40,580 nucleotides of DNA from NCBI GenBank assembly GCA_021736945.1, contig JAIPEX010000008.1, forward strand, positions 1 through 40,580. The letters run 5' to 3'. Shown piece by piece: positions 1 through 40,580 of the stretch (the first letter of the stretch is position 1; the number at the start of each line of letters is the position of its first letter). The notes under the pieces were generated by a model. It searched no databases. It saw only the letters and a program-made list of their open reading frames with translations, and was not told the DNA's origin. The DNA is from Halanaerobiales bacterium. GTDB lineage: Bacteria > Bacillota > Halanaerobiia > Halanaerobiales > M55B127. The translations under genes were made by a program, and so were the position numbers.

Positions 1-127
1 TTCCTTAGATGATAATATTAAAGAACTGGGTGTACATAAAGTCCCGGTTAAATTATTTGATGATATTTATGCAAATCTAATTATTGAAGTTGTAGAAGCT
101 AAAGAGGAAGAAAACGAAGAAGAATAA
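1..127 (+). CDS. rplI: 50S ribosomal protein L9, C-terminal end (partial)
   Basis: The reading frame enters from the left edge (first full codon at 2) and stops with TAA at 125-127, giving about 41 residues. The run IKELGVHKVPVKLF is typical of the C-terminal domain of L9, which binds 23S rRNA, and it is followed by an acidic tail (KEEENEEE). In many Firmicutes rplI lies directly before the replicative helicase gene and purA; here those genes are present a few kilobases on, but separated and partly inverted. The identification rests on a short stretch, but the motif is distinctive. Confidence 0.85.
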   Translation, partial: SLDDNIKELGVHKVPVKLFDDIYANLIIEVVEAKEEENEEE

Positions 128-154
128 ATTTAATAAATTGATATATTATAACTA

Positions 155-179
155 AGCTCCCTTTTTGGGGGCTTTTTTA
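155..179 (+). terminator. Rho-independent terminator of rplI
   Basis: AGCTCCC (155-161) pairs with GGGGGCT (167-173) around a five-T loop, with one G-T pair, and is followed by a T run to 179. It ends the rplI transcript before the TetR-led operon. Confidence 0.9.
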
Positions 180-254
180 TATTATTAAGGAAGTTTATTT
201 TGATGAATATAATTATTCTATTTTAATTTTTCTATACTTTAATAAACGAATTTA

Positions 255-283
255 TTGACATAATAATGAATTAGAGTTATACT
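255..283 (+). promoter_or_regulatory. Sigma-A-type promoter of the TetR/ABC envelope operon
   Basis: TTGACA (255-260) and TATACT (278-283) are separated by 17 bases, close to the consensus for the housekeeping sigma factor. It lies 54 bases upstream of the TetR start and is the only good promoter seen before the operon 337-6040. Confidence 0.85.
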
Positions 284-284
284 A

Positions 285-316
285 TGAATATATAGTCACA
301 TGAATATCGGGTCACA
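285..316 (+). repeat. Tandem 16-bp direct repeat, candidate TetR operator
   Basis: TGAATATATAGTCACA (285-300) is followed directly by TGAATATCGGGTCACA (301-316); 13 of 16 positions agree. Each unit has the outer TGA...TCA symmetry common in TetR-family operators, and the first is nearly palindromic (TGA-TATATA-TCA core). The pair begins one base after the -10 box, so a bound repressor would cover the transcription start. Autoregulation by the adjacent TetR protein is inferred. Confidence 0.6.
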
Positions 317-336
317 AATTTAGGGGGTAAAGTTAA

Positions 337-966
337 TTGCCAACTGATACCTTTTTTAATCTATCAAAAGAAAAGAAAAATAGGGTTCTTAAAGCTGCAA
401 TTAATCAATTTGCTAATAATGGGTATTCAAAAGCTAGTGTTACCCAAATTGTTCATGATGCAAATATAGCAAAAGGAAGTTTTTATCAATATTTTATAGA
501 CAAAAAAAAATTATATAAATATATTGTTAATTTTGCAATAAATAAAAAAGAAGAATATATAAATGATATTGATAATGGTAAAAGTAATGATATTTATGAT
601 TTCTTGATTCAAATTAATATTGTCATGATTAAATTTGCTGAAGATAATATAAAGTTAGCTAAAATCATTAATGATTTACCGAATATGGAAAACACTGATA
701 TTTATCAAGAATTGGAGTTGAATCACAAAAATTTTGGATTAAACTTATTTATCCCAAGGCTCAAAAGGGCTGTTCATAATAAAGAAATAAGATCTGATAT
801 AAATATACATTATACAGCTCATTTGTTATATAATTCTAGCATTTTTATAACAAATTATTTTTTAGAAGAAAAAGAGTGTAATAGTCTTGAGAACGCGATT
901 CCAGTGATTGAAAATATCATTGATTTAATTATTTCAGGAATTAAGAAAAACGGAGGGGAGAATTAA
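337..966 (+). CDS. TetR/AcrR-family transcriptional regulator
   Basis: This 209-residue protein has the TetR-family N-terminal helix-turn-helix at about residues 14-60: RVLKAAINQFANNGYSKAS, then IAKGSFYQYF, the recognition-helix motif with the usual Gly-Ser-Phe-Tyr-x-Tyr-Phe pattern. The rest is an all-helical ligand and dimer domain that gives no ligand clue. The start is TTG at 337, chosen because AGGGGG (322-327) is well spaced upstream. The gene is first in a tight operon: its TAA is one base from the ATG of the ATPase gene. The family usually represses its own operon and is released by a small hydrophobic ligand. Here it probably controls the envelope transport genes through the direct repeats at 285-316. 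Confidence 0.92.
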   Translation: MPTDTFFNLSKEKKNRVLKAAINQFANNGYSKASVTQIVHDANIAKGSFYQYFIDKKKLYKYIVNFAINKKEEYINDIDNGKSNDIYDFLIQINIVMIKFAEDNIKLAKIINDLPNMENTDIYQELELNHKNFGLNLFIPRLKRAVHNKEIRSDINIHYTAHLLYNSSIFITNYFLEEKECNSLENAIPVIENIIDLIISGIKKNGGEN

Positions 967-967
967 T

Positions 968-1678
968 ATGGCACTATTAAAATTAGAAGAAGTTAAAAAA
1001 GTTTACCATCAAGGTAAGATAGATGTTCCTGCTATTAGAGGAATTACGTTAGAAATAGAAGAAGGTGAATTCACTACTATTTTTGGCCCTTCGGGTTCCG
1101 GGAAAACTACGTTATTAAATATTATAGGTTGTTTAGATAAACCATCAGCTGGAGAAATATATTATAATAATTCAAAACGTTTATCAAAATTGACTAAAAA
1201 CGAATTAGCAGACTTTCGCAGATATAATCTTGGCTTTATATTTCAAGGTCATAATTTAATACCAGTTTTAACTGCCTTTGAAAACGTAGAATTTGCAATA
1301 AGAATTATAGATAAACATACTAAAGAAGAGCGTAAACAGAAAGTACTTGATATTTTAGAATCAGTAGGACTGGCTGGTCTAGAAGATAGGAGGCCGAATG
1401 AATTATCTGGAGGGCAAAAGCAAAGAGTAGCTATTGCCCGTGCATTAGTAAAGAATCCAAAATTAGTTTTAGCTGATGAACCTACTGCTAATCTTGATTC
1501 TGAAACTAGTGAGGAAGTTTTAGATATTATGTTAAAAATGAATCAAAAATTAGGAACTACTTTTATATTTTCTACACATGATCCACAAGTTATGAAATAT
1601 GCAAAAAGATTAATTGAAATAAGAGATGGACAAGTGACTCGAGATGAACAAGGAGAGGATATAGATGTTCCTCACTAA
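968..1678 (+). CDS. ABC transporter ATP-binding protein, LolD/MacB type
   Basis: A 236-residue cytoplasmic ATPase with all ABC motifs: Walker A GPSGSGKTT at 40-48, Q-loop Gln93, signature LSGGQ at 146-150, Walker B LVLADE at 166-171 and switch His204. The stretch around residues 48-60 (LLNIIGCLDKPSAGE) is typical of the LolD/MacB/FtsE group that works with FtsX-fold permeases rather than channel-forming importers. Such ATPases drive extraction of lipoproteins or lipids, or periplasmic force transmission (mechanotransmission). The Shine-Dalgarno GGAGGGGA lies inside the end of the TetR gene. The 3' end overlaps the first permease by 14 bases, suggesting coupled translation and a stable complex of two ATPases with the two permeases. 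Confidence 0.92.
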   Translation: MALLKLEEVKKVYHQGKIDVPAIRGITLEIEEGEFTTIFGPSGSGKTTLLNIIGCLDKPSAGEIYYNNSKRLSKLTKNELADFRRYNLGFIFQGHNLIPVLTAFENVEFAIRIIDKHTKEERKQKVLDILESVGLAGLEDRRPNELSGGQKQRVAIARALVKNPKLVLADEPTANLDSETSEEVLDIMLKMNQKLGTTFIFSTHDPQVMKYAKRLIEIRDGQVTRDEQGEDIDVPH

Positions 1679-2903
1679 ACTTGCTATTAAAAATTTATTT
1701 CGCCATAAAAAAAGAACAATCGTAACGGCTTTGGTAATAACTCTAGGTATATTTATATTCTTAGTATCAGATTCTTTAATGGTTGGGCTAAGAGATATCT
1801 CGCTTAAAAATCATTTGAATCTACAGTCTTCGCATTTACAGATCATGGATGCCAATTATTGGGAAGAAAAAGAAGAGTTTACTTTAGAAAATTTAATAAA
1901 CGTAAACGAAGGAATGGAAAACAATTTAAAAGAGAATGAAAATGTGCTTCAAGTTACTCCCCGCTTATATTTTACTGGAACTGTTAATAATGGACAGGAA
2001 GAATTTCCTATCACTGCTGTGGGGATAAGACCTGACACCGATAATGAAGTAATTAATTTAAATGATTATATATTAAAGGGGCAAATGCCGCAAGAGGGGA
2101 ATTCTGCAATACTTGGTAAAGCTCTTGCAAACCTGATGGGGTTTGAAGTCGGTGACTATATAACATTGTTATTTAAAACAAAAGAAGGTACATTTAATAC
2201 AATAGATGCTGAACTTACTGGTATATTAGACACCCCCAACCCCCAAATAAATGAATATCAGATTTTTATGCCTCTTTCTCTCGTTCAAAATTCATTGCAA
2301 TTGGAGAATAAAGCTAGTAAATATCTAGTAAAATTAAATAATAGGGAGCAAGCTTTATCAATAGCTAATAATTTAAATCAACAATTTGAAAAACAAAGTG
2401 GAAATTTACGAGCATATAATTGGGAAAAATTATCACAAGAAATTCTTGCAATGGTGAGACAAGGAGATATTGAAAATTTGATTATGTTATTAATCATAAT
2501 AGTTCTAGCTGCAGTAGGAGTTATTAATACTATAATTTTGTCTGCTTTAGAAAGATTAGAAGAGATTGGAATGATGAAAGCACTTGGATTAAAGGTCAGG
2601 GAAATAATATATATATTTGTAATTGAATCTGCATGCATTGGTGCTATTGGTTCTTTTTTCGGAATTATATTTGGAGCAATAGGAGTTTATTTCTTAAATA
2701 ATATAGGAATAAGTATTTCAGCTATGACTGGAGGAGAAACTACCTTTGGAATACCGATTGCTGAAAGAATATATGGTGGATGGAATCCAGAAGCTTTCTT
2801 ATTCATTTTCGTTTTTGGTGTAATAGTTTCTGTTTTAGCGAGCATTTTACCGGCAAGATGGGGAGCAAAAAAGGATCCAGTAAAAGCAATATATCATAAA
2901 TAG
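1665..2903 (+). CDS. FtsX/MacB-type ABC permease, first of a pair
   Basis: The 412-residue protein has the layout of LolC/LolE/MacB permeases. A positively charged N-terminus (KNLFRHKKR) precedes one membrane helix at about 18-40, then a large extracytoplasmic domain of roughly 220 residues, then three C-terminal helices at about 270-292, 315-340 and 375-395. The FtsX signature region reads LERLEEIGMMKALGLKVREI, the coupling segment that contacts the ATPase, and the C-terminus has the family's PARWGAKKDPVKAI motif. It overlaps the ATPase gene by 14 bases and is 13 bases before the second permease. With its partner it would form a heterodimeric membrane core. The substrate cannot be told from sequence; lipoprotein or lipid is inferred from the LolA-like neighbour. 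Confidence 0.88.
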   Translation: MFLTKLAIKNLFRHKKRTIVTALVITLGIFIFLVSDSLMVGLRDISLKNHLNLQSSHLQIMDANYWEEKEEFTLENLINVNEGMENNLKENENVLQVTPRLYFTGTVNNGQEEFPITAVGIRPDTDNEVINLNDYILKGQMPQEGNSAILGKALANLMGFEVGDYITLLFKTKEGTFNTIDAELTGILDTPNPQINEYQIFMPLSLVQNSLQLENKASKYLVKLNNREQALSIANNLNQQFEKQSGNLRAYNWEKLSQEILAMVRQGDIENLIMLLIIIVLAAVGVINTIILSALERLEEIGMMKALGLKVREIIYIFVIESACIGAIGSFFGIIFGAIGVYFLNNIGISISAMTGGETTFGIPIAERIYGGWNPEAFLFIFVFGVIVSVLASILPARWGAKKDPVKAIYHK

Positions 2904-2916
2904 GGGGTGGCAATAA

Positions 2917-4176
2917 ATGAAGTTTTTACTTACTCTTGCCGGCAGAAATTTATTCAGAAATAAAATGAGGACCTTTGTCTCTATTATAGCAATTGCAATA
3001 GCTGTTATGGTAGTAATATTTGCCCGTGGATTAGTGATTGGAGTGTTAAATTCATCTTTTTCCTTATATGTACAATATGATTCAGGTCATATTAGAGTTG
3101 TAGATGAAACTTATAATCAAAAAGAGCAACTATTATCATTAATCCATCCTGTAGATGGATTTAATGGAAATGGTGTTATGTCAATGGTTAATAGATTTGA
3201 AGAAGAAGAGGGTATAGAATTAGCAGTTCCGAGATTGAAATTTGGTGCAATGGCTAGTCCTGATGATGAAATTGTAAGAATGATGGGCTGGGGTGTAAAA
3301 CCAGAAAAAGAGAAAAAATTTACTGAGATTGAATCAAAGATTGTTAAAGGTAGAATGGTTGAAGAAGGGAAACGCGAAGTAACCTTAGGTAGCGGTCTAT
3401 TAGCTTCCCTGAATAAAGAAGTGGGAGATACCATTACAATATTATATAAAAATTCGTTTGATGCTTTCAAAGGTTCTACTTTTAATATTGTTGGAGAAGT
3501 GGACCATTATCTACCCTTAATTAATGACCGTTTATTTTATATTCCTCTAAGTCAAGCTCAAAGAATATTGATTATGGACAATAGTGCTACAGAGATTTTA
3601 TTAAAAACACAATCAATGGGAGCAGCCGAAAATATCAAGCCAGAAGTTCAACAAATAATCAATTCAAAGGATAATAGAAACAAATATTTAGTACAAACTT
3701 GGAAAGAGGCGAATCCAACTTTACAACTCTTTGATGTTGCACAATATATTTATAATGTAATATATATCTTGCTAATTGTATTAGCAGCTATTGTAGTTAT
3801 AAACACAATGGTAATGATTGTTAAAGAAAGAACCCAGGAGATAGGTATGATGTCAGCCTTAGGACTTAAAGGTAAAGAAATTTTGCGATTATTTATAATG
3901 GAAGGAGCTTTTATGGGAGTTGTTGGTAGTTTCCTCGGAGCTGTTGGCGGTGGAGCATTGACAAAATATCTTTCAATAGTTGGTATAGATTATACACAAG
4001 CCGTTCAGGGAATGACTGAAGAATTTTTTATGAATCCCATGATTTATCCTGTTTATAATTTTGAAAACGTGGTATTTGGTTTTATTTTAGGAGCAATCAT
4101 TACTACTCTTACTTGTATAATACCAGCAAGAAGAGCTGCTCGCTTAGAACCAAATGATGCGTTGAGAGATATCTAA
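2917..4176 (+). CDS. FtsX/MacB-type ABC permease, second of a pair
   Basis: This 419-residue paralogue of the preceding gene has the same layout. There is an N-terminal helix at about 18-40 after RNLFRNKMR, a large external domain, and three C-terminal helices. The FtsX coupling motif is KERTQEIGMMSALGLKGKEI, and the family ending is PARRAARLEPNDAL. Two unlike permeases with one ATPase mirrors LolC-LolD-LolE rather than the homodimeric MacB, whose ATPase is fused. ATG is preceded by GGGGGTGG. Only 15 bases separate it from the LolA-like gene, so all are probably made from one mRNA. Confidence 0.88.
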   Translation: MKFLLTLAGRNLFRNKMRTFVSIIAIAIAVMVVIFARGLVIGVLNSSFSLYVQYDSGHIRVVDETYNQKEQLLSLIHPVDGFNGNGVMSMVNRFEEEEGIELAVPRLKFGAMASPDDEIVRMMGWGVKPEKEKKFTEIESKIVKGRMVEEGKREVTLGSGLLASLNKEVGDTITILYKNSFDAFKGSTFNIVGEVDHYLPLINDRLFYIPLSQAQRILIMDNSATEILLKTQSMGAAENIKPEVQQIINSKDNRNKYLVQTWKEANPTLQLFDVAQYIYNVIYILLIVLAAIVVINTMVMIVKERTQEIGMMSALGLKGKEILRLFIMEGAFMGVVGSFLGAVGGGALTKYLSIVGIDYTQAVQGMTEEFFMNPMIYPVYNFENVVFGFILGAIITTLTCIIPARRAARLEPNDALRDI

Positions 4177-4191
4177 TGGAGGTGTATTAAA

Positions 4192-4926
4192 TTGAAAAAA
4201 ATTATTACTTTATTAATATTAGCTATTTTCATCTTTAGTGCTTCTGCCTTTGCTATTACTGCTGAGGAAATTATTCAAAAAAGAGATGATAACGAATACT
4301 TACAGTCAGCTCGAGTTGAGGCAACAATGGTAATTAATAATAGTGGTAGAAAATTAGAAAAAAAGATGGTCTCTTTAAGTGAAGGAGATAAAGCATTAGT
4401 AGAATTTACCAACCCGATGGACAGAGGTACTAAATATTTAAAGCGGGATGATAATTTATGGATGTTCTTTCCCGATGCAGAGGATGTAGTTAAACTATCA
4501 GGTCATATGCTAGAACGTGGTATGATGGGTAGTGATTTCTCATATAAAGATATGATGGAGTCTGAGAAACTGACAGAATTATATAATTTTGAGATTATCG
4601 GTGAAGAAGAATTTAAGGGACGTCCTTGTTATAAAATAGAGGCTATAAAAGAAGAAGGAGCAGAAGTTTCATATTACAGAAGAGTGACATGGATTGATAA
4701 GGAGCGATATATAGGTTTAAAAGAAGAATTATATGCAGAAAGTGGTAAATTATTAAAAGAAGTAATTGTTGAGGAAACTCAAAAGATACAGGGAAGATGG
4801 TATCCTATAGAAACAGTTATGGAAAACAAGCTAAGGAAAAATACAAGTACTACCTTTATTATTGATTCGATTAAATTTAATCCTGAAATACCTGAAGGTA
4901 CTTTTACATTAGAATCATTACAATAA
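4192..4926 (+). CDS. LolA-like outer-membrane lipoprotein-sorting family protein
   Basis: A 244-residue secreted protein. The signal peptide MKKIITLLILAIFIFSASAFA ends in a signal peptidase I site (AFA) and there is no lipobox Cys, so it should be soluble between the two membranes. The mature part fits the LolA-like family (PF17131 type) by its motifs: FTNPMDRGTKYL, LWMFFPDAEDVVKLSG, and GSDFSYKDM, followed by beta-rich sequence with YKIEA and WIDKE. These proteins share the half-barrel LolA fold that shields an acyl chain. TTG start with GGAGG upstream. It sits between two permeases and a beta-barrel, where a periplasmic carrier would be expected. Family assignment is firm; cargo is unknown. 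Confidence 0.88.
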   Translation: MKKIITLLILAIFIFSASAFAITAEEIIQKRDDNEYLQSARVEATMVINNSGRKLEKKMVSLSEGDKALVEFTNPMDRGTKYLKRDDNLWMFFPDAEDVVKLSGHMLERGMMGSDFSYKDMMESEKLTELYNFEIIGEEEFKGRPCYKIEAIKEEGAEVSYYRRVTWIDKERYIGLKEELYAESGKLLKEVIVEETQKIQGRWYPIETVMENKLRKNTSTTFIIDSIKFNPEIPEGTFTLESLQ

Positions 4927-4942
4927 TAAGGGGGTTTAAAAA

Positions 4943-6040
4943 TTGTATTCTAAAAAAATAACACTATTAATTTTAGCTATAGTCTTAATTGCTTCTCCTA
5001 CTATGATTCAAGCCTCTTCAAATTACCAAATGGGCGGTACTGCCAAAGCAGGTCTGAATGCTTTATTTTTTGATGATACAAGTCAGGTTGAAATATATGA
5101 TAGTATAAATTTAGAATTCAGTTCTGATAATACTGCCTTTGAGATAGATGTCATGCATAATCTTACTAAAAATGAATTAGATATGACATTGAAAAAGGCT
5201 TATTTTAGAAAAAAGATTATGGGGAGTAATATAACTATTGGTAAACAACCCATATCATGGTCTTTTGGTTCTTTGATCAATACAACTGATTATAGTCTTG
5301 GAGCTGAAGCATTAAATGAAGAAACAAGTGCTAAATATGTGAATGGAGTAAAAATAGATTACCCATTTAATTGGTATAGTAGTCTATCTTTGGTAAGAGA
5401 GTTTAACTCGGAATATGATTATAAATATGGTTTTAGAGGTAGAACTTTAATAAATGACTATGATGTAAGTGTAAATTGGGTTGATCAAAAATCTAATAAT
5501 AGTGATCTTAGTAGATGGGGATTAACTTTAAAAGGAGATATAAGTAATACTGGAGTATATGGATCTTATACCCATGTTAATTATAAAACAACTAATTTTG
5601 AAATAAATACGGAAGGTTATATGGTTGGAGCAGATTATAGTTATTTTCTAAACCAAGGTTATGGTAATAGGTTATATTTACAGGGAGAATACCATTTATT
5701 AGAGAAAAATGAAGGCTTGAATGTATTGTTAAATTCATTAGCAGGGGCTGGAGTTGCAATACCCCCCTCTAAAATTTCAAATGAAGAAAAATATTTTAAA
5801 GTCTTTTTAAGTAATATTAATTACAATATTAATGATTTTAGTTCAATTGGATTTTTTACTATAACTTCGTTGGAAGATGGAAGTACTGCTTTAATACCAA
5901 ATTATAGAAATCAACTCACTAATAATACTACGTTAAAGGTTAATTTGTCTTATTTAAGTGGGTCAAGTGATGAGGTCTTTTCAGGGGGCAATAGACTTCC
6001 TGGGGTGGTTTGTAATATAGAATTAAGTTATGCTTTCTAA
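4943..6040 (+). CDS. Predicted outer-membrane beta-barrel protein of the LolA/ABC operon
   Basis: A 365-residue protein with a signal peptide of about 25 residues (cleavage near IQASS) and no internal hydrophobic helix. It has many short alternating strands with aromatic ends (Tyr, Trp, Phe) and a final residue Phe (ELSYAF), matching the C-terminal beta-signal read by BAM-type insertases. The segment IGKQPISWSFGSLINTTDYS recalls the 'GRQ-x-WG...NPxD' region of DUF1302-like porins, which in Proteobacteria are often encoded beside LolA-fold proteins; this likeness is tentative. TTG start with AAGGGGG upstream, 17 bases after the LolA-like gene. As last gene of the operon it would be the outer-membrane end of the route. 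Confidence 0.78.
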   Translation: MYSKKITLLILAIVLIASPTMIQASSNYQMGGTAKAGLNALFFDDTSQVEIYDSINLEFSSDNTAFEIDVMHNLTKNELDMTLKKAYFRKKIMGSNITIGKQPISWSFGSLINTTDYSLGAEALNEETSAKYVNGVKIDYPFNWYSSLSLVREFNSEYDYKYGFRGRTLINDYDVSVNWVDQKSNNSDLSRWGLTLKGDISNTGVYGSYTHVNYKTTNFEINTEGYMVGADYSYFLNQGYGNRLYLQGEYHLLEKNEGLNVLLNSLAGAGVAIPPSKISNEEKYFKVFLSNINYNINDFSSIGFFTITSLEDGSTALIPNYRNQLTNNTTLKVNLSYLSGSSDEVFSGGNRLPGVVCNIELSYAF

Positions 6041-6196
6041 TTTTTCCTCTAACTCATCTTCAGAAATTTGATCAAGATTATCTAAGAGGGAGAGTATTTC
6101 ATGAAATTTTTCATCAGATATTTCTCCCTCTTTTTTTAAATTTTCATATTTATTCATAAACTCATATATAATCTTTAAATCTAGGTCCTTATTCAT
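6023..6196 (-). CDS. Small acidic 57-residue protein, third gene of the dnaB operon
   Basis: A reading frame read directly from the minus strand, too short for usual size cut-offs. It runs from ATG at 6196-6194 to TAA at 6025-6023. The protein starts MNKDLDLKIIYEFMNKYENL and ends DQISEDELEEKLESIT; it is strongly helical and acidic, without a signal peptide or Cys. Its ATG overlaps the end of dnaB by 8 bases (ATGAATAA), with GAGGG about ten bases before it, a classic coupled arrangement. Its last 18 bases overlap the convergent beta-barrel gene. No family recognised; it may be a small partner of the replication proteins. The natural amino-acid mix and start context favour a real gene. Confidence 0.6.
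   Translation of the reverse strand: MNKDLDLKIIYEFMNKYENLKKEGEISDEKFHEILSLLDNLDQISEDELEEKLESIT
6085..6137 (+). terminator. Terminator of the TetR/ABC/LolA operon, inside an antisense small gene
   Basis: AAGAGGGAGA (6085-6094) pairs perfectly with TCTCCCTCTT (6123-6132), and seven T bases follow the final C (6131-6137). The 28-base loop contains a self-complementary ATTTCATGAAAT (6096-6107). It acts on plus-strand transcripts ending after the beta-barrel gene, yet it lies wholly within the minus-strand 57-codon reading frame at 6023-6196. Confidence 0.8.
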
Positions 6197-7571
6197 TAGG
6201 TATCATACCCTCTCTGGCTACATTTTCGGGATCAACAAAAGAGATGTAATCTTCTTCAAACAATAATTTTATTGAACCGGTTTGTCCAGTACGTTGTTTA
6301 GCAATTATTATTTCTGTATCTTGTTCTGTACCTTCAGCTTCAGCTTTTTCTCTTGCAGCAGCACTAGTATGAGCATGCCTATATAAAAAGATAACTCCAT
6401 CAGCCACTTCTTCAATATTACCAGAATCTCTAAGGTCAGACAGTACAGGCCTTTTATCTTGTCTGGAAGTGAAACTTCTACTTATTTGAGATATTAATAC
6501 TATAGGAACTTCTAATTCTGATGCTAAATTTCTAAGTTGGAGCACTATTTCTCCTACAGCGCGTGCAGTGTTTTGAGCATGTTCTTCTGGAAGTTGAATC
6601 ATCTGTAAGTAATCAATAATTACCAGACTCAAGTCATCCATTTGGGCTTTGAATTTTCTTAGACGGGCTCTTATCTGAGCTACATTTAGTCCTCTTTCAT
6701 CAGATATTGAAAGAGGAAATTCATGAAGATCATCTAAAGCTTTAGATATTCTTTTATCTTCTTCATCGTTTGTTTCCCCTTGAGTATATTTCCAACCATT
6801 TACTTGTGCTTCTTGAATAATCATTCTGTCTACTATTTCTTGGGCTTCCATTTCAAGACTGATAATAGCAGTGGGTTCATTTCTTTTGAGCACATTTTTA
6901 GCAACATTTATTGCAAAAGCTGTTTTACCCATACTGGTAGAAGCTGCTATTACGTTAAGGTGACCTTTTTTAAAGCCTCCAATTAAATTATCCAAAGACA
7001 TAAAACCAGTTTGCAGACCTACATCTATTTTTTTCTCTTTTCTATTTAAGTATGCTTCAAAAGATTCTAACAGTGCTTCTTCCATAGTATAAATATGTTT
7101 GTCTAAATCTGATGATTCATTAGTAGCTGTAAAAATAATTTCTTGGGCCCTAGATTGATACTCGGAAATATCTAATTCAGGTTCTTGGGCTAATTTATCA
7201 ATTTTTTTAGAAGCCCGTTGTAATAAATCTTTTTGATGATTCTTTTTTATTATATCTATCGTTGGTTTTAACTCTTCGGGAGTATTAAATCCAGAGGTTA
7301 AATTATCCAGCATTTCTTCAGGGTTTTTAACTATATTTTCATTTTTTAATTTTAAAAAGAGCTTTGTTTTAGAAATTTGGTTATCTCTTTCGAATTGTTT
7401 TAATAAGATATCATATATTAATTGGGCTTTTGAATTGAGAAAATGTCTAGTTTCTAAAACATCTGCCACTTCATCAATTTTTTCAGGGTACTGTAATAGA
7501 ATAGAAAGTAACTGAAATTCTTGTTCAACATTTTCTTCTTTTTTATTAGAATAGTCTTGCTCTAAAGCCAT
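6189..7571 (-). CDS. dnaB: Replicative DNA helicase DnaB
   Basis: The 460-residue protein is the hexameric helicase that unwinds DNA at the fork. The N-terminal DnaB domain spans about 14-115. A linker leads to the RecA-like domain from about 185 with Walker A STSMGKT at 211-217, SLEM at 239-242, Walker B VIIDYLQ at 317-323, and the DNA-binding and arginine-finger region SRQDKRPVLSDLRDSGNIEE. The family segment is usually PSMGKT; here STSMGKT, which keeps the essential Lys216 and Thr217. ATG start with GGAGGAAC upstream. The gene follows a DnaD-like gene by 21 bases on the same strand. Its orientation is opposite to rplI, unlike the usual rplI-dnaB order. Length is normal. Confidence 0.96.
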   Translation of the reverse strand: MALEQDYSNKKEENVEQEFQLLSILLQYPEKIDEVADVLETRHFLNSKAQLIYDILLKQFERDNQISKTKLFLKLKNENIVKNPEEMLDNLTSGFNTPEELKPTIDIIKKNHQKDLLQRASKKIDKLAQEPELDISEYQSRAQEIIFTATNESSDLDKHIYTMEEALLESFEAYLNRKEKKIDVGLQTGFMSLDNLIGGFKKGHLNVIAASTSMGKTAFAINVAKNVLKRNEPTAIISLEMEAQEIVDRMIIQEAQVNGWKYTQGETNDEEDKRISKALDDLHEFPLSISDERGLNVAQIRARLRKFKAQMDDLSLVIIDYLQMIQLPEEHAQNTARAVGEIVLQLRNLASELEVPIVLISQISRSFTSRQDKRPVLSDLRDSGNIEEVADGVIFLYRHAHTSAAAREKAEAEGTEQDTEIIIAKQRTGQTGSIKLLFEEDYISFVDPENVAREGMIPNE

Positions 7572-7592
7572 CTTTGTTCCTCCTGTATGAAA

Positions 7593-8642
7593 TTAATTGA
7601 GATCTTCAATATCCCATTCAAATTTTTCCCAATTATTATTTTCCTCACGTTTTTTATTTTTTGGTTCTTTTTTCTTTTGGGTTGAATTGTTATTTAAAAG
7701 TTTTCTTGCTTGATCAATACTTTTAACATTATTTTCTTTCAAAGGAATAATGAAATTATCTTCTATGTATTTTAAAGAAGGCTGACCATCACTTTTACGG
7801 CGGAATGCTTCTTTAATTGCATATTTAGCTATAGAAACACTCAAACCATTATCCTCATTTAACCATTCAGAAAATATTTCCATTTGAGTTTCGCTTACAT
7901 TAAACCAATTTTTAAAACCGTAACAATTAGCAAGCTTATTTGTTTCTCGATACATTCTATCAAAGTATTTTAATCTTTCATAATCAAATATTTTCTTATT
8001 ATACCAATCATCTACTATGCCATGAAGATAGTAGAAACCTTCTTTTTTGTTTTTATTATTTTTATTAACCCATTTATCCACTCTTCTTATTAATTCTTTG
8101 ATCATTTTGTTATCAAAATCTTTCATCCAGTGTTCAATTTCTTCTTCAATAAGTGTGTAATCGATTCCTTGTGGTAAAAAACTTATTAAAGCTTTAATGT
8201 AATCTTTTTTGGCTAAATTATTTTTATTTAATACTTTAGATCTATAGTCATCAAAATTTTGATTAGTATTATTTTTGTTATTTTCGTTATTATTAAAGCA
8301 AGAACCAACTATTTTATTTAGATTCACTTTTATTTCATAAGTATAGTTACCCTTTTTTTCTTTGTCTAGATTAATATAATCGTGTTTTTTTAATATTTCT
8401 AGTCCTTTTTTGATATTTTCACGGTCCAGTGCTAAAAATCCTGCCATTATTGCAGGATTGGTTCTTATTGACTGGTTAGTATCAATATGAGTTAAAAGAT
8501 ATATAAAAACTGGTAGAGAAGGACCTGGTAAGGTTTTTAAAAACCCATGTTTAATACTTTCCCGTCCTAATTCAATACTTTGTTTTTCGTTATCACAGCA
8601 TATTCTAATTTTTTTATGTTCAATAAGCTTTATATTTTCCAT
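7593..8642 (-). CDS. DnaD-domain replication initiation protein, probable helicase loader partner
   Basis: A 349-residue protein. The N-terminal part (about 30-110) looks like a winged helix (SLPVFIYLLTHID, then NPAIMAGFLALDRENIKKGLEIL). A linker rich in Asn follows (about 115-135). Two helical stretches resemble DnaD/DnaB-II (DDBH) domains, the second reading IFSEWLNEDNGLSVSIAKYAIKEA with a following YIEDNFIIPL. The tail is Lys/Asn-rich and ends in acidic WEKFEWDIEDLN. In Bacillus, DnaD and DnaB proteins help load the helicase onto DnaA-opened DNA. The gene sits 21 bases upstream of dnaB helicase, which supports a loading role. Family call is moderately sure; it could also be a plasmid-type RepA-like protein, but its operon speaks against that. 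Confidence 0.7.
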   Translation of the reverse strand: MENIKLIEHKKIRICCDNEKQSIELGRESIKHGFLKTLPGPSLPVFIYLLTHIDTNQSIRTNPAIMAGFLALDRENIKKGLEILKKHDYINLDKEKKGNYTYEIKVNLNKIVGSCFNNNENNKNNTNQNFDDYRSKVLNKNNLAKKDYIKALISFLPQGIDYTLIEEEIEHWMKDFDNKMIKELIRRVDKWVNKNNKNKKEGFYYLHGIVDDWYNKKIFDYERLKYFDRMYRETNKLANCYGFKNWFNVSETQMEIFSEWLNEDNGLSVSIAKYAIKEAFRRKSDGQPSLKYIEDNFIIPLKENNVKSIDQARKLLNNNSTQKKKEPKNKKREENNNWEKFEWDIEDLN

Positions 8643-8664
8643 TTAAAGTTCACCCTCGTAAAAA

Positions 8665-8693
8665 ATTATACATCTTTTAAGGGGAAAATACAA
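8665..8693 (-). promoter_or_regulatory. Probable promoter of the DnaD-like/dnaB operon
   Basis: On the minus strand TTGTAT (8693-8688) and TATAAT (8670-8665) are 17 bases apart, about 22 bases before the ATG of the DnaD-like gene. The -10 is perfect, the -35 weak. GAGGGTG at 8657-8651 is the ribosome binding site. Confidence 0.6.
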
Positions 8694-8739
8694 TATCAAA
8701 TTTGAAAATGAGGAATTCAATTCAATATATATAGCTGAC

Positions 8740-8768
8740 TTGACACCCTAAATCATATTTGCTACTAT
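8740..8768 (+). promoter_or_regulatory. Promoter of the purB-purA-purD operon
   Basis: TTGACA (8740-8745) and TACTAT (8763-8768) lie 17 bases apart. The leader to the TTG start of purB is only about 30 bases, leaving no room for a purine riboswitch or T-box. Confidence 0.8.
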
Positions 8769-8805
8769 TAACTCGGAAAAGATAAATAAGGAAAGGAAGA
8801 TAATT

Positions 8806-10082
8806 TTGCTTAATAGATATAGTAGAGTTGAGATGGAAAAAATATTTAGTGAAAAAAACAAATATCAAAAATGGCTTGAGGTAGAATTGGCAGTAGTTAA
8901 AGCCCGTATGGAATTGGGGGAAGTTCCTAATAAAATCTATGAGAAAATCAAAAACAATTCAAAATTTAATGTAGACCGAATTAAAGAAATAGAAAAAGAG
9001 ACTAGACATGATATGCTAGCTTTTATCGAAAATGTTAATGAGAATTTAGGTAATGAATCAAAATATATTCATGAGGGTATAACTTCAAATGATATTAAAG
9101 ATACAGGTTTAGCCCTGCAATTAGGCGAAGCGTTAAATTTGGTACAAAAAGGTTTAAAAAAATTAAAAGATGTTATTAAAGAGAATGCTTTATTACATAA
9201 AGATACAGTTATGATTGGTAGAACTCATGGTATTCATGCTGAACCCATAACTTTTGGATTGAAATTAGCAGTTTGGTATAAAGAAATTGAGAGACACCAA
9301 AAAAGACTAATTCAAGTTGAAGATATAATTAAAGTTGGACAAATTTCGGGGGCGGTTGGCACTTTTGCAACTATTAATCCGGAAGTTGAAGAATTAGTAA
9401 TGAATGAACTAGGTTTGAATACTGCGTTAGTGACAAATCAAATACTCCAAAGAGATCGCCATGCGGATTTAATGAGCAAAATAAATCTTATCGCTTCTTC
9501 TTTAGAGAAATTTAGTACAGAGATCAGAAATCTACAAAGGACAGATATTTTAGAAGTTGAAGAAAACTTTTCAAAAGGACAAAAAGGATCTTCAGCTATG
9601 CCTCATAAGAAAAATCCGATTGTAAGTGAAAGAATCAGTGGTCTTGCAAGAGTAATTAGAGGTAATTTAATACCTGCTTTTGAAAATGTTAATCTCTGGC
9701 ATGAAAGAGATTTAACCCACTCTTCTGTTGAAAGGATTATTTTACCAGACAGTTTAATTTTAATTGATTATATGATTGATAAATTTACAGATATCTTAAA
9801 AAATTTAAAAGTAAATAAAAACACCATGAAGTTAAATATAAATAAAACTAATGGTCTTATTTATTCACAGAAAGTAATGTTAGCTCTAATTGAAAAGGGT
9901 TTAGATAGGGAAAAAGCTTACGAATTGGTTCAGAGAAACGCTATGAAGTCTTGGGAAAAAGATGAAAGTTTTCAAAAAATGATTGAAAATGATGGTGAAG
10001 TTATGACATACTTAAATAAAGAGGAAATAGAAAAAATTTTTAATTACGAAAATTTCCTAAATGAAATAGATTACATTTTTGA

Positions 10083-10101
<19 letters not shown>
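8806..10101 (+). CDS. purB: Adenylosuccinate lyase
   Basis: This 431-residue protein cleaves SAICAR and adenylosuccinate, releasing fumarate, in purine and AMP synthesis. It belongs to the fumarase/aspartase superfamily: the signature GSSAMPHKKNP is at about 265-275, with TRHDMLAFIE near 66 and GRTHGIHAEPITFG near 139, which carry the catalytic and substrate-binding residues. Length is normal for the family. TTG start with AAGGAAAGGA upstream. It is first in a run with purA (24 bases on) and purD. Its last codons lie inside a long palindrome that seems to organise translation of purA. Confidence 0.95.
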
Positions 10102-11388
<1,287 letters not shown>

Positions 11389-11407
11389 TAATATTTATTA
11401 TTATAAC

Positions 11408-11422
11408 GGAGAGAAAGTCTCC
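11408..11422 (+). other. Small hairpin in the purA-purD gap
   Basis: GGAGA (11408-11412) can pair with TCTCC (11418-11422) around a five-base loop. There is no T run, so it is not a terminator. It sequesters one GGAG-like sequence, while the real purD site CGAGGAG (11436-11442) stays free. It may be chance. Confidence 0.3.
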
Positions 11423-11449
11423 AATTAAATTATACGAGGAGTGTAAATC

Positions 11450-12730
11450 ATGAAAGTATTAGTTGTTGGAAATGGTGGGCGCGAACATGCATTAGTTTGG
11501 AAAATATACCAGAGTGATAAAGTTGATAAAATTTATGTTGCTCCAGGAAATGACGGAATGACTGATTTGGCAGAAAGGGTTGATATTTCAGCTAGTGACA
11601 TCAATGTACTTGCTGATTGGGCTTATGAGCACAAAATCGACCTGACTGTAGTGGGTCCGGAAAAACCTTTAGTAAAAGGTATTGTAAATGAATTTGAAAA
11701 AAGAGGTTTAAGAATTTTTGGCCCCAATAAACTCGCGGCTAGAGTAGAAGGCAGTAAAGTATTTGCTAAAAATATACTAGAAAAGCATAATATTCCAACA
11801 GCTGAATTTGAGGTTTTTACAGAACCCGAAAATGCTTTAGAATTTTTAAAAGAGGCGGACTATCCTTTGGTTATAAAGGCTGAAGGTTTAGCTTTTGGTA
11901 AAGGAGTAGTTATTGCTACTAATCAGGAAAAAGCTGAAGAAGCAATTACTAGGATTATGGAAGATAAAGTATTTGGTGATGCAGGAAGTCGGATTGTAAT
12001 TGAAAACTTTCTTGAAGGCGAAGAAATTTCAGTAATGGTGTTTACAGACGGAGAGAATTTTGTTCCTTTAGAATTTGCTCAGGATCATAAAGCCGTTTTC
12101 GATGGTGATGAAGGTCCTAATACAGGTGGAATGGGTTCTTATTCACCTTTACCATTTATGGATGAACAATTAAAAAAGAGAATTCATGAAAAAATATTAA
12201 AACCAGCATTAGATGCTTTTAACCAAGAGGGGTTAAATTATAAGGGATTATTGTATATCAATATGATCTTGACAGATATGGGGCCAGAAGTATTAGATTT
12301 TAATGCTCGTTTTGGTGATCCAGAAACTCAAGTAATCCTACCTCGGATGAGTACAGATATTATAGATGTTTTTGAAAAAACTATTGACCAAGAACTAGAT
12401 GAAATAGAGATTGAATGGGATGAAAGAGCAGCGGTCTGTGTCATATTAACATCTGCTGGTTATCCACTTACCTTTGATACCGGGAAAGAAATAAAAGGAT
12501 TAGATGATTTAAACAGGTTTGATAACCTCTTGGTTTTTCATGCGGGTACAACCAAAATTGGTGATAAGTTTTATACTGCCGGAGGAAGAGTAATTGGATT
12601 AACTGTATTAGGAAACCCAATTCAGGATGCTATAAGCCAAGTATATGAATATATTGAAGAGATTAATTTTGAAGATATGCATTATAGAACAGATATTGGT
12701 ATCTCTAATAGAGAATCTATAAATTATTAA
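11450..12730 (+). CDS. purD: Phosphoribosylamine-glycine ligase (GAR synthetase)
   Basis: A 426-residue ATP-grasp enzyme that makes glycinamide ribonucleotide, the second step of de novo purine synthesis. The N-terminal MKVLVVGNGGREHAL is diagnostic. Later marks are PGNDGM near 33, VGPEKPLVKGIV near 68, the ATP-grasp region KAEGLAFGKGVV near 143, and the metal and ATP site DFNARFGDPETQ near 283. Full length. It has its own good ribosome binding site (GAGGAG) 62 bases after purA and reads in the same direction, so it probably belongs to the purB-purA transcript. Finding purD away from purH/purN is common in some anaerobes. Confidence 0.96.
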   Translation: MKVLVVGNGGREHALVWKIYQSDKVDKIYVAPGNDGMTDLAERVDISASDINVLADWAYEHKIDLTVVGPEKPLVKGIVNEFEKRGLRIFGPNKLAARVEGSKVFAKNILEKHNIPTAEFEVFTEPENALEFLKEADYPLVIKAEGLAFGKGVVIATNQEKAEEAITRIMEDKVFGDAGSRIVIENFLEGEEISVMVFTDGENFVPLEFAQDHKAVFDGDEGPNTGGMGSYSPLPFMDEQLKKRIHEKILKPALDAFNQEGLNYKGLLYINMILTDMGPEVLDFNARFGDPETQVILPRMSTDIIDVFEKTIDQELDEIEIEWDERAAVCVILTSAGYPLTFDTGKEIKGLDDLNRFDNLLVFHAGTTKIGDKFYTAGGRVIGLTVLGNPIQDAISQVYEYIEEINFEDMHYRTDIGISNRESINY

Positions 12731-12754
12731 AAATAATTTCGAAGTGGTGAGAAT

Positions 12755-13561
12755 ATGTTTGATATTCATAATCATCTTTTAGCTGGTTTGGATGACGGGC
12801 CGCAGACACAAGAAGAAACCTTGGAAATATGTAAAGCAGCCGAAGAGTTTGAAGTGCATAAAATTGTAGCTACTCCCCATTACTTGGAGGGACAATATGA
12901 ACCCGAGGGTGAACTTATAAGGAAGAAAATAGAGGAAACGAACGATACCTTACAGAAAAATAATATTCAAGTTGAAATATTACCTGGTCATGAAGTATAT
13001 CTATCTGAAAATACTATAAATAAAATTAAAAAAGAAGATATCTTGTTTATAAATGATAGTAAGTATATATTATTAGAGTTACCTATGAATTACATCCCCG
13101 AGTATCTTGATGAATTCTTTTATGATTTAAGTGTGATGGGATATAAGCCCATAATTGCACACCCGGAACGTAATAAAGAAGTTATAAAGAATCCGGGTAT
13201 ATTATATCGTTGGGTAAAAGAAGGTGTTATATTTCAATTGAATGCGGGAAGTTTATTTGGTGTTTATGGACCTGAGGTTAAAAAATGTGCCATAGATTTA
13301 GTTGACAATTACTTAGTCCAAGTTATTGCTTCTGATTGCCATGGAGAATCTATGGCTGGTTTAGAATGGATGGCGAGAGCCAAAAGAAAACTGGAAGATA
13401 TATGTGGTTCTTATACCATCCAGTTTTTTACAAATGCAGAATATATAATTAATGACGAGGAAATTATTTGTGAAGAGCCTACTCATTTTGAGTCTAAGTC
13501 ATTTTGGAATTTTTTAGATAAATTCAACTTTAGCGAAAGGGATAATACCAAAAAAGATTAA
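12755..13561 (+). CDS. PHP-domain tyrosine-protein phosphatase, CpsB/YwqE type
   Basis: A 268-residue metal-dependent phosphatase of the PHP superfamily. Metal ligands are visible in DIHNHLLAGLDDGP (residues 3-16; His5, His7, Asp14), ATPHY (39-43), GHEVYL near 88, AHPERN near 135 and the late ASDCHG near 194. CpsB/Wzb-like members remove phosphate from bacterial tyrosine kinases that control capsule and polysaccharide export. No kinase or capsule operon is adjacent; the mannose-1-phosphate guanylyltransferase 5.5 kb away and the glycosyltransferase at 33158 are the only polysaccharide-linked genes here. ATG start with GTGGTGAG upstream, 25 bases after purD. Its stop overlaps the stop of the convergent thiI gene. 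Confidence 0.88.
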   Translation: MFDIHNHLLAGLDDGPQTQEETLEICKAAEEFEVHKIVATPHYLEGQYEPEGELIRKKIEETNDTLQKNNIQVEILPGHEVYLSENTINKIKKEDILFINDSKYILLELPMNYIPEYLDEFFYDLSVMGYKPIIAHPERNKEVIKNPGILYRWVKEGVIFQLNAGSLFGVYGPEVKKCAIDLVDNYLVQVIASDCHGESMAGLEWMARAKRKLEDICGSYTIQFFTNAEYIINDEEIICEEPTHFESKSFWNFLDKFNFSERDNTKKD

Positions 13562-14739
13562 TAACCTTCAATATGGATAACTTCAACACTTTCTACTGCT
13601 TTTTTTATCTTATCATCAATGTTTAAATCTTCTTCTCCTTTACGTACTTGCTCGATTGTTGGTCTAGTTTCTGGGCTATCTGGAACAAAAACCGTACAAC
13701 AGTCATCATAAGGTTGGATTGAAATATCATAAGTACCAATCTTTTTAGCAAGGTTTATTATCTGAACTTTATTTAATCCTAATAAAGGTCTTAAAATTGG
13801 TAATTGAGGTACTTCATTAGTTACTCTTAATGCTTCTAAGGTTTGACTTGCAACTTGACCGATACTTTCTCCTGTAATAATTGCTTTACCATTCTTTTTT
13901 TCGATAATTAGTTCTGTAATTTTTATCATCAATCTTCTCATAATTATAGTAATTAAATCATTTGGACATTTTTCATTCATTTCTGTCAGGATATCGGTAA
14001 AATCCACAATATGAAGATCTATATTGTTTTGGTATTTAGCTAATACTTGAGTTAATTCTTTAACTTTTTCTTTTGTTCGATCACTAGTAAAGGGAAAGCT
14101 ATGAAAATATACTGGTATAAGCTTAGCACCCCTTTTCAACCCCATATAGCCTGCTACAGGGCTGTCAATACCACCCGAAAGCATTAACCCTGCTTTCCCG
14201 GTTACACCGACAGGCAAGCCTCCCATACCTTCATAAACTTCAGAATAAACATAAGCACTATTTTTTCTAATTTCAACATTTATATCTAAATCTGGGTTGT
14301 GTAAATCCACCTCTCTTTTATTTTCTGTTATGTTTTCAATAACATATTCACCGAGATTATATTGTAATTCCATTGAATCATATTCAAAAGATTTATTGCT
14401 TCTTCGAGCTGTAATTCTGAAACTAATATAATCTTTATTTTCAAGGGCTTTTTGGGCTGATTTAAGAACCACTTCTTTAATTTTATCATAGTTTAAATCT
14501 ACTTCTTTAACTGGTGAAAAAGAAACTAGCCCCGGAATCTTTTGAAGTCGATTTATTACTATGTTTTGATTCACGTCGCTTTTCAAAAATATTCTTCCAG
14601 GAGTTTTATATATTGTTATGTTTCCTTTTTCTTTTTTTAAACTCTTTTTAATATTAGATTTTAAAATATCTTCGAACATAGATCTATTTTCACCTTTTAA
14701 GGCTATCTCACCATAACGTATCAGGTATAAATTACTCAT
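13558..14739 (-). CDS. thiI: tRNA 4-thiouridine synthetase ThiI
   Basis: This 393-residue enzyme adenylates and thiolates uridine 8 of tRNA. Order: N-terminal ferredoxin-like domain, a THUMP domain at about 60-165, then the PP-loop ATPase with SGGIDSP at 188-194. The motif PYDDCCTVFVP holds Cys347/Cys348, where the sulfur-carrying Cys of the family sits. The C-terminal rhodanese domain of the E. coli enzyme is absent, as in Bacillus, where a dedicated cysteine desulfurase supplies sulfur. That partner is encoded just upstream, overlapping by 4 bases. The stop codon region overlaps the convergent phosphatase gene by 4 bases with no room for a terminator. Confidence 0.95.
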   Translation of the reverse strand: MSNLYLIRYGEIALKGENRSMFEDILKSNIKKSLKKEKGNITIYKTPGRIFLKSDVNQNIVINRLQKIPGLVSFSPVKEVDLNYDKIKEVVLKSAQKALENKDYISFRITARRSNKSFEYDSMELQYNLGEYVIENITENKREVDLHNPDLDINVEIRKNSAYVYSEVYEGMGGLPVGVTGKAGLMLSGGIDSPVAGYMGLKRGAKLIPVYFHSFPFTSDRTKEKVKELTQVLAKYQNNIDLHIVDFTDILTEMNEKCPNDLITIIMRRLMIKITELIIEKKNGKAIITGESIGQVASQTLEALRVTNEVPQLPILRPLLGLNKVQIINLAKKIGTYDISIQPYDDCCTVFVPDSPETRPTIEQVRKGEEDLNIDDKIKKAVESVEVIHIEGY

Positions 14740-15893
14740 CTGTTTCCCCCCATTATCTTTCTTAATCTTTCAACATGTTTTTTTAACGTTTTTATTGTAA
14801 ATTCAATTTCTTTTTCCGTATTAAATTGGCTTAAGCTGAATCTTACAGTTCCTTCACGATAATTATCAGGTAAACCTAAAGCTTTTATAATATGACTAGT
14901 TTTGTTTTTACGAGAAGTACAAGCAGAACCGGTTGATATATATATGTTTTCACTTTCTAGACTGTGAACTAATACTTCACCTTTTATCTTTGCAAATGAA
15001 ACATTTAAAATATGAGGAGCACTCTTATCTCCAGGAGGTGTGTTAATTATAACGTCCGGTATTTCAGTTTGTATTTTTTGTTTTAGTAAGTTTTTAAGAT
15101 TTTTTAGTTTTGAGATACTTTTATTGTTAGGTAAATGTTTTACAGCTTCTCCAAAACCTGCAATTCCAGGCGTATTTTCCGTACCGGGGTAAAACCCTTT
15201 TTCTTGTCCACTACCATGTAATATTTTATCAATGAAAATATCATTATTAATATACAAAGCCCCTATACCTTTAGGTCCGTGAATTTTATGTCCGCTAACT
15301 GTATAAAGATCTATACCTAATTCTTTAATATTCAGATTAATCTTTCCGAGGGCTTGAACACCATCAACATGAAAATATAGATTTTTATATTTATTAACAA
15401 TTTCAGATATTCTTTTAATTGGTTGGATACTACCAACTTCATTGTTTACTGCCATTGTACTAATCAAGATGGTATTATTACTTAATTTTTCTTTTAAAAT
15501 ATCTAAATTGATTATCCCCTTTTTATTTACTGGAATGTAATCTACTTCAAACCCTCTTTTTTCAAGATGTTTAAAAATTTGAAGAACAGATTTGTGTTCT
15601 ATTTCGGTTGTTATAATATTGTTTCCAAATTTTTTAAGCCGATAAGCCGCGCCTTTTATACCAATATTATTGGCAAGTGTTCCACTACCGGTAAAGATAA
15701 TTTCTTCCCTTGTTGTCTTAAGTTTATTAGAAATTTGTAGGCGTGCTTCTTTTACTAATTTCTCTGCATTAATTCCAAGTTTATGTAATGAAGAAGGATT
15801 AGCATAATTATCCTCTAATACTTTTTTAATTTTGTTTACTACTTCAGGTAAAGGTTTGGTGGTAGCTGCATTATCCAAATAAATTTCATCCAT
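14736..15893 (-). CDS. Cysteine desulfurase (NifS/IscS family), partner of ThiI
   Basis: A 385-residue pyridoxal-phosphate enzyme that removes sulfur from cysteine and hands it on as a persulfide. The N-terminal YLDNAATTKPLPEV is characteristic. The PLP lysine is Lys203 in VSGHKIHGPKG, and the active-site Cys325 lies in STGSACTSRK. It overlaps thiI by the ATGA type of junction, so it most resembles the Bacillus NifZ/YrvO group that serves ThiI. A role in Fe-S cluster assembly cannot be ruled out, but no iscU or iscR gene is near. ATG start with AAAGGTTGGG upstream. Confidence 0.94.
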   Translation of the reverse strand: MDEIYLDNAATTKPLPEVVNKIKKVLEDNYANPSSLHKLGINAEKLVKEARLQISNKLKTTREEIIFTGSGTLANNIGIKGAAYRLKKFGNNIITTEIEHKSVLQIFKHLEKRGFEVDYIPVNKKGIINLDILKEKLSNNTILISTMAVNNEVGSIQPIKRISEIVNKYKNLYFHVDGVQALGKINLNIKELGIDLYTVSGHKIHGPKGIGALYINNDIFIDKILHGSGQEKGFYPGTENTPGIAGFGEAVKHLPNNKSISKLKNLKNLLKQKIQTEIPDVIINTPPGDKSAPHILNVSFAKIKGEVLVHSLESENIYISTGSACTSRKNKTSHIIKALGLPDNYREGTVRFSLSQFNTEKEIEFTIKTLKKHVERLRKIMGGNR

Positions 15894-15935
15894 AGATATC
15901 CCAACCTTTTAATATTATTATTAACTACTGACTTA

Positions 15936-15964
15936 ATTGTAAATTAATAGTCTTTTGATGTCAA
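15936..15964 (-). promoter_or_regulatory. Promoter of the cysteine desulfurase-thiI operon
   Basis: On the minus strand TTGACA (15964-15959) and TACAAT (15941-15936) are spaced by 17 bases, about 43 bases before the ATG. Both boxes are near consensus. Confidence 0.85.
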
Positions 15965-16069
15965 TTTTATTATTAAAAAGTGGGCTTATTTTTAAAATAT
16001 GTAGGTGGGAGAAAATAGGAAAGAAAATTGAGAAGAGCATTTTAAAGGGGAGTGAAGATATTTGAGTAG

Positions 16070-16213
16070 TTAACCGACTTTCTTTTCTAACTTTTTTTCT
16101 ATATTTTCTATATTATCATAATTTAATTTAGAACTACATTTTTCACAATATTCAGTACCAGACCAGTTTCTTGTTCCGCAAACGTTACATTTAACTTTTT
16201 TACCAAAATTCAT
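16070..16213 (-). CDS. Small zinc-ribbon protein (47 residues)
   Basis: Read directly from the minus strand: ATG at 16213-16211, TAA at 16072-16070. AAAGGAGGC stands just upstream of the ATG and a good promoter lies at 16248-16275, so this short frame has complete signals. The protein has two CxxC pairs, Cys9/Cys12 (CNVCG) and Cys23/Cys26 (YCEKC), making a four-Cys zinc ribbon. A charged helical tail follows (IENIEKKLEKKVG). No hydrophobic segment. Such small rubredoxin- or zinc-ribbon-like proteins may bind nucleic acid, proteins or iron; the function is unknown. It diverges from a redox flavoprotein gene and shares the space with a Fur-like box, which hints at a metal or redox link. Confidence 0.8.
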   Translation of the reverse strand: MNFGKKVKCNVCGTRNWSGTEYCEKCSSKLNYDNIENIEKKLEKKVG

Positions 16214-16247
16214 TATATTGCCTCCTTTCAATCATTCACTTTTAACT

Positions 16248-16275
16248 ATTATAAGGATTTTAGATTAAAAGTCAA
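16248..16275 (-). promoter_or_regulatory. Promoter of the zinc-ribbon gene
   Basis: On the minus strand TTGACT (16275-16270) and TATAAT (16253-16248) are 16 bases apart, 35 bases before the ATG. Confidence 0.85.
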
Positions 16276-16294
16276 GGGTTTTAGGCAAATTAAT

Positions 16295-16309
16295 TGAAAA
16301 TCATTATCA
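16295..16309. promoter_or_regulatory. Fur-like box between divergent promoters
   Basis: TGAAAATCATTATCA matches the 7-1-7 Fur consensus TGATAATNATTATCA at all but one position. It lies 20 bases upstream of the -35 of the zinc-ribbon promoter and 12 bases upstream of the -35 of the flavoprotein promoter. Being upstream of both -35 boxes, its effect could be repression by a spreading oligomer or activation. A PerR site is a possible alternative. Confidence 0.65.
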
Positions 16310-16321
16310 TTAACTAGGAAC

Positions 16322-16350
16322 TTGAACTCAAAAAGAAACAGTGGTATAAT
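16322..16350 (+). promoter_or_regulatory. Promoter of the flavoprotein gene
   Basis: TTGAAC (16322-16327) and TATAAT (16345-16350) are 17 bases apart, 41 bases before the ATG at 16392. Confidence 0.8.
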
Positions 16351-16391
16351 AAATTATGAACATATGACAAAAACTAAAAAGGAGGATAAAG

Positions 16392-17732
16392 ATGGAAACT
16401 GATGTGTTAATTGTTGGAGGTAGTGCAGCGGGATTGATGGCTGGAATAACAGCGAGAAAACATTATCCAGAAAAAAAGGTAACAATAGTTAGAAAAGAGG
16501 ATAAGGTTCTTATTCCTTGTGGTATTCCTTATACCTTACATACTGTAGATGGTCCTGAAAACAATATAATTCCTGATGAAGCAGCTACTGGGAAGGATAT
16601 TGAACTAATAATTAATGAAGTTGTTGAAATTGATAAGGAAAACAAAAATGTTAAACTAAAGAATGGTGAATTAATTAAATATGAAAAATTGGTATTAGGA
16701 ATTGGATCTAGTCCCTTTTTACCACCGATTAAAGGAGCAAATTTAGAAAATGTTTATACTGTAAAAAAGGATTTTGAATTATTAAAAGAAATGAGAAATA
16801 AAGTTAAAGAAAATAAGGAGATTGTAATAATTGGGGGAGGATTCATTGGGGTTGAGTTTGCTGATGAGATAAGAAAAAATGATGATACTAATGTGACTAT
16901 AATAGAAATTCTCGATAATGTTCTCTCATTGGTCTGTGATGATATTCTGTGTGAGAAAGCTGAAAACAAATTGAGAGAGAATGGAGTTAATGTTTTAACA
17001 GAATCTAAGGTAATAGAAATCGTTGGAGATCAAAAAGCGGAAAAAGTAAAATTGGAAAGTGGAAAAGAGATTTCAGCCGATGTTGTCATAATAGCCACTG
17101 GAGTAAATCCAAATACTGAATTAGCTTCTGAAGCGGGTTTAGATAGTAATTCTAAAAAAGGTATACTGGTAGATGAATATATGAGAACTAGTGATCCTGA
17201 CATATTTGCTTGTGGAGATTGTGTTGAAAAGCCTTCTTATTTCGGAGAAAATTTTCAAGCTGCGTGGTTAGCTTCTATTGCTACCAATGAAGGAAGAGTA
17301 GTAGGAGCAAACCTTTATAACTTAAGAAGAAAAAAACAAAAATCTATTGGTATATTTTCTACAATAGTTGATGATTTGGCTTTAGGTGTAGCTGGTTTAA
17401 CTAAAAAACAAGCTGAAAATGCTGGTATAGAAGTAGTAGAAGGTCATGCTGAAGCGATTAATAGACATCCTGGTTCCATGCCGGGAGCTCAGCTTTTGGG
17501 TGTTAGTCTTATATTTCAAAAATATGATGGTATAATAATAGGTGCACAAGTCTATGGAGCAGATACCGCGGGTGAGTTTTTAAATATTTTAGGATTGGCA
17601 ATTGAAAAGCAAATGACTGCTGAAGATTTAGCTACTTTACAAGTGGGGACCCATCCTGCTTTAACAGCTTCTCCGGTGCCATACCAATTAATTAATGCTG
17701 CAGAAGATGCTGTTATAAAATTAAATTCATAA
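16392..17732 (+). CDS. CoA-disulfide reductase / NADH oxidase-type flavoprotein
   Basis: A 446-residue member of the class of pyridine nucleotide-disulfide oxidoreductases with a single active-site Cys. The FAD-binding start is VLIVGGSAAGLMA (5-17), the redox residue is Cys43 in LIPCGIPY, the NAD(P)H-binding motif is IVIIGGGFIGVEFA (144-157), and the second FAD contact is DIFACGDC (270-277). The C-terminal dimer domain follows. Members reduce CoA disulfide, polysulfide or persulfide, or oxidise NADH with oxygen to water; in an anaerobe all of these would serve oxidative or sulfur stress. The exact substrate cannot be read from sequence. AAGGAGG precedes the ATG. A Fur-like box and strong promoter lie upstream and a strong terminator follows, so it is a single-gene unit. 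Confidence 0.88.
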   Translation: METDVLIVGGSAAGLMAGITARKHYPEKKVTIVRKEDKVLIPCGIPYTLHTVDGPENNIIPDEAATGKDIELIINEVVEIDKENKNVKLKNGELIKYEKLVLGIGSSPFLPPIKGANLENVYTVKKDFELLKEMRNKVKENKEIVIIGGGFIGVEFADEIRKNDDTNVTIIEILDNVLSLVCDDILCEKAENKLRENGVNVLTESKVIEIVGDQKAEKVKLESGKEISADVVIIATGVNPNTELASEAGLDSNSKKGILVDEYMRTSDPDIFACGDCVEKPSYFGENFQAAWLASIATNEGRVVGANLYNLRRKKQKSIGIFSTIVDDLALGVAGLTKKQAENAGIEVVEGHAEAINRHPGSMPGAQLLGVSLIFQKYDGIIIGAQVYGADTAGEFLNILGLAIEKQMTAEDLATLQVGTHPALTASPVPYQLINAAEDAVIKLNS

Positions 17733-17744
17733 AATTTAAAGCCT

Positions 17745-17785
17745 AAAAAAACTCCCCATTCAAAAATGAAGTGGGGAGTTTTTAT
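17745..17785. terminator. Bidirectional terminator between convergent genes
   Basis: ACTCCCCATTCA (17751-17762) pairs with TGAAGTGGGGAGT (17767-17779), with a bulged G, flanked by an A run at 17745-17751 and T bases at 17779-17783. It can end transcripts of the flavoprotein gene (+) and of the beta-barrel gene (-). Confidence 0.9.
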
Positions 17786-17794
17786 ATATTTAAT

Positions 17795-18691
17795 TTAAAA
17801 TAAATATTCAATGCCGATATTTAAATTGTATTCTTCTGTGAAAGTATTTGCTTGAAAATCTTGAGTTAATCCCTGGTTAGAACCATCATAAAAATACCTT
17901 TCTCCTGTACCGTTAGTATCTAGTCTTTTATATTGAAGACTACCTGTAATATATATATTTTCTTTGAAATTGTATCGAGTTTTATTTTTTAATAAAAGGT
18001 AAGATCCATCTTCTGTACTCTCTAAGGTGTAATCTTCATAATAATTTTTTGTTGAAGTGTCTGTAAAAGCATATGGGGAAAATTTAAAAATTAGTCTATT
18101 CTTAAAAGATTTATTAATATTTCTATTTAATATTAACCCTAAGTAAGGAATATGATATTTTGTTTTTTGATTAACAACATTTCCATTTGTGTTAGTTTGA
18201 GTATTATTTGAATAATCATAAAAATTTCCATTTTCTACGCTATGAACATAATTGTCATATTCATACCCAATGAGTATTAAATAACTTTGTTTTGGAGTAG
18301 AATATTCCAATAAATAATTAGCTAATAAAAAATCCAAATAAAAATTTTCAAGGGAAGTTTCTCCAGTGAGTTTAGATTGTTTATTATTTATATTATCTGT
18401 GAAATTTATTATTTCAGCTTTTTTTGTACTTTTATTGAACAGATTACTTCCTAATGTTACTGAATAATAATCAGCCCAATCCTTAAAAATATATTGGTTA
18501 AAATTAACTTGTAACAATGAAGAGTTTAAAGGTAGTGTTGACTTTATATTTGAACTTGATCCTGTAATAGAAGTTGTATATTCAATTTCACCGTAGGTAT
18601 TTCCTATTTCAATATCCACTTCATAAGCTTGAGTATTTATGGAAAAAAATAATACGACTAAAATGAAAAGGAGTGTTAATATTTTTTTCAT
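17795..18691 (-). CDS. Predicted outer-membrane beta-barrel protein
   Basis: A 298-residue protein with a clear signal peptide (MKKILTLLFILVVLFFSINTQA, cleavage after TQA) and no lipobox. The mature part has no hydrophobic helix. It is built of alternating polar/aromatic stretches such as YLDFLLANYLLEYS, KTKYHIPYLGLILNR, RLIFKFSPYAF and YNLNIGIEYLF, rich in Tyr, Asn and Thr. It ends in Phe, fitting the C-terminal beta-signal. About 12-14 strands would fit, though this is an estimate. No closer family recognised; it may be a small porin or adhesin-like barrel. It stands alone, divergent from the GDP-mannose gene, and GGAAGGAGAA is its ribosome binding site. Its existence supports a two-membrane envelope. 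Confidence 0.75.
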   Translation of the reverse strand: MKKILTLLFILVVLFFSINTQAYEVDIEIGNTYGEIEYTTSITGSSSNIKSTLPLNSSLLQVNFNQYIFKDWADYYSVTLGSNLFNKSTKKAEIINFTDNINNKQSKLTGETSLENFYLDFLLANYLLEYSTPKQSYLILIGYEYDNYVHSVENGNFYDYSNNTQTNTNGNVVNQKTKYHIPYLGLILNRNINKSFKNRLIFKFSPYAFTDTSTKNYYEDYTLESTEDGSYLLLKNKTRYNFKENIYITGSLQYKRLDTNGTGERYFYDGSNQGLTQDFQANTFTEEYNLNIGIEYLF

Positions 18692-19023
18692 AGTTGGATT
18701 TCTCCTTCCTTTGATATAATAATAAATTGCACATAGATATACTAATTCCTTCTTTTACAAATTAAAAATATTTTTTAAAATTTGCACATTCATGGTAAGG
18801 AATCTTTTCTCTTAAAACAAAATAAAGATTTTAAGGAAGTTATTTATCACCATTTAAAATTATGGCTTTTTTATATATAATAATTAATAGAAGAAAAATA
18901 TTTGGTTGATTACTAATTTAAAATGATTTGAAGCAGGAAAACTTATATTGATTGCTGAATTTATTTTAAGAACCGTTTATTCAAATATTGATATCAAATA
19001 ATTCAACAACTAGGAGTGGGAAA
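18692..19023. other. AT-rich divergent intergenic region
   Basis: This holds the upstream regions of the beta-barrel gene (-) and the guanylyltransferase gene (+). A TATAAT at 18876-18881 with TTTAAA 17 bases upstream is a possible plus-strand promoter, weak at -35. No convincing minus-strand promoter, RNA gene or further reading frame was seen. Confidence 0.4.
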
Positions 19024-20100
19024 ATGAAAACCGTTTTAATCATGGCAGGTGGAGCTGGTACTAGATTTTGGCCTGTTAGTCGAAAGGAAAATCCTAAGCA
19101 ATTTTTAAAATTAACAGATCAAAATATGTCAATGTTGCAATGTACAGTTCAAAGAGTAAAAGAAATGGTAGAAATTGAACAAGTTTTTATAGCTACTAAT
19201 GATTTATATGTTGATAAAATTTCGGAGCAACTACCTGAATTACCAGAAGAGAATATAATAGTGGAACCTTGTAAAAGAAATACTGCTCCCTGTATTGGTT
19301 TGGCCTCTCTTTATATAGAAAGAAAACATCCCGATTCTACAATGATTGTATTGCCTTCTGATCATGTGGTTGAAAATACTAAGACATTTAAAGAGATTAT
19401 AAAAAGTGCTGCTACTTATGCTAACAAAGGAGAAAATATTGTCACTTTAGGTATCAAACCTGACAAACCGGAAACAGGTTATGGATATATTCATTTTGGC
19501 AATAAAGTCCAAGAGGTTGGGAATAACAGTGTTTTTAGGGTCAAAAAGTTTACTGAAAAACCAAATCTTGAAAAAGCAACTAAATTTTTTGAAGATGGCA
19601 ATTATTATTGGAACAGCGGTATGTTTGTTTGGAAAACTGAAACAATATTAAATAAGCTAAAAGAGCATTTACCAGAGATTTATAATAATCTCAAAAAAAT
19701 ATCAAAATCAATTGGGAAGCCGGAGGAAAATCAAGTTGTTGAAGAAAATTTTTCATGTATGAACAATATCTCCATTGATTACGGAGTATTGGAGAAAGAA
19801 AAGAATATATATGTTATTCCAGCAGACTTCGGTTGGAATGATGTTGGGAGTTGGAATGCCTTAAGTGAAATTAATGAAAAAGATGAAGATAATAATATGA
19901 TAAATGCTGAGCATGTTGGCATAGATACAAATGACTCTATTATTTACAGCGAAGATAAATTAGTTACTTCAATAGGTATAAATAATTTAATTATTGTGAA
20001 TACAGATGATGCCATCTTAGTTTGCAATAAAGATAATGCACAAGATGTTAAAAAGTTACGGAAGTTATTAAAAGAAAAGGGTTTTGAAAATAATCTTTAG
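19024..20100 (+). CDS. Mannose-1-phosphate guanylyltransferase
   Basis: The enzyme makes GDP-mannose from GTP and mannose-1-phosphate for polysaccharide or glycolipid synthesis. The start is set at ATG 19024 (358 residues), because AGGAG at 19012-19016 is perfectly spaced and the protein then begins MKTVLIMAGGAGTRFWPVSR. A longer frame from TTG 18988 lacks a ribosome site and adds 12 unrelated residues. Marks are the nucleotidyltransferase signature GGAGTRFWP (9-17), NPKQF (23-27), PSDHVV near 108, EKPNLEKATKF and NYYWNSGMFVW. The C-terminal isomerase domain of bifunctional ManC/AlgA (about 470 residues) is absent. It is 27 bases before a YvlD-like membrane gene. Confidence 0.92.
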   Translation: MKTVLIMAGGAGTRFWPVSRKENPKQFLKLTDQNMSMLQCTVQRVKEMVEIEQVFIATNDLYVDKISEQLPELPEENIIVEPCKRNTAPCIGLASLYIERKHPDSTMIVLPSDHVVENTKTFKEIIKSAATYANKGENIVTLGIKPDKPETGYGYIHFGNKVQEVGNNSVFRVKKFTEKPNLEKATKFFEDGNYYWNSGMFVWKTETILNKLKEHLPEIYNNLKKISKSIGKPEENQVVEENFSCMNNISIDYGVLEKEKNIYVIPADFGWNDVGSWNALSEINEKDEDNNMINAEHVGIDTNDSIIYSEDKLVTSIGINNLIIVNTDDAILVCNKDNAQDVKKLRKLLKEKGFENNL

Positions 20101-20127
20101 AAAAGGTAATGAAAAGGGGGTTAAAAA

Positions 20128-20499
20128 ATGGCTGAATATCAATATGAATTTAGAGAAAAACAAAAAGGTTTATTAGCAAAATTACTTATTACAATGGTAG
20201 CACTTTTAATAACGGCTTATATATTGCCGGGCATGAGTATTAACGGTCTTTTTGCTGGGTTTGTTGCTGCGTTAATATTAGGTCTTGTAAATATTTTTGT
20301 TAAACCAATATTCATTATTTTCACCTTACCGTTAACTTTATTGACAATGGGGTTATTCTTATTAGTAATAAATGGGTTAATGCTCTGGTTAGCAGCTGGC
20401 ATTGTACCAGGATTTATGATAACTGGATTTTGGACTGCTCTTTTCGGTTCGATACTTTTAAGTATTGTTACCTGGTTTTTAAACCAAATTCTTGATTAA
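20128..20499 (+). CDS. YvlD-like phage-holin-4_2 family membrane protein
   Basis: A 123-residue protein with four predicted membrane helices (about 17-35, 40-58, 60-85 and 97-121) after a short charged N-terminus. The pattern is that of the Phage_holin_4_2/YvlD family: AYILPGM near 30, ALILGLVNIFVKPI near 48, then TLPLTLLTMGLFLLVINGLML. Despite the name these are chromosomal proteins of bacterial membranes, in Bacillus linked to envelope stress; their function is not established. AAGGGGG lies upstream. It is probably cotranscribed with the guanylyltransferase gene. No phage genes are nearby. Confidence 0.85.
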   Translation: MAEYQYEFREKQKGLLAKLLITMVALLITAYILPGMSINGLFAGFVAALILGLVNIFVKPIFIIFTLPLTLLTMGLFLLVINGLMLWLAAGIVPGFMITGFWTALFGSILLSIVTWFLNQILD

Positions 20500-20562
20500 T
20501 ATTTAATTATAATTACAAGAAACCATTGTAAAAATTTAACAAGAAATCCCCCTTTATTTTTA

Positions 20563-20610
20563 ATGTCAACAACTTGACATAAGGCCTATTTGTTGTTACC
20601 ATTTCAACAA
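20563..20610 (+). promoter_or_regulatory. Promoter of peptide transporter 1 with two inverted repeats
   Basis: TTGACA (20574-20579) and TACCAT (20597-20602) are 17 bases apart; the -10 is imperfect. A perfect inverted repeat, ATGTCAA-CAAC-TTGACAT (20563-20580), contains the -35 box. A second, TTGTTG (20590-20595) with CAACAA (20605-20610), flanks the -10 box. Both are placed to let a dimeric regulator block RNA polymerase. No regulator gene is next to it. Confidence 0.65.
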
Positions 20611-20651
20611 TAGAATTTTTAGACTAATAAAATTGAGGAGGAGATTATAAG

Positions 20652-22232
20652 TTGAGTAGAAGAAGTTTATTAGTATTCGGATTAGTTCTAGCATTAACAG
20701 TAGGTTTATTTGGTAACGCATTAGCACAGGAACCACAAAAAGGTGGTACCCTGGTCTTCGGTAGAGGTTCTGACGCAGTACGTCTTGATCCTGCCGATGT
20801 AACAGATGGTGAATCAGTTAAAGTTATTACAAATGTTTTTGAAGGATTAGTGAAGTATAAAGAAGGAAGCACCGAAGTTAAACCCGCTCTTGCTACACAA
20901 TGGCGTGTTAGCGATGATGGCAAAGTATGGGAATTTAAACTTCGTGAGGGTGTTAAATTCCATGACGGTTCAGATTTTACAGCTGATGATGTAGTATTTA
21001 CATTTAGACGCCAGATGAATGAAGATCACCCATACCACAAAGGTGACTTTGCTTATTGGGGTTACATGTATAATATGGTTGAGTCGGTTGAAAAAGTAAA
21101 TGATTATCAAGTTAAAATTACGCTTTCAAAACCTTATGCTCCATTCATCTATAACTTAGCTACATTCCCTTCATATATAGTTTCAGAAGAAGCTATGAAA
21201 GAAAAGGGAGTTGAGGGCTTTAGAACAGATCCAGTTGGAACTGGACCATTTGAATTTACAAATTGGGAACACGGTTCAACTATAACATTAGAGAGGTTTG
21301 AAAATTACTGGGGAGACAACGCCTATTTAGATAAAGTGGTCTTCAGTGTAGTTCCTGAAAATACTACTAGAGTAATGGGCCTTAAAGGTGGAGACCTTGA
21401 TTTAATTGATGGTCTTGGTCCTCAAAATATTGACTCTATTAAATCTGATGACAACTTAAAATTATTAACTCAACCCGGTATGAATGTTGGTTATTTAGCA
21501 ATGAATAACTTAAAAGAACCTTTTGACAATAAATTGGTAAGACAAGCAGTAAATCTAGCTATAGATAAAGAAGCAATTATTGAAGGTGCTTATAAAGGTA
21601 CTGCTGAACCTGCTAAAAATCCATTACCTCCTACTCTCTGGGGTTATAATGATGAGGTTGAAGATTATGGATATAACCCAGAGAAAGCTAAAGAGCTATT
21701 AGAAAAAGCGGGTTATCCTGATGGATTTTCTGCTGAATTATGGTATATGAGTAATCCAAGACCATATATGCCAAATGGTAAAAAAGTCGCTCAGGCAGTT
21801 CAAAGTAATCTAAAAGAAATTGGAGTAGATATTGAGCTAGTCACATATGATTGGGGTACTTATTTAGAAAAAACTGAAAATGCTGAACATGACATGGCAC
21901 TATTAGGTTGGATTGGAGACAATGGTGACCCTGATAACTTCTTATATGTTCTGCTTGATAAAGACAACACACAAAAAGGTAGTGCAGGTAATATAGCTTT
22001 CTATAGAAGTGATGAACTCCATAATATTTTAATGCAAGCTCAACAAACAATGGGTAACAGAGATCAAAGAGCTGGACTTTACAAGGCGGCACAACATGTA
22101 ATTCATGAAGATGCTCCTTGGGTACCATTGAGTCACGTAACTAAAGCAATGGGCTCAGCTCAAGATGTAAATGGTTTTGTCATTCACCCAACAGGTGGAG
22201 TTTATTTACAAAATACATGGATTGAACAGTAA
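20652..22232 (+). CDS. Peptide ABC transporter substrate-binding protein (family 5), set 1
   Basis: A 526-residue periplasmic binding protein of the DppA/OppA family. The signal peptide of about 25 residues ends NALA before Gln26, a signal peptidase I site. There is no Cys for lipid attachment, unlike the lipoprotein binding proteins of one-membrane Firmicutes. The family signature region reads AKNPLPPTLWGYNDEVEDY, then PEKAKELLEKAGYPDGF; the early DPADVTDGES and FKLREGVKFHDG are also typical. Di- or oligopeptides are the likely ligands; nickel or sugars are taken by some relatives. TTG start with AGGAGGAG eight bases before. First of five genes; a hairpin separates it from the permease. Confidence 0.93.
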   Translation: MSRRSLLVFGLVLALTVGLFGNALAQEPQKGGTLVFGRGSDAVRLDPADVTDGESVKVITNVFEGLVKYKEGSTEVKPALATQWRVSDDGKVWEFKLREGVKFHDGSDFTADDVVFTFRRQMNEDHPYHKGDFAYWGYMYNMVESVEKVNDYQVKITLSKPYAPFIYNLATFPSYIVSEEAMKEKGVEGFRTDPVGTGPFEFTNWEHGSTITLERFENYWGDNAYLDKVVFSVVPENTTRVMGLKGGDLDLIDGLGPQNIDSIKSDDNLKLLTQPGMNVGYLAMNNLKEPFDNKLVRQAVNLAIDKEAIIEGAYKGTAEPAKNPLPPTLWGYNDEVEDYGYNPEKAKELLEKAGYPDGFSAELWYMSNPRPYMPNGKKVAQAVQSNLKEIGVDIELVTYDWGTYLEKTENAEHDMALLGWIGDNGDPDNFLYVLLDKDNTQKGSAGNIAFYRSDELHNILMQAQQTMGNRDQRAGLYKAAQHVIHEDAPWVPLSHVTKAMGSAQDVNGFVIHPTGGVYLQNTWIEQ

Positions 22233-22267
22233 TTAAAAGTATAGCTATTTTGACCATTTGAAAAATT

Positions 22268-22305
22268 ACCTGCTGGTTGTATATTCTCTACAATCAGCAG
22301 GTTTA
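22268..22305 (+). terminator. Intercistronic hairpin after binding-protein gene 1
   Basis: ACCTGCTG (22268-22275) pairs with CAGCAGGT (22294-22301), extended inward by TTGTA/TACAA, followed only by TTTA. The weak T run suggests partial termination or protection of the upstream mRNA. Confidence 0.65.
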
Positions 22306-22354
22306 CTATATTATTATAATTAATATCATATTCTAGAATTAGGAGAGTTCTTAA

Positions 22355-23356
22355 ATGTTTAGGTATATAATAAAAAGATTACTTTATATAATACCAGTAT
22401 TATTAATAATGTCTTTTTTAATATTTGGTATGGTTAATTTAATTCCCGGTGATCCAGCACAGATAATGCTGGGCCAACATGTTACTGAAGAAGCATTAGA
22501 AGTAGCACGGGAAAGAATGGGATTAAATGATCCCTTTTTGGTTAGATATGGACGCTTTTTAACTGATATTGTACAGTTGGATTTTGGTGAATCTCTTATA
22601 TCTAAGCGACCAGTTTCTACTATTTTGCAAGAAAAATTACCAGCTACGATTGAGCTCACAACTTTTGCTATGATTTATGCGTTAATAGTGGGAGGTTTAG
22701 CTGGTGTTATTTCAGCTTGGAAACAAAATTCAATTTTTGACTATATTTCAATTACTATAGCACTCTTTGGAATTTCAATGCCTATTTATTGGTTAGGTTT
22801 TATGCTTATCTTGTTATTTTCAGTTTTTCTAAATATATTACCAACGGCTGGTCGGTTAGCTGCTGAGATAGATCCTTCAGTTCTAAAGACGAACTTTTTT
22901 CTCATAGAAAGTTTAATCACTGGTCAATGGGAAATATTTAGATCTGCTGCAAAACATATTATATTGCCCGGTATAGCATTGGGAACAATTCCAATGGCTA
23001 TTATTGCCAGGATGACTAGATCTTCTCTATTAGATGTCTTAAGACAGGATTACATGAGGACTGCAAGGGCTAAAGGCCTAAAATTTAGAGATGTTTTCGT
23101 TCATGCTATTAAAAATGCCGCAATTCCTATAACTACTGTATTTGGTATGCAATTTGGTAGATTAATGGCCGGGGCAGTATTGACGGAAACAGTATTTGCT
23201 TGGCCCGGTATGGGGAAATGGTTATTAGACGGTATTTTACAGAGAGATTTCCCCGTGGTAATTGGTGCAACATTGACAGTTACCTTCTTATTTGTGTTAG
23301 TAAATCTATTGACGGATTTAACCTATTCATTATTAGATCCGCGTATTAAATATTGA
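22355..23356 (+). CDS. Peptide ABC transporter permease, DppB type, set 1
   Basis: A 333-residue inner-membrane protein with about six helices. The start MFRYIIKRLLYIIPVLLI and the following VNLIPGDPAQIMLG are hallmark DppB/OppB sequence. The coupling (EAA) loop is seen around DYMRTARAKGLKFRDVFVHAIKNAAIP, and the C-terminus ends LTYSLLDPRIKY as in the family. TAGGAG lies 12 bases before ATG. It should form a heterodimer with the DppC protein encoded 23 bases later. Confidence 0.95.
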   Translation: MFRYIIKRLLYIIPVLLIMSFLIFGMVNLIPGDPAQIMLGQHVTEEALEVARERMGLNDPFLVRYGRFLTDIVQLDFGESLISKRPVSTILQEKLPATIELTTFAMIYALIVGGLAGVISAWKQNSIFDYISITIALFGISMPIYWLGFMLILLFSVFLNILPTAGRLAAEIDPSVLKTNFFLIESLITGQWEIFRSAAKHIILPGIALGTIPMAIIARMTRSSLLDVLRQDYMRTARAKGLKFRDVFVHAIKNAAIPITTVFGMQFGRLMAGAVLTETVFAWPGMGKWLLDGILQRDFPVVIGATLTVTFLFVLVNLLTDLTYSLLDPRIKY

Positions 23357-23379
23357 TAATTGAGGAGTTATTGTAAATT

Positions 23380-24594
23380 ATGAAAAGTAAAGCAAATGAA
23401 AAAGAAGTTGTTAACAAAGCTAAAAAATCTAGTTTAATAAAAGATGCTTGGAAACGTTTAATGAGAAATCGTTTGGCAGTATTGGGTATGATTATTTTGG
23501 CGATATTAGTATTAGTTGCCATTTTTGCTCCTTTAATTGCGCCTTATGATCCTACTAAAATAAACTTTGGGGATGAAGGTGTTCCCCCATCTTGGTGGGG
23601 ATCGGAAGAAGCTGAGCAGTTTCAACCTGCAGCAAATAATGAGCAAAGTACGACCCAATCTGACCAGGAGGGAACAAGTGGTCAGGGAAGTTGGACTTCT
23701 GGAGAGACTGAGCAAGAGTCATCACAAACCCAATCAAACTCTAATTCAAGTTGGAGTTCTGGGAGTGAAGATTCTACGGTAGATGAAAGTGAAGGTTCTG
23801 AGAGTTCTTCTGGAAGCTGGACTTCGTCCTCAGAAAGTAGTATTGAAGAAGAAGCTTTCAAACAGGATTCTTCTCAGGGAGAATCTGGTAACACTGTTCG
23901 TGAAAAACAAACTACTGATAATTTTTATATATTAGGTACTGACCAAATGGGCAGAGACTTATTTTCCAGAATTATCTATGGAGCAAGATTATCTCTACTA
24001 GTAGGTTTTGTATCAGTGGGGATTTCATTATTAGTTGGTACAACTTTAGGATTAATATCAGGTTTTTATGGCGGTAAAATTGATACCTTAATTATGAGAT
24101 TCATGGATATATTATTATCTTTTCCATATATACTTTTAGCTATTTTTATAGTAGCAATTTTAGGTCGCGGTTTACCTAATGCTATGATAGCGATTGGTAT
24201 TGTTGGTATACCGAGATTTGCTAGAGTGGTCAGAGGCCAAGTACTTTCAGTTAAAGAAGAAGAATATGTAATGGCCGCAAAGACAATGGGGGCCAATAAT
24301 TTCTGGTTAATATCAAGGCACATTTTTGTTAATTCACTATCTCCTTTAATTGTCCAGACCACCATGAGTTTTGCTACTGCTATCTTAAATGCAGCTGCAT
24401 TAGGTTTTTTAGGTTTAGGTGCTCAGGCTCCAACACCTGAATGGGGGGTTATGCTTTCAGATGCACGTTCAGCCATGCTTACAGCTCCTTGGATAATAAC
24501 TTTCCCCGGAATAGCCATTATATTAAGTGTTCTAGGCTTTAATTTATTAGGAGATGGATTAAGAGACAGTCTTGATCCTAGACAGAAAAAATAA
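23380..24594 (+). CDS. Peptide ABC transporter permease, DppC type, with Ser/Glu-rich insert
   Basis: A 404-residue permease, about 114 residues longer than the paralogue at 29673 (290 residues). The framework is normal: first helix at about 31-55 (VLGMIILAILVLVAIFAPLIAPYDP), LGTDQMGRDLFSRIIYGARLS from 185, five further helices, the coupling loop EEYVMAAKTMGANNFWLISRH, and the ending GLRDSLDPRQKK. Between residues about 68 and 183, in the loop that should face the periplasm, lies an insert of low complexity. It is rich in Ser, Glu, Gln, Gly, Thr and Asn and strongly acidic, with three loose repeats GSWTSGETE (103-111), SSWSSGSED (123-131) and GSWTSSSES (145-153). The frame is intact across it and the flanks are full length, so it is not a frameshift. 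Confidence 0.93.
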   Translation: MKSKANEKEVVNKAKKSSLIKDAWKRLMRNRLAVLGMIILAILVLVAIFAPLIAPYDPTKINFGDEGVPPSWWGSEEAEQFQPAANNEQSTTQSDQEGTSGQGSWTSGETEQESSQTQSNSNSSWSSGSEDSTVDESEGSESSSGSWTSSSESSIEEEAFKQDSSQGESGNTVREKQTTDNFYILGTDQMGRDLFSRIIYGARLSLLVGFVSVGISLLVGTTLGLISGFYGGKIDTLIMRFMDILLSFPYILLAIFIVAILGRGLPNAMIAIGIVGIPRFARVVRGQVLSVKEEEYVMAAKTMGANNFWLISRHIFVNSLSPLIVQTTMSFATAILNAAALGFLGLGAQAPTPEWGVMLSDARSAMLTAPWIITFPGIAIILSVLGFNLLGDGLRDSLDPRQKK

Positions 24595-24632
24595 ATGATA
24601 TTGATGATATATGAAAAAATTGAGGTGGATTT

Positions 24633-25637
24633 ATGAGTAGACAGAGAAATTATGAAGAGAAGTTATTAGAATTAAAAAATGTAACCACCAGCTTTGATAC
24701 TGATGATGGTAAGGTTACTGCTATAGAAAATATAAGTTTTGAATTACGTAAGGGAGAATCACTTGGAATATTGGGAGAATCAGGCTGTGGAAAGAGCGTT
24801 ACATCTCTTTCTATTATGCGACTTCTTCCCGATGGAGTAGGTTATGTAGAAAATGGAGATATCATCTTTCAAGGCGAAAATTTGTTAGATTTAAAAGAGG
24901 ATAAAATGAGAAGTTATAGGGGAAACAAAATGTCAATGATTTTCCAAGAACCTATGACTTCCTTGAACCCTGTATTTAAAGTTAAAAAGCAATTGGTAGA
25001 AGTTTATACTACCCATCAGGATGTTAATAATAAGGAAGCTTATAATAAAGCTCTGGATATTTTGGATACAGTTGGTATTCCCGACTCAAAAAGTGTGATA
25101 GAAAAATATCCTTATGAATTAAGTGGTGGAATGAGACAGAGAGTTATGATTGCAATGGCTTTAGCGTGCCAACCTGCATTACTTATTGCAGATGAACCCA
25201 CTACTGCTTTAGATGTAACAATTCAAGCTCAAATTCTTAAGCTAATGAATGAATTAAAGCAAAAAATAAATTCTTCTATTATGTTGATAACACATGATTT
25301 GGGTGTAATAGCTCAGATGGTAGAACGAGTTCTAGTATTTTATGCAGGACAGATTGTAGAAAGAGCCCAAATAGACGACCTTTATGAAAATCCAAAACAT
25401 CCATATACAAAAGGATTAATTAAATCAATTCCTCGTATTGGAAACAAAAGGCAAAGATTAGATACAATTCAAGGGATGGTACCCTCTCCTTTTGAGTTCC
25501 CTCAGGGTTGTAGATTTAATCCGAGGTGTGAACATGTAATGGATATTTGTAAAGAGAAAGAACCACCCGAAGTGAATGTTGGAGATAGGCATTCTGCAAA
25601 ATGCTGGCTACATGTTGATGAAGGGGGGAGGAAATAA
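24633..25637 (+). CDS. Peptide ABC transporter ATPase, DppD type
   Basis: A 334-residue ATPase with Walker A GESGCGKS (48-55), signature LSGGMRQR near 165, Walker [15 protein letters not shown] near 184 and switch His in MLITHDLGV. The C-terminal oligopeptide-ATPase extension has PHPYTKGL-like [13 protein letters not shown] and four Cys ([14 protein letters not shown] and a later CW), as in members that bind an Fe-S cluster. It pairs with DppF encoded next, with one base of overlap (TAATG). The same two ATPases probably also serve the second permease set, which has none. Confidence 0.95.
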
Positions 25638-26611
25638 TGAATGATAATAAAACAATATTAAAAGTAGAAAATCTAAAAAAATATTTCCCCCAGAAATCAG
25701 GATTTTTCAAACAAAAAATAGAATATCTTAAGGCAGTTGATGATATTAGTTTTGAACTTAAAGAAAATGAAACCCTGGGATTAGTAGGAGAATCAGGTTG
25801 TGGTAAATCTACTACGGGAAGAACTATCCTCAGAGTACATGAACCTACTGATGGGAAAGTTTTCTTTAGAGGAGAAAATATTGCTGATATAGAAGAAAGT
25901 GAACTACAAAAAATAAGAAAAGATATGCAGATGATATTTCAGGATCCTTTTGCTTCACTAAATCCTCGTATGACAGTAAAAAATATCATTTCTGAAGGGA
26001 TGAGAATTCACGGGGTAGGTAATAAGAAAAGCCGGATGGAACGAGTTGAGGAACTAATGTCTATAGTCGGATTGAGACCTGAATATATGTTTAGGTACCC
26101 TCATGAATTTTCAGGAGGTCAAAGACAAAGAATAGGAGTTGCAAGAGCCTTAGCTTTAGATCCTAAATTAATTATTTGTGATGAACCGGTTTCTGCTTTA
26201 GATGTTTCAATCCAGGCTCAGGTTCTTAATTTACTTATGGATTTACAGGATGAATTTGATTTAACCTTTATCTTTATAGCACATGATCTTTCTGTTGTAG
26301 AACATATAAGTGATCGTGTGGCTGTGATGTATTTAGGTAAAATTGTGGAGCTTACAACTAGTGACAAACTTTATTCTAAGCCACTCCATCCATATACAAA
26401 AGGATTATTACATTCTGTACCCGAACCTAACCCTAAAGTTCCAATGGGAGAGGTTTCTCTTAAAGGAGATATCCCTAGTCCTGTTAATCCTCCTTCTGGT
26501 TGTAGTTTTAGAACAAGATGCCCGAAAGCGCATGAGAGATGTAAAAAAGAAGAGCCCGAATTTAGAGAATACGAAGATAATCATTATGCTGCGTGTCATT
26601 TATTAGATTAA
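25637..26611 (+). CDS. Peptide ABC transporter ATPase, DppF type
   Basis: A 324-residue ATPase. Walker A GESGCGKS is at 51-58, then the family's [14 protein letters not shown], signature [15 protein letters not shown], Walker [15 protein letters not shown] and switch His in [11 protein letters not shown]. The C-terminal part has [16 protein letters not shown] and the Cys motif [17 protein letters not shown] overlaps the last base of the dppD stop; GGGGGGAGG lies just inside dppD. It is the last gene of the operon, with a strong terminator 30 bases after its stop. Confidence 0.95.
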
Positions 26612-26640
26612 ATATAATCAAAATATAATAAAGTTCTATA

Positions 26641-26682
26641 AAACCCCTCTCAGCTCAGTGCCTGAGAGGGGTTTTTATTTTT
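26641..26682 (+). terminator. Strong terminator of peptide transporter operon 1
   Basis: AAACCCCTCTCAG (26641-26653) pairs perfectly with CTGAGAGGGGTTT (26662-26674) around an eight-base loop, followed by a T-rich tract. Confidence 0.95.
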
Positions 26683-26839
26683 TATTAGACAATATATTAA
26701 TAAATTAATTATTAAACTTTTTGAGTTTCTTACAAATTTCTTACAGGATATTTTTTAGTTACATTTAATATAAACATATAATCTATTTATTTTTATGTCT
26801 AATTATAATTGATTTATAAAAATTAATATCTTTGAATTT

Positions 26840-26868
26840 TTGACTTTTGGCTTATTTTAAATTATAAT
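26840..26868 (+). promoter_or_regulatory. Promoter of peptide transporter set 2
   Basis: TTGACT (26840-26845) and TATAAT (26863-26868) are 17 bases apart. The leader to ATG 26987 is about 110 bases; no riboswitch fold was recognised in it. The rest of the 26683-26986 gap is AT-rich with no reading frame of note. Confidence 0.85.
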
Positions 26869-26986
26869 TAGTTCATATTTATAATTTAGTTTTATAAATA
26901 TTATGAAGGGGGTGTCATAGTAGCGAGCAGTGAAGAAATCTTAGACTTTATTTATATTATAAAAAAACGAGGAGGAAGTAGAGTAG

Positions 26987-28561
26987 ATGAATAATTTTAA
27001 AAAATTAAGTATTTTAGTAGTATTGACATTGGTTGTTGCTTTATTTAGTTTTACTGCTTTAGCTCAAGACGAAGGTGAGTATGGTGGTACTTTCATTTTT
27101 GGGCGAGGCGGGGACTCTGTAGGATTAGATCCGATACAAGTAACCGATGGTGAATCTTTTAAGGTTACTCAGCAAATTTATGATACTGTTGTCATGTACA
27201 AACCCGGAACTACAGAAGTAATTCCAGGTCTTGCTGAAGAATGGGATGTATCTGAAGATGGTAAAACATGGACTTTCTATTTAAGAGAAGGAGTAAATTT
27301 CCATGATGGAAATCCTGTAAATGCTGAAGCTGTTAAATGGAACTTTGAACGTTGGGGTAATACTGACCATCCTTACCATATTGGTGGAGATTTCACTTAT
27401 TATGGTTATATGTTCCAGGATTATCCAGGTGTTATCAAAGAAGTTAAAGCATTAGACGAATATACAGTTAGATTTATTTTAAATGAACCTCAGGCGCCAT
27501 TTTTAGCTAACTTAGCAATGGTTTCATTCGGTATTGCTAGTCCTGAAGCTGTTAAAGAATATGGCGAAGATTACTTCAAAAATCCTGTAGGTAGTGGACC
27601 ATTTAAGTTTGTAGAATGGAGACAAGGTGATAGAGTAGTTCTAGAAGCAAATGAAGATTATTGGAATGGCCGTCCATATGTGGATGAAGTTGTCTTTAGA
27701 TCAATACCTGATAATGGTGCACGTTATATGGAATTAAGATCAGGTTCTATTGATATGATGGATTATATTAATCCTGAAGATGTACAAAGTGTTAGAGATG
27801 ATGAAAGTTTAGACTTAGTATTAAGACCTAGTTTCAATGTTGGTTATTTTGCTATGAATATGGAATTTGAACCATTTGATAATCTAAAAGTTAGAAAAGC
27901 TTTTGCACACGCGATTAATAAAGAAGCTTTAATCGGGGCTTTCTACGCTGGCTTAGCAGAACCTGCTAAGAATCCATTACCACCTGCAATTTGGGGTTAT
28001 AATGATGAGATCGAAGATTATCCTTATGATCTAGAAAGAGCAAAAGAACTTTTAGCAGAAGCCGGATATCCTGATGGTTTTGAATTCGACTTTTATTATA
28101 TGCCTGTACCAAGACCATATTTCCCACAACCTAAAATGATTGCTCAGGCAATTCAATATTATTTAAGTGAAATTGGCGTTACTGCTAATTTACTTTCATA
28201 TGATTGGGGTACTTATTTAGATAAATATTACAATGATGAATTCCAATCTTATATTTTAGGATGGACTGGAGATAATGGTGACCCAGATAACTTCCTATAT
28301 GTACTACTTGATAAAACTCAAAATCATGGTGGATATAGAAGTGATGAGTTACATGAGGTATTAATAGAAGCTCAAAGAACAGTAGATAGAGAAAAAAGAA
28401 CCGAATTATATATGGAAGCTCAAGAAATTATTCATGCTGACGTACCTTGGGTACCAATTGCACATTCAACACCACCATTAGTTAAGAAAACAATGGTTAA
28501 AAATTATGTGCCTAACCCAACTAGTACTGAGAAATTCCACAGAGTATGGCTAGATGAATAA
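26987..28561 (+). CDS. Peptide ABC transporter substrate-binding protein (family 5), set 2
   Basis: A 524-residue paralogue of the protein at 20652, sharing long stretches such as AEPAKNPLPP, WGYNDE, EAGYPDGF and GDNGDPDNFLYVLLDK. The signal peptide of about 26 residues ends TALA before Gln27, again without lipobox. The ligand is probably a peptide of a different kind from set 1, but this is not readable. GAGGAGGAAG lies upstream of ATG. It has its own promoter and is followed by a strong hairpin before the permease gene. Confidence 0.93.
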   Translation: MNNFKKLSILVVLTLVVALFSFTALAQDEGEYGGTFIFGRGGDSVGLDPIQVTDGESFKVTQQIYDTVVMYKPGTTEVIPGLAEEWDVSEDGKTWTFYLREGVNFHDGNPVNAEAVKWNFERWGNTDHPYHIGGDFTYYGYMFQDYPGVIKEVKALDEYTVRFILNEPQAPFLANLAMVSFGIASPEAVKEYGEDYFKNPVGSGPFKFVEWRQGDRVVLEANEDYWNGRPYVDEVVFRSIPDNGARYMELRSGSIDMMDYINPEDVQSVRDDESLDLVLRPSFNVGYFAMNMEFEPFDNLKVRKAFAHAINKEALIGAFYAGLAEPAKNPLPPAIWGYNDEIEDYPYDLERAKELLAEAGYPDGFEFDFYYMPVPRPYFPQPKMIAQAIQYYLSEIGVTANLLSYDWGTYLDKYYNDEFQSYILGWTGDNGDPDNFLYVLLDKTQNHGGYRSDELHEVLIEAQRTVDREKRTELYMEAQEIIHADVPWVPIAHSTPPLVKKTMVKNYVPNPTSTEKFHRVWLDE

Positions 28562-28590
28562 TTAAGGAGATAACAGATTAAATTAATTGG

Positions 28591-28623
28591 TATGCGGCCA
28601 TTGTTTAATGGCCGCATATTTTT
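28591..28623 (+). terminator. Hairpin with T run after binding-protein gene 2
   Basis: TATGCGGCCATT (28591-28602) pairs perfectly with AATGGCCGCATA (28607-28618) around GTTT, followed by five T bases. It has full terminator form yet lies between genes of one transport set, so partial read-through is expected. Confidence 0.85.
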
Positions 28624-28651
28624 GATATTAGAAGGGAGAGATCAATAAAGG

Positions 28652-29656
28652 ATGATTAGTTATATAATTAAAAGACTTCTTGCACTTATTCCGGTAATCA
28701 TTGGTGTTGCACTTGTGGTTTTCCTAATTATTCATTTAATTCCTGGTGATCCTGCCCAAACGATGTTGGGAGAAAGAGCTACTGTAGAATCTATTGAACG
28801 CCTTAGAGAATCTATGGGGTTAAATCAGCCTTTATATATACAGTTTATAAATTTTTTCAGAGATTTATTGAGTGGTGATTTGGGACGCTCAGTGATGAGT
28901 AATAATCCGGTGATAGACGAAATATCAGTAAGATTTCCCGCAACATTAGAATTATCTTTTTTTGCTATGATATTTGCAGTGGTAGTAGGAATCCCTGCGG
29001 GTATATTTGCTGCTACACATCAGAATTCATTATTTGATAATTTTAGTATGCTTGTTGCTTTAATAGGGGTTTCAATGCCGATTTTTTGGTTGGGCTTGAT
29101 GTTAATCTGGTTGTTTGCTGTAATATTAGGTTGGCTACCACCATCATCAAGATTAAGTGTGGGAATAGAAATGGAATATATAACAAATATATTAATTATA
29201 GATAGTATATTACAATTGAATTGGGCTGCTTTTAAAAATGTATTAAGTCATTTAATCTTGCCTGCTATTGCTTTAGGTACAATACCAATGGCTATAGTTG
29301 CGAGAATGACCAGGTCCAGTATGTTAGAAGTATTGAAAAAAGATTATATTCGAACAGCTTATGCTAAAGGATTACAAGACCGAATAGTGGTTTATAAACA
29401 TGCCTTAAAAAATGCTTTTATTCCTATAATAACTGTAGTTGGTTTACAATTTGGTGTGTTATTGGGTGGAGCTGTTTTAACGGAGACTATTTTTTCCTGG
29501 CCAGGTCTTGGGAAATACTTAGTTGATGCTATATATGCTCGTGATTTCCCAGTAGTTCAGGGTGGAATATTGTTTTTCGCAATTACATTCGTATTTGTTA
29601 ACTTACTAGTTGATATTTCTTATGCCGCAATTGATCCGAGAATCGAATATAATTAA
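28652..29656 (+). CDS. Peptide ABC transporter permease, DppB type, set 2
   Basis: A 334-residue membrane protein with the DppB start MISYIIKRLLALIPVIIGVA and IHLIPGDPAQTMLGERAT. The coupling loop is DYIRTAYAKGLQDRIVVYKHALKNAFIP and the ending is DISYAAIDPRIEYN. It is paralogous to the gene at 22355 throughout. GAAGGGAGAG lies upstream of ATG. It pairs with the DppC gene 16 bases on. Confidence 0.95.
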   Translation: MISYIIKRLLALIPVIIGVALVVFLIIHLIPGDPAQTMLGERATVESIERLRESMGLNQPLYIQFINFFRDLLSGDLGRSVMSNNPVIDEISVRFPATLELSFFAMIFAVVVGIPAGIFAATHQNSLFDNFSMLVALIGVSMPIFWLGLMLIWLFAVILGWLPPSSRLSVGIEMEYITNILIIDSILQLNWAAFKNVLSHLILPAIALGTIPMAIVARMTRSSMLEVLKKDYIRTAYAKGLQDRIVVYKHALKNAFIPIITVVGLQFGVLLGGAVLTETIFSWPGLGKYLVDAIYARDFPVVQGGILFFAITFVFVNLLVDISYAAIDPRIEYN

Positions 29657-29672
29657 GGTGGGAGTGAATTAG

Positions 29673-30545
29673 ATGTCAAAACTTGAAAATAAAAATCGGC
29701 CTAGCAATCCTTGGTATGAGGCTGGTAGGAGATTATTAAAAAGTCGAATCGGTGTTTTAGGTATTGTTTTTATAGGGGTTTTGCTACTAGTAGCACTTTT
29801 TGCTCCCTTATTAGCACCACATGATCCATTTGAACAAAACATTATGATGAGATATCAAGCTCCCTCCTCAGAATATTTATTAGGTACTGATGAAATGGGC
29901 AGGGATATTTTAAGTAGAATTATATATGGTTCAAGAATTTCTTTGCAAGTAGGTTTGTTTTCTATAGGTATAGCATTAGTTACCGGAGTATTTTTAGGTC
30001 TCCTAGCTGGTTATTATGGCGGAGTTCTTGATATGTTAATCATGAGGGTAATGGATGTAATGTTAGCTTTCCCGGCAATTTTATTAGCTATCGCTATAGT
30101 TGCAATTTTAGGTCCCCAATTGCGGAATGCAATGTTAGCGATTGGGATAATTAATATACCTCGTTTTGCAAGAATTGTCCGTTCTTCTGCAATTTCAATA
30201 AAAGAAAGTGAATATATTGCAGCGGCACGAATGATGGGGGCAAGTGATGTAAGAATTATATTTTATCATTTATTACCCAATGCGATGGCGCCTCTTATTG
30301 TACAGACTACATTAAGTATTGCTACTGCTATTCTTGAAGCAGCAGCACTTAGTTTTCTTGGCTTGGGAGCACAGCCACCAACTCCAGAATGGGGAGCAAT
30401 GTTAAGTGATGCTAGAAGTTCACTACAAAGAGCACCATGGGTTGCAACTTTCCCTGGGCTTGCAATTATTTTTGGAGTGTTAGGATTTAACTTATTGGGT
30501 GATGGTTTAAGAGATGCGCTTGACCCCAAAATGAAAAATGCATAA
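29673..30545 (+). CDS. Peptide ABC transporter permease, DppC type, set 2
   Basis: A 290-residue permease of ordinary family length. The first helix ends LLAPHDP at about 52, and only 17 residues later comes LGTDEMGRDILSRIIYG (70 on). This makes it the natural reference for the oversized DppC of set 1. The coupling loop is SEYIAAARMMGASDVRIIFYH, and the ending is LRDALDPKMKNA. No ATPase genes follow: a terminator comes 8 bases after the stop. The two ATPases of set 1, encoded 3 kb upstream, are the likely partners. Confidence 0.95.
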   Translation: MSKLENKNRPSNPWYEAGRRLLKSRIGVLGIVFIGVLLLVALFAPLLAPHDPFEQNIMMRYQAPSSEYLLGTDEMGRDILSRIIYGSRISLQVGLFSIGIALVTGVFLGLLAGYYGGVLDMLIMRVMDVMLAFPAILLAIAIVAILGPQLRNAMLAIGIINIPRFARIVRSSAISIKESEYIAAARMMGASDVRIIFYHLLPNAMAPLIVQTTLSIATAILEAAALSFLGLGAQPPTPEWGAMLSDARSSLQRAPWVATFPGLAIIFGVLGFNLLGDGLRDALDPKMKNA

Positions 30546-30553
30546 AAAATATT

Positions 30554-30580
30554 AACCCACCATTTTTTGGTGGGTTTTTT
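30554..30580 (+). terminator. Terminator of peptide transporter set 2
   Basis: AACCCACCA (30554-30562) pairs with TGGTGGGTT (30568-30576) around five T bases, followed by a T run to 30580. Confidence 0.95.
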
Positions 30581-30641
30581 ATTGATAATTTTAAATAAAA
30601 TCTAATGATTGATACAATATACTATACGAGGAGGCTAAAGG

Positions 30642-31202
30642 ATGAAAACTTTAGTATTTTTTGGTTCTGCTCGAAAAAAAGGTCATACTAAAGATTTATT
30701 AAATATGGTTACAGAGAAATTAAAAGGGGAAGTAGAGGTAATTGATGCTTATAGATCTGATATTTCTCCCTGTATTGATTGTAAATATTGCTGGGGAAAC
30801 CGGGGTTGTTCAATTAATGATTATATGCAAAAAGTGTATCCGAAGATCGATGAGGCTGACAATATTATTTTTGCTTCACCCCTATATTTTAATAATGTGC
30901 CAGGCCCTTTGAAAAATATAATTGATCGTTGTCAGGTTTATTGGGCTGCAAAGAGACGGTCTGAAGAAAAAGATATTAAAGAAAAAAATGCTTTATTATT
31001 AATATGTGGTGGAGCTCCTTCCTATAATAACCAATTCTTAGCTGTGGAATTAGTTTTAAAAGGTATGTTAAAAGATTTGAATGCTGAAATTGTAGGAAAT
31101 ATTTATGTGCCTAATACTGATCAAGTTTCTGTAAAAGAAAATAAGAAGGTATTGAAAAAAGCTTCAAAACTGTCTTCTAAATTAGAAAGACTTAATAATT
31201 AG
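30642..31202 (+). CDS. NADPH-dependent FMN reductase / iron-sulfur flavoprotein-like protein
   Basis: A 186-residue flavodoxin-fold protein. The N-terminal FFGSARKKGHTKDLL is the FMN phosphate loop (SxRxxGxT). A Cys cluster, Cys44, Cys47, Cys50 and Cys56 (PCIDCKYCWGNRGC), follows as in the iron-sulfur flavoprotein and quinone-reductase-like relatives. ASPLYFNNVPGPLKNIIDR at about 79-97 is the second FMN contact region. Members transfer electrons from NAD(P)H or ferredoxin to quinones, metals or oxygen species. Whether the four Cys bind a cluster here is not known. GAGGAGG precedes ATG. It is a single gene between a terminator and a convergent antiporter gene. Confidence 0.85.
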   Translation: MKTLVFFGSARKKGHTKDLLNMVTEKLKGEVEVIDAYRSDISPCIDCKYCWGNRGCSINDYMQKVYPKIDEADNIIFASPLYFNNVPGPLKNIIDRCQVYWAAKRRSEEKDIKEKNALLLICGGAPSYNNQFLAVELVLKGMLKDLNAEIVGNIYVPNTDQVSVKENKKVLKKASKLSSKLERLNN

Positions 31203-31289
31203 TTTCTAAGAATTAAAAAAGATTTTCAAAAGATATTTTAACAGAATTTCACAAGGGTAGCTTGAGAAAATATTTCAATTATATTAATA

Positions 31290-31307
31290 AACCCTCTTTT
31301 CAGGGGG
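31290..31307 (-). terminator. Weak terminator-like hairpin after the antiporter gene
   Basis: On the minus strand CCCT (31305-31302) pairs with AGGG (31295-31292), followed by TTTATTAATA. The stem is only four to five pairs, so confidence is low. The rest of the 31203-31361 gap is AT-rich without genes. Confidence 0.4.
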
Positions 31308-31361
31308 ACTATTATAAATGCTATTAATTTTTATATTTCTTATATATATATTAATTTAAAA

Positions 31362-32723
31362 TCAGGCAGCAACCTGATCTTGTTCAAAATCCCATGGGTT
31401 TTTGTTAATATAACCATCAGCAAAGGGAATATATATTGATATAATTCCAAATATTGCTAATAACATTTGGTACCAAAGTAGTGGTATGATATCGATAGGA
31501 CCCACTGCTCCTTGTGTCAATCCCATCACCATTAATATTTGTGCCCCATAAGGTAAGGCACCCTGCATTATGCAAGCAAATATATCTAGTAAACTGGCTA
31601 TTTTTCTTGGATCGATTTTAAATCTATTAGAGATTTTTTTGGCGATTGGACCATTGATTATAATAGAAACTGTATTATTGGCTATTGCTGCATCTGTTAA
31701 AGCCACTAATGCTGAAATACCTACTTCACCGCTTTTTTTTCCTCCGACTCTTTTTTCAATAGTGTTGACAAGATATTGAATACCACCTTCTTTTAATATC
31801 ATATAGGCTAATCCGCCTGTAATTAGTGATACCAAGAAAACATTTTGCATAGAAGTAAAGCCAGCATATGCCTCTTTTGTTATTGATAATAGTGTTAGTT
31901 CTCCAGAGAAAAATCCAATAATACCAGATAGAAAAATACCACTTGTCAATACTGCAAAAACATTCATACCTGCAATAGCGAAGATTAATACAAATAGATA
32001 TGGAATCACTTTGAGTAAACTATAGTTATAGCGTGCCCCCTCAATAACTTCAGGATTTCCAGAAAAGAAAAACAATAAGATAATTGTTAACACAGCTGCG
32101 GGAACAGCTATGTATATATTAATTCTAAACTTATCTTTCATTTCTACATTTTGAGTAGTTGTGGCCGCTATAGTAGTGTCTGAGATTATAGATAGATTGT
32201 CACCAAACATTGCTCCACCTATAACAATTGCCATTACAAAGGCTAGACTCATACCTGTTTTTTCAGTTAAACCTATCGCAATAGGTACTACGGCGGCTAA
32301 TGTCCCCATTGAGGTGCCTGTGGAAATTGAAATAAATGCTGTTATCAAAAATAAACCAATTGCTAAATATTGAATTGGTATTAAAGACATACCTAAATTA
32401 ACTACAGAATCTACTCCACCCATTGCTTTTGATACCGAAGAAAAAGCCCCGGCAAGCAAATAAATGGTACACATGGTTAAAATATTTTTCTCTCCCATCC
32501 CAGCTAGAAATGTATTCATTTTTTCTTCAATAGAACCATCAAACAATATAAATGCAAAAACAACACCAATAGAGACAGCTATAGGCATTGGAAATTGATA
32601 AAAAGGATTTTCTACACCCCGGTTTAATAAAATTAAACCGGTAACCAAAAAAAGTCCTAAAAAAACTAATAATGGTAATAAAGCTTTTGGATTTTCTTTT
32701 ATATTTTCATTATTAATGTCCAA
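31362..32723 (-). CDS. NhaC-family Na+/H+ antiporter-like transporter
   Basis: A 453-residue membrane protein with about 11-12 helices. The NhaC-family core is visible: FISISTGTSMGTLAAVVPIAIGL at about 130-152, and IVIGGAMFGDNLSIISDTTIAATTTQ at about 167-192, the region with conserved Asp and Ser/Thr for ion binding. A repeat-like second half has ALTDAAIANNTVSIIINGPIA. It exchanges Na+ for H+, or in some relatives takes up or swaps organic acids or amino acids. In a saline, low-GC anaerobe sodium export is the simplest role. TTG start with AGGAGG seven to twelve bases before. It is a single gene; no regulator is adjacent. Confidence 0.85.
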   Translation of the reverse strand: MDINNENIKENPKALLPLLVFLGLFLVTGLILLNRGVENPFYQFPMPIAVSIGVVFAFILFDGSIEEKMNTFLAGMGEKNILTMCTIYLLAGAFSSVSKAMGGVDSVVNLGMSLIPIQYLAIGLFLITAFISISTGTSMGTLAAVVPIAIGLTEKTGMSLAFVMAIVIGGAMFGDNLSIISDTTIAATTTQNVEMKDKFRINIYIAVPAAVLTIILLFFFSGNPEVIEGARYNYSLLKVIPYLFVLIFAIAGMNVFAVLTSGIFLSGIIGFFSGELTLLSITKEAYAGFTSMQNVFLVSLITGGLAYMILKEGGIQYLVNTIEKRVGGKKSGEVGISALVALTDAAIANNTVSIIINGPIAKKISNRFKIDPRKIASLLDIFACIMQGALPYGAQILMVMGLTQGAVGPIDIIPLLWYQMLLAIFGIISIYIPFADGYINKNPWDFEQDQVAA

Positions 32724-33157
32724 TTTTAATTCCTCCTTTTAAGAGTATAATTAAACTTTTAAACTTGTATATTTCATTTTTATTATTTAAATTATGAATT
32801 TTAGAGACCTTTATTTACTCTATAATTAAATAAAAGCACGAGATGATTATATCAACTAGAAAAAGGGGTGTAAAGGGATAAAATTGGGATTTAAATTAAA
32901 ACTAATATTATTAAAAAAATAGAAATGGTAAAAATATAAAGAATAAATATAACCGGAAATTAGATAAAACATTTCAGACTTCTATTTGGACAATCTATTA
33001 TAAGTTAATAGAAAAATCGATTATTTAGATTAGGTAGATTAACAACATCTGAAATAGATTTGTTTTAAAATAAATTTCAAGGAAAATAGTCAGTTCTGTT
33101 GAAGTAATATAGTAATAAGAAATAGTTTATATGATTAATAATGGAGGTTAACTTTAA
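32724..33157. other. Intergenic region upstream of glycosyltransferase gene
   Basis: 434 bases with no convincing reading frame. ATTTCAGA (32971-32978) and TCTGAAAT (33048-33055) form a widely spaced inverted repeat. TATTAT (32996-33001) with TTCAGA 17 bases upstream could be a plus-strand promoter, but both matches are weak. GGAGG before ATG 33158 is the ribosome binding site. Nothing else recognised. Confidence 0.4.
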
Positions 33158-34333
33158 ATGGAAAAGAATTCAAATTTAAGTATTTTAGTTCCTAATTTAG
33201 GTAATAGTCTCCTTTTTTCTAAAAAATTATTAATAAGAGAATTGGCTGAAAAGTATGATGCAAAGATATTTGTACTTTCAGGTAATCAAAATGATACAGA
33301 TTTTTTTGATGAAGAGAGAGTAATATTTTTAAACATGGAGATAACTAGTTCTTTTATAAAAATCCCGGTTAATTACTATAATAATATAAATGAGTTAAAA
33401 GATTTAAAGAAAAAATATCGAATTAATAGAAGTATCAGCTTTGGTAAAAAAGCAAATATTTTAAATGTACTGAGTAGAACAGGCGAGGAAATTATCTTAA
33501 ATGTTGAAGAAACTTATGATGATAGTTTTGTTCTGGAGAAGTTTATAAAAAACATGTATAAAAAAGCAGAAAAAATAGTTGTTGGTACAAAAAGAAAACA
33601 GGATTATATCATTGCCCAATATAAATTTAAAAAAGAAAATGTATTTATTATGGAGGATATTTTACCTATTGATCAAATTAGTGAAGAAGCGGCGGCAGAA
33701 ATTGATGATAATCTAAAAGAGTTTTTTGAGAATAAAGTTCTTATAAATTATGGTAATTTAACTGAAGATAACGGGCAATGGCATCTAATTAAAGCTTTTT
33801 TTAGAATCAAAGAAAAGTTTGATGATGTTAAATTACTCATTTTGGGTGAAGGTCCTTTATATGAAGAGTTAAATAATCTTATTAATAGTATGAACATGGA
33901 AGAAGATATTAATATAATAAACAAATTTAATAACCCCTATAAATATTTAATTAGATCTGATATCTTTGTCTTAAGTTCACATCATGAAGAAGGTAAAGAC
34001 AGAGTTTTAGATGCTATGGCTTGTGCTCGACCAATAATTTCAACTACCTCTTCTGATGAGATCATAAATCTTTTAAGTCCGACCAATTATGTTAAAAATA
34101 TTAATGAACCTTTTTTGGCGGAATATGGCATTCTTGTGCCAGTAGCTACTAATTCATTAAATACCAGTAGTAAAGTATTAAACAAAAAAGAAGTAATATT
34201 ATCGTCTGCAATATTTAAGCTATTAAATGATTATGAAATATATGATGAATATATGGAGCAGGCGGCTAAAAGAGCTGTAGATTATTCAGCAGAAAATATC
34301 GTTAATAAATGGGTCGAAGCTTTAGAAAAATAG
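33158..34333 (+). CDS. Glycosyltransferase, GT4-like
   Basis: A 391-residue protein with a two-domain GT-B layout. The N-terminal half is diverged. The C-terminal half has the GT4 pattern: NYGNLTEDNGQWHLIKAFFRIKEKF, then VKLLILGEGPLYEELNNLI near 225, the linker to IRSDIFVLSSHHEEGKDRVLDAMACARPIISTT near 270-300, where the EGKDRVLDAMA stretch takes the place of the usual EGxPxxxLEAMA, with Asp at the position usually held by the second Glu of the EX7E motif. After this, the YGILVPV segment matches the family's 'GxLVP' region. Sugar donor and acceptor are unknown. It stands alone with long flanking gaps. Confidence 0.78.
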   Translation: MEKNSNLSILVPNLGNSLLFSKKLLIRELAEKYDAKIFVLSGNQNDTDFFDEERVIFLNMEITSSFIKIPVNYYNNINELKDLKKKYRINRSISFGKKANILNVLSRTGEEIILNVEETYDDSFVLEKFIKNMYKKAEKIVVGTKRKQDYIIAQYKFKKENVFIMEDILPIDQISEEAAAEIDDNLKEFFENKVLINYGNLTEDNGQWHLIKAFFRIKEKFDDVKLLILGEGPLYEELNNLINSMNMEEDINIINKFNNPYKYLIRSDIFVLSSHHEEGKDRVLDAMACARPIISTTSSDEIINLLSPTNYVKNINEPFLAEYGILVPVATNSLNTSSKVLNKKEVILSSAIFKLLNDYEIYDEYMEQAAKRAVDYSAENIVNKWVEALEK

Positions 34334-34368
34334 TATTTAACTAAAAGGGAAACATAACTTTGGATATA

Positions 34369-34420
34369 ATAAGATTTATATAATCTTATATCTTGACTTT
34401 GTTTAAGTTAAAAGAATACT
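34369..34420 (+). promoter_or_regulatory. Inverted repeat and probable promoter before the acetyltransferase gene
   Basis: ATAAGATT (34369-34376) pairs with AATCTTAT (34382-34389); no T run follows, so it is not a standard terminator. Directly after it, TTGACT (34393-34398) and AATACT (34415-34420) lie 16 bases apart and could be a promoter. The leader to TTG 34556 would be about 130 bases; it shows no further structure. Confidence 0.45.
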
Positions 34421-34555
34421 AAAAGCATGAATAAAATGAATTTAAATAATTTATATATATTACTAGGGGTAAGAAAAAGATAAACCTCTATTATAGGACC
34501 TAAAAGTTCTTCAATATTTTCTAAATTGGTAAGTAATAAGTAGAGGTGATGTAAA

Positions 34556-34972
34556 TTGGAAATTAGAGAAATGAAAATTGAAGATTATGAACAAGTATAT
34601 AAATTATGGAAAGCTACAGACATTATAATCAAGAGATCAGATCAAAAGGAAGAAATTCTAAGAATGTTAAAACGTAATCCTTATACTTGTTTAGTAGGTA
34701 TTGAGAAGAATGAACTTATAAGTGTAGTACTAGGTGGTTTTGATGGACGCAGAGGTTATGTTCACCATTTGGCTGTAAAGCCTGAAAAACAAGGTGAAGG
34801 ACTTGGTAAAGTTATGATGAAAGAATTAATGAAAAGATTTGCAGATTTAAAAGTAATAAAAGTGCATTTGTTTGTGGAAGAAACTAATAAGGAAGTGAAA
34901 GATTTTTATAGAAATATTGGTTTTAAAGAAAGAACTGACCTTACAGACTTCAGTAAAACTTTAATAAAGTAA
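34556..34972 (+). CDS. GNAT-family N-acetyltransferase
   Basis: A 138-residue GNAT enzyme. The acetyl-CoA-binding motif A is seen as VHHLAVKPEKQGEGLGKVMMKEL (about 69-91, with QGEGLG at 79-84). It is followed by HLFVEETNKEVKDFYRNIGFKER, the usual beta-strand/helix ending with the N-x-G-F turn. It resembles the YpeA/RimI-like small acetyltransferases. The substrate may be a protein N-terminus or a small amine; it cannot be told. TTG start with AGAGGTGATG upstream. The DUF6765-like gene follows after 27 bases and is probably cotranscribed. Confidence 0.9.
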   Translation: MEIREMKIEDYEQVYKLWKATDIIIKRSDQKEEILRMLKRNPYTCLVGIEKNELISVVLGGFDGRRGYVHHLAVKPEKQGEGLGKVMMKELMKRFADLKVIKVHLFVEETNKEVKDFYRNIGFKERTDLTDFSKTLIK

Positions 34973-34999
34973 TATATAATATAGTTTAGGAGGATTTTT

Positions 35000-35995
35000 T
35001 TGGATATTGAATTTCATTACGATATTACATATTTGATTGCTCTAAAAGCTGAGTTTTCCAAAAGTGAAGCTAAAATTATCGCAACTTCTTCCCAATTAGT
35101 TGATGATAATACTGAAAAAAATTATATAGAAAATGATGAAGGTGACATTTATAAGACATATATAAGTCAAACTGCTAATATTTTAAAACCCTCTGATGAA
35201 TTATTTCGTATTTATCCCTCTTTCCATTTTGTACCAGGTAATCCTATGGCCCCAACTGCGAAAAGAAAAGATGGAACATTTCATTTATTAAATACTACTC
35301 CTGGCAATAAAAATGTTAGAAGTTTAATGGACTATGCCCTTAAATCTAATAATTTATATAGTTTGGGAATAGCTGCCCATGCATATAGTGATAGTTGGTC
35401 CCATCAAAATTTTGTAGGTTATTATACCAACTTTAATAGTCTAAAAGGAGTATTGGAAAAATCTGTACCCAATATTGGTCATGCAGATGCAAGTCATAAA
35501 CCTGATCAAATCTCACTAGTTTGGGAAGATAAAAGATTAATTTCCGAAAATACAAAAATTGATAATAATAAAAGATTTTTAAAAGCTGCCCATGGATTAT
35601 TAAATTATTTTAGTGAATATAATAAAATATCAATGAAAAATAGAAATATATTTTTAAAACAAATTGAAAGAATTTTTTCTATAGAGGGAAATTCTTATTT
35701 TTCAAAAAGAAAAAGAAAAAAAGAATATAATAAATTAAGTATAGACCTATCTGGAGACATCATACCAAAGTATAAAAAATATAAATGGTTTAATGATTCT
35801 GTAAGAAACGAAACCAATAACAGTGTTTTTTTACCTAACTTAAATTTTAATAATATAAAATATATTTGGAGAAATCAAAATTATCAAGATTCTCCTTATT
35901 TTAAATTTTGTGAAGCTATAAAGAGCCATCAAAAAGAAACAAAAAACCTATTTAAGAGTGATGTTTATAAAGATTTATCGTTAAATAGATGGTAA
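35000..35995 (+). CDS. DUF6765-like protein, related to zinc-dependent phospholipase C
   Basis: A 331-residue protein with no signal peptide. It begins MDIEFHYDITYLIALKAEFS, followed by IATSSQLVDDNT (28-38), which I recognise as the DUF6765 pattern. The motif AAHAYSDSWSHQNF holds His127, Asp131 and His135, in the H-x3-D-x3-H spacing of metal-binding helices in the zinc-dependent phospholipase C/S1-P1 nuclease fold. Together with His6 and Asp35/Asp36 a tri-metal site is possible. Activity is not established for the family. TTG start with AGGAGGA upstream. The C-terminal third is Lys- and Asn-rich and diverged. Confidence 0.65.
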   Translation: MDIEFHYDITYLIALKAEFSKSEAKIIATSSQLVDDNTEKNYIENDEGDIYKTYISQTANILKPSDELFRIYPSFHFVPGNPMAPTAKRKDGTFHLLNTTPGNKNVRSLMDYALKSNNLYSLGIAAHAYSDSWSHQNFVGYYTNFNSLKGVLEKSVPNIGHADASHKPDQISLVWEDKRLISENTKIDNNKRFLKAAHGLLNYFSEYNKISMKNRNIFLKQIERIFSIEGNSYFSKRKRKKEYNKLSIDLSGDIIPKYKKYKWFNDSVRNETNNSVFLPNLNFNNIKYIWRNQNYQDSPYFKFCEAIKSHQKETKNLFKSDVYKDLSLNRW

Positions 35996-36023
35996 ATAAA
36001 AAGTAAAAATATTCAGAAAAGAC

Positions 36024-36071
36024 TTGAATTTTAATACATATTTATTTATAATATACATGTAAACGTTTTCC
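36024..36071 (+). promoter_or_regulatory. Distal promoter P1 of the LacI-type regulator with operator-like site
   Basis: TTGAAT (36024-36029) and TATAAT (36047-36052) are 17 bases apart. TGTAAACGTTTTCC (36058-36071), close to the LacI-family operator consensus with central CG, starts six bases after the -10 and would cover the transcription start. Confidence 0.8.
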
Positions 36072-36188
36072 TGTAATAAGTATAATAAAGTTCAAAACAT
36101 AACTTTAGCCCCTAAATCCTCTCCAATTATAGTAACAAATCTATAGTTATCTAAATCAAAATAGTATGATATTCTAAAAAATTAAATA

Positions 36189-36232
36189 TTTACATCTAAT
36201 TCTAATTTTCTTACTAAATGTAAACCTTTACC
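36189..36232 (+). promoter_or_regulatory. Proximal promoter P2 of the LacI-type regulator with operator-like site
   Basis: TTTACA (36189-36194) and TACTAA (36212-36217) are 17 bases apart. TGTAAACCTTTACC (36219-36232), with perfect arms GTAAA/TTTAC, starts two bases after the -10. The arrangement copies that of P1. These sites could also be bound by CcpA, whose sites look alike. Confidence 0.65.
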
Positions 36233-36255
36233 TTTATAAAGAAAGGAGAATCATA

Positions 36256-37269
36256 ATGAACCGGGATTTAACTATGAAAGATATAGCAGAGAGGGCTGGA
36301 GTATCTGTAGCCACTGTGTCTCGGGTTTTAAATAATACGAAGCCGGTGAGCAGTGAATTGAAAAAAAAGGTCTTAGATATTGTTAAAGAAACTGGATATA
36401 AACCAAATGCTCTTGCTCGTAGTCTAATAAAGCAACGAACAGGTACTATTGGTGTGATTATACCTGATATGGATAATGAAACTTTTGCAGATTTAATTAA
36501 AGGTATTGAATTAATTACTGATAGAAATGATCATGTGATTTTAGTTACCAACACGATGGGAGAAGTAAAAAAAGAATTAGAAATGTTTAATCTGTTTGAA
36601 GAAAAAAGATTAGATGGAATTATTTTTTCAGGAGTTTCTCTGACTGAGAAACATATAGATTTTTTTGAAAAATATAAGATACCCACTGTGTTAGTAGGGC
36701 AAACATTTAATAAATTAGATTTTCCTTCTGTAACAATAGATAATTTTCAGGCTTCTTTTGATATTACAGAATATTTAATCGAACTTGGACATCAAAATAT
36801 TGGTATGATTCGAGGTCCATTATATGATATTCAGGCTGGGAAAGAACGTTTATTAGGTTATAAAACTGCTTTGAGAGAAAATGACTACCCTGTAAATAAT
36901 GATTTTATAATCGAAGGTGATTTCACTATAACTAGTGGTTACAAGGCAATGGAAGAAATTTGGAGTAATGAATTAAAACCAACAGCAATATTTTCAGCTT
37001 CTGACAAAATGGCTATTGGTGCTTTGAATTATTGTTTAGATCACGGCTTAAAAGTTCCTGAGGATGTTTCAATAGCAGGTTTTGATGATATGGAATTAGC
37101 AACTGCAGTTCGACCGGCCTTAACGACTATTCATCAAGACCAAGTAGAAAAAGGAATTAAGACTGCTGACATATTATTGGATTTAATTGAAAAAGAAGAA
37201 AAAGAATCTTATAACATACAACTTCCTTATTCACTAATAGAACGAGATAGTACTTGTGCAAGAAAATAA
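36256..37269 (+). CDS. LacI-family transcriptional regulator
   Basis: A 337-residue regulator. The DNA-binding domain reads MKDIAERAGVSVATVSRVLN (7-26), then a hinge helix NALARSLIKQ near 52-61 that inserts into the minor groove at a central CG. The periplasmic-binding-protein-like sugar domain starts TIGVIIPDMDNETFADLIKGIE, with HQNIGMIRGP, DKMAIGALNY and VSIAGFDDMELAT further on. It probably controls itself and the sugar transporter that follows, by the operator-like sites at 36058 and 36219, and responds to a sugar. ATG with AAAGGAG nine bases before. No terminator of strength separates it from the transporter. Confidence 0.94.
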   Translation: MNRDLTMKDIAERAGVSVATVSRVLNNTKPVSSELKKKVLDIVKETGYKPNALARSLIKQRTGTIGVIIPDMDNETFADLIKGIELITDRNDHVILVTNTMGEVKKELEMFNLFEEKRLDGIIFSGVSLTEKHIDFFEKYKIPTVLVGQTFNKLDFPSVTIDNFQASFDITEYLIELGHQNIGMIRGPLYDIQAGKERLLGYKTALRENDYPVNNDFIIEGDFTITSGYKAMEEIWSNELKPTAIFSASDKMAIGALNYCLDHGLKVPEDVSIAGFDDMELATAVRPALTTIHQDQVEKGIKTADILLDLIEKEEKESYNIQLPYSLIERDSTCARK

Positions 37270-37311
37270 TAATATTACCTTTATTCTAAAAGTTTATTTT
37301 TAGGGAGGTGG

Positions 37312-37339
37312 TTGACTCGAGATAGCAACCAATTATTAT
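37312..37339 (+). promoter_or_regulatory. Probable promoter of the sugar transporter genes
   Basis: TTGACT (37312-37317) and TATTAT (37334-37339) are 16 bases apart, leaving a leader of about 60 bases. No LacI-type operator is visible here, so control may come from attenuation or read-through from the regulator gene. Confidence 0.6.
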
Positions 37340-37372
37340 TTGAGTAAAGATTCAATTGGCTAAAATAATGAA

Positions 37373-37404
37373 AGGGGGGAAAGGTACATTTTTGTACCTA
37401 AAAA
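37373..37404 (+). promoter_or_regulatory. Hairpin between Shine-Dalgarno and start of sugar-binding protein
   Basis: The Shine-Dalgarno AGGGGGGA (37373-37380) is followed by one A, then AGGTACA (37382-37388), a TTTT loop and TGTACCT (37393-37399), a perfect 7-pair stem. AAAAA (37400-37404) then leads to ATG. Linear spacing is 24 bases, too long for efficient initiation; with the stem folded it is about six. Confidence 0.7.
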
Positions 37405-38667
37405 ATGAAGAAACTTTTAACAATTAGTTTTGTATTGTTGTTAACTTTCGTTATGGCTGGTTCTGTTATGGCACAAACTGAAATTGAAGTTTGGTTCCAC
37501 TCAGGTAGAGGGGCTGAGAGAGATGTTATTGAAGATCAGGTTGCTAGATTTAATGAAATGGATAATGGAATAACAGTAAATTTAGTTCAGCTACCTGAAG
37601 GTAGTTATACTGAGCAGGTACAATCAGCAGCCGCGGCTAATGATTTACCTGATGTATTGGACCTAGATGGACCTACAATTGCAAACTATGCCTGGTCTGG
37701 ATTTTTGAATCCCTTAGGAGAATTTGTTGATAAAGAGATGGAAGAGGATTTCTTACCATCTATTTTAGACCAAGGTTATTATAAAGGAAATTTATATGCC
37801 CTTGGTACTTTTGATTCTGGTTTAGCTTTTTGGGGTAACAAACAATATTTAGAAGATGTAGGAGCTAGAATTCCTCAAGGTGTTGACGATGCATGGACTT
37901 TTGAGGAGTTTATGAACATTGCTCATAAACTAAAAGAACATCCAGATGTTAAATATCCCCTTGGTTTCAAATTAAATTATGGAGTAAATGAATGGTATAC
38001 CTATGGTTTATCACCATTCCTACAAGCATTTGGAGCTGATTTAATAAATCGAGAAAATTTAACTGCGGAAGGAACTATAAACGGACCTGCTGCAAATGCA
38101 TTTGGTGCTTGGATTCAAAGTTTATTTGAAAGAGGTTATGCAAATCCTAATCCACCTGGAGATACTGAGTTTACCAATGGAGAAGTTGCATTATCTTGGG
38201 CAGGACACTGGGTTTATAATCAAAACAAAGAAGCCTTTGGTGATGACCTAGTATTAATACCTGCACCTAAATTCATGAATAAACAAGTAACTGGTATGGG
38301 TTCTTGGGCATGGAGTATGCCTAAAAGTACTGAACACCCAGAAGAAGCTTGGGAATTTATGAAATTCATCTTACAACCAGAAGAAATTGTAAAAATGACT
38401 AATGCAAATGGAGCTGTTCCAGCACGTGAATCCGCACTTGAACTAACTGATAAATATAGTGAAGGTGGAGAACTTGAAATTTTTGTAGAACAACTTCAAG
38501 AAATAGCAGTTGCTAGACCTGTAACACCAGCTTATCCTACAATTACAAGTGCTTTCCAAACAGCTCTTGATAATATCATTAATGGTTCTGATGTTTCTAC
38601 TGAGTTAGATAATGCAGCAAAAACAATTGATGAGGAAATAGAATATATGGGTCTTAAAGAAGAATAA
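37405..38667 (+). CDS. Sugar ABC transporter substrate-binding protein (family 1)
   Basis: A 420-residue periplasmic binding protein of the MalE/UgpB group. The signal peptide MKKLLTISFVLLLTFVMAGS continues VMA and is cut before Gln24; there is no lipobox Cys. The mature protein begins TEIEVWFHSGRG, and shows the family marks DLPDVLDLDGPTIANYAWSG near 75-95, FTNGEVALSWAGHW near 253 and TGMGSWAWSMPKSTEHPEEAWEFMKF near 290-315. The sugar is unknown; an oligosaccharide or glycerol-phosphate-like ligand is possible. ATG is fixed by the signal peptide. Its ribosome site lies across a hairpin. The LacI-type gene is upstream, two permease genes downstream. Confidence 0.94.
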   Translation: MKKLLTISFVLLLTFVMAGSVMAQTEIEVWFHSGRGAERDVIEDQVARFNEMDNGITVNLVQLPEGSYTEQVQSAAAANDLPDVLDLDGPTIANYAWSGFLNPLGEFVDKEMEEDFLPSILDQGYYKGNLYALGTFDSGLAFWGNKQYLEDVGARIPQGVDDAWTFEEFMNIAHKLKEHPDVKYPLGFKLNYGVNEWYTYGLSPFLQAFGADLINRENLTAEGTINGPAANAFGAWIQSLFERGYANPNPPGDTEFTNGEVALSWAGHWVYNQNKEAFGDDLVLIPAPKFMNKQVTGMGSWAWSMPKSTEHPEEAWEFMKFILQPEEIVKMTNANGAVPARESALELTDKYSEGGELEIFVEQLQEIAVARPVTPAYPTITSAFQTALDNIINGSDVSTELDNAAKTIDEEIEYMGLKEE

Positions 38668-38682
38668 CTGGTAATATTTAGT

Positions 38683-38706
38683 AGGAGGGGGATAACTCCC
38701 TCTCCT
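38683..38706 (+). terminator. Intercistronic hairpin after sugar-binding protein gene
   Basis: AGGAGGGGGA (38683-38692) pairs with TCCCTCTCCT (38697-38706) around a four-base loop, with one G-T pair. Only TTTAC follows, so it more likely protects the upstream mRNA or causes slight termination. It also hides a purine-rich sequence, leaving AAGGAGGGGGG (38729-38738) as the ribosome site of the permease gene. Confidence 0.7.
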
Positions 38707-38741
38707 TTACTTCAAGTGATCTACCCTAAGGAGGGGGGAGA

Positions 38742-39626
38742 ATGAATAGAAGTAATGGTACAGTTATAAGCAGTTTTTTGGCACCTGCTGTAGTTTTATT
38801 ATTAGCATTTATGATTTTACCTTTTGCTATGGCTTTTGTATTGTCTTTTACTAATTCTAGATTAATTCCTAGCCCCCGAGGTACTTCTAATGTGGGGTTG
38901 TCAAATTATGAAAAGGTTATGAATGACAATCTCTTTTGGACTGGCTTAAAACACAACTTTTATTTTGTAATTATTGTTGTGCCTATTCAAACTGCCTTAG
39001 CATTACTTTTGGCTATACTGGTTAATCAAAAACTGAAATTCAGCAAATTCTTTAGAACTTTTTACTTTATTCCTACGGTAGCAGCAATGGTAACAATTGC
39101 TGTTGTCTGGTCTTTTCTATACCATCCTAATGGATTGATAAATGCATTCTTAAAAACTATAACGGGTGGTTACTGGGGAGGAGTAGACTTCCTAAACAAT
39201 AAGGCTTGGGCTTTTCCTGCTATTATGGCTATGTCAATTTGGCAGGGTGTTGGATTTCAAATGTTGATTTTTTTAGCAGGTCTTCAAGATATTCCAGAAT
39301 CTTATTATGAAGCTGCAGATATAGATGGAGCTAACGATTGGCAAAAATTCAGGTTTATTACCTTACCACAATTAAAAAACACAACAACATTTGTAGTTAT
39401 CTCCACTACAATATTAGCTTTTAGATTATTCACCCAGGTCCTGGTGATGACTAATGGAGGACCGCAAAATTCAACATATACAGTGATGCTCCATATTTAT
39501 AATATGGCTTATAAAAGGTTAAATATTGGATATGGATCAGCTTTAACTGTAGTATTTTTTCTAATTATCTTAACAATTTCCCTTATACAACGGTACTTAC
39601 TGGGTGAAGAAAGGGAGGTTGTATAA
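38742..39626 (+). CDS. Sugar ABC transporter permease, MalF/UgpA type
   Basis: A 294-residue inner-membrane protein with six helices, the first at about 11-33 (LAPAVVLLLAFMILPFAMAFVLSF). The coupling loop reads ESYYEAADIDGANDWQKFRFITLPQL, matching the family's EAAxxDGA motif. It has no long extra N-terminal segment as in enterobacterial MalF. ATG follows GGAGGGGGGAGA, one of the strongest ribosome sites in the window. Its stop is two bases from the start of the partner permease. Confidence 0.95.
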   Translation: MNRSNGTVISSFLAPAVVLLLAFMILPFAMAFVLSFTNSRLIPSPRGTSNVGLSNYEKVMNDNLFWTGLKHNFYFVIIVVPIQTALALLLAILVNQKLKFSKFFRTFYFIPTVAAMVTIAVVWSFLYHPNGLINAFLKTITGGYWGGVDFLNNKAWAFPAIMAMSIWQGVGFQMLIFLAGLQDIPESYYEAADIDGANDWQKFRFITLPQLKNTTTFVVISTTILAFRLFTQVLVMTNGGPQNSTYTVMLHIYNMAYKRLNIGYGSALTVVFFLIILTISLIQRYLLGEEREVV

Positions 39627-39628
39627 AT

Positions 39629-40465
39629 ATGTTTGATTTTAGAACAAGAAGAACCCTCATTCTATATATATTAATGACAATTTTCTTAATTATCTTTTTT
39701 GCTCCAATTTTGTATATGCTAACAACTTCCCTGACCCCTAATGAAGAACAAATTTTAAAAAACATGGCCACATTTAAAGCTTTCATTCCTACTAATGTTG
39801 GGTTGAATAATTATATTGATGTGTTTGAAAGGATGCCTTTTGGTAGATTTTTATTCAACTCTATATTTATAGTGAGTACTACAATTTTATTTGGCTTAGT
39901 AGTGAATAGTATGGCCGCTTTTGCATTAGCAAGATTTCAGTTCAAAGGTAGGAATTTAATCATTAGTACCGTATTAGCTTTAATGATTATACCTTTTGAA
40001 GCAATCGCAGTACCTCTATTATTAATTACAAATCGTCTAGGTTGGTTGGACAGCTATCATGTCCAAATTATACCCTTTATTGCTAATCCTTTTTATATAT
40101 TTCTCTTATACCAATTTTTCATTAATTTTCCTAAAGAGCTAGAGGAAGCTGCTATCATTGATGGTGCAAGTTGGTATAAAATCTATTATAAACTGGCTAT
40201 ACCACTATCCAAACCCATATTAGCAAGTGTGGCAATATTGCATTTCTTAATGCAGTGGAAAAGATTCTTATGGCCATTAATGGTTACAAGAGGTCCAGCT
40301 TTTAGACCATTAACAGTAGCTATGCAGGTGTTTTTCGGACAATATCCGAGGTTATGGGGAGATATAATGGCATTTGCTGCCATGATGACATTACCAATTG
40401 TTATTCTATTTATTATTTTGCAGGACCGTTATGTTAGTACAGTTGCTCGTAGTGGTATCAAATAA
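39629..40465 (+). CDS. Sugar ABC transporter permease, MalG/UgpE type
   Basis: A 278-residue membrane protein with six helices, beginning TLILYILMTIFLIIFFAPILYML. The coupling loop reads KELEEAAIIDGASWYKIYYKLAIPLSKP, and the C-terminus has the short family ending near FIILQDRYVSTVARSGIK. It would pair with the MalF-type permease just upstream. No ATPase follows before the terminator, so a shared MsmK/UgpC-like ATPase encoded elsewhere is expected. GGGAGG lies upstream within the previous gene's end. Confidence 0.95.
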   Translation: MFDFRTRRTLILYILMTIFLIIFFAPILYMLTTSLTPNEEQILKNMATFKAFIPTNVGLNNYIDVFERMPFGRFLFNSIFIVSTTILFGLVVNSMAAFALARFQFKGRNLIISTVLALMIIPFEAIAVPLLLITNRLGWLDSYHVQIIPFIANPFYIFLLYQFFINFPKELEEAAIIDGASWYKIYYKLAIPLSKPILASVAILHFLMQWKRFLWPLMVTRGPAFRPLTVAMQVFFGQYPRLWGDIMAFAAMMTLPIVILFIILQDRYVSTVARSGIK

Positions 40466-40492
40466 AAATAGCATAAAAAATATTCTTTATTT

Positions 40493-40524
40493 ATCCCATC
40501 TATATGAGGTGGGATTATTTTTTT
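40493..40524 (+). terminator. Terminator of the sugar transporter operon
   Basis: ATCCCATCT (40493-40501) pairs with AGGTGGGAT (40507-40515), with one T-G pair, around a five-base loop, followed by a T-rich run to 40524. Confidence 0.9.
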
Positions 40525-40526
40525 GC

Positions 40527-40555
40527 TTGACATTGAGAATCATTTTCATTATAAT
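40527..40555 (+). promoter_or_regulatory. Fur-type repressible promoter of a gene beyond the window
   Basis: TTGACA (40527-40532) and TATAAT (40550-40555) are exactly 17 bases apart, both perfect. The spacer holds TGAGAATCATTTTCA (40534-40548), which matches the Fur consensus TGATAATNATTATCA except at two positions. A bound Fur dimer would block polymerase directly, so the downstream gene, not in the window, is probably for iron uptake. Confidence 0.85.
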
Positions 40556-40580
40556 TTAATTAAGATGATTAAAATACTAA

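Follow-up and report, generated by a model that had tools for sequence, protein, structure and literature searches.

A long acidic, tryptophan-containing loop, predicted to be disordered, in a DppC permease from one lineage of Halanaerobiales

What might a DppC permease do with an acidic segment of about one hundred residues between TM1 and TM2? This question is raised by a locus in the window, by which we mean the whole 40,580-nucleotide stretch of DNA from a Halanaerobiales bacterium that was analysed (contig JAIPEX010000008.1). At positions 20652-26611 the window encodes a substrate-binding protein, two permeases, and two ATPases, as in DppABCDF importers, and all of these genes are on the + strand. 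The first is dppA1 (20652..22232), predicted to encode a soluble binding protein of SBP family 5 on the basis of PF00496 and alignment to 8z1y_F. It is followed by dppB1 (22355..23356) for the partner permease, dppC1 (23380..24594) for a peptide ABC transporter permease with an enlarged TM1-TM2 periplasmic loop, and the ATPase genes dppD and dppF (24633..26611), which were recognized as open reading frames and whose orthologues follow in the same order in two related genomes (G001 and G005) and, with a contig break intervening, in a third (G007). None of the importer proteins of this operon reached an NCBIfam equivalog cut-off, and dipeptide transport is putative. The C-terminal Cys cluster of DppD and DppF appears to resemble the iron-sulphur site reported for DppD/DppF of E. 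coli.

The dppC1 reading frame is 404 codons long with zero internal stops. It contains PF12911 (OppC_N) at residues 18-69 and PF00528 (BPD_transp_1) at residues 220-403, both above their gathering cut-offs. E. coli DppC (PDB 8z1v) matched it with E=1.6e-77 in an alignment that spans TM1 and the whole of BPD_transp_1. In this alignment residue 73 of dppC1 corresponds to residue 72 of 8z1v and residue 183 to residue 79, leaving 109 residues in place of the 6 in E. coli, or approximately 103 more between the PPxW and GTD motifs. The insert proper (residues 74-179; 23599..23916, + strand), supported by the 8z1v alignment, the structure prediction, and substitution rates, is in frame, about 103-105 residues long, rich in Ser, Glu, Gln, and Gly, and flanked by the conserved sequences PPSWW (residues 69-73) and DNFYILGTD (residues 180-188). 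Homology to E. coli DppBCDF places the TM1-TM2 loop on the periplasmic side of DppC. In that complex both DppB and DppC are capped by DppA (PMC12136057). A preliminary description of this DNA had reported a large in-frame insert that sits next to the docking face in the first external loop and is acidic with no charge balance, and each of these points was borne out: over 105 residues the insert has a net charge of -19 and a hydropathy of -1.55, with 3 Trp and only 5 other bulky hydrophobic residues. Equally correct was its statement that the loop is far longer than that of the paralogue dppC2 (29673..30545, + strand; an open reading frame with a measured short loop), the distance from the end of TM1 (APx) to GTD being 133 residues in dppC1 and 20 in dppC2.

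The gene dppC2 belongs to a second set of genes for a binding protein and two permeases (26987-30545) that adjoins the first and has no ATPase genes of its own in view. This second set probably shares the DppD and DppF of the first. It lies beside the operon in the window and starts there in G001, and in G005 and G007 none was seen next to the operon. We considered the idea that the long loop is coupled to this ATPase-less set and rejected it, as the G005 and G007 contigs have no second set beside the operon.

How unusual is a loop of this length? We measured the stretch between the end of TM1 and GTD across the family, excluding from the count the rows with an insert of the Sphaerochaeta type described below. 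Nearly all of the short relatives, drawn from several phyla, had 20 residues here (range 20-24 in all those measured), versus 124-141 in the long-loop clade. A distance of about 20 residues is thus a common, though not a defining, trait of DppC and OppC, and dppC1 departs from it with 133. The other full-length DppC homologues among the matches listed have open frames of approximately 270-354 amino acids. The long-loop rows were monophyletic (100/100) in a tree built from 62 DppC domains.

A comparison of DppC proteins from the order, which the preliminary description had proposed, placed the insert in four genomes that represent three Halanaerobiales families (the window genome, here G000, and G001, G005, and G007), with Trp residues spaced 15-23 apart. 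The orthologue from G001 is 90% identical and that from G005, a member of another family, is 67% identical, both over the full length. In G007, from the third family, a contig end interrupts the gene: C42 holds the N-terminal part together with the loop, and C267 holds the C-terminal part. This assembly break (L074, L075) is inside the long-loop gene downstream of the insert. Only short-loop DppC proteins were found in the remaining genomes of the order (41 relatives searched). Orthologues of DppA (76-97% identity) and DppB (76-96%) occur in exactly the same 4 of 59 genomes of the class, and the A-B-C-D-F gene order is common to all four, split over two contigs in G007. The nearest outgroup operons, which belong to two further families of the class and whose DppA is 56-59% identical, have short DppC loops wherever DppC is readable. 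No additional long-loop member was found in a phylum-wide sample of 398 genomes. One scan of a named genome collection gave just two records with the long loop from Halanaerobiales, CAJXKY010000031.1 (uncultured Halanaerobiales bacterium) and JADQBU010000306.1 (Halanaerobiales bacterium Soudan_4). The long loop is therefore not a general trait of Halanaerobiales and is confined to one orthologous dpp operon. This operon is patchy within the genus, being present in G000 and G001 and not found in G002, G003 (97% complete), or G004.

The window and its relatives are draft assemblies of many contigs, and the preliminary description had raised both a sequencing error and restriction to a single assembly as grounds for discarding the loop. 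Neither applies. The insert is present in four assemblies, one from a different family at 67% identity, and its reading frame is under purifying selection, leaving next to no room for an artefact of sequencing, assembly, or frameshift, an explanation we regard as refuted. Between G000 and G001, the insert had dN 0.190, dS 1.09, and omega 0.174 (bootstrap 0.068-0.323), and the dppC1 flanks had omega 0.024. Based on these values, the insert is a translated segment of protein under purifying selection that evolves several times faster than the core.

AlphaFold2 (27-row alignment) gave pLDDT <50 over residues 65-191 with practically no helix or strand, and only a moderate confidence for the model as a whole (pTM 0.52). 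The disorder prediction suggested in the preliminary description thus returned an unstructured insert; low confidence alone is no proof of disorder, and the composition agrees with it. One explanation is that the insert is a low-complexity spacer or brush with no specific partner, in which repeats expanded within a tolerant loop and selection acts only on hydrophilic, acidic, and unstructured character in brine. The near absence of bulky hydrophobic residues is consistent with this, as are an omega about 7 times that of the flanks, loops from other families that are only 22-31% identical to the window loop, and DNA repeats at the Trp motifs that suggest growth by duplication. An omega well below 1 counts against it. 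So does the failure of the loop to match any other protein: searched against the genomes of 41 relatives at E<=1, a model of the loop (A6), with limited sensitivity for very divergent Trp repeats, matched the four DppC genes alone. Because A6 matched no other protein, the loop is not a repeated element or a general habit of these proteomes.

A further difficulty for a spacer comes from the Trp residues, which are kept with similar surroundings and regular spacing in the four orthologues even though Trp has a single codon. The preliminary description had noted three Trp-centred repeats and we recovered all three, each conserved in G001 and each holding one of the insert's Trp residues: GSWTSG (W105; residues 103-108; 23686..23703, + strand; direct repeat D1), SSWSSG (W125; residues 123-128; 23746..23763, + strand), and GSWTSS (W147; residues 145-150; 23812..23829, + strand). 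At the DNA level they coincide with a 15-nt direct repeat spaced by 60 and 66 nt. The only regular feature of the insert is the motif [GS][GS]W[ST][ST], in 2-4 copies every 15-23 residues, and the Trp spacings in the four orthologues are 20, 22; 20, 21; 23, 16; and 21, 15, 18. We defined this motif on G000 and G001 and then sought it in the other two orthologues. It occurs twice in G005 (p=0.0005 versus composition shuffles) and, read strictly, once in G007 (p=0.02), or four times with a looser motif that also accepts Asn, Asp, and Ile; these p-values are lenient because the motif and spacing range were picked after the sequences had been seen. Between G000 and G001, residues within 4 positions of a Trp were conserved at 23 of 26 sites, versus 48 of 77 for the rest of the insert (one-sided p=0.0095).

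Our preferred explanation, by a small margin, is that the insert is a flexible, multivalent Trp arm that catches the importer's own binding protein. We put this forward as possible, short of probable, with the function inferred, and judge it about equally likely as a spacer with no partner. The preliminary description had named a tether to the binding protein, contact with the peptidoglycan or outer membrane, and a salt-adapted spacer as candidate roles, and all three stay putative. The kept Trp neighbourhoods favour the arm, and the fast, poorly alignable evolution favours the spacer. A disordered arm would have grown, within a single lineage of dipeptide importers from halophiles, out of the periplasmic TM1-TM2 loop of DppC. 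Lying on the docking face for DppA, it would present its Trp residues as several weak hydrophobic stickers, with the acidic residues holding it soluble and extended. In a salty periplasm with screened charge contacts, it could then concentrate its own binding protein locally or stabilize the docked complex. Because high salt would screen charge pairing and favour hydrophobic contacts, the work of binding would fall to the Trp, and that of keeping the chain soluble to the acidic matrix. This proposal has weaknesses. Composition and length alone can maintain low-complexity loops. Also, DppA1 has a pI of 4.8, and since both it and the arm are acidic, repulsion is expected at low ionic strength. 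A comparison of DppA across the clade for a gained basic or aromatic patch gave 53 clade-specific invariant columns, no clear patch, and a DppA1 that is still acidic.

The partner permease bears on the question of docking. Scoop loops are permease loops that contact binding proteins (PMC11414716). In E. coli, the DppB scoop enters the cleft of DppA, where E41 and R42 pair with R383 and D436 of DppA; changing both E41 and R42 to Ala halved ATPase activity, with Gly-Leu uptake still possible in the assay (PMC12136057). The window dppB1 aligns end to end with 8z1v_A, and this alignment and a family comparison place Gln41-His42 (codons 22475-22480) at the position of Glu41-Arg42. The pair is Gln-His in the window and G001 and Thr-His in G005 and G007. 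The Glu-Arg pair is kept in the outgroup operons and in the DppB paralogue in the window. Judging from these alignments, the long-loop clade has swapped the DppB Glu41-Arg42 pair for Gln/Thr-His on the same docking face as the loop, a change that we noticed in the course of this analysis. At the positions that match E. coli Arg383 and Asp436, DppA1 retains Arg and Asp (in RPY and GWxGDNGDPDNF, compared with 8z1y_F).

The arm may be tied to the disappearance of the charged scoop pair from DppB, an association that is only suggestive. The loop, the scoop change, and the operon are all on one stem branch, so their association amounts to a single event. The Glu41-Arg42 scoop is also not universal in the wider DppB family. 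A distant DppB subfamily (L023-L030) has a Val-His scoop together with a short DppC loop; the scoop change therefore does not require the arm, and we rejected the idea that the two always go together. A stronger version of the proposal, in which a disordered Trp arm on DppC assumes the docking or sealing done elsewhere by the charged scoop of DppB, an adaptation to the weakness of salt bridges at high salt, seems to us unlikely.

Two other functions were weighed. The arm could bind another part of the envelope, such as peptidoglycan, an outer-membrane porin or lipoprotein, or another transporter, and so place the importer near the site of substrate entry. Halanaerobiales are diderm organisms and an extended chain of approximately 105 residues could bridge much of the periplasm. 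Multivalent Trp motifs also follow a known logic of binding, that of the GW/WG-repeat hooks by which GW182 engages Argonaute, with spaced Trp, small neighbours, and a disordered polar context. The likeness is one of sequence logic only, as these hooks are eukaryotic, cytoplasmic, and unrelated. The insert had zero matches in Pfam (E<=10) or the PDB (E<=10), peptidoglycan-binding domains included, and an acidic cell wall would repel an acidic chain. On balance we think an envelope partner improbable. Less probable still is that the acidic chain gathers cations (Ca, Mg, K) or cationic peptides at the importer's entrance. The net charge of the insert is -19 to -24 across the clade, and what speaks for this explanation is the 25-32 Asp/Glu in the 117-134 residues around the loop. 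However, conserved Asp-x-Asp or EF-like spacing was not seen, weak cation sites would be saturated at molar salt, and the conservation of Trp is left unexplained.

What makes the loop worth pursuing is that the TM1-TM2 length of DppC is nearly fixed across the compared relatives from several phyla and is more than 6 times longer, and selected, in one halophile lineage. Should the arm bind DppA, it would act as a non-covalent tether within a family whose binding protein supposedly reaches the permease by diffusion, and it would reveal a replacement of salt-bridge docking in brine. A literature search gave no paper on a long, disordered, or otherwise extended loop at TM1-TM2 of OppC or DppC, in agreement with the first reading of this DNA, which knew of no described role.

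Among characterized importers, the closest is E. coli DppABCDF (PDB 8z1v-8z1z; PMC12136057), the same five-gene importer, with DppA, DppB, and DppC all alignable to the window proteins. Compared with it, the window DppC has about 103 additional residues from PPxW to GTD and the window DppB is without the Glu41-Arg42 scoop. By its domains and operon, dppC1 thus encodes a true DppC that departs in loop length and in the scoop pair of its partner. A large periplasmic loop located at the binding protein is also known from another type I importer permease, the P2 loop of MalF, which in simulations moved around MalE as a rigid body and to which a work cited in that study ascribes a role in signalling (PMC8134467). 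P2 is a different loop in a different family, and the dppC1 insert, between TM1 and TM2, is predicted to be disordered rather than folded like P2. In GlnPQ and OpuA, substrate-binding domains are tethered by linkers, and the flexible chain raises the local concentration of the binding protein (PMC8025302, PMC11065425). The same logic would hold here if the insert is a tether, but in GlnPQ and OpuA the binding domain is fused covalently, whereas the dppC1 insert contains no domain and DppA1 is a separate soluble protein. Finally, in Sphaerochaeta and its relatives an insert of 236 aa occupies the same TM1-TM2 site of OppC-like permeases (L050:8154-8861; also L038, L044, L046, L048, L051-L053, L107-L110); of 296 genomes sampled from that phylum, 5 carry it. 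This insert has no sequence resemblance to the dppC1 insert and is confidently predicted to fold (pLDDT 92.5, mostly helical), with no fold match in the PDB at E<=0.001. Because some spirochaetes place a folded domain there, the TM1-TM2 loop is an insertion site used more than once, one that tolerates insertions and may reward them.
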